From assembly GCA_017795045.1 (NCBI GenBank), contig CP051244.1:2068446-2132445 (forward strand): a stretch of 64,000 nucleotides of DNA, in the 5' to 3' direction. How positions within the stretch are numbered: the first letter of the stretch is position 1; every line of letters starts with the position of its first letter. Below, piece after piece: positions 1 to 64,000 of the stretch. The notes beneath the pieces are model-generated. The model did not search any database and was not told where the DNA came from. It was given only the letters and a program-made list of their open reading frames with translations. The position numbers were made by a program, and so were the translations under genes. This DNA is from Allomuricauda sp. Its GTDB lineage: Bacteria > Bacteroidota > Bacteroidia > Flavobacteriales > Flavobacteriaceae.

Positions 1-343
1 TAGGTATTGAGTTCAATTAATTGAAGTTTATTAACGTTAAAAGTTCCAGTTAGTCCTCATTTACCTAACAAGAGTTGATTGGAATAGCATTTCTAACACT
101 GTACGGGAAATCCTCGTTCTCCTTAGTTTAGCTTAGCGTAACTAAGGAACAGAAAAGATTAGAATTTTTGAGGTTAACACTAATTATCGCTTGAAAAACA
201 AGAACTTCTTATTCTAGCGTTTATTACCTCAGGCAGTTCCTTCATAAATAATAAAGAGATTTATAAAACTTTCTGTGCCTTACATTACAATGCAAAGCAC
301 AACAAAGGTTGGCTAATTTAAAAAAGAACCTACGCCTTAACAG
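1..343. other. AT-rich stretch without a recognisable gene
   Basis: I see no convincing coding frame here. The only structure is a perfect 8-bp inverted repeat, CCTTAGTT at 121-128 and AACTAAGG at 140-147, around an 11-base spacer. It has no following T-run, so it is not a standard terminator. Its function is unknown. Confidence 0.5.
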
Positions 344-571
344 CTATTTTTCTTCTTTTGTCTTTTTATAAAATATTTTACTTACAATCTTCCATTCCCC
401 ATCTACCTTAAGAAGATTCATATAATCGATAAAGGCAAAATCGGGATAGGCTATTTCAAGCGTTGCATTGGCAGCAGTACCTGTAACATTGATATAACTA
501 ATGCTTGTCTTTCTGTTTTGTTTTGGTCCCGGCTTCATTCTAGACCTTTCAATGGTACATTTAAAATCATT
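344..571 (-). pseudogene. C-terminal remnant of an NTF2/SnoaL-like (lumazine-binding-like) protein
   Basis: The frame reads as the last ~75 residues of the nuclear transport factor 2-like family common in flavobacteria. The segment with KPGPKQNRK, then SYINVTGTAANATLEI, then DYMNLLKVDGEWKIVSKIFY matches the terminal strands of that fold. Full-length members are about 140-160 residues. The frame is closed upstream by a TAA at 572-574, and no N-terminal half is visible before the next gene at 805. It is therefore most likely a decayed or truncated copy. The ATG at 538 could still start a 64-residue peptide, but that would not complete the fold. Confidence 0.55.
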
Positions 572-804
572 TTATACCTAGTTTTTGGGAAACCTTGATG
601 TATGAGAAATTATTTTAATTCAATGGGGAATTGTTGGGTAAAGCCAAGTGAATGGAGAGGCACAAACCACATTTTTGAAAGTGATTTTGGTAAAATCCAG
701 CCTCTAAAGATCAACACCCGTAACTGTTTATATTATAATTTTTGGATATGGGTATATTCAATCAACCAATCCATTCAAGACTTTTTTGTGTCAGGACCCT
801 ACAG

Positions 805-1188
805 CTAATCGATATTACCAAAATCCATGGTTCTGGGAAAAACAATAGTGTCCGTTTCAATGTAATATGTGCCGGGTTTTAATTGACGGTCCAAATAATT
901 TAGAATGTCCGGTTTTGAGAACACCATCCTATAGCCAGATCGGATATTTTTATTTTGGGCATAACACAGATTGCCTTCTACTTCATTACTTTCTAGATAG
1001 GTTAACCCCAAGTATTCGGACAAACGTTCGGTAAATTCCATGTTGATGTCCAATGCCAACAAGGATTCTTTACTGTAGCGCGACCCATTGGTTTTGAAGA
1101 TAAAGATTTCGGAAAGTTTTACTTCCATTTTGGCTGATCGGTTTGCTTTTGGAAAAGTATCATTTTTTTTGGACTCAGTTTGGCCCAT
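805..1188 (-). CDS. Conserved hypothetical protein
   Basis: This encodes a 127-residue soluble protein without a signal peptide or membrane segment. I do not recognise a domain. The first ~20 residues are polar and low in complexity, and an internal ATG (MEVKLSEIF, residue 21) could be the true start. The body looks like a small mixed alpha/beta fold. It is divergent from the lipoprotein gene at 1302; the 113-bp gap holds an 8-bp inverted repeat (1208-1244). Confidence 0.5.
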   Translation of the reverse strand: MGQTESKKNDTFPKANRSAKMEVKLSEIFIFKTNGSRYSKESLLALDINMEFTERLSEYLGLTYLESNEVEGNLCYAQNKNIRSGYRMVFSKPDILNYLDRQLKPGTYYIETDTIVFPRTMDFGNID

Positions 1189-1207
1189 ATTTTCCAGAGT
1201 AATATTG

Positions 1208-1244
1208 AATGTGATAAAAGGTAAATATTAAATTCCATCACATT
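1208..1244. repeat. Inverted repeat between divergent genes
   Basis: AATGTGAT (1208-1215) and ATCACATT (1237-1244) form a perfect 8-bp inverted repeat with a 21-bp spacer. It lies between the divergent genes starting at 1188 and 1302. The half-site resembles TGTGA of CRP-type boxes, but the spacer is about two helical turns rather than 6 bp. A paired-site operator is possible; no more can be said. Confidence 0.3.
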
Positions 1245-1301
1245 TTAATGCAACCTTAATACATTTATGTCATCAATCTATAAATGATATAACCTTACTT
1301 T

Positions 1302-1820
1302 ATGAAAAAGAATGCTTTTAGGTGCCTTGTGGCAATGGTTACGGGAATTTTTATTACTTCTTGCAATTCTGATGATGGGGCAAGTTGCCCAGGGGATTTT
1401 ACGGGTGCGCTTACCGCAAATGAGCAAAAATTGATTGGGACATGGACGCTCTCAGCTATAGTTGCAATGGAGGAAGTGGATATAACAGATGATGGCGAGG
1501 ACAATCCCAGTAATAACATATATGCCCAGTATTCGGATTGTCAAAAGAGTACCTTCTATACCTTTAATTCCGATCGGACATATCAAATTGGGCAGAGTCA
1601 AAGTTTTGAAGATTGTGAAAACGTGCTCACAACTGAGGGAACTTGGCAATTGAGCTCGCAGACTTTGGGTTTGTTAAGGAATTGCATACTACAAAATATA
1701 GTGATCAACTTCAGTGCGGATGAGACCACTTTTTATTTTTCGGATAACTATACGGTTACCGAGGTAGATGGTAACACTGTGCAGACCGATATTACCTTTA
1801 CCTATACTATGGTGCCATAG
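1302..1820 (+). CDS. Lipocalin-like lipoprotein
   Basis: This is a 172-residue secreted lipoprotein. Residues 1-21 form a lipoprotein signal peptide ending in the lipobox ITSC. The mature part opens with a linker and then a segment LIGTWTLSAI followed by strands with a FNSDRTYQ motif. This layout is typical of the small lipocalin-like (DUF5004-type) lipoproteins abundant in Bacteroidota. The ligand is unknown. It stands alone and is followed by a strong bidirectional terminator at 1885-1916. Confidence 0.7.
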   Translation: MKKNAFRCLVAMVTGIFITSCNSDDGASCPGDFTGALTANEQKLIGTWTLSAIVAMEEVDITDDGEDNPSNNIYAQYSDCQKSTFYTFNSDRTYQIGQSQSFEDCENVLTTEGTWQLSSQTLGLLRNCILQNIVINFSADETTFYFSDNYTVTEVDGNTVQTDITFTYTMVP

Positions 1821-1884
1821 GTTGCTCGACCGATATAGGCGTTGCCGGCATCAAGCTTCCCGTGAAATGGATTGATAAAAAAAT

Positions 1885-1916
1885 AAAACCACCAACTAAA
1901 TTTAGTTGGTGGTTTT
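1885..1916. terminator. Bidirectional rho-independent terminator
   Basis: A perfect 16-bp palindrome (AAAACCACCAACTAAA followed by its complement) is flanked by A-runs on one side and T-runs on the other. It lies between convergent genes ending at 1820 (+) and 1949 (-), so it can stop transcription from both. Confidence 0.9.
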
Positions 1917-1948
1917 TTCTTGACTGGTATTTGTCAAAAAAAATTCAA

Positions 1949-3004
1949 TTATTTAAAAATCAGGGTAAAAGTAGTGCCTTCGTTGACCTTGCTGTTAACT
2001 TCAATGCTGCCCCCAAGGCTGGTCATGTGACTTTTTACCAAATAGAGTCCCACTCCCTTACTTTCTTGGTTGCCGCTATCTTTATCACGTATTTCAAAAA
2101 TTGAACCGCCCATCTTCTCCAAATCCATTCCTATGCCATTGTCCGTGTAGGTAATTGTCTTTTTACCAAGGACTTCCTTGGCAACAATTGAAATGACAGG
2201 GGAAACATTTGGTTGTGCATATTTTATGGAATTGGTTATGAGATTAAGAAAAATACTTTCCAAGAACCGTTCCTTGAATGCAACATGTTCCATTTCTGAA
2301 AAATCGGTATGGAAGACCACACCTTCTTTTTGTATCAATGAACCAATGGAGCTTTTGACCTTTTGGAGTGTTCGGTCAAGGTCAACTTCTTCCAGTTTTT
2401 CTGTGGGGACCTCCCTTTGCTTCAATGCATCCAAATAAGAGTTGAGGGAGTTCTTAAGACCCTCCGCGGAAAGCGATATCAAATCCAGTATTTCAACGGT
2501 GTCCTTATCATCAATTTTGGAAAGGTCTATCAAGGTAAGGAGGGACAATAGATTGTTGAGGGGAGATCTTAGATCATGGGGTGTGGCATAATTTTGTTGC
2601 CTAAGAGTCTTATTCGCTCTTGAAAGCTGTTCCAGATGGTTGATACGTTCCTGCTCCAATTTCTTGGTATGGGTAACATCCCTGGCTATGGCATAAATAA
2701 GCCCTTTTTTTGATACGGGAATGGAGGTCCAATGGAGCCAAATATGTTCTCCTGATTTGGTTATATATCTGTTTTCAAAGTTGGTAAGGGGTTTGTTTTT
2801 CAGTAATTTTTCTCGGTGACCGGCAGTGGTCTCTCTATCCTTGGGATGGATGAAACTGGAGATTAACCTTGATTTCAATTCCTTTTCCGAATATCCCAAA
2901 AGCGATTTGAACGAGGGGTTTACCTTTACGAAATACCCTTCGTAATCGGCAATGCAAAGACCATCCAAAGACTGATTAAAGAATGGCTCTAGTGTTGGAT
3001 TCAT
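1949..3004 (-). CDS. PAS-domain sensor histidine kinase
   Basis: This 351-residue protein is a cytosolic sensor kinase with no membrane segment. A single PAS domain spans about residues 5-115. It is followed by a short coiled coil and a HisKA-type dimerisation helix with the phospho-acceptor His143 in HDLRSPLNN. The ATPase domain shows the N box (LNLITNSIKYA), G1 box (DNGIGMD) and G2 box (GVGLYLVK). No response regulator adjoins it, so it is an orphan kinase whose partner and signal are unknown. The ATG at 3004 is supported because the PAS domain begins right after it. Confidence 0.85.
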   Translation of the reverse strand: MNPTLEPFFNQSLDGLCIADYEGYFVKVNPSFKSLLGYSEKELKSRLISSFIHPKDRETTAGHREKLLKNKPLTNFENRYITKSGEHIWLHWTSIPVSKKGLIYAIARDVTHTKKLEQERINHLEQLSRANKTLRQQNYATPHDLRSPLNNLLSLLTLIDLSKIDDKDTVEILDLISLSAEGLKNSLNSYLDALKQREVPTEKLEEVDLDRTLQKVKSSIGSLIQKEGVVFHTDFSEMEHVAFKERFLESIFLNLITNSIKYAQPNVSPVISIVAKEVLGKKTITYTDNGIGMDLEKMGGSIFEIRDKDSGNQESKGVGLYLVKSHMTSLGGSIEVNSKVNEGTTFTLIFK

Positions 3005-3489
3005 CTGTAGTTGGTTGCTGGTTTCTGGTTTCTATGTGGAATTACTTGAATGGATTGGCCAAATAAATCTTTTGGATTGATTGGATGATGTCAAGAGCAA
3101 TGGCAAGGGTACCAAACTCGATTAAAAATACTTGTCGCATGGATAAAACAGTTTTGGAATCATTTTATTTTATCCGCATTAAAATTATGCAAAACTGACC
3201 AGTACGGAAATATGTCCAAAAAGATTTAACGATTTGGGGTTGTATTGTATTCTAGTGGGCCTTGTGCCATGTGAAGTTGGATATGGAGAACCCAAATTTT
3301 TGAGGTTTTTTGTAAAGAAACAATAACCAAAAATTGTAGGAGTGTTAGATGTGCCTAATTTGTTGGCATCTATGGGATAGATTCATAATTTTAAGCATTC
3401 AATGTAATTTCTATGCGATACACTAAAACTAAAGCTACTTTCACAGAAACATTTTTATTGGGATTTGTACTGACCATTAAACCAAGACT
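3005..3489. other. Intergenic region with the kdgK promoter
   Basis: This 485-bp gap lies between the divergent kinase (3004) and kdgK (3490). The only recognised element is the promoter at 3363-3393. The rest shows no coding frame, repeat or RNA structure that I can support. Confidence 0.5.
3363..3393 (+). promoter_or_regulatory. Bacteroidota-type promoter for kdgK-eda
   Basis: TTG (3363-3365) is followed after 20 bp by TAATTTTA (3386-3393). This fits the TTG-N19-21-TAnnTTTG promoter of this phylum with one mismatch in the last base. The start of transcription would be near 3400, giving a leader of about 90 bases. Confidence 0.5.
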
Positions 3490-4500
3490 ATGGGTTTTGT
3501 AACATTTGGTGAAATTTTATTACGACTTACCCCTTCCGAAAGGGGATGTAAAATAGGTTCTTCCAATTATATGGAGATGAACTTTGCAGGTTCCGAGTCC
3601 AATGTAGCCTCTTCATTGGGTGTTTTGGGAAATTCTGTCCAGTTTGTGACCAAGCTGCCCGATAACGATTTGGGAAGGGCTGCGAGTGGCTCTCTCTTGT
3701 CTTATGGTGTTAATGTTGACAACATTCGCTTTGGGGGAAATAGGATAGGAATTTATTTTATAGAAGTGGGAAGTTCCATTAGACCTTCCAAGGTCATTTA
3801 CGACCGGAAGGATTCCGCAATCAGCACAATTTCCAATCAGGAGTTTGATTGGACCCAAATCCTTGTGGACAAAGAATGGCTCTTTATTTCAGGGATTACA
3901 CCTGCACTTTCCGAAAACTGCGCATTGGAAACCATCAAAGTAGCAGAAACAGCACATAAACTTGGGGTCAAAGTTGCTTTCGACCCTAATTTCAGAAGAA
4001 CGCTTTGGTCTTCATCTTCAGAGGCCAGAAAAGTGTATTTGCCCATACTGGAGAATACCGATTTGCTTTTAGGCAATTACGGCATGTTACAGGATGTATT
4101 TGGATATCAACCCAAAGGAAAGGATACCATGGAAAAATCCTTGGATGCCATAGAAGAGGCTGTGGGGCTGTTGGGAGTCTCCAATATTGCCTTTACCGTT
4201 CGGGATCATTTTTCTGCGAGTAAAAACCGTTTATCGGGATTGCTGCGCAGGGATAATGGAGAAATACTGTCGGGACCCAGCTATGAGGTGGCCATTACCG
4301 ATCGTTTTGGTACGGGCGACTCGTTTGCTGCCGGACTTTTACATGGTTTGGGGAATCAGTGGGATGCCCAAAAATCCCTTGATTTTGCCACAGCGGCCTT
4401 TGCCCTTAAACATACCATTAAGGGAGACCAGCACACCAGTAGTAAGGCAGAAATAACCTCCATAATGAACGGGAACATACAAGGACACGTACTGCGATGA
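3490..4500 (+). CDS. kdgK: 2-keto-3-deoxygluconate kinase (PfkB family)
   Basis: This 336-residue cytosolic sugar kinase probably phosphorylates 2-keto-3-deoxygluconate to KDPG. It has the PfkB fold, with an N-terminal GEILLRLTP strand, the substrate-loop region NFAGSESNVASSL, and the C-terminal signature GTGDSFAAG whose Asp277 is the catalytic base. Length is typical for the family. The stop overlaps the start of the KDPG aldolase gene (ATGA), so the two are translationally coupled. That neighbour is the main reason for choosing KDG kinase over fructokinase or ribokinase. Confidence 0.85.
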   Translation: MGFVTFGEILLRLTPSERGCKIGSSNYMEMNFAGSESNVASSLGVLGNSVQFVTKLPDNDLGRAASGSLLSYGVNVDNIRFGGNRIGIYFIEVGSSIRPSKVIYDRKDSAISTISNQEFDWTQILVDKEWLFISGITPALSENCALETIKVAETAHKLGVKVAFDPNFRRTLWSSSSEARKVYLPILENTDLLLGNYGMLQDVFGYQPKGKDTMEKSLDAIEEAVGLLGVSNIAFTVRDHFSASKNRLSGLLRRDNGEILSGPSYEVAITDRFGTGDSFAAGLLHGLGNQWDAQKSLDFATAAFALKHTIKGDQHTSSKAEITSIMNGNIQGHVLR

Positions 4501-5129
4501 ACAAAGAAGAGATCACTTCCTTTCTTGAAAAGGAGAAATTGGTAGCCATCATTCGGCAAAAAAATCAGCAAGAAATTCAACCTATACTACGAGCATTGGT
4601 GGAAGGTGGCGTCAAAGCATTGGAAATCACCTCCAATACCCCGGGTTTTTTAGAGGAAATCCGGAATGCTAGAACCTTATATCCCAATATTTTGATTGGG
4701 GCGGGAACAGTGACGAATAAGAAACTGGCCCAGAAAGCTATTGAAGCCGGAGCCCAGTTTTTGGTGACGCCAAACGTGGAGGTGTCCATTATTCCACTTG
4801 CACACTCCCATGGTCTTCCCGTGATAATGGGGGCATTGACGCCTTCAGAAATATGCATGGCCAATGAACATGGAGCCGACATTATTAAACTATTTCCAGC
4901 AGGGATTTTTGGGCTGGATTATTTCAAGGCCATAAAAGGACCATTGAATACCCTAAAATTTTTTGTGGTGGGCGGCATAAGCACAGATAACATCAAGGAA
5001 TGGATGTTGGCAGGTGCCGATGGTTTTGGTATTGGTAGCGAGCTTACCAAAATGGCCGACCCAGACAATCCCAATGAGATAACGGAAAAAGCCAAAAGCT
5101 TTTTACAGCAGATTGAAGCCTGTCAATGA
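4497..5129 (+). CDS. eda: KDPG (2-keto-3-deoxy-6-phosphogluconate) aldolase
   Basis: This 210-residue cytosolic aldolase cleaves KDPG to pyruvate and glyceraldehyde 3-phosphate. The Schiff-base Lys131 sits in IIKLFPA and the catalytic Glu43 in ALEITSNTP. A phosphate-binding glycine segment appears in VVGGIST. The length matches the class I KDPG/KHG aldolase family. It overlaps kdgK by 4 bp, forming a two-gene operon that feeds sugar acids into central metabolism. KHG aldolase activity may also be present, as in other Eda enzymes. Confidence 0.9.
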   Translation: MNKEEITSFLEKEKLVAIIRQKNQQEIQPILRALVEGGVKALEITSNTPGFLEEIRNARTLYPNILIGAGTVTNKKLAQKAIEAGAQFLVTPNVEVSIIPLAHSHGLPVIMGALTPSEICMANEHGADIIKLFPAGIFGLDYFKAIKGPLNTLKFFVVGGISTDNIKEWMLAGADGFGIGSELTKMADPDNPNEITEKAKSFLQQIEACQ

Positions 5130-5155
5130 TATATACTGTCTTTCCCTGAATAATG

Positions 5156-6442
5156 TCAAAAGAAATCGTTCAGTGCAATAACCGCTTTATAGGAGATGAT
5201 CAATGAAAAACAGAATGCGGTGACCAGACCGATGTTCATCAACACACTCGCACGTTGTGTTCCCATAAGTTTTTTGCTATTGATCAATACAATAATCCCA
5301 CCTATGACCAAGGGAAGCACAAAAACGTTGGCAACTTGGGTGGTAATTTGGGCAATGATGGGATTGGCCCCCAGTATAGGGACAATCAGTCCGACCAAAC
5401 AGGCTACCGCTACCAAAATCTTAAAAGTAGGGGTATTGGTCTCCATTTTTCCACTCTTGTAGTCACTGATCAATAGAGGCAGTACCATCAAAATTGGAAA
5501 TATGGAAGATATCCCGGCGCTCATGGCGCCCATCATGAAAACGGCCACGGCCATTTTACCCGCTACCGGTTCCAAGGCCTGAACCATGTCCAGTACATTG
5601 GTAACCACTTTTCCATCATAGAACAAGGCTCCTGTGGCAGCGATCATTATGGTTGCGGAAATGGTCAAAAGAAAAATCGCAGAGACCATGGCATCTTTAC
5701 GCTGGTCACTCAAATTGGAAATGCCCCATCCCTTTTCCTTCAATAAGATAGGACGTACCACAAATGTTGGGGCAGCCATGGTGGTTCCAACAAAGGCGGC
5801 CACCATTAAATTTCCTCCAGGCGGAATTCGGGGAATCAGTCCCTTTACGATATCCTCCGTGGATGGCAAGACCATAAACATGGAAAGGATGAAGGATAAG
5901 CCCATCAGGGTCACGAAAATGACCAATATTTTTTCGAAGAATGAGTATTTCCCAACCAGTAGAAAAATATACATGATGATAATGATTAAAATGGATATGC
6001 CCAGTACGGCCCAATAGTTTTCTTCGTTCAAGCTGGGGAAAAACATGCGCATAAATTCATAAAGGGCGTTACTGGTGAGTCCCAATATCCCGGAAAGGGA
6101 ACTCCACTGCCCCATGACAACCCCTGCAATGGTCAATATGGCAAGGGGTTTACCCCATTTCAGGTAGTTTTTAAAGGCATTTATGGCGGTTTTCCCCGTA
6201 ACAACGGCAAAACGGCCATACGCATCCATCAATATCCATGAGAAAAAGGCACTCAGGCATAACACCCACAGCAATTGCATACCATACATGCTGCCAGCCT
6301 TGATCATGGCCGTTACACTTCCTGTTCCTATGGTATACCCAATGCAAAAAATACCGGGTCCTACAGATAATAGGATGGCCCAAAGTTTATAAAGAATAGA
6401 GGTTTTCCGGGTGGGGTTGCTCCCAGGTTTCGTGTTTTCCAA
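5156..6442 (-). CDS. Nramp-fold transporter lacking the metal-binding motifs
   Basis: This 428-residue inner-membrane protein has about 11 hydrophobic helices and Nramp-family spacing. The canonical TM1 ligand motif DPGN is replaced by IGTG (in GYTIGTGSVTAMIKAG). The TM6 MPH motif is replaced by a stretch reading GTTMAAPTF. All the usual metal ligands are therefore missing, and divalent metal transport is doubtful. It is convergent with kdgK-eda and divergent from an exported deacetylase, which suggests a transporter for an organic or sugar acid. The only possible start before a stop is TTG at 6442; no ATG is available. Confidence 0.7.
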   Translation of the reverse strand: MENTKPGSNPTRKTSILYKLWAILLSVGPGIFCIGYTIGTGSVTAMIKAGSMYGMQLLWVLCLSAFFSWILMDAYGRFAVVTGKTAINAFKNYLKWGKPLAILTIAGVVMGQWSSLSGILGLTSNALYEFMRMFFPSLNEENYWAVLGISILIIIIMYIFLLVGKYSFFEKILVIFVTLMGLSFILSMFMVLPSTEDIVKGLIPRIPPGGNLMVAAFVGTTMAAPTFVVRPILLKEKGWGISNLSDQRKDAMVSAIFLLTISATIMIAATGALFYDGKVVTNVLDMVQALEPVAGKMAVAVFMMGAMSAGISSIFPILMVLPLLISDYKSGKMETNTPTFKILVAVACLVGLIVPILGANPIIAQITTQVANVFVLPLVIGGIIVLINSKKLMGTQRASVLMNIGLVTAFCFSLIISYKAVIALNDFF

Positions 6443-6695
6443 TCTGTTGTCATTTTATGTGCGTGATAAATATAATGACATTTGTATCTCATTCCATGGA
6501 AATTACAGCCGTCCGGGCCAAAGTTTGGTTATGGTTTCAACAATGATGACCAAAAATGTTATCAGGGAGGCATAACCTCAAAAAAGACTTCTTCAAAACG
6601 AATGGAATTGGAAAAAAAGATGCTGTAGATCAAGGACATGTAGTATCTTGAACAGGAATGAATTTTAAGTTACCCATCAAACAACCCATTTAAGA

Positions 6696-7937
6696 ATGAG
6701 AGGAAAAATCATTGTACTTCTACTTTTTTGTATGTATGCCAGTCATGGTATCACAGCCCAAGAATTTGATATTGCCGTACTTGGAGGGCATGTGATCGAC
6801 CCAAAAAATGATATCGACGAACCAATGGATGTTGCCATAAAAGATGGCAAGATTGCCTTGGTTTCCAAAAAGATCAATGAAAAACGGGCCAAGAGAACTG
6901 TGGATGCCAAGGGGCTATACGTAGTTCCGGGACTTGTGGACATGCATGCGCATGGATTCTTTGGTGTGGAGGATGGCCACTATCTTAGAAATAGCTTTTA
7001 TGCAGTATCTCCTGATGGATTTACTTTTCGAAATGGGGTGACCACCATGGTCGATGCGGGAAGTTCGGGATGGAAATCTTTTAAAACGTTCAAGGAACAG
7101 ACCATTGATCGATCGCATACACGGGTTCTGGCTTTTCTCAATATTGTGGGAGAAGGAATGAAAGGTGGGGCATGGGAACAGGATACCTATGATATGGATG
7201 CAAAACTAAGTGCCCTGATGGCCAAAACCTATCCAGATTTGATCGTGGGGTTCAAGGTGGCCCATTTTAGAGGGGATGGCGAAGATTATTTTGTGCCCAT
7301 AGATCGGGCCATTGAAGCTGGGAACATGGCTGGAAACATTCCCGTGATGCTGGATGGTAAATTGGAAGATGAGGTTTTACGCCGTTTCCGACCCGGAGAT
7401 ATTTTCACACATACCTATGGCCGGCCCATTATTGATACTGTGACCAACAAGGTAAAACCTTTTGTGAGGGAAGCGCGCCAAAGAGGTCTCATATTTGATG
7501 TGGGGTATGGAGGAGCAAGTTTCATGTACTCCAATGCCATTCCCGGAACCAAGGATGGCTTTTTTCCAGATGTCATCAGTACCGACCTCCATGGCGGGAG
7601 TATGAATGCCGCAATGAAGGATATCATGAGTATTATGTCAAAGTTTATGGCTTTGGGCATGGGTCTGGAAGATATCATCACCGCTGTGACTTGGAAACCT
7701 GCAAAAACCATAAAGAGACCACAATTGGGGAATCTTTCCGTGGGGTCTGAAGGCGATGTGGCCATCTTCAACATCCGTGACGGTAAGTTCGGGTTTTACG
7801 ATCAGCAAGGGGAAAAAATGTCGGGCACCAAAAAGTTTGAATGTGAAGTGACCATAAAAGGTGGCAGGGTCTTTTATGACTTGAACGGACTTACTTCACC
7901 ACTTCCAAGGGTGATCAGTGGAGTTCCAAGAATGTAA
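6696..7937 (+). CDS. Exported amidohydrolase/deacetylase of the cog3964 (EF_0837) family
   Basis: This 413-residue metal-dependent hydrolase has a Sec signal peptide ending near residue 21 (GITAQ), so it should act in the periplasm. The amidohydrolase fold shows HAH at residues 84-86, a FKVAHF segment with the likely metal-bridging Lys, THTYG with a metal His, and the STDLHGG segment with the catalytic Asp. The family is often misnamed dihydroorotase. Elsewhere it accompanies D-glucosaminate ammonia-lyase (DgaE-type) genes, and one member acts on acetylated hydroxy acids. It is followed 38 bp later by an LctP-type permease. The substrate here is inferred to be an N- or O-acetylated sugar acid. 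Two paralogues lie at 61543-64000. Confidence 0.8.
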   Translation: MRGKIIVLLLFCMYASHGITAQEFDIAVLGGHVIDPKNDIDEPMDVAIKDGKIALVSKKINEKRAKRTVDAKGLYVVPGLVDMHAHGFFGVEDGHYLRNSFYAVSPDGFTFRNGVTTMVDAGSSGWKSFKTFKEQTIDRSHTRVLAFLNIVGEGMKGGAWEQDTYDMDAKLSALMAKTYPDLIVGFKVAHFRGDGEDYFVPIDRAIEAGNMAGNIPVMLDGKLEDEVLRRFRPGDIFTHTYGRPIIDTVTNKVKPFVREARQRGLIFDVGYGGASFMYSNAIPGTKDGFFPDVISTDLHGGSMNAAMKDIMSIMSKFMALGMGLEDIITAVTWKPAKTIKRPQLGNLSVGSEGDVAIFNIRDGKFGFYDQQGEKMSGTKKFECEVTIKGGRVFYDLNGLTSPLPRVISGVPRM

Positions 7938-7975
7938 AACTTGGAAAAATGATCCATAACCTTAAGTTTTGACCC

Positions 7976-9595
7976 ATGAACTGGAACCAAGTTGTAGACC
8001 CGTTTGACAATATTGTTTGGTCTTTGTTGATTGCCCTCGTACCCATAGGCACCATTTTTTGGGCTTTGGCCGTGAAAAAGATGAAAGGGCATAAGGCCAG
8101 TTTATATGCTGCCTTAATGGCAATCTTAGTCGCTGTGTTCATATATGGTATGCCCATAAAATTGGCATTGTTGTCCTTTGGACACGGCGTCTTATATGGC
8201 TTGTTTCCCATTTGCTGGATCGTGGTGACCACGATTTATCTGTTCAACATCATTGTAAAAAGTGGCCAGTTTGAGATTATAAAACACTCCATGGCTTCGA
8301 TTACTTCGGACCGGAGATTGCAGGCTTTGTTGATAGCCTTTGCCTTTGGTTCTTTTTTGGAGGGAACTGCAGGATTTGGTGCGCCAGTGGCCATTACGGC
8401 TGCCATGTTGGTAAGTCTTGGATTCAATGCTTTCTATGCGGCAGGCATTTGTTTGATCGCCAATACAGCCCCGGTTGCATTTGGCGCTATTGGTATTCCC
8501 ATAACGGTGGCTTCACAGGTTTCCGGGATACCTGAAATGGCCATTTCCCAAATGGTTGGGCGAACGTTGCCAATCCTTTCCTTGGTGCTTCCATTTTATC
8601 TGACGATGCTGGTATGCGGGTTTAAAAAATCCAAGGAGGTTTTTCCTGCCATATTGGTTTGCGGGGTATCCTTTGCTTTTTTACAATGGTTCTCCTCCAA
8701 TTTTCTGGGTCCGGAACTTCCAGATATTATTGCTGGACTGGGTTCCATTATCTGTCTTATTGTTTTTTTGAAGTTTTGGAAGCCCAAGAATATATGGAGA
8801 TTTGCCAATGAAGACCCAGATACACAAGCTCAGGAGGGCACCTTTTCCAAGAAACAGATTGCTAGGGCCTGGTCGCCGTTTGTGATACTGGCCATATTGA
8901 TAATCATTTGGGGATTGGGCCCGGTCAAGGAAAAACTGGATTTGATCGGTACGTTCAAGTTTGATATCAAGGGATTGCATAATGTAATTGTGGATGGCCA
9001 GGGAAACAGGATACCCCATTCGTACAAATTCAACTATTTATCGGCAGCCGGAACCGCTATTTTGATTACCGCACTATTGTCCATACCCATATCGGGGATG
9101 AAATTCAGGGAGGGCCTAAAACTTTTTGTTGAAACCCTAAAGCAATTAAAGTTGCCCATCATTACCGTTTCGGCCATTTTGGGGTTTGCCTATGTGGTGA
9201 ATGATTCGGGGATTGTGATCACAATTGCCTTGGTATTGGCGAACACCGGGTTTTTATATCCATTCTTTGCGCCGATACTTGGCTGGTTGGGTGTTTTTGT
9301 GACCGGTTCGGATACATCTTCAAACGCATTGTTCGGTAAGCTTCAGTATGAAACGGCAAAAACAATCGGGGTTGATCCCTTGGTGACCGTAGCTTCAAAT
9401 ACTTCCGGAGGTGTGGTAGGAAAGATGATATCCCCGCAATCCATCGCAGTAGTTACTGCCGCTGTGGGATTGATAGGTAAAGAAGCCCAACTTTTTAGAT
9501 ATACGCTAAAGCATAGTCTAATCATGCTCCTACTGATTTGCCTGATTACTTTGGGACAGGCATATGTGGTCAAGTGGATTGTTCCAATATGGTAA
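7976..9595 (+). CDS. L-lactate permease (LctP) family transporter
   Basis: This 539-residue inner-membrane transporter has about 12-13 hydrophobic segments and the LctP-family motifs EGTAGFGAPVAI, NTAPVAFGAIG and TGSDTSSNALFG. Known members import L-lactate, D-lactate or glycolate with protons. Its place between an exported deacetylase and a sugar dehydrogenase, rather than next to lactate oxidation genes, suggests that here it may carry a different hydroxy or keto acid, such as an aldonate or 2-keto-3-deoxygluconate. That is inference from context only. Confidence 0.85.
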   Translation: MNWNQVVDPFDNIVWSLLIALVPIGTIFWALAVKKMKGHKASLYAALMAILVAVFIYGMPIKLALLSFGHGVLYGLFPICWIVVTTIYLFNIIVKSGQFEIIKHSMASITSDRRLQALLIAFAFGSFLEGTAGFGAPVAITAAMLVSLGFNAFYAAGICLIANTAPVAFGAIGIPITVASQVSGIPEMAISQMVGRTLPILSLVLPFYLTMLVCGFKKSKEVFPAILVCGVSFAFLQWFSSNFLGPELPDIIAGLGSIICLIVFLKFWKPKNIWRFANEDPDTQAQEGTFSKKQIARAWSPFVILAILIIIWGLGPVKEKLDLIGTFKFDIKGLHNVIVDGQGNRIPHSYKFNYLSAAGTAILITALLSIPISGMKFREGLKLFVETLKQLKLPIITVSAILGFAYVVNDSGIVITIALVLANTGFLYPFFAPILGWLGVFVTGSDTSSNALFGKLQYETAKTIGVDPLVTVASNTSGGVVGKMISPQSIAVVTAAVGLIGKEAQLFRYTLKHSLIMLLLICLITLGQAYVVKWIVPIW

Positions 9596-9748
9596 GGGCA
9601 AAGAGTTTTGGGCAAGGTAAGCCGGTTTACCGAAATATAAATCTGGCCAAGATTTATAATGCCGATGGTTTCATAAACCAAGTACTGAGAGTGTATGATT
9701 TGGCCGTAAAATGAATTGACTAAATAACCACTATAACATCAAAACTAA

Positions 9749-11533
9749 ATGAATTCGAAAAGTAAAATGATGGGAAGGATGGCTCCGATGGCAGCCCTTA
9801 CATTTCTTTCGTTGGCGCTGTTCCAGTGCACACCAAAAACCAGTGAAGTTACCCTAAAAGGAGACCCGGATAATGGTGGACTGTTCCTTCCGCAGGGATT
9901 TGAAGCATTGGTAGTGGTTGATAGTATTGGACGTACAAGACATATTACAGTCAATGAAACGGGAGACATTTATGCGCAATTGAGCAATTCCAAGGACGGG
10001 AAGGGAACCATTGCCTTGCGAGATCTGGACCAAGATGGGAAAGCGGATAGTATTGTGCACTTTGGGAATTTTATTGAAAAGGGTAGGGGAGCTACCGGGA
10101 TTACCATACATGACGGATATTTATATACCAGTACACGAAAATTCATTTACAGAAACAAGATTAGAGAAGGGGAATTGGTTCCAACCAGTGAGACCGAGCT
10201 GGTACTAACGGATATGGATCCCAACGTGGGAAGAAATTGGCATACCACCAAGCCGGTTGCTTTTGATGATGAGGGGCATATGTACGTTCCTTTTGGAAGC
10301 CCCTCTGATGCCTGTCAGGACATGGCACTTTACGGACCGGTAGGCATCCCCAATGGAAAAGGATTGGAGCCTTGCCCTGAACTGGAAAAGCATGCCGGAA
10401 TATGGCAATTCGATGCCAATAAAACAGGACTCACCCAAGAAGACGGAACAAAGTTCGCCACAGGTATCAGAAGTGTAGTGGGCATGAAGTGGAACCCAAA
10501 AGACAAAAGCCTGTATGCCGTGGGCAATGGAATTGACAACTTCCATACCATGTTCCCGGATATCTATTCCAAATGGCAGGCTGCTGTGCTCCCTTCGGAA
10601 AAGCTTATGAGAGTAACTAAAGGATCTAATTATGGATGGCCCTATGCCTACTATGATCATATTCAGAAAAAAAACGTCTTGCAACCAGGATATGGTGGTG
10701 ATGGGGAAACCATTGGTAGGGCCGCCCAGTTTGATGAGCCCGTAATAGGTTTTCCAGGACACTGGGCCCCTATGGATGTTTTGTTCTACGATGGGGACCA
10801 ATTTCCCGATCGCTATAAAAATGGGGCATTTATTGCTTTCCACGGCTCTACGGATCGTGCCCCATATCCCCAAGCCGGGTTTGTGGTTTGTTTTGTTCCC
10901 TTTGATGAAAATGGCGAATCAACAGGAGAATGGGAGGTTTTTGCAGATGGTTTTGCCAATTTGGAAGTGGTTGCCAATACCAGCGATGCCATATATAGAC
11001 CCATGGGACTTTCCATAGGCCCTGATGGGTCACTTTATATAAGTGAATCCAACAAGGGAAAGATTTGGAGGATCATGTACCATGGCAACAAGTCTGGTTT
11101 TGGAAGAGAACAGTTGGCATCAATGGAAGAAATAAAGCAAACCAAGTCTTACATCAGGGACCCGGATCCCGTGAAGGATGTTATTTCCGAAGGGGACCTT
11201 CATAGTGGAAGGATACTGTACAATACCTATTGTGCCGCTTGTCACCAAGGTGATGGTAAAGGCGATAACAATCGTTTTCCGCCCCTTCGTGATTCGGAAT
11301 GGGTAATGGGTGACGAGCATAAACTTATCGATGTGGTCCTCAACGGTATCCAAGGCCGAATAGAGGTGAACGGAAAATCATACGATGGCCTCATGCCTGC
11401 CAATAATCATTTGGACGATCATGCCATTGCCTCGATCCTTACCTACGTGCGTAAAGCTTTTGGTAATGAATCACCTCCGGTGAGCGCCCTTGTTGTTGAA
11501 AAAGTTCGAAAGGAAACCACAGCGAAAAAATAG
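9749..11533 (+). CDS. PQQ-type sugar dehydrogenase lipoprotein with C-terminal cytochrome c
   Basis: This 594-residue secreted protein starts with a lipoprotein signal (LALFQC lipobox). Residues ~50-450 form a six-bladed beta-propeller resembling soluble glucose/sorbosone dehydrogenases (GLSIGPDGSLYISE blade motif and repeated DLDQDGKAD-like turns). Residues ~485-580 are a cytochrome c domain with the haem motif CAACH and a distal Met in the DGLMPANNH segment. It probably oxidises an aldose to the aldonic acid or lactone and passes electrons to its own haem, then to the respiratory chain. It follows the permease by 153 bp and may be co-transcribed. Confidence 0.75.
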   Translation: MNSKSKMMGRMAPMAALTFLSLALFQCTPKTSEVTLKGDPDNGGLFLPQGFEALVVVDSIGRTRHITVNETGDIYAQLSNSKDGKGTIALRDLDQDGKADSIVHFGNFIEKGRGATGITIHDGYLYTSTRKFIYRNKIREGELVPTSETELVLTDMDPNVGRNWHTTKPVAFDDEGHMYVPFGSPSDACQDMALYGPVGIPNGKGLEPCPELEKHAGIWQFDANKTGLTQEDGTKFATGIRSVVGMKWNPKDKSLYAVGNGIDNFHTMFPDIYSKWQAAVLPSEKLMRVTKGSNYGWPYAYYDHIQKKNVLQPGYGGDGETIGRAAQFDEPVIGFPGHWAPMDVLFYDGDQFPDRYKNGAFIAFHGSTDRAPYPQAGFVVCFVPFDENGESTGEWEVFADGFANLEVVANTSDAIYRPMGLSIGPDGSLYISESNKGKIWRIMYHGNKSGFGREQLASMEEIKQTKSYIRDPDPVKDVISEGDLHSGRILYNTYCAACHQGDGKGDNNRFPPLRDSEWVMGDEHKLIDVVLNGIQGRIEVNGKSYDGLMPANNHLDDHAIASILTYVRKAFGNESPPVSALVVEKVRKETTAKK

Positions 11534-11882
11534 AGCTCCAGTTTTAGGTAGCTACATGTATTTTGAAATTGGGTAAGCGTTACTAAATAGGTTAAAATTC
11601 TCCCAACTGGGGAATTTCTCCCCGAATCCTTCTGAACCCTACATTTTTTATTTTTCATATATGTTTGATTTTCAGTATTTTAATTTGATTTATCGTTTTT
11701 AGCTTTTTAAGGCATAGACTTTGCTCATTGGACTACCAAGCATTTCGAGGCCTGATTGTTCCAGCAATTTTGGATGATTTGAAGAAACAATTTCGATAAT
11801 ATCCAAATGGGAATCTGACGATGGCCAATGCTAAAAACTCCAAGTGAGTGAACAAATATGGGGTGGAACTTAAAATGGAAAT
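11534..11882. other. Intergenic region with a -7 box and a decayed frame
   Basis: This 349-bp gap holds a perfect -7 hexamer context (TATGTTTG, 11660-11667) without a matching -33 TTG. It also holds what looks like the eroded end of a coding sequence (11710-11889, listed separately). A short GGGGA/TCCCC stem near 11609-11623 lacks a T-run and is not a convincing terminator. Confidence 0.4.
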
Positions 11883-11889
11883 ATGGTAG
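11710..11889 (+). pseudogene. Possible decayed C-terminal coding fragment
   Basis: One forward frame reads LDYQAFRGLIVPAILDDLKK, then stop, then YPNGNLTMANAKNSK, then stop, then VNKYGVELKMEIW and a final TAG at 11887-11889. The pieces lie in the same frame and have protein-like composition, which suggests a gene end interrupted by two stops. I do not recognise the family. It overlaps the first codons of the next gene. Chance cannot be excluded. Confidence 0.3.
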
Positions 11890-12488
11890 GTAAACTTTCA
11901 ATACGACAACGGATACAGGTGGGATTTGTACTGGCAACCGCTTTTTTGCTGGTCTTGGCTTCCAATTTGTTGGACAGGAAATATTTCTCCACCATCCAGG
12001 AAACTGTTAAATCCATATATGATGACCGGATAGTGGTGCAGGACTATATCTATCAATTACAGGATATGGCCCATGAAAAGGAAATAGCCTTTATAAAAGG
12101 GGAAAATTTAGAGGAGAATGAGGACATCAAAGTTTTGTTGAACGATTTTTCCAAAACCAAGTTAACTCGGGATGAGGCTAGATTACTGAAACAATTGGAC
12201 CATCAATTCGCAGGATTGGAACCCATGGAACTGGCCATTGCTACCAAAGACGTTTCGCAAGCCACTAAAGTCAAGGCATTGGATCAATTAGATCGAATAC
12301 ACAACACCTTGGATGGCCTTGAAAAGATTCAATTGGAACAAGGCGGGGTGTTGACCCAGCTTTCCGAAAAGAACTTACGGGTCAATAGAATGTTATCAAA
12401 CCTTGAGATAGCATTCTTGGCCATTATTGGCGTGTCCATTTTAATATTGGTATTCTATCCGGTCAAGGTTTTGGATACCATCCATTGA
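11883..12488 (+). CDS. Membrane four-helix-bundle sensor-like protein without output domain
   Basis: This 201-residue protein has two membrane helices, about residues 15-31 and 174-194. They flank a ~140-residue periplasmic helical region resembling the four-helix-bundle ligand domain of chemoreceptors (4HB_MCP type). It ends only a few residues after the second helix, with no HAMP, kinase or methyl-accepting domain. It is either a stand-alone sensor that works through a partner or the truncated input half of a former receptor. The next gene begins 36 bp downstream. Confidence 0.6.
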   Translation: MVGKLSIRQRIQVGFVLATAFLLVLASNLLDRKYFSTIQETVKSIYDDRIVVQDYIYQLQDMAHEKEIAFIKGENLEENEDIKVLLNDFSKTKLTRDEARLLKQLDHQFAGLEPMELAIATKDVSQATKVKALDQLDRIHNTLDGLEKIQLEQGGVLTQLSEKNLRVNRMLSNLEIAFLAIIGVSILILVFYPVKVLDTIH

Positions 12489-12524
12489 AATTCCAGCTTT
12501 AAATCACCAAAGTTTATATAATCC

Positions 12525-12686
12525 ATGAAAGAATTGGCAAGGAGTTTATGCTCTACGTGTCGGTATGCGGTCTATTGTTCCTTAAGTCGGGATAGGGCCA
12601 ATATCCAACTCTGCAATGAATACGTCCATCGGTGCAATGGCACTGGACTGACCGTTACGGTCACAAATGAAATGTGTAATAGTTAA
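12525..12686 (+). CDS. Small cysteine-rich protein (53 residues)
   Basis: An ATG at 12525 opens a 53-codon frame ending in TAA (12684-12686). Cysteines at residues 9, 12, 18, 30, 37 and 51 include a CSTC pair, and the order CxxC-x5-C-x11-C followed by EYVH suggests a small metal-binding or iron-sulphur knuckle. Similar Cys-spaced miniproteins occur in flavobacteria, from general recollection. It lies 29 bp before the glutamate dehydrogenase start and is probably in the same operon. Function is unknown. Confidence 0.55.
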   Translation: MKELARSLCSTCRYAVYCSLSRDRANIQLCNEYVHRCNGTGLTVTVTNEMCNS

Positions 12687-12715
12687 GAGTGTCCCACTCA
12701 ATTAAAATTCATCAA

Positions 12716-14008
12716 ATGACAGCAACAATAACATCGAAAAAAAAGCAACCGAAACAAGGGATGTTGGATAATGTCATGAGGCAGTTCAACAACGCTGCGG
12801 ACATTATAGAATTGAACAAGAACATTCGTAAGATTCTGGAAGTGACCAACAATGAGTTCATTGTCCACTTCCCGGTCCGAATGGATAATGGCGAGGTGAA
12901 AATATTTACAGGGTACCGCGTACAGCATAACAATGCCCTTGGTCCTTACAAAGGAGGATTACGGTACCACCATACTGTGGATATTGATGCAGCAAGGGCC
13001 TTGGCCATGTGGATGACCTGGAAGACTTCTTTGGCAGGATTGCCCTATGGCGGGGCCAAAGGAGGTATTCAATTGGACCCTACAAAATACTCCCAAGACG
13101 AACTGCAGCGCATCACCAGAAGATTTACCTACGCGCTTGGGGACAATATTGGCCCGGAACTGGATATCCCGGCACCGGATGTGAACACCAATTCACAGAC
13201 CATGGCTTGGATCTTGGATACCTACATGTCTACCAAATCTCCCAACGAGCGTTCAAAGAATTTACATGTGGTTACCGGAAAGCCTATTGGTACAGGAGGT
13301 TCGGAAGGAAGGGACAGGGCAACCGGTTATGGGGTTTTCTTGACCATCAAGTTTTGGGCCGAACATAAAAATGTAAACCTGAAGAATAAAAAGTTTATCG
13401 TTCAAGGTTTTGGTAATGTGGGATATTGGGCGGCCTACTTTCTGGAAAAAGAAGGTGCTATACTCACCGCGGTGCAGGATGCCTACGGCAGCATACATAA
13501 TGACACAGGAATCTCCACGGAAAAACTTTTGGACTATTCAAAGGCCAATAAAGGAAGTATTTTGGGTTTTGCGGATGCTCGCCCAATAGAGAACGCCGAA
13601 TTTTTTGATTTGGATTGCGATATCTGTATTCCTGCCGCATTAGGAAATCAAATCACCGTGGAAAACGCACCAAAAATAAAGGCCAGTTTGATTGCCGAGG
13701 GCGCCAATGGCCCAACGGATGTGAAAGCCGAGGATATTTTGTTGAAGCGGGGAGTGGATATCATACCGGACATTCTCTGCAATTCGGGAGGTGTCATTGG
13801 AAGTTATTTTGAATGGTTGCAAAATAGAAATGGCGAAATATGGCATTTGGACGAAGTGATGGAAAAACTGGAAAGAAAAATGAGGGAATCCTTCACCAAG
13901 GTGGTCCATAAAGCAAAATCCAAAAACTTGGATATGCGAACAGCAGCCTTTGTCATTGCTATTGAACGACTCGAAGAGACGTATGTCCAACGAGGCATTT
14001 TTCCATAA
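12716..14008 (+). CDS. gdhA: Glutamate dehydrogenase (Glu/Leu/Phe/Val dehydrogenase family)
   Basis: This ~430-residue cytosolic enzyme interconverts glutamate with 2-oxoglutarate and ammonia. The substrate-binding motifs GPYKGGLRYH and PYGGAKGGI carry the two key lysines. The Rossmann domain has GFGNVG, and CNSGGVIGSYFEW marks the C-terminal region. Length suits the hexameric NAD(P) type. I prefer the ATG at 12716 (MTATITSKK) to the upstream in-frame GTG at 12689, which would begin two bases after the stop of the small Cys-rich gene. Coenzyme preference cannot be read with certainty. Confidence 0.9.
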   Translation: MTATITSKKKQPKQGMLDNVMRQFNNAADIIELNKNIRKILEVTNNEFIVHFPVRMDNGEVKIFTGYRVQHNNALGPYKGGLRYHHTVDIDAARALAMWMTWKTSLAGLPYGGAKGGIQLDPTKYSQDELQRITRRFTYALGDNIGPELDIPAPDVNTNSQTMAWILDTYMSTKSPNERSKNLHVVTGKPIGTGGSEGRDRATGYGVFLTIKFWAEHKNVNLKNKKFIVQGFGNVGYWAAYFLEKEGAILTAVQDAYGSIHNDTGISTEKLLDYSKANKGSILGFADARPIENAEFFDLDCDICIPAALGNQITVENAPKIKASLIAEGANGPTDVKAEDILLKRGVDIIPDILCNSGGVIGSYFEWLQNRNGEIWHLDEVMEKLERKMRESFTKVVHKAKSKNLDMRTAAFVIAIERLEETYVQRGIFP

Positions 14009-14051
14009 AGCGAAGAAAATTTAAGTGGAGTAACATTTTAAAAGAGATACC

Positions 14052-14471
14052 ATGAAATACGGGAGTTTGGTAATAGAAAAAAAAGAATATGTCCTTTTGA
14101 AAAGGTTGATGAACGTTTCGGGATATTATAAGGACACAACACTCAAGAGTTCCGTGCAGAAGCTCGTGGGTGAACTGGAAACCGCTAAGATTTTGGACGA
14201 AGCCAACATGCCGGATGATGTCATTCGGTTCAATACAACGGTTACCATACTCTCCGAGACTGGATGGCACAAGAGGTTCAAGTTGGTGGTTCCCAGTAGG
14301 AGTGATGTACGAAACAACCATATTTCAATTTTGACCCCCATGGGGGCTGCCGTCATGGGATATGCCAAAGGCGATTCGCTCGTATGGGAATTTCCATCGG
14401 GCAATCAGAAACTGATCATTGAAAATGTGGAGCAGGAGAACGAATCCATCAACCTAAACATGATGATCTAA
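14052..14471 (+). CDS. GreA/GreB C-terminal-like (Rnk-type) protein
   Basis: This 139-residue cytosolic protein combines a short N-terminal helical part (residues ~1-50) with a C-terminal FKBP-like domain as found in GreA/GreB and Rnk. The recognisable part is SILTPMGAAVMGYAKGDSLVWEFPSG. The coiled coil with the acidic tip needed for RNA cleavage is absent, so it resembles Rnk (an RNA polymerase-binding regulator) more than a cleavage factor. It lies between gdhA and the SulP gene (16 bp upstream of the latter). Confidence 0.75.
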   Translation: MKYGSLVIEKKEYVLLKRLMNVSGYYKDTTLKSSVQKLVGELETAKILDEANMPDDVIRFNTTVTILSETGWHKRFKLVVPSRSDVRNNHISILTPMGAAVMGYAKGDSLVWEFPSGNQKLIIENVEQENESINLNMMI

Positions 14472-14487
14472 AAACATATAAAATACT

Positions 14488-16356
14488 ATGAGGAAATTTT
14501 TTTCCAATTTGAGAGGAGATATATTTGGCGGGGTTACCGCAGGGATCGTGGCCCTTCCATTGGCACTGGCATTTGGTGTCAGCTCTGGAATGGGACCCAG
14601 TGCCGGGCTCTATGGTGCTATTTTCATCAGTTTTTTTGCGGCCCTTTTTGGTGGGACCAACACCCAGATTTCAGGCCCCACGGCCCCTATGACCGCAGTG
14701 AGTATGGTGGTGGTTACGGGGATTCTGGCATTGAATGATGGTAACTTGGAGAAAGCCTTGCCCGCCATATTGATGGTTTTTTTAATGGCGGGTCTTATCC
14801 AAATTGGATTGGGACTTGTAGGTATCGGAAAGTATATCAGGTATATTCCTTATCCGGTTGTTTCCGGTTTTATGACTGCCATTGGGGTGATCATCCTTGT
14901 CACGCAGATTTTACCTTCAGTAGGGTACTACCCAAAGGAAGACATAGGACTTATTGATCAGTATAGACCTGCGGCCCAAGAAACCCTGCTGAGAAAAATC
15001 CTCAAAGAGGAATCGGATGAAGGAATGTTGGTGCTTGATGATTTTCAGGAAACCATTGACCGATCAGGGGAAGTCTCGGAGGAGCATATCTTAAAAGAGG
15101 CCAAGGCCTTGGTGGGTAAGGATACCTCAGGTGTAATGGGTACCCTCAAAATAATCCCAAGGGCACTTCAAAATATCAATTGGCTGGAATTGGCCTTGGC
15201 CTTGGCCACAATTGCCATTATATATGGCTTTAAGAAGATTACAACAGCAATTCCCAGTGCTTTGGTGGCCTTGCTGGTCGTTTCGGGTTTTGCCTATGGG
15301 ATGGATTTGGAGTATAGACCCATTGAACAGATACCCGGAGGTTTCCCTGTGATTCATTTGGATATGTTCACGCAGTTTAAATTAGATTCAGTGACTCCCT
15401 ATATTTTCACGGCATTGACACTGGCGTTATTAGGGGCCATAGATTCCCTTTTGACCTCTGTGGTCGCGGATAATATGACCAAGACCCAACATAAGCCCAA
15501 CAAGGAATTGATCGGACAGGGAGTGGGGAACAGTGTGGCTGCCCTTTTTGGAGGCCTCCCCGGGGCGGGTGCCACCATTCGTACGGTGGTAAACATCAAT
15601 GCGGGAGGTAAAACCAAAGTATCGGGAATGATGGCCGGGATACTTCTGTTGGTGGTATTGTTGGCCTTGGGGCCAGTAGCCTCCAAAATCCCAGCGGCAG
15701 TATTGGCCGGAATCTTGGTGACCGTTGGTATTGGGGTAATAGATTATAGAGGGCTGAGGGCCATACCATTTTTGCCCAGGGATACCAAAATAGGCCCCTT
15801 TAAAATTAGTTCCGAGGTGATCATCATGTTGGTGGTAATGGTGTTGTCTTCCATTTGGAACCTTGTGTATGCTGTGGGAGTAGGTCTAGTGATTGCATCA
15901 TTGATGTTCATGAAGAAAATGGGTGATCTTACGGCCAAATGGTCCGATGTGAAAACCTTAAAGGAAGAAAAAGGTTGGGCAGACGAAGTCAACTTTCCCG
16001 AAAACCTCAAAAAGGAAGTCTTTATCAAACATTTGAAAGGACCTTTATTTTTTGGATTTACCAGTGAATTTCAACAATTGGCCAAACAGATTCCCAAGAC
16101 CGCTTCAACAGTGGTCATTCGCATGGATCGTATGCAGTATTTGGACCAATCCGGGCTCTATACCCTGGAAGATGTTGTGATGGATCTTAAAAAATCCGAT
16201 ATCAAAGTACTCTTTGTCGGGGTTTTGGAACAACCCAAATACATGATGGAACGGGTAAAGTTGATACCATCCTTGGTTTCCGAAAACCAAATATTCAACA
16301 GTTTTGAGGAATGTACCTCTGCCATCAAAAGCATATATTTAGAGCAAGGGCGCTAG
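14488..16356 (+). CDS. SulP-family anion permease with STAS domain
   Basis: This 622-residue inner-membrane transporter has the SulP signature near the N-terminus (ALAFGVSSGMGPSAGLYGAI and TQISGPTAPMTAV) and a C-terminal STAS domain (residues ~510-615, MDQYLDQSG-like segment reading MQYLDQSGLYTL). Substrates of the family include sulphate and bicarbonate; which applies is unclear. A hydrophilic insertion of roughly 75 residues (about 150-225) interrupts the membrane domain. The last 18 bases overlap the 3' end of the convergent esterase gene. Confidence 0.85.
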   Translation: MRKFFSNLRGDIFGGVTAGIVALPLALAFGVSSGMGPSAGLYGAIFISFFAALFGGTNTQISGPTAPMTAVSMVVVTGILALNDGNLEKALPAILMVFLMAGLIQIGLGLVGIGKYIRYIPYPVVSGFMTAIGVIILVTQILPSVGYYPKEDIGLIDQYRPAAQETLLRKILKEESDEGMLVLDDFQETIDRSGEVSEEHILKEAKALVGKDTSGVMGTLKIIPRALQNINWLELALALATIAIIYGFKKITTAIPSALVALLVVSGFAYGMDLEYRPIEQIPGGFPVIHLDMFTQFKLDSVTPYIFTALTLALLGAIDSLLTSVVADNMTKTQHKPNKELIGQGVGNSVAALFGGLPGAGATIRTVVNINAGGKTKVSGMMAGILLLVVLLALGPVASKIPAAVLAGILVTVGIGVIDYRGLRAIPFLPRDTKIGPFKISSEVIIMLVVMVLSSIWNLVYAVGVGLVIASLMFMKKMGDLTAKWSDVKTLKEEKGWADEVNFPENLKKEVFIKHLKGPLFFGFTSEFQQLAKQIPKTASTVVIRMDRMQYLDQSGLYTLEDVVMDLKKSDIKVLFVGVLEQPKYMMERVKLIPSLVSENQIFNSFEECTSAIKSIYLEQGR

Positions 16357-17046
16357 TACTTCCCAAACATTGTCGGCAACCAATTTCTGTCCTTTCACGG
16401 TAGGATGGATGCCATCACCTTGGTTGAGTTCGGGGATTCCAGCCACATTTTCCAATAGGAAAGGAATCAAATTGATGCCTTCTGATGTGGCCAACTTAGG
16501 AAATATGCGCTCAAACTTCCCGGTGTATTCTGGCCCCATGTTGGGCGGAATCATCATACCGGCCAGAACGATTTTTGCATTGGGGAGTTCACTTTGCACA
16601 TGATCCACCATGGTTTGCAGATTGGCTTCCGTTTCCGTCAGGGGAATGCCCCGCAGTCCATCATTGGCACCGAGTTCTATGATAACGATATCCACATCAT
16701 CCTCCAGGACCCATTCCAATCGATTTTTGCCACTTGCAGTGGTTTCACCGCTCAACCCGGCGTTGATTACGGTATAGTCCAACCCAAGTGAATCAATTCT
16801 TTGTTGGATCAAGGCAGGAAAAGCTTGGCTTACCTCCAGACCATAGCCCGCAGTGAGGCTATCGCCAAAAAACAGAATCTTCTTTTTGGAACTGGGGGTT
16901 TCGGATGCTTGGGTTTCGGATTCGACTTCAGCATTGGCATCCTGTGTTTTGTTGCCAGCGGTCTTTCCTCCACAGCCAACCAATAACAGCGCTAAAAAAT
17001 AACAAAACATTAACGGCCTGGGGGAGCATGGGGTTTTCTTGGTCAT
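16339..17046 (-). CDS. GDSL/SGNH arylesterase (TesA-like) lipoprotein
   Basis: This ~235-residue secreted hydrolase starts with a lipoprotein signal (LALLLVGC lipobox). SGNH blocks are visible: FFGDSLTAGYGL with the nucleophile Ser, a Gly in NAGLSGETTASG, ELGANDGLRG with the Asn, and DGIHPTVKGQ with the Asp/His pair. It resembles E. coli TesA and arylesterases. I chose the ATG at 17046 because it leads directly into the signal peptide; the longer frame to 17094 would run into the divergent ABC gene. Substrates are probably acyl esters. Confidence 0.85.
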   Translation of the reverse strand: MTKKTPCSPRPLMFCYFLALLLVGCGGKTAGNKTQDANAEVESETQASETPSSKKKILFFGDSLTAGYGLEVSQAFPALIQQRIDSLGLDYTVINAGLSGETTASGKNRLEWVLEDDVDIVIIELGANDGLRGIPLTETEANLQTMVDHVQSELPNAKIVLAGMMIPPNMGPEYTGKFERIFPKLATSEGINLIPFLLENVAGIPELNQGDGIHPTVKGQKLVADNVWEVLAPLL

Positions 17047-17087
17047 GGTCAATTTTAGTATTTTGAGAGTTTTAACCAAAAGTGTGT

Positions 17088-17765
17088 ATGTCAAAGATAT
17101 TAAAAGTTCAAAACCTCTCTAAAACCTATCGGAGCGGTGAACATGACCTCAATGTACTCAATAATGTTTCTTTTGAAGTCGACCGTGGTGAAACCTTTGC
17201 CATTGTGGGGCCTTCGGGAAGTGGAAAAACGACCTTATTGGGATTGTGTGCAGGACTTGACACCACAGACGCGGGTGAAATATGGCTCTGTGACCACAAC
17301 TTGTTCGATTTGGACGAAGATGGTAGGGCACGCTTACGAAATGAAAATGTGGGCTTCGTTTTTCAGGACTTTCAATTGTTGCCCACACTCACGGCCTTGG
17401 AAAATGTGATTGTTCCCTTGGAACTCCGTGGAGTTAAAAATGCATCGGAGCAGGGGAAGGAACTATTGGCCAAAGTAGGCCTGAAAGAAAGATCAGGGCA
17501 TTACCCCTCCCAATTGTCAGGGGGAGAGCAACAACGTGTTGCCTTGGCACGTGCTTTCGCCAATAAACCATCCATACTTTTTGCGGACGAACCTACCGGG
17601 AACCTGGATGATGAAACCGGGACCAAAATAGAGGATTTGCTTTTTGAACTCAACAAGGAACAGGGTACCGCACTGGTGATTGTGACCCATGATCTGGATT
17701 TGGCCAAAAAAACGGACAAGAGCATACGGTTAAGGTCGGGTAAAATAGAAGAAACAGTAGCTTGA
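17088..17765 (+). CDS. ABC transporter ATPase (LolD/YbbA-type)
   Basis: This ~225-residue cytosolic ATPase has Walker A GPSGSGKTTLL, signature LSGGEQQR, Walker B ILFADEPTG and the switch His in VTHDLD. It is of the MacB/LolD/YbbA clade, in which the ATPase pairs with FtsX-like permeases. The permease gene follows directly. Its divergent neighbour is the TesA-like esterase, the same pairing (tesA-ybbA-ybbP) as in E. coli. The ATG at 17088 is preferred to the in-frame GTG two codons earlier. Confidence 0.9.
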   Translation: MSKILKVQNLSKTYRSGEHDLNVLNNVSFEVDRGETFAIVGPSGSGKTTLLGLCAGLDTTDAGEIWLCDHNLFDLDEDGRARLRNENVGFVFQDFQLLPTLTALENVIVPLELRGVKNASEQGKELLAKVGLKERSGHYPSQLSGGEQQRVALARAFANKPSILFADEPTGNLDDETGTKIEDLLFELNKEQGTALVIVTHDLDLAKKTDKSIRLRSGKIEETVA

Positions 17766-17767
17766 TC

Positions 17768-20305
17768 ATGGGAAAGAACAATACTGGGTTCTCTTGGCTG
17801 TTAAAAATGGCCTGGCGGGATGGGAAGGCAAGTTATGGCAAACTGTTGTTGTTTGTGTTTTCCATAACCTTGGGTGTGGCCGCTGTGGTCAGTGTGCATT
17901 CGTTCAGTAGGTTGTTGAAAGAAAATATTGCCTCGCAATCCAAAGCCTTGCTGGGTGCCGACTACGTGATTGAAAGCAATAAACCTGTCAACGATAAGGT
18001 CATGGGCATTATGGACTCCTTGGGAGGAGCCGATGCGCGAGAAATCAATTTCTCCTCTATGGCTGCTTTTCCAGGACATAATGGGACCAAACTGGTAGAG
18101 GTAAGGGGCGTTGATGATGGTTTCCCTTTTTATGGAGCGTTGGAGACCAAACCAGTTTCCGCTGCTCATAATCTTAGTACAGGAAGAGCCTTAGTGGATG
18201 CCACAACCATGCTTCAATTCAATTTAAAGGTGGGCGACAGTATAAAATTGGGCGCTGTAACGCTGCCCATTGGAGGAGCCTTGGAGAATGTGCCGGGGAG
18301 TACCTCGGTCTTTGGGGCTATAGCCCCTCCGGTGCTTATTCCATTTAGGTATATTGAAGCTACAGGACTGGTCCAGACAGGGAGTCGCATTGATTATAAG
18401 TACTATTTTAAAGCAGATGAAAGTCAAGATTTGACCTTGTTGAACGAAACGTTGGAGCCTGTCCTTGATGCCGAAGATGCAGATTTGGATACGCACCTAT
18501 CCGAAGCAAGACGCTTGGGACGACGTTATGAAAACTTTGGAAAGTTCCTCAATCTAGTAGGATTTATTGCCCTGCTTTTAGGCTGTGTGGGGATTGCCAG
18601 CGGAATGGGAATCTATGTCCAAATGAAAGTAAAATCCATTGCAGTGCTCAAATGTTTGGGTGCCACCAAACGGCAAAGTTATTTGATATTTTTCGTGCAA
18701 ATTGCCTGCATGGGGATTATTGGCGGGCTTTTGGGTACGACCCTGGCGTATTTTCTACAACAGCTATTTCCCCTTTTATTGGGGGATTTGCTGCCCGTTG
18801 AAGTAGGAATCACACTGTCTTTCCAAAGTATGGTATTGGGAATCTCCTTGGGATTGGCCATGTCCATTTTGTTTGCCCTATATCCTCTCATGAAAACGCT
18901 TTACGTTTCACCATTACAGACCTTACGGGTGGTGCAAGAACCCCAATCCCGTTCCAAATGGGCCACCACAGCTGTTGGATTGGGCATTGTGCTGTTCGTG
19001 TTCTGTTTTTCCTTTTGGCTGTTGGGGGATTTTATGCGGTCCCTGTTTTTTGTACTGGGGCTGTTGGTGGTCTTTTTGGTTCTTACGGGAATTGCCCGAC
19101 TATTTATGGGAATGCTTAAAAAATTCTTCCCACATTCTTGGAGCTTTATTCCACGCCAAAGTCTTCGGAATTTATTCCGACCGCAAAACCAGACCTTGGT
19201 ATTGGTACTGTCCGTAGGAATAGGAACCTTTCTGATCAGCACACTCTATTTTACAAAAGACATGCTGCTGGAAAAGGCTGCCATTGAGGATAGCGCCAAT
19301 AGCGCCAATATGATCCTAATGGACATCCAAAGTCAACAAGTGGAGGCAGTTTCCCAGACCATTGAAGCATCGGGAATACCCGTAATCGATAAGATTCCGA
19401 TTGTGACCATGCGCGTTGCCGCCTTGAATGGCAAACCAGTAGAAGCCATTCGGAAAGATACCACCTCCCAAGTAAGTAGATGGATTTTGAACCATGAGTT
19501 CAGGGTTACGTACCGGGACAGTCTTATCCGGTCCGAACGGATTATTGCCGGGGATTGGGTAGGCAAGGTAGATTCGGATACTGACGTGCCCATTTCCGTG
19601 AGTAACAGTTTTGCCGATATGGCCAAGGTTACCGTTGGGGATCCTGTTGTATTCAATGTGCAAGGAAGGTTGATGAATACTGTTGTGCAGAGTGTCCGGG
19701 AAGTGGATTGGAATCGATTGCAACCCAATTTTTCCGTTGTATTTCCAGCAGGAGTGTTGGAAAAGGCCCCGCAGTTTGGGGTAATGACCACCAGGACAAA
19801 GGACGATTTGGGCTCGGCACAACTACAGCAACAGTTGGTGGCCCAGTTCCCCAATGTTTCCATTTTGGATTTAAAGCGCATTCTAAACCTATTGGAAGAT
19901 ATTTTGGGTAAAATCGGTTGGGTAATCAACTTCATGGCATTCTTTAGCATTTTTGTGGGAGTAGCCGTGCTCATGGGAGCAATATATAGCAGTAAGCACC
20001 AACGCGTAAAACAAAGTGCCTTGCTCAGGACCTTGGGGGCCCAAGGGCATCAGATTTTACAAATGATTGCGATTGAATATGCCATTTTAGGATTTTTGGG
20101 AGCCTTTATGGGTGTGGTGTTGGCCGTGTTGGGCAGTTCCCTATTGGCCTATATACTGTTTGATACCACCTTTGCACCTTCATGGATACCGTTTGCCATT
20201 ATTCTTCCGGCAATTACCCTATTGGTATTTGCTTTGGGGGTTGGAAATAGTATAGGCGTAATCCGAAATTCACCCCTTACCGTTTTGAAAAAGGAAAAGG
20301 AGTGA
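17768..20305 (+). CDS. FtsX-like ABC permease (YbbP-type)
   Basis: This ~845-residue inner-membrane permease has two FtsX modules and large extracytoplasmic parts. Membrane helices lie near the N-terminus, around residues 260-470 and in the last ~150 residues. The length and double FtsX layout match YbbP. It forms an ABC system with the upstream ATPase, almost overlapping it. The ybbAP-tesA arrangement is widely conserved; its substrate is not firmly established, though lipid or ester handling is suspected from the esterase partner. Confidence 0.85.
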   Translation: MGKNNTGFSWLLKMAWRDGKASYGKLLLFVFSITLGVAAVVSVHSFSRLLKENIASQSKALLGADYVIESNKPVNDKVMGIMDSLGGADAREINFSSMAAFPGHNGTKLVEVRGVDDGFPFYGALETKPVSAAHNLSTGRALVDATTMLQFNLKVGDSIKLGAVTLPIGGALENVPGSTSVFGAIAPPVLIPFRYIEATGLVQTGSRIDYKYYFKADESQDLTLLNETLEPVLDAEDADLDTHLSEARRLGRRYENFGKFLNLVGFIALLLGCVGIASGMGIYVQMKVKSIAVLKCLGATKRQSYLIFFVQIACMGIIGGLLGTTLAYFLQQLFPLLLGDLLPVEVGITLSFQSMVLGISLGLAMSILFALYPLMKTLYVSPLQTLRVVQEPQSRSKWATTAVGLGIVLFVFCFSFWLLGDFMRSLFFVLGLLVVFLVLTGIARLFMGMLKKFFPHSWSFIPRQSLRNLFRPQNQTLVLVLSVGIGTFLISTLYFTKDMLLEKAAIEDSANSANMILMDIQSQQVEAVSQTIEASGIPVIDKIPIVTMRVAALNGKPVEAIRKDTTSQVSRWILNHEFRVTYRDSLIRSERIIAGDWVGKVDSDTDVPISVSNSFADMAKVTVGDPVVFNVQGRLMNTVVQSVREVDWNRLQPNFSVVFPAGVLEKAPQFGVMTTRTKDDLGSAQLQQQLVAQFPNVSILDLKRILNLLEDILGKIGWVINFMAFFSIFVGVAVLMGAIYSSKHQRVKQSALLRTLGAQGHQILQMIAIEYAILGFLGAFMGVVLAVLGSSLLAYILFDTTFAPSWIPFAIILPAITLLVFALGVGNSIGVIRNSPLTVLKKEKE

Positions 20306-20353
20306 GACTATAGATCTTTAATATAATGTAAACGGTACCGTGGGACGGGTCAA

Positions 20354-20396
20354 TGACAAACATCATGTATTTGTTAAACAACTTTTGCTTATTTTG
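20354..20396 (+). promoter_or_regulatory. FNR-like palindrome and -7 box upstream of cbpA
   Basis: TGAC-AAAC-ATCA (20354-20365) is an FNR/CRP-like palindrome. A -7-like box TTATTTTG (20389-20396; five of six conserved bases of TAnnTTTG) has its centre exactly 33 bp from the palindrome centre, the same spacing as upstream of universal stress genes further on. It is a candidate site for the REC-CRP regulator at 26831. Confidence 0.45.
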
Positions 20397-20467
20397 AAGG
20401 TGCCTGTCCATTTAGGTTGAACAGGAAACTGCAAAAGGTCATAAATCTATATTTATTGAATTGACAC

Positions 20468-21376
20468 ATGGAGTTTATAGATTATTATAAAGTTCTGGGT
20501 ATTGATAAAAGCGCAACCGCAGATGCAATTAAAAAAGCCTATCGGAAATTGGCCAGAAAGTATCACCCCGATCTTAATCCCAACGACAAGGAGGCCGAGC
20601 TCAACTTTAAAAAGGTGAACGAGGCCAATGAAGTACTGTCCGACCCTGAAAAAAGGAAAAAGTACGATCAGTACGGAAAAGATTGGCAACATGCCGACGA
20701 GTTTGAAAAGGCCAAAAGGGCCAATTCACAAGGTCGTTCCAGAAGTTCTTCCGGATATACCTATTCCCATGCCGGTGGCTCTGAACAGGATTTTTCAGAT
20801 TTTTTTGAATCCATGTTCGGTGGTGCTTCCAGTTTTGGTGGAAGGGGGCAAAAAGTTCGTTTTAGGGGAGAGGATTATCATGCCAAGTTACAATTGTCCT
20901 TGATGGACGTGTATACTACCCAAAAGCAGACCTTGACCGTGAACGGAAAAAACATCCGATTGACCATACCTGCTGGGATAGAAGATGAACAGACCATTAA
21001 AATAAAAGGACATGGCGGCCCTGGAATCCAAGGTGGCCCTGCCGGAGATTTATACATTACCTTTTCCATTACCAACAACACGGCGTTTAAAAGAGATGGG
21101 GCCGATTTGTACAAAACCGTTCAAATACCCTTGACCAAGGCCGTTCTGGGAGGCGAGATCTTGGTGGAGACCCTCACCGGAAAGGTCAAGCTGAAAGTTG
21201 CCCCGGGAACCAACAATGGCACCAAGGTAAAATTGAAGGGAAAGGGTTTTCCCAAGTATAAAAAAGAAGGAGAATTTGGAGATTTGTTTCTGACCTATAC
21301 GGTGGACATCCCCAAAAATCTGACTGAGGAGCAGAAATCCCTATTTGAGGCCTTGGAAAAAACCAACCTAGCGTAA
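20468..21376 (+). CDS. cbpA: DnaJ-class co-chaperone, CbpA type
   Basis: This 302-residue cytosolic J-protein has an N-terminal J domain with HPD at residues 33-35, a Gly/Ser-rich linker (~75-125) and two C-terminal substrate-binding beta domains. It lacks the zinc-finger CxxCxGxG repeats, which makes it CbpA-type (class II) rather than DnaJ. It would recruit client proteins to DnaK. The next gene is a CbpM-like modulator, one base after its stop. The upstream FNR-like site suggests control by the nearby two-component/CRP system. Confidence 0.9.
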
Positions 21377-21377
21377 A

Positions 21378-21671
21378 ATGAAACAGGAAAACTACATATC
21401 AGTAAAGACATTTTGCCAACATCATGGCGTAAAGGAATCTTTTGTGTATTCCATGTATGAGTTTGAACTGTTGCAAATAGATGACTCAAAAGAGGAAGCT
21501 TTGCTTTCAACCGACGAACTGCCAATTCTTGAAAAAATGGTCCGTCTTCACAAAGAGTTGGATATCAACCCCGAGGGGGTACAGGCGGTATATCACCTAT
21601 TGCAACAGGTTGAAGGCTTGCAAGAGGAAGTGGCGGCACTTAAAAGAAAGCTGGATAGGTTTGACCTCTAA
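21378..21671 (+). CDS. cbpM: Chaperone modulator, CbpM-like
   Basis: This 97-residue protein has a winged-helix MerR-like fold (YISVKTFCQHHGVKESFVYSM) followed by a helical region ending in a coiled coil (residues ~75-95). The size and place directly after cbpA match CbpM, which binds the J domain of CbpA and inhibits it. It overlaps no other gene and converges on the ABC operon ending at 21679. Confidence 0.8.
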   Translation: MKQENYISVKTFCQHHGVKESFVYSMYEFELLQIDDSKEEALLSTDELPILEKMVRLHKELDINPEGVQAVYHLLQQVEGLQEEVAALKRKLDRFDL

Positions 21672-21678
21672 GCAGGTA

Positions 21679-22350
21679 TCAATGCTTAATGATCTTCCCG
21701 TCTTCCATTTCAATGATACGATCTGTTCTCTTTGCAAAGTCCTCATCATGGGTCACCACCAATAGAGATAGCCCTTGTTCTTCTTTCAACCGTTTAAAGA
21801 TGTTGAACACATTTTCCGAGTTGTGACTGTCCAGGTTCCCAGTGGGTTCGTCACCCATCAATATGGCAGGGTCGTTGATCAATGCCCGCGCAATGGCCAC
21901 CCGTTGCTTTTCACCTCCTGAAATCCGGGATGCTTTTTGCTGGGCCAAATGTCCGATGTGGAGCATGGACAATTTCTCATGGGCATCGTGTTCTATTTCG
22001 GCCAATGACTTTTCTGCCAATTTTTTTGCGGGCAGCATTACATTCTCCAAAACACTGAATTCAGAGAGTAAATAATGGAACTGAAACACGAATCCAATGG
22101 ATTTGTTTCGGATTCTGGAGAGTTCGTTGTGCGATTTGCCCGTGATCAGTTGTCTGTTCAGATACAACTCTCCCGTGTAATCCGTATCCATTGTGGACAG
22201 AATATAGAGTAAGGTTGATTTTCCAGAGCCAGATTTCCCCATAATCGAGGCGAACTCTCCCTGTTTCACCCCAAAGGAAATGTCTTTCAACACATGAAAA
22301 TCCTTGGGCAAATGAAAGTGTTTATTGATATTTTTTGCTTCTAGTACCAA
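21679..22350 (-). CDS. ABC transporter ATPase (LolD/MacB-type)
   Basis: This 223-residue ATPase has Walker A GKSGSGKSTLL, signature ISGGEKQR, Walker B ILMGDEPTG and the switch His in VTHDEDF. It is the last gene of a three-gene operon (membrane-fusion lipoprotein, FtsX-like permease, ATPase). The apparent start is TTG at 22350: no ATG exists in frame before the upstream stop, and the first beta strand begins at once. It energises the neighbouring permease. Confidence 0.9.
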   Translation of the reverse strand: MVLEAKNINKHFHLPKDFHVLKDISFGVKQGEFASIMGKSGSGKSTLLYILSTMDTDYTGELYLNRQLITGKSHNELSRIRNKSIGFVFQFHYLLSEFSVLENVMLPAKKLAEKSLAEIEHDAHEKLSMLHIGHLAQQKASRISGGEKQRVAIARALINDPAILMGDEPTGNLDSHNSENVFNIFKRLKEEQGLSLLVVTHDEDFAKRTDRIIEMEDGKIIKH

Positions 22351-22364
22351 GTGTGTTTTTTTGG

Positions 22365-23627
22365 TTAAGTACCTCTTATGATTCGAACCGGGTCAATTTT
22401 CTTGGCTTTTTTTGAGGGAAGATACCCTGCAATGAATGTGGAAATCAACGCAAAGGTGATACCAATGATATAATAGGCCATATTGTAATTGACAGGAAAC
22501 GTGCTTATAGTGGGCAGGGCTTCGGTATGAAATGGGGTTTGGTCAATGATTTTTGATAGCGCAAGACCAATCAGCAGTCCAAAGACACCCCCAACGGCGC
22601 CAATGATCATGGCCTGACTCATAAAAATGTATTGTACATCCTTACCGGAAAACCCGGTGGCCTTGAGAATGGCAATATCCTTCATTTTTTCGTAGATGAG
22701 CATGTTCAGGATATTGTAGATGCCGAACCCGGCTACAATGAGCAGGGTTATGGATACCGCATACGTGATCAAATTCCGTATGTCCGAACCGGTTTCAAAT
22801 TGGGCATTGGCCTCATTGATATCCACGGCCTTGGTATTGAACTGCCTTTCCAAACGTTGTGCCATCAATGCTGCTTCGTCCAGATTCAATAGTTTAATGT
22901 TGATGTCCGTGACATAATTTTCCGCCTCACCCAAAATACGCTGTACGGTCTTAAGGTTGGCAAAACTCTGGACGTTATCAATTTCAGCGATTCCACTTTG
23001 GTATATCCCTACGATCTTCAAGGGGAAAATGTTCCCTGTTACGGTGCTTATCTGTACCCGGTCGCCAAGGGACAACGACATTTTTTCGGCCAGTCCGGCC
23101 CCGAGCAAAATCCCATTATCGTTATTTTTTAAGGCTTTGGGAGAACCCTCTATAATGTTATCCTGAATGTTGGACAGCCGAACCTCTTCCATGATATCCA
23201 CACCCACCAAGTTGCCCCCAAGCTCAATATTGCCCGATAAATAAAATATCTGGGCCTTGAGTTGGGGGGTGGCACCCTTTACATTGGGATGTTTTTTCAG
23301 ATAATCCAAAATAGGCAGGGCATTGTGTATCTTTTTCTGGCTCTGTTTTGGTTTTATGGAGCGGACCACATTAAAAGAGTTCTTGAAGTCTCCAAAAAGG
23401 TCCACGGGTTGTTTTTCAGAAGGCCGTATTTCATTGTACAGATGGATGTGTGGCGTTTGGTTCAACACCAAATCGTCCAGCATGGCATTGAGCCCGGTCA
23501 TAAAACTCACCAAGGTAATATAGGCCCCAATTCCAAAAGTAACACCCAAGGTGGCCGTGACGGTGGATTTCATCTTGGAGATAAGATGTGTTTTGGCAAT
23601 TCCAAGTATTACGGGCCAGTTGGTCAT
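22365..23627 (-). CDS. FtsX-like ABC permease (LolC/MacB-type)
   Basis: This 420-residue inner-membrane permease has one N-terminal helix, a large periplasmic domain (~45-275) and three C-terminal helices of the FtsX domain. The layout matches LolC/E and MacB permeases. It overlaps the upstream membrane-fusion gene by 4 bp and is followed 14 bp later by its ATPase. The presence of a periplasmic adaptor argues for export or mechanotransmission through a tripartite system rather than lipoprotein release. Confidence 0.85.
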   Translation of the reverse strand: MTNWPVILGIAKTHLISKMKSTVTATLGVTFGIGAYITLVSFMTGLNAMLDDLVLNQTPHIHLYNEIRPSEKQPVDLFGDFKNSFNVVRSIKPKQSQKKIHNALPILDYLKKHPNVKGATPQLKAQIFYLSGNIELGGNLVGVDIMEEVRLSNIQDNIIEGSPKALKNNDNGILLGAGLAEKMSLSLGDRVQISTVTGNIFPLKIVGIYQSGIAEIDNVQSFANLKTVQRILGEAENYVTDINIKLLNLDEAALMAQRLERQFNTKAVDINEANAQFETGSDIRNLITYAVSITLLIVAGFGIYNILNMLIYEKMKDIAILKATGFSGKDVQYIFMSQAMIIGAVGGVFGLLIGLALSKIIDQTPFHTEALPTISTFPVNYNMAYYIIGITFALISTFIAGYLPSKKAKKIDPVRIIRGT

Positions 23628-24709
23628 TCTTCAGGGATATAAATGGCCGTTTTTTCAGTAATTCCATCCAAGACTTCAACCATTTCCATGTTTTGGAGGC
23701 CTATGGAGATATCTTTTTCGCCATCATCGGTAAGCACACTGGAGGCCCCAATGAGATACTCCTTGGGAATGGTAAGGGCTTCTTCCTTTTGGGCAATGAC
23801 AATGTTTCCTTCGCCGGAAAGGCCAGGATACAAAGTGGGTGGCGAATTCACAAAAATGGCCTCGACCATAAAGGTTTGCGAACTTTCATCCTTTCTGGGA
23901 TATATTTTGTCCACTTTGGCCTCAAATACATCCTCCCCATAGGAGTCCAAGGTAATATAGACTTTTTGGTCGTTTTTCACCTTTACGATATCCACTTCAT
24001 CGACCAATAGTTCCACCATAAATTTATCGCTTCTTCCCACGGCAGCAACAGGCTCAACCGTATTGATGATTTCACCGGGGTTTTTGTAAATGGCATATAC
24101 TTTACCGTCTATTTTACTCACCACGGTAAAATCCTCAGAGGTAGTGAGGGAGGATTTATAGGTGTTTTCGGCTTGTTGAACTTGAGTGGCGAGCTCATTT
24201 TTGGTCCGGTCGTATTTTTGATTTAACAAGCTCAAGTTGTTTTGGGAAAGTTCATAGGCCAGTTTGCGGTTATCGTATTCCACTTTGGAGCCAATGTTTT
24301 GGTCCCACAGGTTTTTTTGCCTGAAATAATTTATGGAATCATTTTTCAATTTCAGTTCGGCTGCTTGGATTTCGTCCTTGATGCCGTTGAGCACCGCGGC
24401 ACTTCCGCTATAATTTTCACGCGCCAGACGCAATGACAACTCCGCATTTTTTCTATTGAGTTCGGGAGAGGTATTGGTGATTTGAAGAATCCGGTCCCCT
24501 TTGGCCACAGTGTCACCCTCTTCTACCCAGACCTTGTCCAAGATCCCCATAACAATGGAATAAGCTTGGTAAAGACTATCAGGCTGTACCGTTGCCGATG
24601 CATATACGGATTCGGTGAGGGACATTTTTTTGGGATAGGTTTTATCTGAAGTATGGTTACATGAAAAAAGAAGGGCGGAACCAAAAATGAACAGAAGTGT
24701 CTTTCTCAT
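23624..24709 (-). CDS. Membrane-fusion (HlyD/MacA-like) lipoprotein
   Basis: This ~361-residue periplasmic adaptor starts with a lipoprotein signal (GSALLFSC lipobox). A biotinyl-lipoyl-like half (GILDKVWVEEGDTVAKGD) precedes a long alpha-helical hairpin (~residues 75-190), the second lipoyl half and beta-barrel domains. It would connect the FtsX-like permease to an outer-membrane channel encoded elsewhere. I prefer the ATG at 24709, at the signal peptide, over the TTG five codons upstream. An AT-rich palindrome 81 bp upstream may be its operator. Confidence 0.85.
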   Translation of the reverse strand: MRKTLLFIFGSALLFSCNHTSDKTYPKKMSLTESVYASATVQPDSLYQAYSIVMGILDKVWVEEGDTVAKGDRILQITNTSPELNRKNAELSLRLARENYSGSAAVLNGIKDEIQAAELKLKNDSINYFRQKNLWDQNIGSKVEYDNRKLAYELSQNNLSLLNQKYDRTKNELATQVQQAENTYKSSLTTSEDFTVVSKIDGKVYAIYKNPGEIINTVEPVAAVGRSDKFMVELLVDEVDIVKVKNDQKVYITLDSYGEDVFEAKVDKIYPRKDESSQTFMVEAIFVNSPPTLYPGLSGEGNIVIAQKEEALTIPKEYLIGASSVLTDDGEKDISIGLQNMEMVEVLDGITEKTAIYIPEE

Positions 24710-24789
24710 AGTGGGTTTTGTCAAACAATCTCCAAATTACCAATAAAAATTGTATGGGTACTATGAGTAATGTCAGTATTCGATTTATT

Positions 24790-24810
24790 TAAGTACCCTA
24801 TATGTACTTA
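24790..24810. promoter_or_regulatory. Palindrome upstream of the MacA-like operon
   Basis: TAAGTAC (24790-24796) and GTACTTA (24804-24810) form a perfect 7-bp inverted repeat with a 7-bp centre, 81 bp upstream of the efflux operon start at 24709. The size and symmetry fit a dimeric repressor such as TetR or MerR. No regulator gene adjoins, so the binder is unknown. Confidence 0.4.
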
Positions 24811-24828
24811 TCACAAAACTTTTGGGAA

Positions 24829-25236
24829 TCAAGACCTAAAAAGCAATTCAATTCGTCCCAGTACAATCAGTTCGGACTTATTACTGCCGGCAAAGGCCGA
24901 AGTTATGGCTCGGGCCGTTGACATGATGAGCTGTTTTATCCAGTCAGGGAACAGGATTTTGTGTTCAGTGTAGAATGCTTCGAACGCTTCATAGATTTCA
25001 TCACTATTCTTACCGTATTCCACCAACCAATCAAAAACGGTCTCAATCTGAAAAGCGGCGTCGGTACCATACTCATCCTCAATATCGTCCACTTCCAACC
25101 AATGGTCACGTACCACTTCCTTTAACCGATCCATCTCCTTTGCATGGATACTATGGTCCGCCATGGCCACGGCATAGAAAAGTCTTCCCAAGTTTTGGTA
25201 CAATTCATTTCCCAGTTTCTTTTTTGAATCCATCAT
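24829..25236 (-). CDS. TerB-like helical protein
   Basis: This ~135-residue all-helical cytosolic protein resembles the tellurite-resistance TerB domain, with a LGRLFYAVAMADHSIHAKE segment where TerB-type proteins carry acidic metal-binding helices. I chose the ATG at 25236, because a longer frame to 25284 would begin inside the promoter. Directly upstream on its strand is a box TATCTTTA (25267-25260) with an FNR-like palindrome 33 bp further on. That ties it to the stress regulon of this region. Its biochemical role is unknown. Confidence 0.6.
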   Translation of the reverse strand: MMDSKKKLGNELYQNLGRLFYAVAMADHSIHAKEMDRLKEVVRDHWLEVDDIEDEYGTDAAFQIETVFDWLVEYGKNSDEIYEAFEAFYTEHKILFPDWIKQLIMSTARAITSAFAGSNKSELIVLGRIELLFRS

Positions 25237-25259
25237 TTTGATCGTTTTTATGCTTTGAA

Positions 25260-25302
25260 TAAAGATAAACAAGGATGGGGCCATCGCTTATGATGTAAAT
25301 CA
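25260..25302 (-). promoter_or_regulatory. FNR-like palindrome and -7 box for the TerB-like gene
   Basis: TGAT-GTAA-ATCA (25291-25302) lies 33 bp, centre to centre, from TATCTTTA read on the minus strand (25267-25260). The geometry equals that at the universal stress genes. The same palindrome lies only 22 bp before the GTG of the kinase on the plus strand, so a bound regulator could activate the TerB-like gene and block the kinase promoter. Confidence 0.55.
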
Positions 25303-25323
25303 GTTATTTGCTAACTTTAGTGA

Positions 25324-26853
25324 GTGAAGCTGTTCGAGAAAAACAATGTGTTCAGGATCCTAACGGAAGTCATTTCGGAAGGGATTCTCATCGTTAATGA
25401 TCAACAGATCATTGTGGCCAGTAATGTAGTGGCCAACCGTATGTTTGGTTATCAAAAAGGGGAGCTTAGCGGCATGCCCTTGGAAGCTTTGCTTCCCCAA
25501 AGTGTGAGGGAGCAGCATAAGATGGATGCTGGGGTGTTTCTTCAAAAAGGCCGCCAAAGAAGTATGGGGCAAGGTCTGGATCTTGTGGGGCTTCTGAAAG
25601 ATGGTAGTGAATTTCCCATTGAAATTGGACTTAACCCATTTACATTGTTGCAGAAGAAATACGTAATGGCCATTATTGTGGACATTTCGGAACGAAAAAG
25701 AACCGAACAGACCATAGATCACTGGTTTCAGATATTTAACGAGTCGCTCAATGAAATCTATATTTTTGATGTGGAGACCTTTGTGTTCATCAATGTAAAC
25801 CGGGGTGCCCAGCTTAATTTGGGATATACCATGGAAGAATTGAACCAGATGTCCGTTCTTGATATCAAGACCGACCTTTCCGAGAAAAGTTTAAAAAGAT
25901 TGATAGCTCCATTGGTCAACAAGAAACGGGAAAAGGTCGATTTTGAGACCATCCATAGAAGAAAGGACGGTTCCGTATATCCCGTAGAGGTGCATTTGCA
26001 ACTGTCATCCATTGGTAAGAAGGAAGTGTGCTTGGCCATTGTGTTGGACATTACCGAGCGAAAAAACTATACCCAACATCTGGAAAATAAGGTTGAGGAG
26101 CGTACCCTTCAGCTTAGGGAGGCCTTGAAGGCGGAGAAGCAGTTGAATGAGTTGAAGACAAAATTCCTTTCCTTGGTCTCGCATGAATTCAAGACGCCAT
26201 TGACCAGTATATTGACCTCTGCTTCCTTGCTTTCAAAATATACGGAGACCGAGCAACAGGAAAAACGGGATAAACATATCAACACCATTAGGGAAAAGGT
26301 GAAGTATTTGGATAATATCCTTACTGATTTTCTCTCCATAGAACGTTTGGACACGGGGAAAGTCAAGTATAACATTACCTTTTTTCCCTTGAGCAAGCTC
26401 ATCAATGAAGTGGTCTATAACTCCAATACACTTTTAAAGGAAGGACAGCGGATTCAATACCCCAAGGATATTGATGGCATTAACGTATTTTTTGATGAAA
26501 AGATTTTAGCATTGGCCCTGTCCAATTTATTGCATAATGCCATTAAATATTCCCACGAAGGTACCCAGATAGAACTTCGGGTCAAGGAACAGGAAGAGAA
26601 CCTCCTAATAGAGGTCATGGACGGGGGACTGGGAATTCCAGATGAGGACCAACCCTTTATTTTTGAACGGTATTTTAGGGCCAGTAATGTGTTGACGAGC
26701 CAGGGTACCGGGATAGGACTGAACATTGTAAAACAGCATATGTTCAACCTTGGGGCTGAAATCGGTTTTACAAGTAGCTTGGGCCAGGGCTCAACATTTA
26801 CATTGACCATACCACTTAAGAACTACGAGAATGAAGAAGATTCTGTTGGTTGA
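25324..26853 (+). CDS. Cytosolic PAS-PAS sensor histidine kinase
   Basis: This 509-residue kinase has two PAS domains (~8-120 and ~132-245), a coiled coil and a HisKA domain with His287 in SHEFKTPLTS. The ATPase domain has the N box NLLHNAIKYS, the G1-like DGGLGIP and the G2 box GTGIGLNIVK. There is no membrane segment, so it senses an internal cue, perhaps redox or energy state through PAS. The GTG start at 25324 is forced by a TGA just upstream. It overlaps the regulator gene by 23 bp, so the two form a cognate pair. Confidence 0.9.
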   Translation: MKLFEKNNVFRILTEVISEGILIVNDQQIIVASNVVANRMFGYQKGELSGMPLEALLPQSVREQHKMDAGVFLQKGRQRSMGQGLDLVGLLKDGSEFPIEIGLNPFTLLQKKYVMAIIVDISERKRTEQTIDHWFQIFNESLNEIYIFDVETFVFINVNRGAQLNLGYTMEELNQMSVLDIKTDLSEKSLKRLIAPLVNKKREKVDFETIHRRKDGSVYPVEVHLQLSSIGKKEVCLAIVLDITERKNYTQHLENKVEERTLQLREALKAEKQLNELKTKFLSLVSHEFKTPLTSILTSASLLSKYTETEQQEKRDKHINTIREKVKYLDNILTDFLSIERLDTGKVKYNITFFPLSKLINEVVYNSNTLLKEGQRIQYPKDIDGINVFFDEKILALALSNLLHNAIKYSHEGTQIELRVKEQEENLLIEVMDGGLGIPDEDQPFIFERYFRASNVLTSQGTGIGLNIVKQHMFNLGAEIGFTSSLGQGSTFTLTIPLKNYENEEDSVG

Positions 26854-27877
26854 GGATGACCCCTCATTACGGGAAAATATAGAAGAGCTTTTAGATCTAT
26901 CGGGATTTCAGGTGTACTCAACCCCAGATGGCAGAATGGCTATTGAAATTGCCAAAAGGGAAACCCCTAATATTGTATTGTGCGACATCATGATGCCCCA
27001 AGTGGACGGATATGAGGTGCTGGAGCAGTTTTCATCCTGTGAGAAGACCAAACACATCCCCTTTATTTTTGTTTCGGCCAAAACCGAGCGCCATGAGGTA
27101 AGAAAGGGAATGGAACTTGGTGCGGATGACTACTTGACCAAGCCTTTTGAGGAAGAGGAGCTTTTGAATGCCATACATTCCCGTTTGGAAAAGTCCAAAC
27201 AACTGGAAAGTGTTTTTTTAAAACGGGGGGAGCATACCAAAGAGCACGACATTAGGTCGCTACACGAATTGAAGAATTTTTTTGATGACCATGGTCAATT
27301 GTTTTCCTTTAAAAAGGATGAGACGGTTTATGCCATGGGCGAACACTCCAACATGGTGTATCTTATTTTAAAAGGAGTGGTAAAGTGTTGTGGTTTGGAT
27401 GAGGAAGGAAAAGAGCTCATCACTTCTATATATTCGGAAGATGATTTTTTGGGATTTACTTCCTTGACGGAAAACTATCCCTATCGCGAATATGCCATAG
27501 CCATGGAGAATCTGGAACTGGCCGGAATTTCCAAAACCCAGGTAAAGGCCATACTCGAAGAAAACCAGAACGTTTCTTTGGAGCTCATCAATATTATGGC
27601 TGAAGATTTGGTGCAGATCAAAAAGCAATTGTTGCAGATGGCGTATAGCTCGGTACGAAAAAAAACGGCCCAAACCCTGCTTCTGTATTCCCAAGCGATG
27701 AACAAAGGAAAGGATACCCCTTTAAAAATTGCCCGGAGCGACTTGGCAGGTGTTGCGGGAATTGCTACGGAAAGTCTGATCAGAACCTTATCCGATTTTA
27801 AGGACGAAGGACTTATCGCTATAGAAAACCGAGATATAAGGGTCTTGGACAAAGAGGCCTTAAAACATGTCCACTAG
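26831..27877 (+). CDS. Response regulator with CRP/FNR-type output (REC-cNMP-HTH fusion)
   Basis: This 348-residue transcription factor has an N-terminal receiver domain with phospho-acceptor Asp52 (CDIMMPQ), acidic pocket EDD and Lys in TKPF. Residues ~145-260 form a CRP-like sensor barrel and ~270-345 a CRP/FNR winged helix. The recognition helix region ATESLIRTL keeps the Glu and Arg used by FNR and CRP to read TTGA/TGTGA half-sites. No cysteine cluster for an iron-sulphur centre is seen. Joining phosphorelay and CRP outputs in one chain is uncommon. It probably binds the TGAY-N4-ATCA palindromes mapped around the following genes. Confidence 0.85.
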   Translation: MKKILLVEDDPSLRENIEELLDLSGFQVYSTPDGRMAIEIAKRETPNIVLCDIMMPQVDGYEVLEQFSSCEKTKHIPFIFVSAKTERHEVRKGMELGADDYLTKPFEEEELLNAIHSRLEKSKQLESVFLKRGEHTKEHDIRSLHELKNFFDDHGQLFSFKKDETVYAMGEHSNMVYLILKGVVKCCGLDEEGKELITSIYSEDDFLGFTSLTENYPYREYAIAMENLELAGISKTQVKAILEENQNVSLELINIMAEDLVQIKKQLLQMAYSSVRKKTAQTLLLYSQAMNKGKDTPLKIARSDLAGVAGIATESLIRTLSDFKDEGLIAIENRDIRVLDKEALKHVH

Positions 27878-27884
27878 CCGAAAA

Positions 27885-27926
27885 TGACATATATCATTCC
27901 ATCTTTTTGGTGGAATGGCAAACTTG
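27885..27926 (+). promoter_or_regulatory. FNR-like palindrome upstream of the first universal stress gene
   Basis: TGAC-ATAT-ATCA (27885-27896) begins 7 bp after the stop of the REC-CRP gene. The best -7 candidate, CAAACTTG (27919-27926), is weak (four of six conserved bases), and its centre lies 32 bp from the palindrome rather than 33. Of the set this site has the poorest promoter match. Confidence 0.4.
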
Positions 27927-27945
27927 CAGTGTCATTGAGTGGATT

Positions 27946-28788
27946 ATGAAAAATATTTTAATCCCTACCGATTTTTCAGAGAATTCCAAGAACGCGCTTA
28001 GGTATGCCCAAGTAATGTTCAGTACCATGGAGTGTAGCTTTTATGTGCTCTATGTAGGGACATTGGTGGATTCGCAAACGGACACTTTTGGAGTTTCCCG
28101 TCCAACTGTGAAAGACTTTTCAATAGACAATGTAAAGCATATGCTGGCAGATTTTGTGGATGGGTGTAGAGGGAATGTTGGGGATGCCAACCATCACTTT
28201 TATACACTGCAAGACTATGGTTTTTTTATCCAGAGCATTAAAAAGAACCTGGAGGAACATCAAATCGATTTAATTGTGATGGGCACCAAAGGTGCTTCCG
28301 GATTAAAGGAAAGGGTTGTAGGGAGCAACGCAGGTGATGTGATTACCAAGGTACAGTGCAATACATTGGTGATTCCGGATGCGGTTGTGTTATCCAAACC
28401 CAAAGAAATTGCTTTTCCCACCGATTTCAATATTTTCTACACCCACGGAATTTTAAGCTCCATGGCAGAAATGTTGAATTTGTCCGCAAGCAAGCTCAGG
28501 ATCATGAATGTCATCAAAAAAGGGGAAACGCTTACTTTGGAACAAAAAACGAACAAGGAATACTTGTTTGATTATATGGAGGAGACCTTCCCTGACCGAT
28601 ACAGTTTCCATACCATTACCAACAAAAGTGTAAAAACTGCCATACAATCCTTTGTAGAGAACCAATCGGTCAATATGATAGTCATGGTGGCTAAGAACCT
28701 GAACTTCATTCAACAAATCCTGTTCGATTCCATAGTGGAAAAAATAAGCTTTCATACAGCGGTGCCCTTTTACGTTATCCACGAATAA
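27946..28788 (+). CDS. Two-domain universal stress protein (1 of 6)
   Basis: This ~280-residue cytosolic protein holds two Usp domains. The first (residues ~1-145) has the nucleotide-binding motif G-x2-G-x9-G(S/T) in GTKGASGLKERVVGSN; the second (~150-280) lacks it. The start at 27946 (MKNILIPTDFS) fits the strict family N-terminus; an upstream TTG frame is not needed. It follows the REC-CRP gene and has its own FNR-like site. Usp proteins of this type bind ATP or act in starvation and low-oxygen survival. Confidence 0.85.
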   Translation: MKNILIPTDFSENSKNALRYAQVMFSTMECSFYVLYVGTLVDSQTDTFGVSRPTVKDFSIDNVKHMLADFVDGCRGNVGDANHHFYTLQDYGFFIQSIKKNLEEHQIDLIVMGTKGASGLKERVVGSNAGDVITKVQCNTLVIPDAVVLSKPKEIAFPTDFNIFYTHGILSSMAEMLNLSASKLRIMNVIKKGETLTLEQKTNKEYLFDYMEETFPDRYSFHTITNKSVKTAIQSFVENQSVNMIVMVAKNLNFIQQILFDSIVEKISFHTAVPFYVIHE

Positions 28789-28810
28789 GGTTTTATCCAT
28801 ATACCGATAT

Positions 28811-28853
28811 TGACCAAAATCATATTCTACCTTTTTTCGCTGTCCTATCTTTG
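28811..28853 (+). promoter_or_regulatory. FNR-like palindrome and perfect -7 box, universal stress gene 2
   Basis: TGAC-CAAA-ATCA (28811-28822) is followed by a perfect -7 box TATCTTTG (28846-28853), centre to centre 33 bp. No TTG lies at the -33 position, which suggests dependence on an activator bound near -41. Confidence 0.6.
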
Positions 28854-28868
28854 GGAAAAGAGCTTACC

Positions 28869-29714
28869 ATGCGCACCATACTTATTCCTACCGATTTTTC
28901 CAAGAATGCCCTACATGCACTGCAGTATGCCCAGGAACTGTATAAATGTGAGCGTAGCTGCTTTTTTATCCTTCATGCCTATATGGATGAGGTGTATGGG
29001 GAATACAAGGCCGCTTCTCCTGAAGACTTGGAAGCACGGAAACAGATAAAGAAAGAAGAGTCTGAAAAGCAGTTGGACCATTTGGTAGGGGCCGTTTTAG
29101 GAAACCCGCCCAACCCGTTGCATAATTTTGAGACTGTTGCCGTTTTTGACAGTCTTGTGGATGGCATCAATGATTTTGTGAACGAGATGAACATAGACAT
29201 GGTCATCATGGGGACCAAAGGGGAGACCAGTGACCACAAGACCACCTTTGGCAGCTATACCATAGAAGTGTTCAAATATTTAAAATGCCCTGTATTGGCC
29301 GTTCCGGAAGGTTTTGAATACAGACAACCCAAGGTAATTCTTTTCCCAACGGACTATATGCTGCCCTATAAACGCAGGGAGCTCAAACTTTTGGGGAACC
29401 TGGCCCGTAAGTTCAAATCTGAGGTGCATTGTCTTTACTTCACGGATTTTGAAGAACTCAGCATGAGACAAATGGACAACAAGAAATTTCTGGAAGGTTC
29501 CCTTTCCGGTACGTATTTGTCCTTTGGGACCACCTCGGTCAAAAATAAGGCCGAAGGTATCATGGAGTACGTAGAGAAGAATGAGGTTGGGATGCTGGTC
29601 ATGGTAAACTCAAGACATTCCTTTTTTGAGGACATGCTCTATCGTTCCACAGTGGACCTGCTTGGACTAAAAGTGGGGATTCCATTTTTGGTGATGCAGA
29701 ATCTCAATAGATGA
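28869..29714 (+). CDS. Two-domain universal stress protein (2 of 6)
   Basis: This 281-residue Usp has the ATP-binding motif in domain 1 (GTKGETSDHKTTFGSY) and none in domain 2. I use the ATG at 28869 (MRTILIPTDFS); the longer frame from TTG 28851 would start inside the -7 box. Its stop overlaps the start of the next Usp gene (ATGA), so genes 2, 3 and probably 4 form one operon driven by the site at 28811. Confidence 0.85.
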   Translation: MRTILIPTDFSKNALHALQYAQELYKCERSCFFILHAYMDEVYGEYKAASPEDLEARKQIKKEESEKQLDHLVGAVLGNPPNPLHNFETVAVFDSLVDGINDFVNEMNIDMVIMGTKGETSDHKTTFGSYTIEVFKYLKCPVLAVPEGFEYRQPKVILFPTDYMLPYKRRELKLLGNLARKFKSEVHCLYFTDFEELSMRQMDNKKFLEGSLSGTYLSFGTTSVKNKAEGIMEYVEKNEVGMLVMVNSRHSFFEDMLYRSTVDLLGLKVGIPFLVMQNLNR

Positions 29715-30586
29715 ACATTTTAAAAAAGAAGGCGATGAAAAACGTACTCTTGCTTACCGATTTTTCCAAGGATGCTTGGAACGCCATTTTTATGGCGGTT
29801 AAGCTCTACGCAGACATGGAATGCAAATTCTATGTGTTGCATACCTATGAGCCCAAACAAGAAAATATCACTGGGTTTAAAAGCAGTACTAGGGCGGGAG
29901 TGGTCTACCAATCCCTATCGGAAGCATCTGTGGGCCAGCTTGGGGAGGTAATGGAATACTTGGAAGAAAGCCACAAGAACCCCAAACATAGTTTTGAAAA
30001 GCTGTCCATAGCCGGAGGACTGGTGGAAACCATCAAGGACCTTTTACCTCGCTATGACCTTGACACTATTTTTATGGGAACCAAAGGTTCCACAGGGGCC
30101 AAGGAAATTTTTATGGGCAGCAATGCGGTAAAGGTCATAAAGCACATAAAGAACTGTGCTATTGTAGTGGTTCCGGAATCGTATGATTTCCAAAGGTTGG
30201 GATCATTGGTCTTTCCAACCGAATATGCCCACTTTTTTCCAAAGAATGTACTGAAGCCTTTGTTGAAATTGATCAAACTATGGAACTCCGAGGTCAAGAT
30301 TTTCCACGTGGCACAGACATTCAGTCTGTTGGATATCCAGAAGGCCAACAAGGAAATCCTGAAAAAACGGTTTGAAGGGCATACCACCTCATTTCATAGG
30401 GTCATTATCAAGACCACGGTGGCCGAGGCCATACGGCAATTTGCTGAAGAGGAAAAGGCCGACCTCATTGTACTCACCAACTATTCCCATGATTTTTTTG
30501 ATGGATTGACGCAGGAACCCGTGGTAAAAAAAGTAACTTTTAGAACCGAAATCCCACTGATGGTGCTTCCAGATTTTGAAGGATAG
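29711..30586 (+). CDS. Two-domain universal stress protein (3 of 6)
   Basis: This 291-residue Usp carries an 8-residue N-terminal extension (MNILKKKA) before the family start MKNVLLLTDFS at 29735, and either codon could be used. The 4-bp overlap with gene 2 favours 29711 by translational coupling. Domain 1 has GTKGSTGAKEIFMGSN. Domain 2 keeps the fold but not the nucleotide motif. Confidence 0.85.
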   Translation: MNILKKKAMKNVLLLTDFSKDAWNAIFMAVKLYADMECKFYVLHTYEPKQENITGFKSSTRAGVVYQSLSEASVGQLGEVMEYLEESHKNPKHSFEKLSIAGGLVETIKDLLPRYDLDTIFMGTKGSTGAKEIFMGSNAVKVIKHIKNCAIVVVPESYDFQRLGSLVFPTEYAHFFPKNVLKPLLKLIKLWNSEVKIFHVAQTFSLLDIQKANKEILKKRFEGHTTSFHRVIIKTTVAEAIRQFAEEEKADLIVLTNYSHDFFDGLTQEPVVKKVTFRTEIPLMVLPDFEG

Positions 30587-30604
30587 CATAGAAATACAAC
30601 GAAT

Positions 30605-31459
30605 ATGATACGGATAGTACTACCCACTGACTTTTCCATGAATGCTTGGAATGCCATTATTTATGCATTTTCCATCTTTAAGGATGTGGAGTGTGAGTTT
30701 GTCATCCTGAATGCTTACCAAGTTGGTGCGTCCGGTTTGTCCACCAAAATGGGAGGCGCCAATGATACCCGCCTGTTCCGGTTGATGAAAGAACAATCGG
30801 AGCGCGAACTCCAGGAAGTTTTGGAGAAGGTAGTTGAGATCGATACTGATCCAAAGCATCATTTTAAGACTTTATCCGTTGCGGACCATTTGATCAATGC
30901 GGTCGGTAAGACCGTATACAATAAGGAGATAGACTATATTATTATGGGGACCAAGGGGGCTACCGGACTCAAAGAGGTATTCATGGGGAGCAATACCTAT
31001 AAAATCATCAATGAGATTGATTTTTGCCCTGTAATAGCCGTTCCCGAGGAGTACAACGTCAAGGATTCCATTGGGGATATTCTCTTGGCTACGGGATATG
31101 AACATGTTTTTGAGACCTACGAACTCCATCCACTTTTAAAGCTCGCCCAACTTTATAATTCAGAAATATGGGTGACGTATGCTGGAAATCCGGATGGGCT
31201 CACTCCCCCACAAATTGAATCGAAAGACACTTTGGAAAAACATCTGTTGGGCACAAGGCACAAGTTCCTTGAAGTGGAAAAGGGAAGTTCCATACAAAGT
31301 GCCATTCAAAAAACGGTGGAAGAAAATAAAGGAGTGGATATGGTGGCCATGATCAATTATGCACATGGTTTTTTTGAAAAACTTACCCATGAAGCCGTAA
31401 TCAAAAAAGTCTCCTTTAATACCCAAGTACCCTTTTTGGTCGTGCACTTATTTGAGTAA
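30605..31459 (+). CDS. Two-domain universal stress protein (4 of 6)
   Basis: This 284-residue Usp begins MIRIVLPTDFS and has the ATP motif GTKGATGLKEVFMGSN in domain 1. Domain 2 is degenerate, as in its neighbours. It lies 18 bp after gene 3 without its own palindrome, so it is probably the last gene of that operon. It converges on the thioredoxin gene. Confidence 0.85.
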   Translation: MIRIVLPTDFSMNAWNAIIYAFSIFKDVECEFVILNAYQVGASGLSTKMGGANDTRLFRLMKEQSERELQEVLEKVVEIDTDPKHHFKTLSVADHLINAVGKTVYNKEIDYIIMGTKGATGLKEVFMGSNTYKIINEIDFCPVIAVPEEYNVKDSIGDILLATGYEHVFETYELHPLLKLAQLYNSEIWVTYAGNPDGLTPPQIESKDTLEKHLLGTRHKFLEVEKGSSIQSAIQKTVEENKGVDMVAMINYAHGFFEKLTHEAVIKKVSFNTQVPFLVVHLFE

Positions 31460-31466
31460 AATCAGT

Positions 31467-31766
31467 TTACAGATAAGACTTCACCACTTGGACAATCTCT
31501 GATTTTTGAAGTACACCGGATTGCCGCCACAATTGTTGACCTTTTTTGAAAAGCAGCATGGTAGGTACGCCCCTTACTTGGTATTTGCTGGCCAAGGGCT
31601 GATTTTTGTCCACATCAATTTTTACGATTTTCACTGAATCCCCCAATTCGGCCTTGACATCCTTAAGAATGGGGGCCAACATTTTACATGGACCACACCA
31701 CTCCGCAGAAAAATCGATAAGTACCAATTGATCGGAGTCTATCAAAGCGTTAAAATTTCCTTTCAT
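31467..31766 (-). CDS. trxA: Thioredoxin
   Basis: This 99-residue cytosolic thioredoxin has the active site WCGPC (Cys24, Cys27), the buried Asp in VLIDFSAEW and the cis-Pro in RGVPTMLLF. It reduces protein disulphides with thioredoxin reductase. It stands alone on the minus strand inside the array of stress genes. The FNR-like site at 31819 lies in the shared upstream region, and a weak box (TAAATTGC, minus strand, 31795-31788) sits at the same 33-bp distance, so joint control is possible but not shown. Confidence 0.95.
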   Translation of the reverse strand: MKGNFNALIDSDQLVLIDFSAEWCGPCKMLAPILKDVKAELGDSVKIVKIDVDKNQPLASKYQVRGVPTMLLFKKGQQLWRQSGVLQKSEIVQVVKSYL

Positions 31767-31818
31767 GGATGCACTGATTTATAAGATGCAATTTATGAAA
31801 TCCGATTTTTTTGGGAAT

Positions 31819-31861
31819 TGATGGATATCATGGTTTAAGATGGTAAAAGCATGTAGGTTTG
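31819..31861 (+). promoter_or_regulatory. FNR-like palindrome and perfect -7 box, universal stress gene 5
   Basis: TGAT-GGAT-ATCA (31819-31830) is followed by a perfect -7 box TAGGTTTG (31854-31861) at the standard 33-bp centre distance. No -33 TTG is present. The start codon follows 16 bp after the box. Confidence 0.6.
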
Positions 31862-31877
31862 ATTAAATTGGAAGGAT

Positions 31878-32723
31878 ATGATGCGGATAGTATTGCCCAC
31901 GGATTTTTCAGGGAACGCGTTCAATGCCATTGCCTATGCGGCAAGGTTATTGGAAGACACCACCTGTGTCTTTTATCTACTGCATGCCTATACACCGCCC
32001 ATTTACCGTGTGGACTATACGTTGGGCAGTCCAGGTGAACTTGGACTTCCCGATGACTATAAATACAGTGCGGAGGCCGAATTGGAGAAAACCAGAAAAC
32101 GAATCAAGGCAGAGTTTGATATCCCAAAGCACGAATATGTGGTACATGCCGCCTTTAACACCTTGGAAGATGAAATCAATACCGTGGTCAATAATGAAAA
32201 TATAGATTTGGTGATCATGGGCACCCAAGGAGCAACGGGAGCCAAGGAAATCTTGTTTGGTTCGCATACGGTACATGTTGTCAATAAGGCCATCGTTCCG
32301 GTTATGGCCATTCCATCCAATTTGAAAAGTATTCCACTTCGGAATATATTGTTCCCCACCGATTATGAAATCGACTTCTCAAAAAGGGATTTGGAGTGTT
32401 TGTTGGAATTGTCAAAACCAGGGGAATCCATAGTGCATATCATGCATGTTTCAACCCCAGAAGGACTCACACCCCAGCAAAAGAAGAACAAATCCAAGCT
32501 TGAAAAACTGATGCAGGGCCAGCCCTGTCAGTTTCATGACCTCCCCGATCAAGAATTGGTGGAAGCCATCAACGCATTTCAGCAAGAGGTGCCTGTAGAT
32601 TTATTGGTGATGGTGAAAAATAAACACTCGTTTTTGGAGCGCCTTTTTGTGGAACCTGTGATCAGGAATATTGGGTTGCATTGCAAAGTGCCTTTTTTGG
32701 TGTTGCCCCATACGGCAAATTGA
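31878..32723 (+). CDS. Two-domain universal stress protein (5 of 6)
   Basis: This 281-residue Usp begins MMRIVLPTDFS, and the start may be either of two adjacent ATG codons (31878 or 31881). Domain 1 has GTQGATGAKEILFGSH; domain 2 lacks the motif. It has its own promoter with an FNR-like site. Its TGA stop codon forms the first three bases of the palindrome serving the next gene. Confidence 0.85.
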   Translation: MMRIVLPTDFSGNAFNAIAYAARLLEDTTCVFYLLHAYTPPIYRVDYTLGSPGELGLPDDYKYSAEAELEKTRKRIKAEFDIPKHEYVVHAAFNTLEDEINTVVNNENIDLVIMGTQGATGAKEILFGSHTVHVVNKAIVPVMAIPSNLKSIPLRNILFPTDYEIDFSKRDLECLLELSKPGESIVHIMHVSTPEGLTPQQKKNKSKLEKLMQGQPCQFHDLPDQELVEAINAFQQEVPVDLLVMVKNKHSFLERLFVEPVIRNIGLHCKVPFLVLPHTAN

Positions 32724-32763
32724 CCTAAATCATGGCACAGGACAACAGTCCCATGTAATTTTA
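32721..32763 (+). promoter_or_regulatory. FNR-like palindrome and -7 box, universal stress gene 6
   Basis: TGAC-CTAA-ATCA (32721-32732) overlaps the stop codon of gene 5. The box TAATTTTA (32756-32763; five of six conserved bases) has its centre exactly 33 bp further on. Confidence 0.55.
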
Positions 32764-32782
32764 GGGAAAAACCTGAACAGCC

Positions 32783-33634
32783 ATGGACAAAAGAGTCTTG
32801 TTGCCTACCGATTATTCAAAAAATGCATTGAACGCCATTAGATATGCGTTGGACCTGTATAAAAATGTACAGTGCGATTTTTATATCCTGAATGCCTTTC
32901 AGGCTTCGGGTTATACCTTGGATAGTATGATGGTTCCCGAACCCGGTGAACGTCTGTATGATATGGCCAAGGAAGCATCGGAAGCAGGAATGGAACGGCT
33001 TATGGGGATGGTTAAGCTTCATCCTGAAAACCCAAAACATCGGTTCCATACCATTTCTACCTTCAACAGTTTGGTGGAAGCTATCAAGAATGAGATAGCG
33101 AAGAAAGATATCGATGTAGTCGTTATGGGGACCAAAGGCCTTACCGAATCCAAGGCACGCATTTTTGGCACCAACACGGTATCTGTTATGGAAAGCGTAA
33201 AAAAATGCCCCGTTATAGCCGTACCCAGCGATTATATGTACGTTCCGCCCAAAGAGATCGCTTTCCCAACGGATTACAAAACAGACTTTAAAAAATCTGA
33301 AATGACCCAATTGGTTGAAATTGCAAAACTGCACGGATCAAAAATAAATGTGATCCATATTGATAAGGACAAGGATGGAAAGTTGAGCAAGCAAGAGGAA
33401 ACCCATAAGCAATTGTTACAGGATATCTTGGAAGGAACCGATTATGAGCTGCATTTTTTGTCTGCCGTAAAAGTAAGCAAGGGCATCAACCTTTTTATTG
33501 AGAGTACAAATTGTGATATGATCGCCTTTATGAACAGAAAACATCTGTTTTTTGGAAGCATCTTGTCCAATCCCTTGGTCAAGGAAATAGGGTATGATCC
33601 CAAGATACCCATTTTGGAACTGAATGATAATTGA
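32783..33634 (+). CDS. Two-domain universal stress protein (6 of 6)
   Basis: This 283-residue Usp begins MDKRVLLPTDYS. Domain 1 has GTKGLTESKARIFGTN, with Thr in place of Ser after the last glycine, which the motif allows. Domain 2 again lacks it. The stretch HIDKDKDGKLSKQEE in domain 2 looks like an EF-hand loop by composition but sits in a Usp surface region; I do not claim calcium binding. It is followed by a small coiled-coil gene. Confidence 0.85.
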   Translation: MDKRVLLPTDYSKNALNAIRYALDLYKNVQCDFYILNAFQASGYTLDSMMVPEPGERLYDMAKEASEAGMERLMGMVKLHPENPKHRFHTISTFNSLVEAIKNEIAKKDIDVVVMGTKGLTESKARIFGTNTVSVMESVKKCPVIAVPSDYMYVPPKEIAFPTDYKTDFKKSEMTQLVEIAKLHGSKINVIHIDKDKDGKLSKQEETHKQLLQDILEGTDYELHFLSAVKVSKGINLFIESTNCDMIAFMNRKHLFFGSILSNPLVKEIGYDPKIPILELNDN

Positions 33635-33684
33635 AAAAATGCAAAAAAGGACTGATTGATTAAACACCATAAATAGAATAGGTC

Positions 33685-34089
33685 ATGAGCAGCGAAAATA
33701 AAGTAGAAGACTTTCGGTATGAGCTTCAAAGATGGAAATCCTATTTTCAGTTCATTGATGATGAGATATCCTTCATTGAAAAATTACTCAACTCCTATGT
33801 TTTTGAGCCTACCACACCAAATTTGTTTGAACGCTTGGAACAGTTCAAGCAAGAGTTCGCAAAATCAAATCAAAAAAAGGAACAGCTTCAAAAAAAGATT
33901 TTGGAACAAGAAAGGCATTTGGGAGGTATTTCGGAGTGTACTTCCAAAATGGACGACACGGGCTACTGTAAGAAACATGATCGGTTGCGGAACGAGGTTG
34001 GACAATATTTTGGGGACTACCAAAAGATCAAGGCCGATGTATACGGTTATGCGGGGTTGGTGTTGAAGAGAAGAAAGCCCGTAGATTGA
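33685..34089 (+). CDS. Coiled-coil hypothetical protein
   Basis: This 134-residue protein is soluble and almost entirely helical, with a strong coiled coil at about residues 50-85. Two cysteines (ECTSK and YCKKH) might bind metal, but no full motif is visible. I do not recognise the family. It lies 50 bp after the last Usp gene and may be read through from that promoter, which would place it in the stress regulon. Confidence 0.6.
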   Translation: MSSENKVEDFRYELQRWKSYFQFIDDEISFIEKLLNSYVFEPTTPNLFERLEQFKQEFAKSNQKKEQLQKKILEQERHLGGISECTSKMDDTGYCKKHDRLRNEVGQYFGDYQKIKADVYGYAGLVLKRRKPVD

Positions 34090-34112
34090 TCAGTGGCATT
34101 CCTGTGTTTTGT

Positions 34113-35519
34113 TCATAAAATCGGGCTCAAGAGTTTGGCCATGCCCTCGATCAATTTATTGATCCAAGGACGATTGCTAAAAGCTTGATAATCGTCCAGC
34201 ATAATGGACTTGGAGCAATCCCGTAGAAAATCGTTTTTCATTTTCTTGCACAATGCAGTGTCATAGGCAATGGCATTGGCCTCGTAGTTTTGCTGTAGGC
34301 TACGGTTGTCCAGGTTGGCGGTTCCAATACTAGCGACTTTGTCATCACATAGCATGACCTTGCTGTGAAGGAACCCGTCCGGATGCAGGTATACCTTGAT
34401 GCCAGACTTCAGGTATGATTCAAAGTAGGAACGGACACACCAATCCACCAATTTCATATCGGTGGTCGAGGACATTAATAGCCTTACATCTACACCGCTT
34501 AAGGCGGCTGTTTGCATACTTTGGAGGATGGCATGGTTTGGGATCACGTATGGGTTTACGATGTAGACATAGTTTTCCGCATTGTTCATAATGGAGAAAT
34601 ATACCTGCTCTATGGCAGCAAAATCATCATCCGGCCCGCTGGGGACTATTTGCATGGATGATCCTTTTTTTTCCGTTTTATGGATGGTAAAGGATGTGGT
34701 GTCCACTTTCTTATTGCTGGCCAAATACCAATCGGAGATAAAAAGTCCGTTCAAATAATCCACGGCCTCTCCTTCAATCCTTAAATGGGTATCGTGCCAT
34801 TTGCCCAATTGGGGGTCTCCCTTCAGATATTTGTCCGAGATGTTGATGCCCCCTGTGAAGCCTACTTTATTATCGACAACAATGATTTTCCTATGGTTTC
34901 TATAGTTTAGGGAGGATAAAAATTTTCCAAATCGAAAAGGGAGGAACTGGGCCACTTCAACCTTGCATTTTCGAAGTCTGTTAAGGTATTGCTTGCTCAA
35001 GGAGTAGCTGCCTATACCATCGTACAGTACCCGAACGGTAACGTTTTCCGCGACTTTTCGTTCAAAGATTTCCAAAAGTTTTTCCGCCAAGATACCATCC
35101 TCATAGATGTAATATTGCAAATGGATGTGTTCTTGGGCATTTTCCAGAGCCTCAAAAATACTTTCAAAGGTATTTTTGCCATCTTTTAGGAGGGTCAGCT
35201 CATTATGGTCGGTGACCGGACATTTTGAAGTCCTGTGAATGAGTTTGGAGATTTTTCTGTAGTATTCGGAGACTTTTACCATGTCAGTGCCATCTTGAGG
35301 ATGGTTTCTAACGCCAGCATGATTGTTTAGGGAGAACAACTTACTTTTCCTTCGATTTCTACCAAGCAAGAGATAGAGTAAGACCCCTCCAACGGGAATG
35401 GTGAATATGGCCAAAAGCCAAGCCAATGTTTTGCTGGGGCGTACCCCATTGAGAAGTAGGCTCACCACGATGATCAATCCAATGATGATGTAGGCGATTA
35501 TGAGTATGGTCACTACCAT
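34113..35519 (-). CDS. cls: Cardiolipin synthase (phospholipase D family)
   Basis: This ~468-residue inner-membrane enzyme joins two phosphatidylglycerol molecules into cardiolipin. Two N-terminal membrane helices (~residues 1-55) precede two PLD domains, each with an HKD motif: HRKIIVVDNK and HSKVMLCDDK. The length is typical. I prefer the ATG at 35519, which starts the first helix, to a TTG at 35540, because a perfect -7 box (TATATTTG, 35555-35548 on the minus strand) lies just upstream. An FNR-like palindrome further upstream (35652-35663) hints at membership of the stress regulon. Confidence 0.9.
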   Translation of the reverse strand: MVVTILIIAYIIIGLIIVVSLLLNGVRPSKTLAWLLAIFTIPVGGVLLYLLLGRNRRKSKLFSLNNHAGVRNHPQDGTDMVKVSEYYRKISKLIHRTSKCPVTDHNELTLLKDGKNTFESIFEALENAQEHIHLQYYIYEDGILAEKLLEIFERKVAENVTVRVLYDGIGSYSLSKQYLNRLRKCKVEVAQFLPFRFGKFLSSLNYRNHRKIIVVDNKVGFTGGINISDKYLKGDPQLGKWHDTHLRIEGEAVDYLNGLFISDWYLASNKKVDTTSFTIHKTEKKGSSMQIVPSGPDDDFAAIEQVYFSIMNNAENYVYIVNPYVIPNHAILQSMQTAALSGVDVRLLMSSTTDMKLVDWCVRSYFESYLKSGIKVYLHPDGFLHSKVMLCDDKVASIGTANLDNRSLQQNYEANAIAYDTALCKKMKNDFLRDCSKSIMLDDYQAFSNRPWINKLIEGMAKLLSPIL

Positions 35520-35540
35520 GGTGTTATCAAAAATATCCAA

Positions 35541-35894
35541 ACCAATACAAATATAGAGGGCTCACAGGCCCATAATGATGGGCAGGACAAACCGTACTTC
35601 ACGAAAATAGATATTGTAAGTGAAAATAATCCGATTTCCCTTTGGGATAAATGATGCGGATCAGTCCGGACGTTTTATGCCTGAGGTTAATGGCATACTA
35701 TTTATGTGGATGATTCTGTAAAATACATCACAAAGTATATGGGTTTTGTTCATATCCCCAAAAACAGGCTTAAGTGGGACATTTTTGTTTGAACTCATTG
35801 AAAATGCAGTGCAAACGGTTTATCTTTAGTCAATTCGATAAAATTGGGGCATGTTTGACGAGTGTGCCCAAAAACAAAACCTAGGGGATACCAT
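35541..35894. other. Divergent promoter region of cls and the PLP enzyme gene
   Basis: This gap holds the cls -7 box (35548-35555, minus), a lone FNR-like palindrome TGAT-GCGG-ATCA (35652-35663) with only a poor box (TATTTTCA, minus, 35628-35621) at the usual spacing, and the plus-strand promoter at 35798-35828. No coding frame was recognised. Confidence 0.5.
35798..35828 (+). promoter_or_regulatory. Bacteroidota-type promoter of the PLP enzyme gene
   Basis: TTG (35798-35800), 20 bp, then TATCTTTA (35821-35828) fits the phylum's -33/-7 promoter with one mismatch. It predicts a start near 35832 and a leader of about 63 bases to the ATG at 35895, which supports that ATG over the longer frame from 35862. 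Confidence 0.55.
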
Positions 35895-37502
35895 ATGAAA
35901 AGAAGGGCACTGATCAGAAAATTGGGACTTGTTCCCTTGACCGGAGTTTTTGCACAATTGCTACCGTCCAGCGTATATGCGGGATGGGGCACGGAAAAAG
36001 CCATTGACAAAGCAGATGTACTAAAGAAAGCCGCCAAAGGCAAGAGTATTTATGAGAAGTTGGGAGTCCGTCCGGTAATCAATGGGCGGGGCACCATCAC
36101 GGTCATAGGAGGCTGCCGGGTACTTCCTGAAGTAGAGCAGGCAATGCAAGAAGCCACCTTGGATTATGTTGAGTTCGATGAACTGATGGATGGTGTTGGC
36201 CAACGTCTGGGGGAACTGACAGGGACAGAATTTGGCGTGGTGTCCACAGGGGCCACAGGGGCCATGATGATCGGAACTACAGGAATAGTCACTGGAGGGG
36301 ATCCGGACAAATTGTGGCAGCTCCCCAACTTGGATGGAATGAAGGATGAAGTCATCATCCCTAGATATTCATGGACCGCTTATGAATCTGCGGTAAGGGG
36401 TGTAGGTGTTCGCATGATCACCGTGGATAATAAGGAAGAACTCAAGGCCGCTTTGGGGCCCCGTACAGCAATGGTTTTGGTTTTGGCCGGATCTAAATCC
36501 ATGAACGGACCACTTTCCGTAAAAGAGATAGCAAGTGTTACCAAGCCGCTGGGTGTCCCAATTATGGTGGATGCCGCTGCGGAAGGATTGCCGGTACCCA
36601 ATCCCCATATTTCACAAGGAGCCGATTTGGTAGCCTATAGCGGAGGAAAATATTTGGGAGGTCCACAATGTGCTGGATTGTTGATCGGGCGTAAAGATTT
36701 GATCAAGGCAGCCTGGGTGACCAGTGCGCCCCATCATGGGTTTGCAAGAGGATATAAGGTTGGCCGGGAAGAAATCATGGGCATGCTTACCGCCGTTGAA
36801 ATGTGGATGAAAAGGGACCATACCAAGGAAAGGGAAATATGGACCAGTACATTGGAATACATTGCGGACAAACTCAACAAAATTCCCGGATTGGAGACCT
36901 CCATCAGACAACCCCCACCGGAGCAACTATCCAATCCCAGTCCCTCACTTAAGGTACAGTGGGATATGAAGAAAATACCCTTGACCGGATATGATGTAGA
37001 GCAAATATTGTGGGATGGTACACCAAGAGTAGCCGTTAGTGGAGCGGGTAGCTTTTTGCCCTTTCCCCCCAATATGGAACCCAACATCCGAATCAATACG
37101 TCACAGCTTAGGGAGGGCGAGGAAAAGATAATTGCCGACCGCGTATTCGAGGTTTTGTCCAATCCGCCCAAAATAGAGAAAAACCTAGATGTTGCCTCTT
37201 TCGATTTAAGTGGGGAGTGGGACGTTGCCATAGAGTTTGCAGCCACCGCTTCGGATCAAACCTTTGTCATTGCACAAAATGGGGAAGACGTAAAAGGGAC
37301 CCATTACGGTAGTTATGCTTCCCGGGCGTTGCAGGGCAGTGTTCATGGGGATGAAGTGCTCATACGCAGCTCCCATACCTTGGATGGGGTTCGTCTTAAT
37401 TTTACCTTCAAAGGGAAAATCCAGAATGGACAGTTGATGGGAGGTGATGTCAGTTTTAGCGAATACGGAAATGGAAAATGGCAGGCCAAACGTCGTTATT
37501 GA
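35895..37502 (+). CDS. Exported SelA/DgaE-like PLP-dependent enzyme (possible D-glucosaminate ammonia-lyase)
   Basis: This ~535-residue enzyme starts with a twin-arginine-like signal, KRRALIRKLGL followed by a hydrophobic stretch, cut near VYAG. Tat export suits a protein that folds around a cofactor in the cytoplasm. Residues ~52-430 are a SelA/DgaE-type fold I aminotransferase-like domain. Asp226 (MVDAAAE) would hold the pyridine nitrogen and Lys252 (SGGKYLGGPQ) would bind PLP. Residues ~435-535 form an extra beta-rich domain of unknown role. DgaE-type enzymes eliminate ammonia from 2-amino-2-deoxy sugar acids. With the exported cog3964 deacetylases in this window, D-glucosaminate or a relative is the favoured substrate, by inference. 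Confidence 0.7.
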   Translation: MKRRALIRKLGLVPLTGVFAQLLPSSVYAGWGTEKAIDKADVLKKAAKGKSIYEKLGVRPVINGRGTITVIGGCRVLPEVEQAMQEATLDYVEFDELMDGVGQRLGELTGTEFGVVSTGATGAMMIGTTGIVTGGDPDKLWQLPNLDGMKDEVIIPRYSWTAYESAVRGVGVRMITVDNKEELKAALGPRTAMVLVLAGSKSMNGPLSVKEIASVTKPLGVPIMVDAAAEGLPVPNPHISQGADLVAYSGGKYLGGPQCAGLLIGRKDLIKAAWVTSAPHHGFARGYKVGREEIMGMLTAVEMWMKRDHTKEREIWTSTLEYIADKLNKIPGLETSIRQPPPEQLSNPSPSLKVQWDMKKIPLTGYDVEQILWDGTPRVAVSGAGSFLPFPPNMEPNIRINTSQLREGEEKIIADRVFEVLSNPPKIEKNLDVASFDLSGEWDVAIEFAATASDQTFVIAQNGEDVKGTHYGSYASRALQGSVHGDEVLIRSSHTLDGVRLNFTFKGKIQNGQLMGGDVSFSEYGNGKWQAKRRY

Positions 37503-37613
37503 TAGTATGGAGATATGATCAACGGAATGGAAAGAATCTATAATGACGCCTTTTAGTTGCCTAAACTATTTTTTTTCTTAAATTAATTTTGTTGAACCCT
37601 ACAGATTCAAGAA

Positions 37614-39398
37614 TTAAGGTTGTTCAATAGGAATTATACCAATAATTTTTCGGATGATGCCGTCTGCCTTGTTCATCGTATAGAGATTTCCCTCGCCATC
37701 TTTTCCTATGCGAAGATCTGTTCGGGATTTTCCGACGATTTTTTTCATATCGGTATGTTTCCCCTTATAAAAAACACCAAGCTCTTGGATGGAAACGGGC
37801 AGAGGTTCCATTGAAAAACCGTTTAAGAAAAAGAGTCTTCCTTGTACAATGTCCCCAAAAACATATTGATGGTTGAGTTCCTTAATCGGGCCTTCATAGA
37901 CATATCCTCCAGAAATGGCATTCCCGGTTTCATGGCCAAATAGTGCAAAAGGAAGTTCATAAGGTATATCGTTTGGGGTGAGACTGTAGGTTTCTTTTAT
38001 TTGTTTTGGATTGATCCCAAAGTACCCTTCGCGCTCATTCCATCCATAATCGCTGCCAGGCTTGACCACATTGATTTCTTCCACGGTCAGTTCTCCCACA
38101 TCTCCCGTGACAAGGCGAGCATTTTCTCCCTTCCCGACCCATGTGATCCGATGTGGATTTCTAAACCCGTAGGCATATATTTCTTTCCACACACCTTTGT
38201 CGCTACTCGTGGCATAAGGATTGTTCTTGGGAATCCCATATTTCCCATTTCTGGAATTGTTCCCCATGGGGTCCAATCTAAGGATGGTGCCAAGGGGGGA
38301 TTGGATACTATGACATAACTCTGGATACCCTGCAATGGTGCAGCCACCATCCCCGATACCCAGATATAACATGCCATAATCCGGGTTGTTTTTATCAATG
38401 ACGTTTGAGAAGATGATATCCTGCATACCATGCAATCGGGTAGGGACATCAATTCGGAGAAGTTCTTTCCTACTCCCGTTGAAAACAGGTTGCATGGGAT
38501 CGCTGCTCACCCATTCGGTAAGAATCCATTGCATAGCTACTTCAATACCTTCCCCTAAAGTAAAGTCAGACTCGATACCTTGTGGTTTTTCGGTATGGAT
38601 GGTATAGATTTTCCCATTTTTTACATACTCTGGATGAAAGATAAAGTTACCGAGTCCCGATGCGAGTCCCGGACCATCGATAAAGTTCTCCGTTCTTTCC
38701 TTCAGATTGAGAAAAACGTTGGACTTTCCGTTTTGCAATTGGTAGATACTCCCTCTCTGATCGTGGACAAAGAGGAGCGACTTGCCATTTTTTAAGGGAA
38801 CAGATCGCATGCTGGCCACTCGGGAAGGTGGGTTTTCCCCGGTTTTGGGCATCTTGATAAAGTCCTCCAGCACAACGGATAATTGGGAGTGATGTACCTT
38901 GGGAATCGTGCTGAGGTCCGGTTTGGTTCTTTCGATGGAATCCTTACTTTTCCCAATTCCTGTTTCATGGTCGTCAAATGATAATCCCAAACTATCCGAT
39001 GTTTTATGGATATAGGTGAATATGGATTCAATCTCCTCTTGGGACAGGAATGCAAACGAGGGCATATAGCTTTTGTACTGCTCGAAAAGCAGAGTTGCCC
39101 GTTCATCTTTATCTTTAATCAGCTTTTCAGGATTCTGTACAAATTGAAGCAACCAATCTTTTTCAATTTGAGTTGTGATTCCCCCCAATTTAGGTCCCAT
39201 GCCATTCATCTTTAGGTCATGGCACGAAGCACAATATTGATTATATAGGGCTTTACCTTGGACGGCATCCCCGGCCCATTTTGATTCTTTTTTGGTTTGG
39301 CACCCAGAGGCAAAAATGATTCCGATGAGCATTGCAAAAGCAATCCATGGAATGGTGCGTCTATCTTTTTTGCGTAGTGGATGCGTTTGGATTGACAT
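37614..39398 (-). CDS. Cytochrome c-PQQ sugar dehydrogenase lipoprotein
   Basis: This ~594-residue secreted protein begins with a lipoprotein signal (IIFASGC lipobox). A cytochrome c domain with CASCH lies at residues ~45-130, and a six-bladed glucose/sorbosone dehydrogenase propeller follows (~190-590; motifs HRITWVG and GDVGELTVEEINVV). The domain order is the reverse of the protein at 9749. The ATG at 39398 leads into the signal, whereas the in-frame GTG at 39419 would overlap the upstream gene. It lies in an operon with the ThuA-like gene. The substrate is an aldose or similar alcohol, not further resolved. Confidence 0.8.
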   Translation of the reverse strand: MSIQTHPLRKKDRRTIPWIAFAMLIGIIFASGCQTKKESKWAGDAVQGKALYNQYCASCHDLKMNGMGPKLGGITTQIEKDWLLQFVQNPEKLIKDKDERATLLFEQYKSYMPSFAFLSQEEIESIFTYIHKTSDSLGLSFDDHETGIGKSKDSIERTKPDLSTIPKVHHSQLSVVLEDFIKMPKTGENPPSRVASMRSVPLKNGKSLLFVHDQRGSIYQLQNGKSNVFLNLKERTENFIDGPGLASGLGNFIFHPEYVKNGKIYTIHTEKPQGIESDFTLGEGIEVAMQWILTEWVSSDPMQPVFNGSRKELLRIDVPTRLHGMQDIIFSNVIDKNNPDYGMLYLGIGDGGCTIAGYPELCHSIQSPLGTILRLDPMGNNSRNGKYGIPKNNPYATSSDKGVWKEIYAYGFRNPHRITWVGKGENARLVTGDVGELTVEEINVVKPGSDYGWNEREGYFGINPKQIKETYSLTPNDIPYELPFALFGHETGNAISGGYVYEGPIKELNHQYVFGDIVQGRLFFLNGFSMEPLPVSIQELGVFYKGKHTDMKKIVGKSRTDLRIGKDGEGNLYTMNKADGIIRKIIGIIPIEQP

Positions 39399-39411
39399 AC
39401 AGGGGTGTTGG

Positions 39412-40209
39412 TTATTCACTTTTGGATCTGTCCAAAACGTAAAGGATACCTCCTAAAACATGGTTCAGAAAACGTTCATCGGAATACGATTCCTTGGTGT
39501 GGCCCAAAGCGGTATAGAACATTCGTCCACCCTCAAAAGGTTTGTACCACGAAATGGGATGTCCGTTCTTATGCTTTCCTCCTTTGTAAGTGGACTCATC
39601 CACAGAAATAAGAAGATTGAAATTCTCATCCATCCATCTAAAGTTGTACCACTCGTCAAAACGTTTCCAGGGTTGGGACAAATGCTGGGTGGACAGATGC
39701 GTGTTATCGTGTACAATGAGGGTGGCTTCCTGCGGCTCTGGATGTCCATCAAAATAACCACCGATCATTCTGCCATACCATTCCCATTCATACTCTGTTG
39801 TGGATGCCCCATGGATACCCATAAAGCCTCCCCCGGATTGTATGAAATTCTTGAAAGCGGCCTCTTGTTTTCGGTTAAATACATTTCCGCTGGTGCTCAG
39901 GAAAAGGACGGCATCATACTCCTTGAGTTTTTTGGTGTTGAACCATCTGGATTTTTCAGTGGTTTCTACCTCAATGCCATTCTCGGCACCTAGTTTTTTT
40001 AAGGCCTCGACGCCTACCTCAATGGACTCATGTCGAAACCCTTTGGTCTTCGAGAAAACAAGTAACTTTTTGGAAGGAGCATCTTGGCACCAAACCAAAA
40101 AGGGAGCAAAGCATAGCATGCAGAGTAGCAATCCGCTTCTTTTTCCATTAAGTAAGGTAGGTTTGAAAGCACCTAAAATATTCTTCTTGGTTAAGCTTTT
40201 TATATGCAT
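39412..40209 (-). CDS. Exported ThuA-domain protein
   Basis: This 265-residue protein has a hydrophobic segment at about residues 23-42 (probably a signal peptide with a long basic N-region, ending near WCQDA; the Cys could make it a lipoprotein). The ThuA fold, a class I glutamine amidotransferase-like flavodoxin layout, shows LVFSKTKGFRHESI, GGGFMGIHGAS and MFYTALGHTKESY. In rhizobia ThuA takes part in trehalose and related sugar oxidation. In Bacteroidota it often accompanies PQQ dehydrogenases, as here. Its reaction is not known. Confidence 0.8.
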   Translation of the reverse strand: MHIKSLTKKNILGAFKPTLLNGKRSGLLLCMLCFAPFLVWCQDAPSKKLLVFSKTKGFRHESIEVGVEALKKLGAENGIEVETTEKSRWFNTKKLKEYDAVLFLSTSGNVFNRKQEAAFKNFIQSGGGFMGIHGASTTEYEWEWYGRMIGGYFDGHPEPQEATLIVHDNTHLSTQHLSQPWKRFDEWYNFRWMDENFNLLISVDESTYKGGKHKNGHPISWYKPFEGGRMFYTALGHTKESYSDERFLNHVLGGILYVLDRSKSE

Positions 40210-40275
40210 ATGGTTTTGTTTGGTTGTTTTGTGTTAAAAATACACAAATACAATAATAGGGATGTTTTCGTATAA

Positions 40276-40305
40276 AAAAAAGCATTGTTTTAACAATGCT
40301 TTTTT
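40276..40305. terminator. Bidirectional rho-independent terminator after nrdA
   Basis: The hairpin AAAAAAGCATTGTT / AACAATGCTTTTTT has 14-bp arms and a 2-base centre, with A- and T-runs on either side. It lies 62 bp downstream of the nrdA stop (minus strand) and upstream of the ThuA gene, isolating the two operons. Confidence 0.85.
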
Positions 40306-40366
40306 AATACTGTAAGGAAAATCCAAATGGGATTGCATACAAGTTTATGTCATATGGAGGTATCCA

Positions 40367-42160
40367 CTACGCCTCACAACTGGCACATTCTTTTTTCTGC
40401 TTGAATTTTTGTGCAGCATTCATGCTATGTTGGTAATACAGGGATTTTAGCCCCAATTTCCAGGCGGTTACATGGATTTTGTTGATTTCCTTTGTGGGCA
40501 TGTCCGGGTGCACGATGATGTTCACGGACTGACCTTGGTCAATATGGTTCTGTCGGTTGGCCGCTTGGTAGATGATGTCCAATTGGTTCAACTCGGAATA
40601 GGTCTTGAATACGGCTTTTTCTTCTTCGGACAAGAAATCCAAGTGCTGTACCGATCCATCCATATCCCTAATGCTTTTCCACACCTCAGTGGTATTTTGG
40701 CCTTTTTCTTCCAAAAGTTCCATGAGAAATGGATTTTTAATGGTCACCTTGATCTTGGCAATATCCTTCACGTAGCAATTGGACCAGATGGGTTCAATTC
40801 CTTGGGAAACCTGCCCCAAGATAAACGCAGAGGAAGTGGTGGGCGCTATGGCGTTCAATGTGGCGTTTCGCCTTCCGTAGCCTTTCAGTACCTCGGGCTC
40901 TCCAAAACGTTCGGCCAATGCCTCGGAAGCGCTATAGGAACGCTCTTTGATGGTTTTGAAAATTTCACTGTTCAGGTTATAGGCTTCTTGACTGTCAAAG
41001 GCCAATCTTTTGGATTGCAACAGAGAGTGCCATCCCAGCACACCCAAGCCCAAAGCCCTATTTTCCTTGGCAAAGTTATAGGCTCGCTCCATAAAAAGGA
41101 AGGTTTGGCGGTCATCACGATCGGATGAATCCCGATAGGCTTCCAACTTTTCAACAAACTCCGTGATCACGGCATCCAAGAAGTGGACCATGGTTTCCAC
41201 GGCATCGGTGTTCTTCCATTTATCATAATGCAATACGTTGATGCTGGACAATACACAGACAAAGGACCAATCATCGTTGGAAGGCAACATGATTTCGGTA
41301 CAAAGGTTACTGGCATGGATACGGTGCTCTTTGTCCTTATAAACATCTGCAGCACCATTGTTGGCATTGTCGGAGAAGAACACATACGGATAGCCCATTT
41401 CGCCCCTTCGTTGCAATACTTTGGCCCAAACCGTTCTTTTGTCCACATCACCATCGATCATTTCCTGCATCCATTGGTTGGTAACGGTAACCCCGTGGGT
41501 AAGTTGTTGGATAGGGTTCCCTTCGGTACCGATTTCCAAAAACTCCATTATATCATTATGCTCTATGGGCAAATACGGTGAAAAACGCCCACGACGAACC
41601 GACCCTTGGCTTACCACATCCACCATGGACTCGAACAATTGCATAATGTGCACGGCCCCCGAAGCCTGCCCATTGTTCTTAACCGGCGCACCCCTGTGTC
41701 TGATCTTCCCAAAATACCCCGAAGTACCACCACCCAATTTGGACATCATGCCCACTTCGGACTGGGTGTACAGGATATTCCCCATATCATCATCAATGTG
41801 GGAACCAAAACAGCTTATGGGCAATCCCCGTCTTTTTCCAAAATTGGACCAAACTGGAGAAGCCAAGGAGAAGAACCCTTCGGACATATAGTTATAGAAC
41901 TTGTCTGCATAGCCTGGAATACCCAAGATATCCTCGGCCCTTTCGGCAATTTCCCGAATACGGCCCTCAGGAGTTACGCCCTCCGTAAGATACCCCGACG
42001 CCAAAAATTGGCGACTGTAATCATTCAACCATTCAAACCCTTGTTGTTCTTCTTGGGTCTTGAGCTTGGTTAGGGTGCTTTTTCTGGCATTTACAAGTTC
42101 TTGGGTACTGTTGTCTTGACTTTGTTCAACAATGTGGGTGGCTTGGGTTTTGTTCTCCAT
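40367..42160 (-). CDS. nrdA: Ribonucleotide reductase class I, catalytic subunit (no ATP-cone)
   Basis: This 597-residue cytosolic subunit reduces ribonucleoside diphosphates. Catalytic motifs seen are PISCFGS (first redox Cys), NLCTE (radical Cys with the Asn and Glu) and the second redox Cys in WSFVCVLSS. A C-terminal redox pair (CASC) forms the last residues. At 597 residues it lacks the ~90-residue N-terminal ATP-cone and some insertions of E. coli NrdA. Overall activity control must therefore come from the ATP-cone on NrdB. It lies 3 bp after nrdB. Confidence 0.95.
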   Translation of the reverse strand: MENKTQATHIVEQSQDNSTQELVNARKSTLTKLKTQEEQQGFEWLNDYSRQFLASGYLTEGVTPEGRIREIAERAEDILGIPGYADKFYNYMSEGFFSLASPVWSNFGKRRGLPISCFGSHIDDDMGNILYTQSEVGMMSKLGGGTSGYFGKIRHRGAPVKNNGQASGAVHIMQLFESMVDVVSQGSVRRGRFSPYLPIEHNDIMEFLEIGTEGNPIQQLTHGVTVTNQWMQEMIDGDVDKRTVWAKVLQRRGEMGYPYVFFSDNANNGAADVYKDKEHRIHASNLCTEIMLPSNDDWSFVCVLSSINVLHYDKWKNTDAVETMVHFLDAVITEFVEKLEAYRDSSDRDDRQTFLFMERAYNFAKENRALGLGVLGWHSLLQSKRLAFDSQEAYNLNSEIFKTIKERSYSASEALAERFGEPEVLKGYGRRNATLNAIAPTTSSAFILGQVSQGIEPIWSNCYVKDIAKIKVTIKNPFLMELLEEKGQNTTEVWKSIRDMDGSVQHLDFLSEEEKAVFKTYSELNQLDIIYQAANRQNHIDQGQSVNIIVHPDMPTKEINKIHVTAWKLGLKSLYYQHSMNAAQKFKQKKECASCEA

Positions 42161-42163
42161 AAT

Positions 42164-43438
42164 TTAAAAAAGGTCGTCGCTGGTTATACTTTGTGTTCTT
42201 TTGCTATAGTTGATGGATCGTTTTACAAAAAAGTCACCATGTTTGGTTCCAATGATCTCATCATCGAACCATTCGGTCTGCTCCAAGAGTTTTTGGTCCA
42301 CACCGAAGATTTTGGCAATGCCAATGCTTTCCAAAGAGTTGTTGAATCGGTTCTTGATGAATTCGTTCACCACTGCCTTGGGAAGGAAATCCAGTTCCCC
42401 TTCCTCAAAGATCCAATCCACAATTTTGCTCTCTGCTTCAAAGGCTTTTTTACAGATTTCCTGGATCATGCTCTTGTAAGCCTCGTCAAACCACTCTGGA
42501 TGTTCTTTTTTGATGATATTGATCACGTCAATTCCAAAATCGCCGTGGATCTGTTCTTCCTTGGAAGTGGCCTCCACTACGTTGGAAATTCCCTTGAGCA
42601 CATTTTTATGCTTGTTAAAGGCCATGATGATCAAAAACTGGGAGAAGAGTGAAACGTGTTCTATAAACAGGGAAAAGAGTAGAATGGACTCTGCATACTC
42701 CTTATTGTTGTCGCTCTTGGCATTTTTTAGGGCTGTTTCCAAATACTGGACCCGTTTCATGATGACCGGTTTTTTCTTCAGGTTTTCAAACTCTTGGTTG
42801 AGCCCCAAAATTTCCAATAGGTGTGAATAAGCGTCGTGGTGCCTTACCTCACTTTCGGCAAAAGTGGCGCCCACAGAGCCTATTTCTGGCTTGGGCATGC
42901 GGTGGTAGATATCGCCCCAAAACGTTTTTACCGCCACTTCAATTTGGGAAATGGCCAACATGGTATTTTTAATGGCGCTGCGCTCCACATCGCTCAATCC
43001 CGATTTGAAATCTTGGATGTCACTGGTAAAGTTGAATTCGGTATGGATCCAGTACGAGTGCCGAATGGCGGGTACATATTCATACAATTGTGGATACTCG
43101 TAGGGCTTTAGGTTGATGCGCTTTTCAAAGATATCCGTCTCGCGCATTTGGGCCCTCTTGTTCCTGTAAATGATGTAGGCTTTGGCCACATCATGGAACT
43201 CACTGTCCATCAACTCATTTTCCACAACATCCTGTACCTCCTCCACGGTGGGCACGTAATGTGTATCCTTTTGCATTCGTTCCAATAGGGTCTCATGGAC
43301 GCGATTGGCTATGCTCTGCGCATCATTTATCTGACCATGGTCCACTGCGGTCATGGCCTTTAAAATTGCGTTGGTTATTTTGTGCAAATCGAAGGGCTGT
43401 GTACTAAAATCCCTTTTAGTAATATGAGAAATATGCAT
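42164..43438 (-). CDS. nrdB: Ribonucleotide reductase class I, radical subunit with N-terminal ATP-cone
   Basis: This 424-residue subunit is about 90 residues longer than standard NrdB. Residues ~1-95 form an ATP-cone (TKRDFSTQPFDLHKI, VEEVQDVVENEL, AKAYIIYRNKR). The ferritin-like core then shows metal ligands in SDIQDF, SQIEVA/AESEVRH, FIEH and EEQIH. The tyrosine (AESEVRHHDAY) aligns with E. coli Tyr122. This domain transfer from NrdA to NrdB was reported for the flavobacterium Leeuwenhoekiella blandensis, where dATP drives inactive tetramers and a dimanganese centre was proposed. It is the first gene of the nrdBA operon. Confidence 0.95.
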   Translation of the reverse strand: MHISHITKRDFSTQPFDLHKITNAILKAMTAVDHGQINDAQSIANRVHETLLERMQKDTHYVPTVEEVQDVVENELMDSEFHDVAKAYIIYRNKRAQMRETDIFEKRINLKPYEYPQLYEYVPAIRHSYWIHTEFNFTSDIQDFKSGLSDVERSAIKNTMLAISQIEVAVKTFWGDIYHRMPKPEIGSVGATFAESEVRHHDAYSHLLEILGLNQEFENLKKKPVIMKRVQYLETALKNAKSDNNKEYAESILLFSLFIEHVSLFSQFLIIMAFNKHKNVLKGISNVVEATSKEEQIHGDFGIDVINIIKKEHPEWFDEAYKSMIQEICKKAFEAESKIVDWIFEEGELDFLPKAVVNEFIKNRFNNSLESIGIAKIFGVDQKLLEQTEWFDDEIIGTKHGDFFVKRSINYSKRTQSITSDDLF

Positions 43439-43976
43439 GAAAAAATGTGTTTGGATTTGTTCTCGATGAACTACATGTAAAATTCATATTTTCTTTAGTT
43501 TGATTTTATGTTAACCGATTTAGGTTCTCAACACTTTTATCAACAATGGACTTAACTATCAGTTAATCAACGATTAAGATGTTTTTAAATTAAAATGGGG
43601 CAAATGGGAGGGTTGTAAGGTAGTATTGCCGAACGGTTCCAGAATTTTTGCTCCTTAAGGTATTGAAACAGGGAGCTGTTATCGATTTTCCAATAGGTAA
43701 ATCTTTCCATGACAGGAGCACATGGTACTTAAAAGTGTATTGGGTTTTTGACCAATCTATTGAGGAGAAAATGGTCAGTTTTTGATGCAAAATTACCTTT
43801 AGAACCCTTCTCATGTTGGCAAAAGTCATCATAATGATCTTCTTTGATAGGAATGAATATAGTTTAAGATTTTGTTCACATCCCTAAAGTCATATTACGT
43901 TAATTGAAAGTTAAACTATTATATTATGATAGTAATACTATTATTTTTGCAATTCTTAATTTCAAAGTCTTCGATT
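43439..43976. other. Divergent upstream region of nrdB and the TetR gene
   Basis: This 538-bp region has no convincing gene. Elements seen are a palindrome TTAATC-AAC-GATTAA (43563-43577) about 125 bp upstream of nrdB, and nested ATAGT/ACTAT repeats next to the TetR start (43915-43941). An 80-codon minus-strand frame at 43590-43832 has no family resemblance and is probably chance. Confidence 0.5.
43915..43949 (+). promoter_or_regulatory. Candidate TetR operator and -7 box
   Basis: ACTAT (43915-43919), ATAGT (43929-43933) and ACTAT (43937-43941) form nested inverted repeats; the 13-bp core ATAGTAATACTAT is a perfect palindrome. A -7 box TATTTTTG (43942-43949) abuts it, 28 bp before the likely TetR start at 43977. 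A repressor bound here would block its own promoter. Confidence 0.5.
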
Positions 43977-44663
43977 ATGGATAGGTTGATGCAGTCCATT
44001 AAGATGGATATCAATGAAAAACTCTATGTGAAAGATCCTGAATCATCCACATTGGGGAAAAAAATTGTTGAGCAAGGCATTCTCTTGATTTACGAGATAG
44101 GTTTTGAATGCTTCACCTTTAAAAAGCTGGGAACAAAGATTGGTTCCAATGAAAGTTCAATCTATCGCTATTTTGAGAACAAACACAAAATGTTGCTGTA
44201 TTTGGCATCTTGGTATTGGGGATGGACCGAGTACAAGTTGGTATTTGCAACCCATAGTATTTCGGACAGTAAAGAAAAACTGAATAAAGCAGTGGAAATA
44301 CTTGCCCAGACCGTTAAGGAGGATAAATCCTTTACCCACGTCAATGAAGTGCTATTGAACAAGATTGTAATCAGTGAGTATTCCAAATCATACCTGACCA
44401 AAGAAGTGGATAATGAAAATAAAGAGGGGTATTTCACAATTTACAAGCGGTTGGTGGACAGGCTTAGCGAGATGATTGCGGCCGTGGACCCAAAATATCC
44501 ATATCCACTCAGCTTGGCCAGTATGGTCATGGAAGGTACCCTGCACCAGTTTTTTTTAAAAGAGCACTTCCCGGCCCTTACCAACTGTAATGATAAGGTG
44601 ACCCCCGCCGAATATTTTGTGGACTTAATTTTCCGAACCTTAAAAACAAAGCCCAATGGCTAA
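43977..44663 (+). CDS. TetR/AcrR-family regulator of the exporter operon
   Basis: This ~228-residue regulator has an N-terminal helix-turn-helix (TFKKLGTKIGSNESSIYRYFENK) followed by an all-helical ligand domain. I use the ATG at 43977 (MDRLMQS); a longer frame from 43926 would put the operator and -7 box inside the gene. It overlaps the exporter gene by 8 bp and so is the first gene of a four-gene operon that it presumably represses. Confidence 0.85.
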   Translation: MDRLMQSIKMDINEKLYVKDPESSTLGKKIVEQGILLIYEIGFECFTFKKLGTKIGSNESSIYRYFENKHKMLLYLASWYWGWTEYKLVFATHSISDSKEKLNKAVEILAQTVKEDKSFTHVNEVLLNKIVISEYSKSYLTKEVDNENKEGYFTIYKRLVDRLSEMIAAVDPKYPYPLSLASMVMEGTLHQFFLKEHFPALTNCNDKVTPAEYFVDLIFRTLKTKPNG

Positions 44664-46323
44664 GAACATTTTAACGGCATGGCAACGATTGATGGGCATG
44701 CTTACCTTGGATAAGAAGGATATCTTTCAGGTATTTTACTATGCAATTTTTGCCGGACTGGTCAATCTTTCCCTTCCTTTGGGTATCCAAGCGATCATTA
44801 ACCTTATTCAAGGTGCGCAGATAAGCGCCTCATGGGTGGTCCTTGTGGTTTTGGTGACCGTAGGGGTAGCCTTTGCCGGTGCGCTGCAACTCATGCAGAT
44901 CAGGATCATAGAAAATGTCCAACAAAAAATATTTACAAGATCTTCGTTTGAATTTGCCTATCGATTTCCAAAAATCAAGATGAGCCAATTCAGCAACCAT
45001 TATCCGCCAGAATTGGCCAACCGTTTTTTTGATACCCTCACAATCCAAAAGTCGCTATCCAAAATACTGATTGATTTTCCGGCGGCCTTGTTGCAGATTG
45101 TGTTTGGACTTTTGTTGCTTTCTTTTTATCACCCATTCTTTATTCTTTACGGATTGCTGTTGGTGCTCTTGATCTATGTGGTGCTCAAGTTTACGGCCCA
45201 AAAGGGATTGGAGACCAGTTTGGAGGAATCCAAAAACAAGTATAAAGTGGCCCATTGGATACAGGAAATTTCCAGATCTATCATCAGTTTTAAACTTTCC
45301 GGTAAGACCTCGCATGCCATGGATAGGAATGATTACTTAGTGGCCCATTATTTGGATGCCAGGGAAGGACACTTTAGGGTATTGGTCATACAGTTTATCC
45401 AGATGATCGGCTTTAAGGTACTGGTCACGGCAGGTTTACTGTTGATCGGTGGACTTTTGGTTTTGGACCAACAAATGAACATAGGCCAGTTTGTTGCTGC
45501 GGAAATCATTATTCTTTTGGTGATCGGTTCCGTGGAGAAACTCATTTTGGGGCTGGAGACCTTTTATGACCTCTTGACCTCCTTGGAAAAAATGGGACAG
45601 GTAGTGGATAAGGAAATGGAACCTCAACAAGGGGAAACACCCTTTGAAGGAACCAATGGATTGACCATAGAGCTTCAGGATGTGACGTACGTGGTGCCCG
45701 GAAGGGGCAAGAAGATTTTGGAAGACATAACATTTACGATTACTCCGCAATGCTCCATTTTATTGAAAGGTACAAGCGGTTCAGGGCGATCTACCTTACT
45801 TCGTTTGATTGCGGGGATCCATGAGCCCAGTGAGGGAAAGATCTATGTAAATAATGTGGCCCTCCAAGGGATATACCTTAACGAATACCGTTCACTTTTG
45901 GGGCAATCGTTGACGGAGGAGTACCCATTTGAAGGCACCATATTGGAGAATGTGACCTTTGGGGACAAGAACATTCCCATGGAAGATGTGTACTGGGCAT
46001 TGGAGAAAACGGGCCTTACACAGTTTGTAAAGGAACAGCCCCATGGACTGCAGACCATGCTTTACCCCGAAGGGAAAAAGATTCCCTATACCATATCCAA
46101 GAAAATTGTTTTGGCCCGAAGTGTTGTACACCGTCCGAAGCTCTTGATCCTCAAGGACCCGTTAGATCAATTTGAGGAGAAAGAAGCGGAAGAAGTAATG
46201 GATTTCCTTTCCGATTCTTCCAATGGATGGGCCTTGGTAGTTGTCAGTGAGAACCGCAAATGGGTAGATCGCTGCAACAGAATACTGACCATAGAAAAAG
46301 GAAAATTGATTAACCCAAGTTAA
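44656..46323 (+). CDS. ABC exporter with degenerate nucleotide-binding domain
   Basis: This 555-residue protein has a six-helix exporter membrane domain (~1-310) fused to an ABC domain (~335-555), as in type I secretion ATPases without the peptidase domain. The ATP site is degenerate. Walker A reads GTSGSGRST, with Arg378 replacing the lysine. The LSGGQ position reads YTISKK. Walker B ends ILKDPLD, with Lys500 for Asp and Asp501 for the catalytic Glu. The switch His is replaced in VVSENRK. The fold is intact and the gene is unbroken, so it looks conserved as a pseudo-ATPase, perhaps working with a second ATPase. HlyD and TolC genes follow. Confidence 0.75.
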   Translation: MAKNILTAWQRLMGMLTLDKKDIFQVFYYAIFAGLVNLSLPLGIQAIINLIQGAQISASWVVLVVLVTVGVAFAGALQLMQIRIIENVQQKIFTRSSFEFAYRFPKIKMSQFSNHYPPELANRFFDTLTIQKSLSKILIDFPAALLQIVFGLLLLSFYHPFFILYGLLLVLLIYVVLKFTAQKGLETSLEESKNKYKVAHWIQEISRSIISFKLSGKTSHAMDRNDYLVAHYLDAREGHFRVLVIQFIQMIGFKVLVTAGLLLIGGLLVLDQQMNIGQFVAAEIIILLVIGSVEKLILGLETFYDLLTSLEKMGQVVDKEMEPQQGETPFEGTNGLTIELQDVTYVVPGRGKKILEDITFTITPQCSILLKGTSGSGRSTLLRLIAGIHEPSEGKIYVNNVALQGIYLNEYRSLLGQSLTEEYPFEGTILENVTFGDKNIPMEDVYWALEKTGLTQFVKEQPHGLQTMLYPEGKKIPYTISKKIVLARSVVHRPKLLILKDPLDQFEEKEAEEVMDFLSDSSNGWALVVVSENRKWVDRCNRILTIEKGKLINPS

Positions 46324-46328
46324 GGACC

Positions 46329-47681
46329 ATGCTGAACATCTCACATAACAAGCTAAATAAGAAAGTGGATCTTTCCCGCTATAAGGCTGGCACCAAGGTT
46401 TTTCAAAAGCGCCATTACAAACAGTTCAATCGGTTTTTGGCTGCATTTTCCATAATCCTTTTGGTGATCCTCTTTTTGCCATGGACCCAGAATATATCGG
46501 GTAGAGGGTATTTAACCACATTGACCCCGGATCAACGTCCGCAGACCATTCAGTCCCCAATCCCGGGACGGATTGAAAAATGGTATGTTCGGGAAGGGGA
46601 TTATGTGGAAAAGGGAGACACGATCCTCCACATTTCTGAAGTGAAGAGCGAATATTTTGACCCTAGTTTGGTGGAACGCACCGGAAAACAGATCAAGGCA
46701 AAGTCAATGGCCGTGACCTCCTACCAAGAAAAAGTAAAGGCGTTGGAAACACAGATCAAGGCTTTGACCCAGGAACGGGGGTTAAAACTGCAACAAGCCA
46801 AGAACAAATGGGAGCAATCTAAATTAAAGGTAAAAAGCGATAGCATTGACCTTGAAGCAGCCAAGACCAATATCACCATTGCCCAACGGCAATATGATCG
46901 GGTGGTCCAATTGGAAAATGAAGGCTTAAAGGCGGTGACCGACTTGGAGGAAAAGCGATTGAAGCTCCAAGAAACCCAAGCAAAGTTGGTTTCACAGGAA
47001 AATAAATGGCTGGCAAGCAAGAACGAGGTCATCAATGCCCAGGTGGAGATCAATAGGGTACAGGCAGAGTATACCGACAAGATTTCCAAAGCCCAAAGCG
47101 ATTTGTTCACGGCCCAGTCCAATCAGTTTGACTCTGAGGCCCAAGTGACCAAACTGGAAAATGCCTACACCAATTATGAGATGCGAAACAGTCTATTGTA
47201 CATACGGGCGCCACAAAGTGGGTATATCAACAAAGCCATTCAATCCGGGATTGGGGAAACTTTCAAGGAAGGTGATCATTTGGTGGGAATCATGCCTTCG
47301 GAATACGATTTGGCCGTTGAAACCTATGTGAACCCCATAGATTTGCCCTTGATCAATTTGGGAGAAAAAGTACGAATCCAGTTTGATGGCTGGCCTGCCT
47401 TGGTTTTCAGTGGATGGCCCAATGTATCCTATGGTACTTTCGGGGGAAAAATAGTGGCCATTGAGACTTTTATAAGCACCAATGGAAAGTATCGCGTGTT
47501 ATTGGCCCCGGATGAGGAAGATGTTCCATGGCCCAAGGACATTAGGGTGGGATCAGGCGCTATGACCATGGCACTCTTGGAAGACGTTCCCATTTGGTTT
47601 GAACTGTGGAGGCAGCTCAATGGCTTCCCGCCCAATTACTATCAACCCCAAAACGCAAACACGGATGGTAAAAAGAAGTGA
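46329..47681 (+). CDS. HlyD-family periplasmic adaptor
   Basis: This 450-residue protein has one N-terminal membrane helix (~35-55), a lipoyl half (GRIEKWYVREGDYVEKGD), a long coiled-coil hairpin (~115-265), the second lipoyl half (RAPQSGYINKA) and a beta-barrel end. It bridges the ABC exporter (5 bp upstream) and the TolC-like channel (overlapping downstream) in a type I secretion-like complex. Confidence 0.9.
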   Translation: MLNISHNKLNKKVDLSRYKAGTKVFQKRHYKQFNRFLAAFSIILLVILFLPWTQNISGRGYLTTLTPDQRPQTIQSPIPGRIEKWYVREGDYVEKGDTILHISEVKSEYFDPSLVERTGKQIKAKSMAVTSYQEKVKALETQIKALTQERGLKLQQAKNKWEQSKLKVKSDSIDLEAAKTNITIAQRQYDRVVQLENEGLKAVTDLEEKRLKLQETQAKLVSQENKWLASKNEVINAQVEINRVQAEYTDKISKAQSDLFTAQSNQFDSEAQVTKLENAYTNYEMRNSLLYIRAPQSGYINKAIQSGIGETFKEGDHLVGIMPSEYDLAVETYVNPIDLPLINLGEKVRIQFDGWPALVFSGWPNVSYGTFGGKIVAIETFISTNGKYRVLLAPDEEDVPWPKDIRVGSGAMTMALLEDVPIWFELWRQLNGFPPNYYQPQNANTDGKKK

Positions 47682-49077
47682 AATACGGGTTTTTATAGGT
47701 GTTTGCCTCTTCATGGTTTGGGGAACCTATGCGCAGCAGGATAGCTTGGTGCTTGGGTTTAAAGAATATTTAGGGTATGTGAAAAAATACCATCCCATTG
47801 CAAAACAGGCCCAATTGACATTGAACGTAGGTCAGGCTAATTTAATGAAGGCGAGGGGAGGTTTTGACCCAAAGATCGAGGTAGATTATGACCGAAAAGA
47901 GTTCAAGGGAACCGAATATTGGGACCGCCTCAATACAACCTTCAAGATACCTACGTGGTTTGGTATTGAGTTAAAGGGGAGTTTTGATCAACGGGAAGGG
48001 ACGTACCTCAACCCAGATGAGTCCCTTCCTGAAGATGGCTTATACAGTGCGGGCATATCCATGTCCTTGGGAAAAGGATTTTGGATAAATGAGCGTATGG
48101 CCACCTTGCGAAAGGCCAAACTGTATAGGGAACAGACCAAAGCGGACCAAGACCTAATGGTCAATGAGGTGCTGTACCGTGCGTCCGTGGCTTATTTTGA
48201 TTGGTTGAAGGCGTATCGCGATGCATTGGTATTCAAGGATTTTTTAGGCAATGCCCAAACCCGGTTCCAAGGGGTGAGGCAGAGTGCTCTGGCCGGGGAT
48301 GTGGCCATGATCGATACCGTGGAAGCAAAAATAGCGGTAAGAAACCGTGCGTTGGGGTACGAGCAGAGTAAGGTGGAGGTATTGAAGAAATCCCTTGAGC
48401 TGTCCAACTTTTTATGGATAGATGATGTGCCCGTGGAGTTACAGCCCGGCGTAACACCCGATTTGGATACCGCAGGACGAATAGATGGTACACTGGAGAT
48501 TTTGGGAAAGCCCCTGGATAGTTTCAGTATGGAGAAACATCCCAAGCTACGCTCCTTGGAATTTAAAATAGAACAGCTTTTGGTGGATAAAAGACTCAAA
48601 GCCAATAAGCTGCTTCCTAAACTGGATGTAGAGTATAATTTTATTACAGAAACGCCAGATCGGATAAACTCCCTTATCGTGGATAATTTTAAGGGAGGTG
48701 TTACATTTCAGTTCCCATTGTTTTTACGAAAGGAAAGGGGCGATTTAAAATTGGCCAAGTTTAAGCTTATGGATGCAGAGTTTGAGCGGGACAATGTACA
48801 GGTGGCACTTCAAAACAAGATAATTGCCATTTATGGGGAATTGGAATCCTACGAAGTCCAAAACCAATTGATTGTCGATATCGTAACGGACTACACTACC
48901 TTGTTAAAGGCAGAGGAGCGCAAGTTCAGTTTTGGGGAAAGTTCCCTCTTCTTGATCAATTCAAGGGAGAGTAAACTCATTGACACCTATTTAAAACGCA
49001 ATGAAATGGAGAACAAATTCTTCCATACCAAGGCAAAATTGTTCAAGAACTTGGCCATCAACCCTAAAATATTGTAA
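47665..49077 (+). CDS. TolC-family outer-membrane channel
   Basis: This ~470-residue outer-membrane protein has a signal peptide ending near VWGTYAQQ and the two alternating helix-rich and strand segments of the outer membrane efflux family. I chose the ATG at 47665, which starts the signal peptide and overlaps the HlyD gene by 17 bp; the longer frame from TTG at 47599 would read through the adaptor's end. It completes the tripartite exporter. Confidence 0.85.
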   Translation: MVKRSEIRVFIGVCLFMVWGTYAQQDSLVLGFKEYLGYVKKYHPIAKQAQLTLNVGQANLMKARGGFDPKIEVDYDRKEFKGTEYWDRLNTTFKIPTWFGIELKGSFDQREGTYLNPDESLPEDGLYSAGISMSLGKGFWINERMATLRKAKLYREQTKADQDLMVNEVLYRASVAYFDWLKAYRDALVFKDFLGNAQTRFQGVRQSALAGDVAMIDTVEAKIAVRNRALGYEQSKVEVLKKSLELSNFLWIDDVPVELQPGVTPDLDTAGRIDGTLEILGKPLDSFSMEKHPKLRSLEFKIEQLLVDKRLKANKLLPKLDVEYNFITETPDRINSLIVDNFKGGVTFQFPLFLRKERGDLKLAKFKLMDAEFERDNVQVALQNKIIAIYGELESYEVQNQLIVDIVTDYTTLLKAEERKFSFGESSLFLINSRESKLIDTYLKRNEMENKFFHTKAKLFKNLAINPKIL

Positions 49078-49181
49078 GCTGTTCAAAAACCTGCTTTATC
49101 CAAAAAATATAATTTGCTCTAGCTGTTTTCAGGGGATGAAGCAATACCTTTGTTAAGCACGTTTTTTTTGAATGATCGCAA

Positions 49182-50645
49182 ATGAACTTGACCATTGAGA
49201 ACATTTTATTGGTAGGCTCCCTATTGCTCCTTTTGAGCATATTTGCAGGAAAGACCTCCTATAAATTTGGCGTCCCCACCTTGTTGCTTTTTTTGGCCGT
49301 GGGGATGTTGGCTGGATCGGATGGGATAGGAGGGATTCAATTTGATGATCCCAAGATAGCCCAGTTCATAGGGATCGTGTCCCTTAACTTCATTCTGTTC
49401 TCCGGGGGACTGGATACCAATTGGAAAGCCGTAAAACCCATACTCAAGGAAGGAGTGACCCTATCTACCTTGGGAGTTTTATTGACTGCGCTGACCTTGG
49501 GGCTGTTCGTATGGTATATTACCGATTTTACATTTTATGAAAGTATGTTGTTGGGTTCCATTGTGTCCTCCACCGATGCGGCGGCGGTATTTTCCATCTT
49601 AAGGTCCAAAAGCTTGGCGTTGAAGGCCAACCTACGACCCACATTGGAGTTGGAAAGTGGAAGTAACGACCCCATGGCCTATGTGCTTACCATCGCTTTT
49701 TTGACCTTAGTGGTCAACCAAGACCAAAGCTTTATGTCTGTTGTCCCCATGTTCTTGCTACAGATGGTTTTGGGTGGGTTAGGTGGTTTTGCCTTTGGAA
49801 AGCTCAGTAAGTTCATCATCAATAAAATCAAGCTGGATTTTGAAGGGTTGTATCCCGTGTTGGTCATCGCTTTGATGTTCACCACCTTCTCCGCAACGGA
49901 TTTTGTGGGCGGAAATGGGTTTTTGGCTATTTATATCTGTGCCGTGTACTTGGGTAACCAAGATTTGATCCACAAGAAGACCATCTTAAAAATGTACGAT
50001 GGTTTGGCGTGGTTGATGGAAATTGTACTCTTCTTGACCTTGGGACTGCTTGTTTTTCCAAAACAGGTGATTCCTTTTATGGGTATAGGTCTGCTTATTT
50101 CACTTTTCTTGATTTTGGTGGCCCGTCCGGTGGGAGTTTTCCTGAGCCTTTTGCCCTACAGAATGAAGCTCAGAAGGCGGTTCTATATTTCATGGGTGGG
50201 CCTAAGGGGAGCAGTGCCCATTGTGTTCGCAACGTATCCGCTGCTAGCAGGAATCGATAAGGCCAATATGATTTTCAACATTGTTTTCTTTATTTCGGTG
50301 ACCTCCATACTCATCCAAGGGACCACACTGTCCATTGTGGCGAAATGGTTGCATGTGGCATTACCGGAAAAGGTAAAGAAAGCAAGTGCTACCGATTTGC
50401 TATTGGCAGAAAATCCAAAAGCGGAAATGAAAGAGATTTTGGTGACCCCTGACTGTTTTGCCACGGATAAAAAGATCGTGGAGTTGGGCTTTCCAAGAAA
50501 TGCCATCATTGCCATGATCAAACGTGATGATAGCTATGTAACCCCCAATGGTTCCACAATAATAGAAGCTTGGGATAAATTGGTGGTCCTTGCCGATCGA
50601 CCTGAAATCTTTGAGGAAGTGGATAAGACTTTGAAAGGATTGTGA
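49182..50645 (+). CDS. Potassium/proton antiporter (CPA1, CvrA/NhaP2-type)
   Basis: This 487-residue inner-membrane antiporter has about 12 helices with the ion-site motifs SSTDAAAVF and LESGSNDPMA, followed by a C-terminal RCK_C/TrkA-C-like domain (~400-485). It exchanges K+ for H+ and is regulated through the cytosolic domain. A perfect -7 box TACCTTTG (49145-49152) lies upstream, so it has its own promoter after the exporter operon. Confidence 0.85.
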   Translation: MNLTIENILLVGSLLLLLSIFAGKTSYKFGVPTLLLFLAVGMLAGSDGIGGIQFDDPKIAQFIGIVSLNFILFSGGLDTNWKAVKPILKEGVTLSTLGVLLTALTLGLFVWYITDFTFYESMLLGSIVSSTDAAAVFSILRSKSLALKANLRPTLELESGSNDPMAYVLTIAFLTLVVNQDQSFMSVVPMFLLQMVLGGLGGFAFGKLSKFIINKIKLDFEGLYPVLVIALMFTTFSATDFVGGNGFLAIYICAVYLGNQDLIHKKTILKMYDGLAWLMEIVLFLTLGLLVFPKQVIPFMGIGLLISLFLILVARPVGVFLSLLPYRMKLRRRFYISWVGLRGAVPIVFATYPLLAGIDKANMIFNIVFFISVTSILIQGTTLSIVAKWLHVALPEKVKKASATDLLLAENPKAEMKEILVTPDCFATDKKIVELGFPRNAIIAMIKRDDSYVTPNGSTIIEAWDKLVVLADRPEIFEEVDKTLKGL

Positions 50646-50763
50646 GCCAACCTTATCGTTTTGGCAACATGGAATATAATGCCATACACTGAAAAAATAG
50701 GTAGCTTGCGGAACAATATTTTTTGGACAGAAACCCAACTAAAAATAAAGAACAACCTTTCCG

Positions 50764-51612
50764 ATGAAAAAAAGCATTCTCTTCCTTTTCCTTTGTGTCA
50801 CCATATATGTGGGCCATGGTCAGACCATAGATGTCATTTCCTATAACATCCGCTACGATAATCCCAATGACAACCCCAACCACTGGGAGAACCGAAAGGA
50901 TTTTCTCATTTCCCAACTGAATTTTTATGCTCCTGATGTTTTTGGGGTACAGGAAGGGCTTATCAACCAACTAAAGGATATGGATAGCGGCCTTGAAGAC
51001 TACACCTATTTTGGTATAGGGCGTGACCATGGGGACGAAAGAGGGGAGTTTACCGCTGTTTTTTACAATCAGAAGAACATTGAACTGTTGAAAGAAGGTA
51101 CATTTTGGTTGTCCACTACACCAGAAGTCCCTTCCAAGGATTGGGATGCGGCCTTGCCCAGAATTTGTACCTACGGCTTTTTTAAAGATAAAGGGAGTGG
51201 AGCCCGGTTTTTCGTGTTCAATACCCACTTTGATCATGTGGGTGTACAGGCGCGGGAGGAAAGTGCCAAACTCATCCTGCAAAAGATAAAAGAGTTGAAT
51301 CCAGGGAATCATCCAACAGTGTTGATGGGTGATTTTAACCTGGAAAGCAACAGTAAAGGCATCCAACTGATTGTTCAACAGATGAAAGATACCCATATTG
51401 AGGCTGGTCCCAATGCCTTTGGTCCCGAGGGCACCTTCAATGGGTTTGATTTTGGAAAACCTGTGGACAAAAGAATCGATTACATTTTTGTTTCCGACGG
51501 GATCAAGGTGGTCAAAAGTGCCATTTTAAGCGATTCAAAAGACCTTAGGTATCCATCCGATCACTTACCGGTATTTGCGCGATTGGACTTCGGTCCAGAA
51601 CAGTCCAAATAA
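50764..51612 (+). CDS. Secreted endonuclease/exonuclease/phosphatase-family hydrolase
   Basis: This 282-residue enzyme has a signal peptide ending near VGHGQT and the EEP fold: SYNIRYDN (Asn), GVQEGL (catalytic Glu), NTHFDHVG, GDFNLES and SDHLPV (catalytic His). Such secreted members cleave phosphodiesters or phosphomonoesters of nucleic acids, inositol phosphates or lipids. It sits directly before the sigma/SusCD/alkaline phosphatase genes, which supports a role in organophosphate use. Confidence 0.85.
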   Translation: MKKSILFLFLCVTIYVGHGQTIDVISYNIRYDNPNDNPNHWENRKDFLISQLNFYAPDVFGVQEGLINQLKDMDSGLEDYTYFGIGRDHGDERGEFTAVFYNQKNIELLKEGTFWLSTTPEVPSKDWDAALPRICTYGFFKDKGSGARFFVFNTHFDHVGVQAREESAKLILQKIKELNPGNHPTVLMGDFNLESNSKGIQLIVQQMKDTHIEAGPNAFGPEGTFNGFDFGKPVDKRIDYIFVSDGIKVVKSAILSDSKDLRYPSDHLPVFARLDFGPEQSK

Positions 51613-51636
51613 TTTCCATGATACAGGTTTTATAGC

Positions 51637-51651
51637 TTGTAAAGTTTACAA
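51637..51651. promoter_or_regulatory. Perfect palindrome upstream of the ECF sigma gene
   Basis: TTGTAAA-G-TTTACAA is a 15-bp perfect palindrome in the short gap between the EEP gene and the sigma gene, 46 bp before the sigma start. It is a good candidate operator for a regulator of the whole SusCD-phosphatase locus. The binder is unknown. Confidence 0.5.
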
Positions 51652-51696
51652 TATGGTAATATTTCCCAAGCAGGTTTTTTATGAAATTTGTCCCTG

Positions 51697-52260
51697 ATGG
51701 GAGAAAGCCATACCAAAAAAGCTTCCCTGGAGGAGCTCGCCAGTCGTATTGCAAAATCAAATAGGGATGCATTCAACACCCTGTTCGGTTTGTTGTGGGA
51801 ACCCATGTACACCTATGCTGCTTCCGTGGTTATGGACGATTCCGTGGCAAAGGATTTGGTCCAGGAAGTCTGGATGGATTATTGGCAGCGTCGGGAAGAG
51901 CTGCAAATTGTCAGTATTAAACCATACCTGTATAAAGCCGTTCGTTATAAATGCTATAACGCATTGCGGAATGCAAAGTTCAACGAGACACAAATTGAAG
52001 CGGCCAATGCGGTTTACGTGGTTTCGGAAATGGAACTTGAAGAAGATGTGACCGAGTTGACCAATAGGATACACGATACCCTGTCCAGTTTGCCCAATAG
52101 ATGTCAGGAAGTATTTCAATTGAGTCGGATCAACAATATCACCAATAAAGAGATTGCGGAAAAGCTCAATATTTCCCAACGATCGGTTGAAAATCAGATA
52201 TCATTTGCCCTCCGAAAGCTTCGGAAGGAACTCTCCATTGTTAAGTTTTTTTCTTTCTAA
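51697..52260 (+). CDS. ECF RNA polymerase sigma factor (SusCD-associated, FecI-like)
   Basis: This ~187-residue sigma factor has region 2 (SVVMDDSVAKDLVQEVWMDYW) and region 4 (ISQRSVENQISFALRKLR). It is the FecI-like type that directs transcription of the SusC/D genes after release by its anti-sigma factor. I prefer the ATG at 51697 over the TTG at 51688. The FecR gene follows after 110 bp. Confidence 0.9.
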   Translation: MGESHTKKASLEELASRIAKSNRDAFNTLFGLLWEPMYTYAASVVMDDSVAKDLVQEVWMDYWQRREELQIVSIKPYLYKAVRYKCYNALRNAKFNETQIEAANAVYVVSEMELEEDVTELTNRIHDTLSSLPNRCQEVFQLSRINNITNKEIAEKLNISQRSVENQISFALRKLRKELSIVKFFSF

Positions 52261-52370
52261 GCCTCTCTTTCTTTACCAAAAGGTTAACCATATTAAGGAA
52301 ACGTCAACATCCTGATTTTTTATGTGCGTTCATGTGTGCTCTTGGTACTCTATAGTGTAACGAGCGTACA

Positions 52371-53327
52371 ATGACTGAAAATAAGATCAAAAGATTGATG
52401 CAAAAATACCTGGACGGTACCATTACCGAAAAGGAAGAATCTGTATTGGAAGAATTTGACAAGAATCTTTTGCACAGAAATATGGATGGCGTGTTCAAGG
52501 ACCCATCGGACAAAAGGCGTATTGAACAGAGATTGTCCAAAGCGATAAACAAACCAAAGAACAGAGGAACAAGCTTTGGATGGATACGGGTAGCGGCTTC
52601 GGTGGCGATACTGTTGGGGTTTGGATATTTGGCTTTTACCAAGTTTGATCAAGAACCGGCCCAGGAAGCTGTTCAGGAGGTGGTGCGCACCACGGATTGG
52701 GGTCAAAAATTGGAGTTGACCCTTTCCGATGGCACCTTGGTCCGATTAAACTCGGGCAGTTCTTTAAAATTTCCGGATAGGTTTGAGGGAAATACGAGGG
52801 AGGTGGAGCTTGAGGGTGAAGCCTTTTTTGATGTGGCCAGAAATCCAGACAAGCCCTTTGTCATTAAATCGGATGAAGTACGAACCACAGTGTTGGGTAC
52901 CTCATTCAATGTGAATACCTATTCGCACAACCAACATATTGCAGTGACCGTTGCCACCGGCAAGGTTGAGGTGGCCTCCAGGGACGATAAGATTTTCTTG
53001 GGGCCAAATGAACAAGGGGTTTTTAATCGAAACACCAAAGCCATTTCCAAAGAACAAACGGATATATCCGCCTATCTCAACTGGAAAGAAGGAATCCTAT
53101 CCTTTGAAGATGCCGCCTTGACAGAGGTAACTGCCTCTTTGGAGCGTTGGTACGGGGTAACCTTTATGTTTGAAAATGACAGTCTAGGGGATTGCCATTT
53201 AACAGCCACTTATACAAACGAAACACTGGGAGAGGTACTGGAAAGTATTGTCTATACAAAAAAGGGACTTCGATATGATTTCCTCGGAGACAAAAAAATA
53301 CGTATCAACGGAACATGCACAGACTAA
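52371..53327 (+). CDS. FecR-family anti-sigma factor
   Basis: This 318-residue inner-membrane protein has a cytosolic sigma-binding part (~1-70), one membrane helix (~72-90), a periplasmic FecR domain (~110-210) and the C-terminal DUF4974-type domain (~240-315, LSFEDAALTEVTASLERWYGV). It receives the signal from the STN domain of the downstream SusC-like receptor and frees the ECF sigma factor. Confidence 0.9.
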   Translation: MTENKIKRLMQKYLDGTITEKEESVLEEFDKNLLHRNMDGVFKDPSDKRRIEQRLSKAINKPKNRGTSFGWIRVAASVAILLGFGYLAFTKFDQEPAQEAVQEVVRTTDWGQKLELTLSDGTLVRLNSGSSLKFPDRFEGNTREVELEGEAFFDVARNPDKPFVIKSDEVRTTVLGTSFNVNTYSHNQHIAVTVATGKVEVASRDDKIFLGPNEQGVFNRNTKAISKEQTDISAYLNWKEGILSFEDAALTEVTASLERWYGVTFMFENDSLGDCHLTATYTNETLGEVLESIVYTKKGLRYDFLGDKKIRINGTCTD

Positions 53328-53376
53328 AGCTGACGTAACCAAAAATGAAAAGCCTATGACATAAAAAATAAAAAAA

Positions 53377-53413
53377 GCAGTCTGCAACACTTTGGCGAGC
53401 GGCGACAGACTGC
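53377..53413 (+). promoter_or_regulatory. Leader hairpin upstream of susC
   Basis: GCAGTCTG (53377-53384) and CAGACTGC (53406-53413) form a perfect 8-bp stem around a GC-rich 21-base loop, 52 bp before the susC start. No T-run follows, so it is not a simple terminator. It may be a leader structure that sets mRNA stability or translation of the highly expressed receptor. Confidence 0.4.
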
Positions 53414-53465
53414 CGGAAGTTCAATAATTACAAATACTAATAACCATTAAACATGATGTGAAATT

Positions 53466-56400
53466 ATGAATTCACTAACTATTAAACAATTTATCAAGTT
53501 GACATTCCACACATTTTGCTTTCTGATTGTACTGGCACTGTTGAATCCGGTGCTGGCGGCGGATGCCAGAGGGCAAGAATTGTCTGATTTTAAGGTGGAC
53601 CTTGCTGTAGACAATGCATCGGTCATTGAAGTGTTGAAACAGATTGAGGAACAGACCCAATTTACCTTTGTGTACGACAGAAAGGTAAAAAGGTTGCAAA
53701 AAACCTATGATATTGCCTATCGGGGCGTTTCGTTGCGTTCTGTGCTGGAGTTGATGGCGAAAGACGCCAACCTTACCTTTAGAAGGATAAACCATACCAT
53801 TTCCATTGATGTGAAACCCCAAGCCCCAAAGAGGGTGATTGAGGTGGAATTCATTACGGTAACGGGTACGGTCATGGATGAAAATGGAGTTCCCTTGGCA
53901 GGGGCTTCCGTGGTTGAAAAAGGTTCCGCCAATGGTACCATTACAGACTTTGACGGTAACTATTCCATAGATGTAGAGGGCGATGCCACCCTAGAGGTTT
54001 CCTATTTGGGGTACAAACCCCAAGAGGTGGCCGTCAATGGCCGTACTGCCATCAATATTCAATTAAGCCCGGATACCACAGAGTTGGAAGCCGTGGTGGT
54101 GGTAGGGTACGGTACCCAGAGAAAGACGGATGTTACGGGCTCCATTGCCTCTGTGGACAGTGAAGGATTCAATAAAGGAATCGTAGCCAACCCTGGGCAA
54201 TTGCTACAAGGTAAGGTGGTAGGGGTGAATGTATCCAACACCAGTGGCGAACCCGGTGCAGCGCAGGATGTGATCATCCGAGGTGTGGGTAGTCTCCGTT
54301 CCGGTACAACGCCTCTTTATGTAATCGATGGTTTTGCGCTGGACAATTCGGGAACTGGAATTGCTTCTAACCCTTTAAACTTTATCAACCCACAAGATAT
54401 TGAGAGCATTGATGTGCTGAAAGATGCTTCCGCAGCGGCCATTTACGGTGCCAGGGCGGCCAATGGGGTAATTGTGATCACCACCAAAAAAGGAAAAGCG
54501 GGAAGAACCCAAATGGACTTGAGTGTATCCACAGGATTCTCCACTTTGGCCAACGAGGTAGATGTCTTTGGGGCCGATGAGTTCCGTAGACAAGTGGTGG
54601 CTGCTGGTGGAAACTTGGATGATGGAGGAGCCAATACCAACTGGCAGGATGAGCTTACCCGGACCGGGGTTTCCAAGAACATCAATTTCTCCATGAGTGG
54701 GGCCAATGAAAAGTTTTCGTATCATACTTCACTTGGGGTGAACGATCAGGAAGGGATCTTGAGAGGCAGCAATCTTAAACGCTACTCTGGGCGTTTGAAC
54801 CTTACCCAAAGGGCATTGGACGATCGGTTGAAAATAGAATTCAACATGACCGCCAGTAGAACGGAAAACCTAAGACCCGATGCAAGGTCAATTGTGGGCG
54901 ATATGCTCCAGTTGAACCCTACTTTACCCGTATATACCAATGGGGAACCCACGTTGTTGGAAAATAGGTTGAATCCGCTGACGCGCGAAAGAATCTATAG
55001 CGATGATGCGGTCAACCACCGTATCTTGACCAATATTGCCCCATCGTTTGAAATTATTGATGGACTTACCTATAAGTTGAATTTGGGGGTTGATTATTCT
55101 TCCACTGAGAGGGATGTGCAGCAAAGACCATATTCCTTGTTGGAAGATTACATCAATGGAGGATTAAGATCGTATTACACCACCAACAAGAATGTTTTGG
55201 TGGAAAATACCCTGACCTACAACTATGCTACGGAAAAGCATAACCTAACATTTTTGGCTGGGCAGACCTATCAAGAAACCTTTGTTCATCAAAAAAGATT
55301 TGATTTGGAAGGTTTTGCCGATAATGGCATTGATCCAAAATACCAAGATCAAATCAGCGGGGAAAGCACCCAGACCTATTTATATACGTATGCCACCAAG
55401 AATGAACTCCAGTCGTTCTTTGGTCGTATCAATTATGGTTTTGACAACAAATATTTATTGACAGCGACCATGAGGGCAGACGGTTCTTCCAAGTTTGGGG
55501 GCAATAACAAGTACGGTTATTTCCCTTCGGTAGCCTTGGGTTGGAACATCATGAACGAGGAGTTTTTGAGTACCAATAGCGCTATCAATAATCTAAAACT
55601 AAGGGCCAGTTGGGGTAAAACAGGAAATCAGGAGATTCCTTCCAAGATTACCAAGTTGAGCTATACGGATAGCAAGGATGACAATGATTCCTATCCCATC
55701 AACGGGGATGAAGGTTCCTTGGAGGATTATCCATATGGAACCATCTTTACCCGTTTGGCCAACCCGGATATTCAATGGGAAGTTTCGGCCCAAACCAACA
55801 TAGGTCTAGATTTCGGTCTGTTTAACAACAGATTGTCCGGTACCGTGGATTATTTCAATAAGGTTTCTGAGAATATTTTGCTTGAGGTAACTCCTGCAGA
55901 CCCGGTTCAGCCTACGGATAAATACTGGACCAATATTCCTGATATGGAAATCAAGAACAACGGTTTGGAGTTTGCTTTGGATTATAGCAGCGATAGGGAC
56001 AGGGACTTCTCCTATAACATTGGAGGTAATATTGCCTATACCAACAATAAAGTGGAGAATTCGCCCTATAAAGTGTTGACCACAGGGGCTGCACAAGGTG
56101 CAGGGCAGACAGATGCGACAATCAATGGAAATATCAATGGGGAATCCATAGGATCATTTTACATGCAAGAGTTTATGGGAATTGGAGCGGATGGTTTGAG
56201 TATTTTGTCCGATGAACGTACCGTTGTGGGCAGTGCCCTTCCAGATATCGTGTATGCGTTCTACTTGAACTTCCAATACAAGGATTTTGATCTAGGGTTG
56301 AACTTCAACGGAGTTTCCGGGAACAAGGTGTACAACCATACGGCCATGTCCATGTTCACAAAAGGTTTGTTGGCATCAAACTTCAATACAACAAGTTTGG

Positions 56401-56720
56401 CCGCCCAGTTCTCCAATGAAGACATTACCAATTCCAATACGGTATCTACCAGATACTTGGAAGATGGTGATTTCCTTAGATTGAACAATGCCACTTTGGG
56501 GTACAATCTAAAACCTGGATTGATAGGAATGGACCACTTGATCAATTCCATCCGCTTTACCATTACAGGACAGAATCTGTTTGTGATCACGGACTACAGT
56601 GGATTTGACCCAGAAATCAATTCCAACTTGACCATTGACGGCATCCAGACTTTCGGGATAGATTACTTCAATTACCCCAAGGCAAGGACTCTTGTATTTG
56701 GCCTAAACGTATCATTCTAA
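53466..56720 (+). CDS. SusC-type TonB-dependent transporter with STN signalling domain
   Basis: This 1084-residue outer-membrane receptor has a signal peptide (to ~residue 36), an STN domain (~40-115) for signalling to FecR, a carboxypeptidase-regulatory-like beta domain (~135-205), a plug (~210-340, starting VVVGYGTQRKTDVTGS) and a 22-strand barrel ending in aromatic FGLNVSF. It imports a ligand captured by the SusD partner, using TonB energy. The locus lacks glycoside hydrolases; its enzymes are phosphatases, so the ligand is probably a phosphorylated or phosphate-released compound. Confidence 0.95.
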   Translation: MNSLTIKQFIKLTFHTFCFLIVLALLNPVLAADARGQELSDFKVDLAVDNASVIEVLKQIEEQTQFTFVYDRKVKRLQKTYDIAYRGVSLRSVLELMAKDANLTFRRINHTISIDVKPQAPKRVIEVEFITVTGTVMDENGVPLAGASVVEKGSANGTITDFDGNYSIDVEGDATLEVSYLGYKPQEVAVNGRTAINIQLSPDTTELEAVVVVGYGTQRKTDVTGSIASVDSEGFNKGIVANPGQLLQGKVVGVNVSNTSGEPGAAQDVIIRGVGSLRSGTTPLYVIDGFALDNSGTGIASNPLNFINPQDIESIDVLKDASAAAIYGARAANGVIVITTKKGKAGRTQMDLSVSTGFSTLANEVDVFGADEFRRQVVAAGGNLDDGGANTNWQDELTRTGVSKNINFSMSGANEKFSYHTSLGVNDQEGILRGSNLKRYSGRLNLTQRALDDRLKIEFNMTASRTENLRPDARSIVGDMLQLNPTLPVYTNGEPTLLENRLNPLTRERIYSDDAVNHRILTNIAPSFEIIDGLTYKLNLGVDYSSTERDVQQRPYSLLEDYINGGLRSYYTTNKNVLVENTLTYNYATEKHNLTFLAGQTYQETFVHQKRFDLEGFADNGIDPKYQDQISGESTQTYLYTYATKNELQSFFGRINYGFDNKYLLTATMRADGSSKFGGNNKYGYFPSVALGWNIMNEEFLSTNSAINNLKLRASWGKTGNQEIPSKITKLSYTDSKDDNDSYPINGDEGSLEDYPYGTIFTRLANPDIQWEVSAQTNIGLDFGLFNNRLSGTVDYFNKVSENILLEVTPADPVQPTDKYWTNIPDMEIKNNGLEFALDYSSDRDRDFSYNIGGNIAYTNNKVENSPYKVLTTGAAQGAGQTDATINGNINGESIGSFYMQEFMGIGADGLSILSDERTVVGSALPDIVYAFYLNFQYKDFDLGLNFNGVSGNKVYNHTAMSMFTKGLLASNFNTTSLAAQFSNEDITNSNTVSTRYLEDGDFLRLNNATLGYNLKPGLIGMDHLINSIRFTITGQNLFVITDYSGFDPEINSNLTIDGIQTFGIDYFNYPKARTLVFGLNVSF

Positions 56721-56739
56721 TTTAAAAACACACTTCAAG

Positions 56740-58485
56740 ATGAAGAATAAAATTATAATCGCACTTTTTGGAATTGGCTTGTTCGCCAATGTGAACTGCA
56801 CCGATTTGGAGGAAGATGTCATTGACGAATCCCTTGAGGGAAGTGGACAGGCAGAGTTGATCAGTGGGGCCATAGCACCGGCCTATGGACAAATTGCCTG
56901 GACCTGGAGGCATACCAACTACTATGGGCTACAATTGATTGCTGCAGATGAGGCCATATTGCCATACCGTGGTGGAACCGACTGGTATGATGGTGGTAAG
57001 TTCATCGAGACCCATGCCCATGATATTGCACCGAGCAATGATTTGGTGGGCAGCTCATGGAACGAGGTGACCAAGAATATTTCACGAACCCTATCCGCTA
57101 TGGAAGTATTGCGCCCGCTTGCCGAAGCTGGAGATACCGAGGCCCAAGGCGCCCTTAATGAGATGATTGCCCTAAGGGCGTATTTGAACATGCTTACCCT
57201 GGACAGCTGGGGATTGGTGTTCAAAAAAGAAACCTCCGAGGAACTTTCCGAGATTTTAAGGGGGCAGGAAGCCCTTGACTACATTGAGAGTGAATTTCTT
57301 TCCGTGGTGGATGTCATTGATACCAGCAAAGGACCGGGACGCATTACCCAAGCGGCCGTTTGGGGATTTTTGGCCCGTTTGAACCTCAATGCTGCCGTAT
57401 ATCGTGATCCTTACGGTACCCCGAGCTTCACGAATGAAGATATGGACAAGGTCATTACCTATACCAACAATATCATCAATTCTGGGGCATTCTCATTGTC
57501 ACCTGAATATTTTGATCTTTTCAATGATGACAACCATGATAATCCCGAGTTGATTTTTGCCTTGGACCAAAGAGGCGTCATGAAGAATGAGCACAGCAGA
57601 TGGGCCTATTGGTCGTTGGCGGGATCTTGGTTCCCAAGACCTGAACATCCCAGCGCAGATGGCACCGATGGTCCGGCCATCACCTCTGATTTTTACCAAA
57701 CCTGGGTAGATGCCTATGGAGATGTCGATCCTGCGGAGGCAGATGCGCGTTTTTATCAAATGAACCAGATGATTCCAGAAGCGTTGCAAGACCTTACCGG
57801 GGTTAGCCCAGAGAATGATGAAGACCATTATTATTGCATTTCTGCCGAGGATTTTGAAATCAACCGAGGAATTGTCCGTGGTGTGATTTGGGGTCCAAGA
57901 AAAGATGAAAATGGTTCGTTTTATACCTGCGATGAAGGTTATAGGATCTACCCCGTCATCCAAACCAAAGGAAACGGACCCGATAAGGATGTGGACTACG
58001 TAAGCCATACCTTGGAGGTCGACTTTTCCAACGAAGGTAGACTGCACCGTAATGGATATCGAGTGTCCAAGTATCAATTTAGCCATACTTCTCCCAATGG
58101 AAACAACTACAGCAGCGTGGATTTGGTATTGATGCGTTTGGCAGAGATTTATTTGATGCGTGCCGAGGCCAAATTGAGAAAAGGTGACAGTGCCGGTGCC
58201 CTGGCCGATGTGAATATGGTAAGGACTTCAAGAACTGCCCGCCCAGAGCAAACACCGGAAGCATTGGGCTCCATGGATTTGGACATACTTTTCCGTGAGC
58301 GTGGTTTTGAATTATACTGGGAAGGATTTAGACGTACCGATCAAATCCGCTTTGGTCGTTATGAGGATTCTTGGACAGAGAAAACAGATAGTGATGTGAA
58401 TCACAGATTGTTCCCTATCCCACAAGATGCCATAGATGGGGCATCCAATGCACCCGGATATTTGGAACAGAACCAAGGTTATTGA
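56740..58485 (+). CDS. SusD/RagB-family outer-membrane lipoprotein
   Basis: This 581-residue surface lipoprotein has a signal with the lipobox FANVNC. The TPR-rich SusD fold shows ALNEMIALRAYLNMLTLDSWG and, near the end, RLAEIYLMRAEAKLRKGDSAGALADVN and RERGFELYWEGFRRTDQIRFGRY. It forms the lid over the SusC barrel and binds the nutrient. It lies 19 bp after susC. A GC-rich hairpin follows. Confidence 0.95.
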   Translation: MKNKIIIALFGIGLFANVNCTDLEEDVIDESLEGSGQAELISGAIAPAYGQIAWTWRHTNYYGLQLIAADEAILPYRGGTDWYDGGKFIETHAHDIAPSNDLVGSSWNEVTKNISRTLSAMEVLRPLAEAGDTEAQGALNEMIALRAYLNMLTLDSWGLVFKKETSEELSEILRGQEALDYIESEFLSVVDVIDTSKGPGRITQAAVWGFLARLNLNAAVYRDPYGTPSFTNEDMDKVITYTNNIINSGAFSLSPEYFDLFNDDNHDNPELIFALDQRGVMKNEHSRWAYWSLAGSWFPRPEHPSADGTDGPAITSDFYQTWVDAYGDVDPAEADARFYQMNQMIPEALQDLTGVSPENDEDHYYCISAEDFEINRGIVRGVIWGPRKDENGSFYTCDEGYRIYPVIQTKGNGPDKDVDYVSHTLEVDFSNEGRLHRNGYRVSKYQFSHTSPNGNNYSSVDLVLMRLAEIYLMRAEAKLRKGDSAGALADVNMVRTSRTARPEQTPEALGSMDLDILFRERGFELYWEGFRRTDQIRFGRYEDSWTEKTDSDVNHRLFPIPQDAIDGASNAPGYLEQNQGY

Positions 58486-58503
58486 TATCAGCAGTGTTTT
58501 TTA

Positions 58504-58540
58504 GGGAATGCGGCAAGATGGGTTACCTCTTGCCGCTCCC
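58504..58540 (+). terminator. Attenuating hairpin between susD and the phosphatase genes
   Basis: GCGGCAAGA (58510-58518) and TCTTGCCGC (58528-58536) form a perfect 9-bp stem, extended by GGGA/TCCC past a two-base bulge, and followed by ATTTTG. The short T-run makes it a partial terminator or RNA-stability element that could give more SusCD than phosphatase mRNA. Confidence 0.5.
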
Positions 58541-58567
58541 ATTTTGTAAGAATTAAAAAATGTGAAG

Positions 58568-59707
58568 ATGAGATTTTCAGTTCAAGGAGGAGTATTGTTG
58601 GGTATGCTGATGATGGGCATGGCTTGCAAAACAGAAACGGACAAACAGGAAGCCAAGAGTACGGAACAGGAAGAGCCCCTAAATGTTATTTTAATGATTG
58701 GTGATGGAATGGGGGTTCCGCAAGTATCCACAGCCTATTATTTTGGGGAGGACACGCCTAATTTTTCTAGGTTTAAGCAGATCGGGTTTCATAAGACCTC
58801 GGATAAGAGCTATCGTATAACCGATTCAGCAGCTGGGGCCACTGCTTTTGCCATAGGGCAGAAAACCTATAAAAGGGCCATTGGGGTCTCTGTTGACACC
58901 ATTCCTCAGGAAACCTTGTTGGAACAGTTACAAAAGCAAGGCTACCAGACCGGACTTATCAGTTTGACCACCATAACCCATGCCACTCCGGCCAGTTTCT
59001 ATGCCCATGTAAAAGATCGGGATATGCATGAGGAAATTGCCGAGCAGTTGGTTGGGGCCAAGGTGGATTTTATTGCAGGGGGAGGGCGGAAGTTTTTCCG
59101 TGACCGTGCGGATGGAAAAGAGCTTTTCGCCAACTTCAAAGAGCAGGGCTACCATTTGGATACCCTTCAACTTTCGGAGGTGGTTCTGGACCAACCCAAC
59201 GCCTATATTCTGGCCGAAGAAGGGATTCCATCCAAAATTGAAGGACGGAAAGAGTTTTTGACCGATGCCACTTCCATGGCTTTGGACTATTTTGAAAAGA
59301 AGAAAAAGCCCTTTTTCCTGATGGTGGAAGGATCGTACATTGATTGGGGAGGACACGCCAAAGATGCCGAAATGATGGTTTCCGAAGTTTTGGATTTTGA
59401 TAAGACCTTGGGTACCGTTTTGGATTTTGTGGAAAAGCACCCCAACACCTTGTTGGTGGTCACCGCAGACCATGAAACCGGAGGGGTAAGCATCGGTAAG
59501 TTTTATGACATCGACGAAAGTACAGGGGAAAAGAAAGAAGTTCCCGAAAAAGTCACTGTGTACTTCAACTCGGACCAACATAGCGGGGAATTGATTCCCG
59601 TATTTGCCAAGGGCAAGGGTTCCGAAAACTTTCAGGGCATCTACGAAAACAATGAGATTTTTCATAAGATTCAGCAGGCATTACACCAAAAACCAATAAC
59701 GCAATGA
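58568..59707 (+). CDS. Alkaline phosphatase (PhoA superfamily) lipoprotein
   Basis: This ~379-residue phosphomonoesterase has a lipoprotein signal with Cys20 (MMGMAC). Active-site motifs are MIGDGMGV (metal Asp), TDSAAGATAF (nucleophile Ser), THATPASFYAH, GSYIDWGGHAKD and TADHETGG (metal ligands). I chose the ATG at 58568 over the GTG two codons earlier. Its stop overlaps the start of the next gene (ATGA). It frees phosphate outside the cytoplasm. Confidence 0.9.
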   Translation: MRFSVQGGVLLGMLMMGMACKTETDKQEAKSTEQEEPLNVILMIGDGMGVPQVSTAYYFGEDTPNFSRFKQIGFHKTSDKSYRITDSAAGATAFAIGQKTYKRAIGVSVDTIPQETLLEQLQKQGYQTGLISLTTITHATPASFYAHVKDRDMHEEIAEQLVGAKVDFIAGGGRKFFRDRADGKELFANFKEQGYHLDTLQLSEVVLDQPNAYILAEEGIPSKIEGRKEFLTDATSMALDYFEKKKKPFFLMVEGSYIDWGGHAKDAEMMVSEVLDFDKTLGTVLDFVEKHPNTLLVVTADHETGGVSIGKFYDIDESTGEKKEVPEKVTVYFNSDQHSGELIPVFAKGKGSENFQGIYENNEIFHKIQQALHQKPITQ

Positions 59708-61491
59708 AAAAAATAACACGGGCAATTCTTGTTCTCCTTTTGGCGTTTCTGAACACCACGATAAAGGCCCAAACCACCTACAAAGTACATTCGCACAACG
59801 ATTATGCCCAAGAATTGCCTTTCTGGTATGCCTATGCCAACGGCGCGGCATCCATTGAGGCCGATTTGTTCTTAAAGAACAATAGCCTTTACGTGACCCA
59901 TGCCGAAGCTGAAATTGTGGAAGGAAGAACTTTTCAAACACTTTATCTGGATAGGCTTCAAAAACTGCAGGAATCGGGGAATTTAAGGGATGTTCAATTG
60001 CTCATCGATTTAAAATCTGAAGCCTACGCCACCTTGCAGAGACTGGTGGAAGTCTTGGAGGGCTATCCGCAACTCCTTAAAGCGGACAAGGTTCGCTTTG
60101 TGATTTCTGGTAATAGGCCCAAACCAGAAGATTATGGCAAGTATCCCAGTTTCATTTGGTTTGATCATCAGAATCTGGATGAATTGGACCAAATTGATTT
60201 AAATAAAGTGGCCTTGGTCAGCACGAGCTTCAAGAACTATTCGGTTTGGAATGGGTATGGAAGAATGACAGAACCCGATTTGGAAGCCGTGAAAGAAGCC
60301 ATCAATAAAGCCAAAAAAGTGGGCAAACCGTTCCGTTTTTGGGCTTCACCCGATACCAAGACGGGTTGGGCTCGATTGGCGAGACTAGGGGTGGATTACA
60401 TCAACACCGATCAACCTGCTTTGGCCCAACAATATTTGACCAATCTGGAAGCCAACACCTACAACAAGAAAACGCCCATTTCGGTGTACCGACCCAAGTA
60501 TGGGTACACAACAGGGGCAAAACCCACCAATGTGATCTTGATGATCGGCGATGGTAATGGATTGGCGCAAATAACAGCCGCCATGGTGGCTAACCATGGA
60601 AACTTAACACTGACGGGAATCAAGGAGATTGGCTTGGTAAAGACCGCTTCCCATGACGATTTGATCACCGATTCCGCGGCGGGGGCAACAGCCATGGCAA
60701 CTGGGGTAAAGACAAATAACAGGGCCATTGGGGTCGATTCCAATGGAGATGTTCTTACCAATCTTGTGGATAAGGTAAGTACCGCAGGTTTTAATACAGC
60801 CATTGTAACTACCGATGCCATTTATGGGGCAACCCCGTCTTCCTTTTTTGCCCATCGGGTTGAGCGGGACGATACCGAAGGTTTGGTAGCTGATTTAAAC
60901 GAGAGCCCACTTGATCTCTTTATTTCTGGAGGGCAAAATCAAGAAAATACCATCCAAAAAAAGTTTAAGACCCAATCCCTGGAAAGTTTTGAAACTCTGC
61001 ATGAACCAACAGCAATCTATTTGGGAAGCAATAAAGTGCTTTCTGCTACCTCAGGCAGAGGAGCTATTTTTCCCAAGGCAGTTAAAAAAGCTCTTGATGC
61101 ATTAAGTGCTAAGGAACAGCCCTTTTTTCTAATGGTGGAAGGTGCCCAAATTGATAATGGGGGACATTCCAACAATATTGGGGATATTGTGGAGGAAATG
61201 TTGGATTTTGACCAAGCCATTGCCGAGGCCTTGGAGTTTGCCGATACCCATGGGAACACCTTGGTGGTCATCACCGCGGATCATGAAACCTCCGGTCTTG
61301 GAATTGTGGGAGGAAATATGAAAGAAGGAAGGGTCCAAGGGGATTTCTTGACCATTGATCATACGGGAATCTTGGTACCTCTATTTGCATATGGTCCCCA
61401 ATCACAAAATTTTAGCGGGGTTTATGAGAATACGGACATCCATCATAAAATTTTGGAGGCTTTGGGCATTGCTGCTGAAAATGGAAAATAA
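59704..61491 (+). CDS. GDPD/PI-PLC-like domain fused to alkaline phosphatase
   Basis: This 595-residue secreted protein has a signal peptide ending near TIKAQT. Residues ~25-255 resemble the AIM6-type glycerophosphodiesterase/PI-PLC-like barrel, with HSHNDY, IEADLF and THAEAE giving the His, Glu/Asp and second His of the GDPD active site. Residues ~275-590 are a PhoA-type phosphatase with MIGDGNG, TDSAAGATAM, GAQIDNGGH and TADHETSG. One chain could thus open a phosphodiester and then remove the phosphate. It is translationally coupled to the preceding phosphatase. Confidence 0.85.
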   Translation: MKKITRAILVLLLAFLNTTIKAQTTYKVHSHNDYAQELPFWYAYANGAASIEADLFLKNNSLYVTHAEAEIVEGRTFQTLYLDRLQKLQESGNLRDVQLLIDLKSEAYATLQRLVEVLEGYPQLLKADKVRFVISGNRPKPEDYGKYPSFIWFDHQNLDELDQIDLNKVALVSTSFKNYSVWNGYGRMTEPDLEAVKEAINKAKKVGKPFRFWASPDTKTGWARLARLGVDYINTDQPALAQQYLTNLEANTYNKKTPISVYRPKYGYTTGAKPTNVILMIGDGNGLAQITAAMVANHGNLTLTGIKEIGLVKTASHDDLITDSAAGATAMATGVKTNNRAIGVDSNGDVLTNLVDKVSTAGFNTAIVTTDAIYGATPSSFFAHRVERDDTEGLVADLNESPLDLFISGGQNQENTIQKKFKTQSLESFETLHEPTAIYLGSNKVLSATSGRGAIFPKAVKKALDALSAKEQPFFLMVEGAQIDNGGHSNNIGDIVEEMLDFDQAIAEALEFADTHGNTLVVITADHETSGLGIVGGNMKEGRVQGDFLTIDHTGILVPLFAYGPQSQNFSGVYENTDIHHKILEALGIAAENGK

Positions 61492-61542
61492 AGCCGTAGA
61501 AAGTAACTTTAAAATGATGGAATGGTATACGGTTTCAATAAC

Positions 61543-62772
61543 CTAATCGATAGGTTTTGCGGACAGTCCATTTAAATCCCATACAATTTTGCCATCTTTT
61601 ATGGTGAGTTCCGCTTCCAGTTTTTGGTCGCCTTTAAGCAAATTGTTGCGGGCATCGATATAGCCAAACGAGCCTTTTCTAAGTCGGAGTACGGCTATAT
61701 CGGCCACAGCGCCCACACCCAAATGACCCAAATCGTTGCGTCCAATGGCTTTGGCAGGGTACCAGGACCCACGTTTGAACACTTCTCTTAAAGGAATCCC
61801 CATATTCAGGAACTTGGACATGACGTTGAGGAAATCCTTCATTCCTGCATTCATGCTGAACCTGTGTAGGTCCGTACCAAATGAGTTGGGCCAAAAGCCC
61901 TGTTCTATGGCCGGAATGCCTTGATCAAACCAAAAGCCGGCACCTCCGTGTCCCACATCAAAGAGAATACCGCGTTCCTTGGCTTCCATTACCACAGGCA
62001 AAACGGTACCATTTTGATCTACAACGGGCTTACGTTCCGAAATGTTCTCAAAAGTATGGGTGATGATATCCCCGGGCCGCATATGGGCCAACTGATCTTC
62101 CAAGGTATATTCGGGGAGATGGCACTCCACAAAAATGGGGCGATTGGTTTTTTCCCCAGCCTCAATAGTACGTTCAAAGGGGGTCCAATCCTTACCATTG
62201 TAATGCCCAATCTTGATACCAACGATGGTGTTGGGATATTGGTTGATGATTTCCACGGTCTTGGCCACATTCATTTCACTGATGTCGCTTTCAAGTTCAT
62301 CTCCGGTCATACCATGACCTGCAATATTGAGAAAGGCCAGTATGCGGGTCTTCGAATGGTCAATGACCTGTTGCTTGAATTGGGGGAAATTTCGCCAACC
62401 GGAGGTTCCGGCATCCACAACCGTGGTGACCCCTGCCTTAAAACTGAAATCGTCAGGGGATAGACTGTAGATTCCATTGGCAAATTTTTTCGCCTCGGGG
62501 CCAACAAAAACGTGGGTGTGCGTATCGATCAAACCTGGTACTACAAACAGCCCTGTCGCATCCACGACCACTTTGGCCGTTTCGCTGGAAATATTTTGCG
62601 AAACTTCCGCGATTCGTCCATTTAAAATGGAAACATCGGCAATGGTGTCCACCTGGTTCGCTGGATCAAAAACATGTCCGTTTTTAAGGAGTAAATCAAC
62701 CTCTTGGGCATAAATGTTGGAAATCAGCAGAGTTGTAATAAACCCGAAGATGACCTTGAAATAGCTGTCCAT
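61543..62772 (-). CDS. Exported cog3964 (EF_0837-type) amidohydrolase/deacetylase, paralogue 2
   Basis: This 409-residue enzyme has a Sec signal ending near SNIYAQ and the metal site HTH at residues 85-87, GIKIGHY with the bridging Lys, IITHTFEN with a metal His and GTDLHRFSM with the Asp. It lies 1 bp after paralogue 3, in one operon, and converges on the phosphatase locus. It clearly shares family with 6696-7937 but differs at many positions, which suggests a separate acyl substrate. Confidence 0.8.
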   Translation of the reverse strand: MDSYFKVIFGFITTLLISNIYAQEVDLLLKNGHVFDPANQVDTIADVSILNGRIAEVSQNISSETAKVVVDATGLFVVPGLIDTHTHVFVGPEAKKFANGIYSLSPDDFSFKAGVTTVVDAGTSGWRNFPQFKQQVIDHSKTRILAFLNIAGHGMTGDELESDISEMNVAKTVEIINQYPNTIVGIKIGHYNGKDWTPFERTIEAGEKTNRPIFVECHLPEYTLEDQLAHMRPGDIITHTFENISERKPVVDQNGTVLPVVMEAKERGILFDVGHGGAGFWFDQGIPAIEQGFWPNSFGTDLHRFSMNAGMKDFLNVMSKFLNMGIPLREVFKRGSWYPAKAIGRNDLGHLGVGAVADIAVLRLRKGSFGYIDARNNLLKGDQKLEAELTIKDGKIVWDLNGLSAKPID

Positions 62773-62773
62773 A

Positions 62774-64000
62774 CTACTTATTGCTAAAATCCGTTCCAGC
62801 CATTCCGTTCAGGTCCCAAACAACTTTACCGGCTCTTAGGGTAAGTTGGGTCTCCAGCTTCTTTTTTCCTTTAAGGGTATTTCTACGCACATCCAAAAAC
62901 CCAAAATCTCCCTCCCGTAAACTAAATACGGCAATGTCTGCTTCGGCGCCTACATCCAAATGTCCCAAGTCCGTCCTTCCGATGACCTGGGCAGGTGCCC
63001 AAGTTGCTCGGGCAATAACATCTTCCAATGAGAATCCCATAGCCATAAATTTGGAAAGAACATTGCTGAGGTCCTTCATCCCGGAATTCATACTCTGGGT
63101 ATGTAGGTCGGTACTGATCACATTGGCCTTAAACCCTTGTTGGGAAGCAGGTACGGCCTGACGCCAAGAAAATGCCCCACCTCCATGGCCCACATCAAAA
63201 ACAATACCCCTTTCCTGAGCCTTAAAGACAAAAGGTTTCACCTTGTCATTTTCGTCCACTATGGTTTCACGTTGTGTTGGTCCATACGAATAGGTATGGG
63301 TAAATATATCACCAGGACGGAGATGTTCCATGAACAGGGATTCTATGGAGTTGGGTGGGTCATGCTCACCAAAATCGACCATTACGGGGACGTTGGCCCT
63401 TTTACCGGCTTCAACCGCTAAATCCACTTGATCAAAACCGCCCCAATAGTGGGCCGCTTTTATGCCAACTAAAATTTCGGGATAGAGTTTTGTGATGGAA
63501 TAAGCTGTCATCTCAGGGTTCATGTCGCTTAAGTTTTGTTCATCAAACCTACTTTTCATGCCATGGCCCACAATGTTGAGAAGCGCCAATACCCTTGTTT
63601 TGGCCTTGTCTATGGTCTGTTCTTTAAACAAAGGGAAATTTCGCCAACCTGATGAACCTGCATCCACGACCGTGGTTACCCCGGACCTGAAGGTAAACCC
63701 ATCTGGCATTACACTGGTCTGGGCATTGGCAATATAGTCATCCAACTGGTTGCCCATAAATACATGGACATGCATGTCTATAAGGCCAGGAGTGACATAA
63801 TACCCCGAAATATCTATGGTTTTTTCAGCCTTTTTCCCTGATATGCTCTTGGTTACACTTTTTATTTTTCCATCCTTGATACCTATATCCATAGGGGTAT
63901 TGATGTTATTTTTCGTATCAATAAGGTGACCTCCTTTCAGAAGTAGATCATATTCTTGGGCATGCAGCCCCAAGCTGATGGCAAATAAAAATATGGGAAG
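62774..64000 (-). CDS. Exported cog3964 amidohydrolase/deacetylase, paralogue 3 (5' end cut by window)
   Basis: The gene runs off the right edge. The frame stays open to 64000 and reads LPIFLFAISLGLHAQ just before the mature part, which is a signal peptide, so the true start lies beyond the window; a TTG at 63973 is not the start. Metal motifs are HVHVF, GIKAAHYW, IFTHTYSYG and STDLHTQSM. It is the upstream gene of a two-gene operon with paralogue 2. Confidence 0.8.
   Translation of the reverse strand, partial: LPIFLFAISLGLHAQEYDLLLKGGHLIDTKNNINTPMDIGIKDGKIKSVTKSISGKKAEKTIDISGYYVTPGLIDMHVHVFMGNQLDDYIANAQTSVMPDGFTFRSGVTTVVDAGSSGWRNFPLFKEQTIDKAKTRVLALLNIVGHGMKSRFDEQNLSDMNPEMTAYSITKLYPEILVGIKAAHYWGGFDQVDLAVEAGKRANVPVMVDFGEHDPPNSIESLFMEHLRPGDIFTHTYSYGPTQRETIVDENDKVKPFVFKAQERGIVFDVGHGGGAFSWRQAVPASQQGFKANVISTDLHTQSMNSGMKDLSNVLSKFMAMGFSLEDVIARATWAPAQVIGRTDLGHLDVGAEADIAVFSLREGDFGFLDVRRNTLKGKKKLETQLTLRAGKVVWDLNGMAGTDFSNK

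Follow-up and report, generated by a model that had tools for sequence, protein, structure and literature searches.

The 64-kb stretch of Allomuricauda sp. DNA analysed here (the window) carries palindromic boxes that are probably class II sites, read in the window by a response regulator with a CRP-type output (REC-CRP) under a heme-type histidine kinase, and at the cbb3 oxidase and hemN set of genes by an FNR-like protein. We give this reading a probability of about 0.73. It builds on the computed spacing, motif, gene positions, regulator co-occurrence, inner-base dialect, residue conservation and heme-PAS similarity. The features concerned are as follows, N23 denoting a gap of 23 nt between box and -7-like octamer (33 bp between centres).

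20354..20365, plus strand: box TGACAAACATCA before a DnaJ/CbpA-type gene, a doubtful member
20389..20396, plus strand: TTATTTTG, one mismatch to TANNTTTR, at N23 from the 20354 box
24829..25236, minus strand: gene for a 135-aa protein, start codon 23 nt past the -7 box
25260..25267, minus strand: -7-like box TATCTTTA at N23
25291..25302, minus strand: box reading TGATTTACATCA on that strand, in the gap separating the kinase gene from the divergent 24829..25236 gene
25324..26853, plus strand: histidine kinase with PAS (heme-sensor-like, His65), PAS, HisKA and HATPase domains; exact start uncertain
26831..27877, plus strand: REC-CRP response regulator with receiver, cNMP-binding-like domain and Crp HTH
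27885..27896, plus strand: box TGACATATATCA ahead of a Usp gene, with no -7 box at N23 in the window
27949..28788, plus strand: universal stress protein, labelled UspD
28811..28822, plus strand: box TGACCAAAATCA
28846..28853, plus strand: -7-like box TATCTTTG at N23
28869..29714, plus strand: universal stress protein UspE, start 15 nt past the -7 box
29711..30586, plus strand: Usp-like protein UspF (by similarity)
30605..31459, plus strand: Usp-like protein UspG (by similarity)
31819..31830, plus strand: box TGATGGATATCA
31854..31861, plus strand: -7-like box TAGGTTTG at N23
31878..32723, plus strand: universal stress protein UspH, start 16 nt past the -7 box
32721..32732, plus strand: box TGACCTAAATCA
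32756..32763, plus strand: -7-like box TAATTTTA at N23
32783..33634, plus strand: Usp-like protein UspI (by similarity), start 19 nt past the -7 box
C1:522709-523395, outside the window: FNR-like regulator P0002, beside cbb3 genes

All six palindromes of the original prediction are present in the window sequence at the coordinates given for them, and the pattern TGAYNNNNRTCA occurs 13 times against 4.7 expected, a number reached in 0 of 100 shuffles. A -7 box had been claimed 33 bp from the palindrome at five of the six; strict TANNTTTR stands at exactly N23 at four (25291 on the minus strand, 28811, 31819 and 32721), and the count of five is correct if one mismatch is allowed at 20354, the 27885 box having none. 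The plus-strand -7-like octamer TAACTTTA at 25312 has the spacing N9, which is not that of a class II site.

The predicted enrichment of the spacing held genome-wide. A scan for TGAY-N4-RTCA followed by TAnnTTT(G/A) with a free gap of 9-39 nt found N23 in 14 of the 27 matches in the own genome (binomial P 2e-14 against uniform spacing), vs 5 matches in total for the reversed-pattern control. At the own-genome N23 boxes the start codon lies 15-35 nt past the -7 box, except at ccoNO, where the distance is 232 nt; a short gene may intervene there. In the three same-genus relatives with a complete listing of matches, N23 accounts for at least 13/35, at least 29/54 and at least 29/48, these being lower bounds because one match was shown per start. 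The REC-CRP loci of 80 relatives contain 397 boxes at N23, while any other spacing between 5 and 59 has 0-18, and 120 genera yielded 1376 promoter matches vs 27 reversed controls. Random occurrence of so short and degenerate a palindrome, which the 4.7 occurrences expected in the window might suggest, was rejected as the source of the arrangement on the strength of these three comparisons, and its probability is negligible.

The absence of a -33 TTG, first remarked on in the window, extends to the 397 related boxes, with TTG in 2 to 6 of them per spacer offset from 0 to 5; at offset 6 it is found in 36, only 14 nt ahead of the -7 box. The N23 spacing and the scarcity of TTG correspond to the fixed site at about -41 and the lack of a -33/-35 element in class II CRP/FNR-dependent promoters, and the N23 box is predicted to be an activator (class II) site near -41. 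The extended motif is (A/C)TGAY-N4-RTCAT. The promoter-proximal half-site is ATGAY, unlike the TTGAT of FNR, which amends the description of the boxes as FNR-like.

Conservation of the individual sites was surveyed in homologues, defined as reading frames assigned at E 1e-8 with paralogues included; of the 375 strict boxes in this survey, 84 precede unassigned frames and 4 precede none. The gene at 24829-25236, whose product has no NCBIfam match and whose longer frame is without a Pfam match, is preceded in its homologues by an N23 box in 65/81 and by some TGAYN4RTCA in 81/81. Homologues of the Usp gene behind the 27885 box carry the N23 promoter in 66 of 104 cases. UspF and UspG probably belong to the UspE transcript, an own N23 box being found in 2/45 UspF and 0/14 UspG homologues. 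The cbpA gene was rejected as a firm regulon member: 22/42 homologues have a box, 0/42 a strict N23 promoter. At the window site TTTG stands 15 nt before the -7-like box. The octamers at N23 in cbpA relatives are degenerate and the pattern looks shifted by one base, in a comparison that includes one row (L071) from a mislocated gene. Positive autoregulation of the kinase/REC-CRP operon via an N23 box was likewise discarded, 0/78 and 0/80 homologues carrying one.

The regulon had been proposed as one of stress genes. The set extends beyond these and is centred on low-oxygen metabolism: outside the window, the N23 promoter fronts the cbb3 oxidase, hemN, the nitrous oxide reductase operon (nosZ) and the FNR-like gene, suggesting a low-oxygen regulon. 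In the homologue survey, restricted to 150 bp, an N23 box was found before ccoNO in 0/14 cases, because its box lies farther away, and before hemN in 1/25. Boxes are usually present where either regulator is present and mostly missing where neither is. Median numbers per genome, with kinship and genome size ignored, are 20 with both regulators (n=27), 12 with REC-CRP only (27), 8 with FNR only (44) and 0 with neither (22), the presence of FNR being defined as E below 1e-40, so that five genomes with weaker matches were scored as lacking it. Exceptions are G046, with an FNR-like gene and 0 strict boxes, and G068, an 82% complete draft with 26 boxes in which neither regulator was found. REC-CRP has relatives in further orders of the class as well, and in these orders strict promoters are scarce.

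REC-CRP belongs to the CRP/FNR superfamily (PF00027, 1.3e-14; PF13545, 9.7e-13; both over cut-off). Its recognition Glu and Arg are retained, as originally noted, in the form of E314 and R318 in 110/110 sequences, the counterparts of E209 and R213 of FNR. The acidic pair, phospho-Asp, Thr/Ser and Lys of a two-component receiver are all there, with D9, D10, D52 and K104 in 110/110 sequences and S82 in 109/110 (Thr in 1/110), and a kinase gene adjoins REC-CRP in 109/109 loci. For the Usp sites REC-CRP is the leading candidate, as had been proposed, but the box alone does not identify it because a second CRP-family protein, P0002, shares the core box; in the window's genus the inner base makes the distinction. 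Cys 5, 8, 54 and 107 of P0002, possible ligands of a [4Fe-4S] cluster, are conserved in 31/31 sequences, and P0002 is called FNR-like because it scored 114.6 bits with the curated Fnr model NF008365, below the cut-off of 228. No TTGAT-N4-ATCAA site was found in its own cluster, where six of seven boxes end in RTCAT; in the remaining one, which precedes the FNR-like gene, the final T is replaced by G. FNR-only genomes carry RTCAT boxes as well, the search pattern having fixed that T.

Activation of the window sites by the FNR-like protein, with REC-CRP having other targets or only modulating, would be compatible with the near-identical recognition helices (ATES-x-IR) of the two proteins and with the same core box and spacing in FNR-only genomes; N23 boxes front ccoNO and hemN in the stretches examined of G127 and G079. 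The inner base of the box argues against it. In the window's genus, boxes with neither A5 nor T8 ("neither" boxes) make up 101/121 in 31 REC-CRP loci vs 0/32 in four FNR/cbb3 clusters. Genome G009, with FNR and without REC-CRP, has 0/9 such boxes in its FNR/cbb3 cluster and 1 among the 13 N23 boxes listed genome-wide, classed by eye. Activation by the FNR-like protein is accordingly improbable.

A further alternative is that both proteins bind every box interchangeably, the dialect arising only from local ancestry or composition. In REC-CRP-only genomes boxes do occur at both gene sets: in the stretches examined of G121 and G047 they stand before ccoNO and hemN as well as before Usp and HPF-like genes, and REC-CRP seems to serve both sets in these two genomes. 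The sole other CRP-family match of G121 has an unrelated helix; the boxes of G047 need not all belong to REC-CRP, because a third CRP-family protein there has a helix retaining Glu, Ile and Arg (VETVIR). The dialect is also lineage-limited. It comprises 101/121 boxes in Allomuricauda/Flagellimonas and 13/18 in Croceivirga-like loci and is nearly absent in Aquimarina (2/126), Maribacter (0/6) and Dokdonia (0/19), and a family-wide C/G vs A/T split of all Usp vs all cbb3 boxes was therefore rejected. Family-wide, with P calculated per genome, the difference in "neither" boxes is modest (24% vs 9%, P 0.008), and the proportion of A5-T8 boxes shows no difference (P 0.18); this larger comparison was used since two REC-CRP-only and five FNR-only genomes were too few.

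Composition and residue patterns speak against interchangeable binding. GC is equal in the compared loci (0.41 and 0.42), and inner A in REC-CRP loci stands at 10%, where composition predicts roughly 30%. "Neither" boxes make up 105/125 with Gly at REC-CRP residue 307 and 6/217 with Ser. Asn307 loci (5/24) and His307 loci (6/9) are exceptions, as is the second REC-CRP of G128, which has Gly307 and 0/6 "neither" boxes and so breaks the code. Between the two REC-CRPs of one genome, in G031 and G130, the dialect tends to track the HTH residues, as it does in several lineages. It tends to follow REC-CRP residues 307 and 313, with exceptions, and interchangeable binding appears rather unlikely. In the multi-genome dialect check, the regions of G130, G091, G069, G139 and G123 were chosen after their boxes had been seen, and the other genomes were holders of both regulators whose box listings had been partly viewed beforehand; the two regions of G005 already figure in the genus comparison, and four others had entered the residue-307 and helix-FNR comparisons through their 1.5-kb surroundings.

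Two ideas were abandoned. Altered helices seemed tied to FNR presence (4/12 vs 0/18, P 0.018, with one REC-CRP, the best-scoring, read in each of 30 of the 54 genomes that have REC-CRP, the own genome added by hand), an association dropped because second REC-CRP copies are altered without FNR in 4/5 REC-CRP-only genomes (G083, G076, G128 and G074; not G042). Arg180 of CRP contacts the outer half-site, and an explanation of base 5 by that contact was therefore dropped.

The kinase PAS1 domain is, by similarity, of the heme oxygen-sensor type. It combines the PAS fold and the proximal His of FixL-type heme sensor kinases: His65 is found in 50/50 full-length kinases, inside a variable stretch. 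The best profile matches are FixL (1.6e-18) and DosP (2.7e-18), the 14 best of 19 all being heme PAS, as are Foldseek ranks 1-24, with FixL at rank 1. The FixL distal Arg is replaced by Leu85 in the window kinase and is present in 18/50 kinases. Among the signals that heme PAS folds can detect are NO, CO and redox state, and this range, together with Leu85, leaves some room for a kinase that responds through PAS1 to a signal other than oxygen, or whose PAS1 binds no heme. The invariant His65, the exclusively heme-PAS best matches in sequence and fold, and the low-oxygen gene set make such a kinase doubtful.

Under the preferred reading, in which REC-CRP acts in the window and the FNR-like protein at the cbb3/hemN set, binding, phosphorylation, heme, oxygen response and activation are proposed as follows. 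The boxes would be bound by CRP-family dimers as class II sites, on -7 promoters of the Bacteroidota type that lack a -33 element. The dimer would be centred 33 bp ahead of the -7 box, at about -40, and would replace the -33 contact. Falling oxygen would most likely cause autophosphorylation of the kinase, and phosphate would most likely pass to D52 of the REC-CRP receiver. The activated REC-CRP dimer, as the putative window activator, would then induce the Usp genes together with the divergent gene for the 135-aa protein. At cbb3, hemN and further low-oxygen genes the shared core box would be read by the FNR-like regulator with its four invariant Cys, and in the window's genus the inner half-site base would separate the sets, A marking the FNR boxes and C, T or G those of REC-CRP.

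A broader proposal, tentative and somewhat short of even odds, is that flavobacteria repeatedly insulated CRP-family oxygen regulators on one class II architecture, namely REC-CRP, as a one-step fusion of FixJ and FixK functions governed by a heme kinase, and an FNR-like sensor, with changes at 307/313 shifting the inner base from the A preferred by FNR and unaltered REC-CRPs, so that co-resident paralogues would not read each other's boxes. If true, this would amount to a natural specificity code in REC-CRP HTH positions 307 and 313. The paralogue series, in which fold and core box are kept while the inner base and helix residues change, offers a natural test of cross-talk avoidance after transcription-factor duplication or fusion. 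The 1376 predicted promoters in 120 genera outline a predicted low-oxygen regulon for a large, mostly uncharacterised bacterial family, and the exact promoter rule can be used for annotation.

Among the titles and abstracts searched, none dealt with a Bacteroidota REC-CRP or with the present box, which is weak evidence of novelty, subscription papers being mostly outside the coverage. In Proteobacteria, FNR/ANR class II promoters have an FNR-like box centred near -41, ahead of the -7/-10 element, and usp, hemN and cbb3 genes are among their targets. The present promoters resemble them in box position and in these targets and differ in being of the Bacteroidota -7 type (TAnnTTTG). The FNR-like protein itself is unlike E. 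coli FNR in the spacing of Cys 5, 8, 54 and 107 and in having Ile at the Ser212 position. The window PAS1 has the fold and proximal His of the DosP/FixL heme PAS domains (PDB 1d06, 9cdr, 8js5), but its kinase is partnered with REC-CRP and has Leu in place of the distal Arg.

The closest parallel, the rhizobial one, is found in Alphaproteobacteria, where (Tsoy et al. 2016, PMC4999443) FixL-FixJ-FixK exists beside FnrN, the FixK and FnrN sites are very similar, and holdings vary by taxon. Both systems comprise a heme kinase/two-component branch beside an FNR branch, nearly the same sites for both CRP-family proteins, and cco oxidase and heme gene targets (PMC4999443). FixJ is described there as a separate DNA-binding regulator that activates fixK (PMC4999443), whereas here the receiver is fused to the CRP output, giving one tier fewer, and the FixK/FnrN half-site is TTGA, unlike the ATGAY of the present boxes, which also belong to a different promoter class.

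All six palindromes of the original prediction (20354, 25291, 27885, 28811, 31819 and 32721) were found in the window, in which the pattern TGAYNNNNRTCA is overrepresented (13 occurrences observed vs 4.7 expected by chance). A strict -7 box, TANNTTTR, begins exactly 23 nt after the palindrome at four sites, 25291 (minus strand), 28811, 31819 and 32721. The 33-bp distance between centres (N23), predicted at five of the six sites, thus holds strictly at four and, allowing one mismatch in the -7-like box, also at 20354; no -7 box is located 23 nt from palindrome 27885 in the window. The proposed genome-wide comparison likewise favours this arrangement: with the spacing left free between 9 and 39 nt, 14 of 27 matches in the 3.76-Mb genome fall at 23 nt (binomial P = 2e-14, assuming uniform spacing), while the reversed-pattern control yielded 5 matches over the same range. 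These 14 sites precede four genes of the window, seven genes of a second cluster and three single genes. The features concerned are the following.

24829..25236, minus strand: gene of a 135-aa protein without a family match, with an N23 site
25324..26853, plus strand: kinase, with PAS1 as its first PAS domain
26831..27877, plus strand: REC-CRP, a response regulator with receiver and CRP output
27949..28788, 28869..29714, 29711..30586, 30605..31459, 31878..32723 and 32783..33634: UspD, UspE, UspF, UspG, UspH and UspI, three Usp genes having an N23 site
C1:496-532 kb: second cluster, N23 sites at hemN, ccoNO, the FNR-like gene, two Usp-like genes, an HPF-like gene and a CBS-domain protein gene
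C1:522709-523395: FNR-like protein, the second CRP-family regulator
Single genes with an N23 site: thioredoxin-like; c-type cytochrome heading the nosZ operon; OmpW-like

Three relatives of the same genus, with matches listed in full, have N23 shares of 13/35, 29/54 and 29/48. Scanning 80 loci surrounding REC-CRP orthologues for TGAN6TCA followed by TANNTTTR revealed 397 boxes at 23 nt and 0 to 18 at each other spacing from 5 to 59. The fixed spacing is real and general.

In 391 of these 397 cases a T follows the box, and the preceding base is C in 200 and A in 126, so that the site reads (A/C)TGAY-N4-RTCAT. The promoter consensus of Bacteroidota is TTTG / TAnnTTTG. TTG occurs in 2 to 6 of the 397 boxes at each of spacer offsets 0-5, indicating that a -33 element in the sense of this consensus is missing, as had been noticed from the window; at offset 6 it is present in 36/397 boxes, just 14 nt upstream of the -7 box. 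The predicted geometry is that of class II, with the activator standing in for the -33 contact.

The products NosZ, HemN and CcoNO passed the cut-offs of curated models, and matches to the HPF, OmpW, thioredoxin, CBS and FNR models fall under theirs. At the sites of this genome the start codon lies 15 to 35 nt downstream of the -7 box, with the exception of ccoNO (232 nt). Within the 80 loci, an N23 box is located no more than 150 bp from 65/81 homologues of the 135-aa gene, 66/104 of UspD, 25/37 of UspE, 66/99 of UspH, 27/55 of UspI, 13/17 HPF-like genes and 2/45 homologues of UspF; none was found within this distance of UspG (0/14), kinases (0/78), REC-CRPs (0/80), thioredoxins (0/39) or DnaJ genes (0/42). 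Few promoter boxes of the regulon are as well conserved as that of the 135-aa gene, TGAYN4RTCA being present in 81/81 homologues. The nos-type operon (L031:1986-5069; C1:2,059,985-2,063,068) comprises the c-type cytochrome, a middle ORF and a Sec-dependent NosZ, and is predicted to enable low-oxygen N2O reduction; its N23 box lies 5.3 kb upstream of the window start. In a relative (G054, locus L194), N23 boxes at 11673 and 7128 on the minus strand precede ORFs resembling, by eye, pyruvate formate-lyase and pyruvate phosphate dikinase, which suggests a fermentative branch of the regulon.

Three CRP-family HTH proteins above the family cut-off are encoded by the genome: REC-CRP, the FNR-like protein and a protein at 763496, the helix of which is unrelated to that of the other two. 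REC-CRP and the FNR-like protein have a common ATES-x-IR helix, with Glu, Ile and Arg invariant in 110/110 and 31/31 sequences, respectively; the recognition Glu and Arg claimed for REC-CRP are thus invariant throughout. A scan of 120 genera within the family yielded 1376 copies of the extended promoter vs 27 for the reversed control. With REC-CRP called by full-length match and the FNR-like protein by E < 1e-40, the median number of promoters per genome is 20 with both regulators (n=27), 12 with REC-CRP only (n=27), 8 with FNR only (n=44) and 0 with neither (n=22; 16 without any); each regulator class exceeds the last (P ~1e-8, uncorrected for relatedness and genome size). Two exceptions are G046, having an FNR-like gene and no promoter boxes, and the incomplete draft G068, with 26 strict promoters, in which neither REC-CRP nor the FNR-like protein was found and three proteins with a CRP-family HTH carry unrelated helices; the incompleteness of the draft or a third regulator may account for the latter.

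In the stretches fetched from REC-CRP-only genomes G121 and G047, boxes precede ccoNO, hemN and Usp genes. The sole other CRP-family match of G121 has the helix TSRVVISR; G047 encodes one extra protein of this type and one with VETVIR, retaining Glu, Ile and Arg, which makes G121 the cleaner case. In FNR-only genomes G127 and G079 boxes precede ccoNO and hemN, and in G079 also a Usp-like gene. Since boxes occur at ccoNO and hemN in both kinds of genome, the core promoter can apparently be served by either regulator. The original interpretation as a regulon of REC-CRP was right in outline and incomplete, the regulon being a predicted low-oxygen one common to two regulators; the window sites themselves most likely belong to REC-CRP. 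Beyond the order, 14 of the 20 listed genomes of the same class (G237 and G263, for example) also encode REC-CRP homologues; strict N23 promoters are scarce there, numbering 0 to 9 per genome, and the box or spacing may differ.

The two box sets are distinguished by positions 5 and 8, the choice of inner half-site base 5 being referred to as dialect. In the window's genus, boxes with neither A5 nor T8 ("neither" boxes) account for 101/121 at 31 REC-CRP loci vs 0/32 at FNR/cbb3 clusters from four genomes, and base 5 of the half-site is A in 23/242 vs 53/64, at equal GC. G009, lacking REC-CRP, has 0/9 "neither" boxes in its FNR/cbb3 cluster and 1/13 among the whole-genome boxes listed. Family-wide, "neither" boxes comprise 92/386 in REC-CRP-only vs 34/373 in FNR-only genomes (per-genome P 0.008), and boxes with both A5 and T8 131/386 vs 153/373 (P 0.18). 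The dialect effect is modest family-wide and strong in the window's genus.

Sorted by REC-CRP residue 307 in the 80 loci, "neither" boxes amount to 105/125 for Gly, 6/217 for Ser, 5/24 for Asn and 6/9 for His. In 17 neighbourhoods from 14 genomes, part of them picked after seeing the boxes, the proportion is 25/42 with Gly307 or non-Thr313 and 2/33 without such a change. Second REC-CRPs with altered residues in REC-CRP-only genomes have 4/5 (G083), 3/6 (G076), 0/6 (G128) and 0/1 (G074) "neither" boxes; that of REC-CRP-only G042 has no box nearby. The dialect tends to follow residue 307, with exceptions, the clearest being the Gly307 REC-CRP of G128 (C1:971665-972717, L256), all six neighbouring boxes of which are of the A/T kind. 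A link between altered helices and FNR presence was rejected, as second copies are altered in four REC-CRP-only genomes; an earlier table of this link was misleading because only the best REC-CRP copies had been read. These four genomes (G083, G076, G128 and G074) also encode an unaltered REC-CRP, so that an A-dialect reader is present there, as in FNR holders, which fits, without proving, insulation between paralogues. A second REC-CRP, 36-52% identical to that of the window, occurs in five same-genus genomes (G005, G001, G002, G007 and G011); within 10 kb of the G005 paralogue (C1:442031) 4/6 boxes are of "neither" type.

The kinase gene is located directly 5' of the REC-CRP gene in 109/109 loci. 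In a PDB search with the PAS1 profile the top matches were FixL (1.6e-18) and DosP (2.7e-18), and the best 14 of 19 matches were heme PAS domains, followed by a LOV domain (3e-7). With the AlphaFold2 model (mean pLDDT 83), heme PAS domains (those of FixL, DosP and one further protein) took Foldseek ranks 1-24, and LOV domains began at rank 25. His65 aligns with the His that ligates the heme in FixL and DosP, and is invariant in 50/50 full-length kinases (the window's and 49 of 109 loci, the others being cut or failing length/distance filters). The position of the FixL distal Arg is occupied by Leu in the window kinase; of the 50 kinases, 24 have Leu there and 18 have Arg. Receiver residues D9, D10, D52 and K104 are retained in 110/110 REC-CRPs. 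PAS1 probably binds heme and responds to oxygen.

The titles and abstracts listed in literature searches, with few subscription papers covered, contained no report of this REC-CRP/FNR-like box system. Closest to it among known systems is the alphaproteobacterial FixL-FixJ-FixK / FnrN network, whose regulators FnrN and FixK are described as recognizing very similar sites and as differing in distribution between taxa (PMC4999443). Unlike in that network, a FixJ-like receiver and a FixK-like output are fused here in the single REC-CRP, the box and promoter class are different, and the two flavobacterial branches are split by the inner base in some genera. By analogy, the flavobacterial system would work like the FixL-FixJ-FixK / FnrN network rather than be a member of it.
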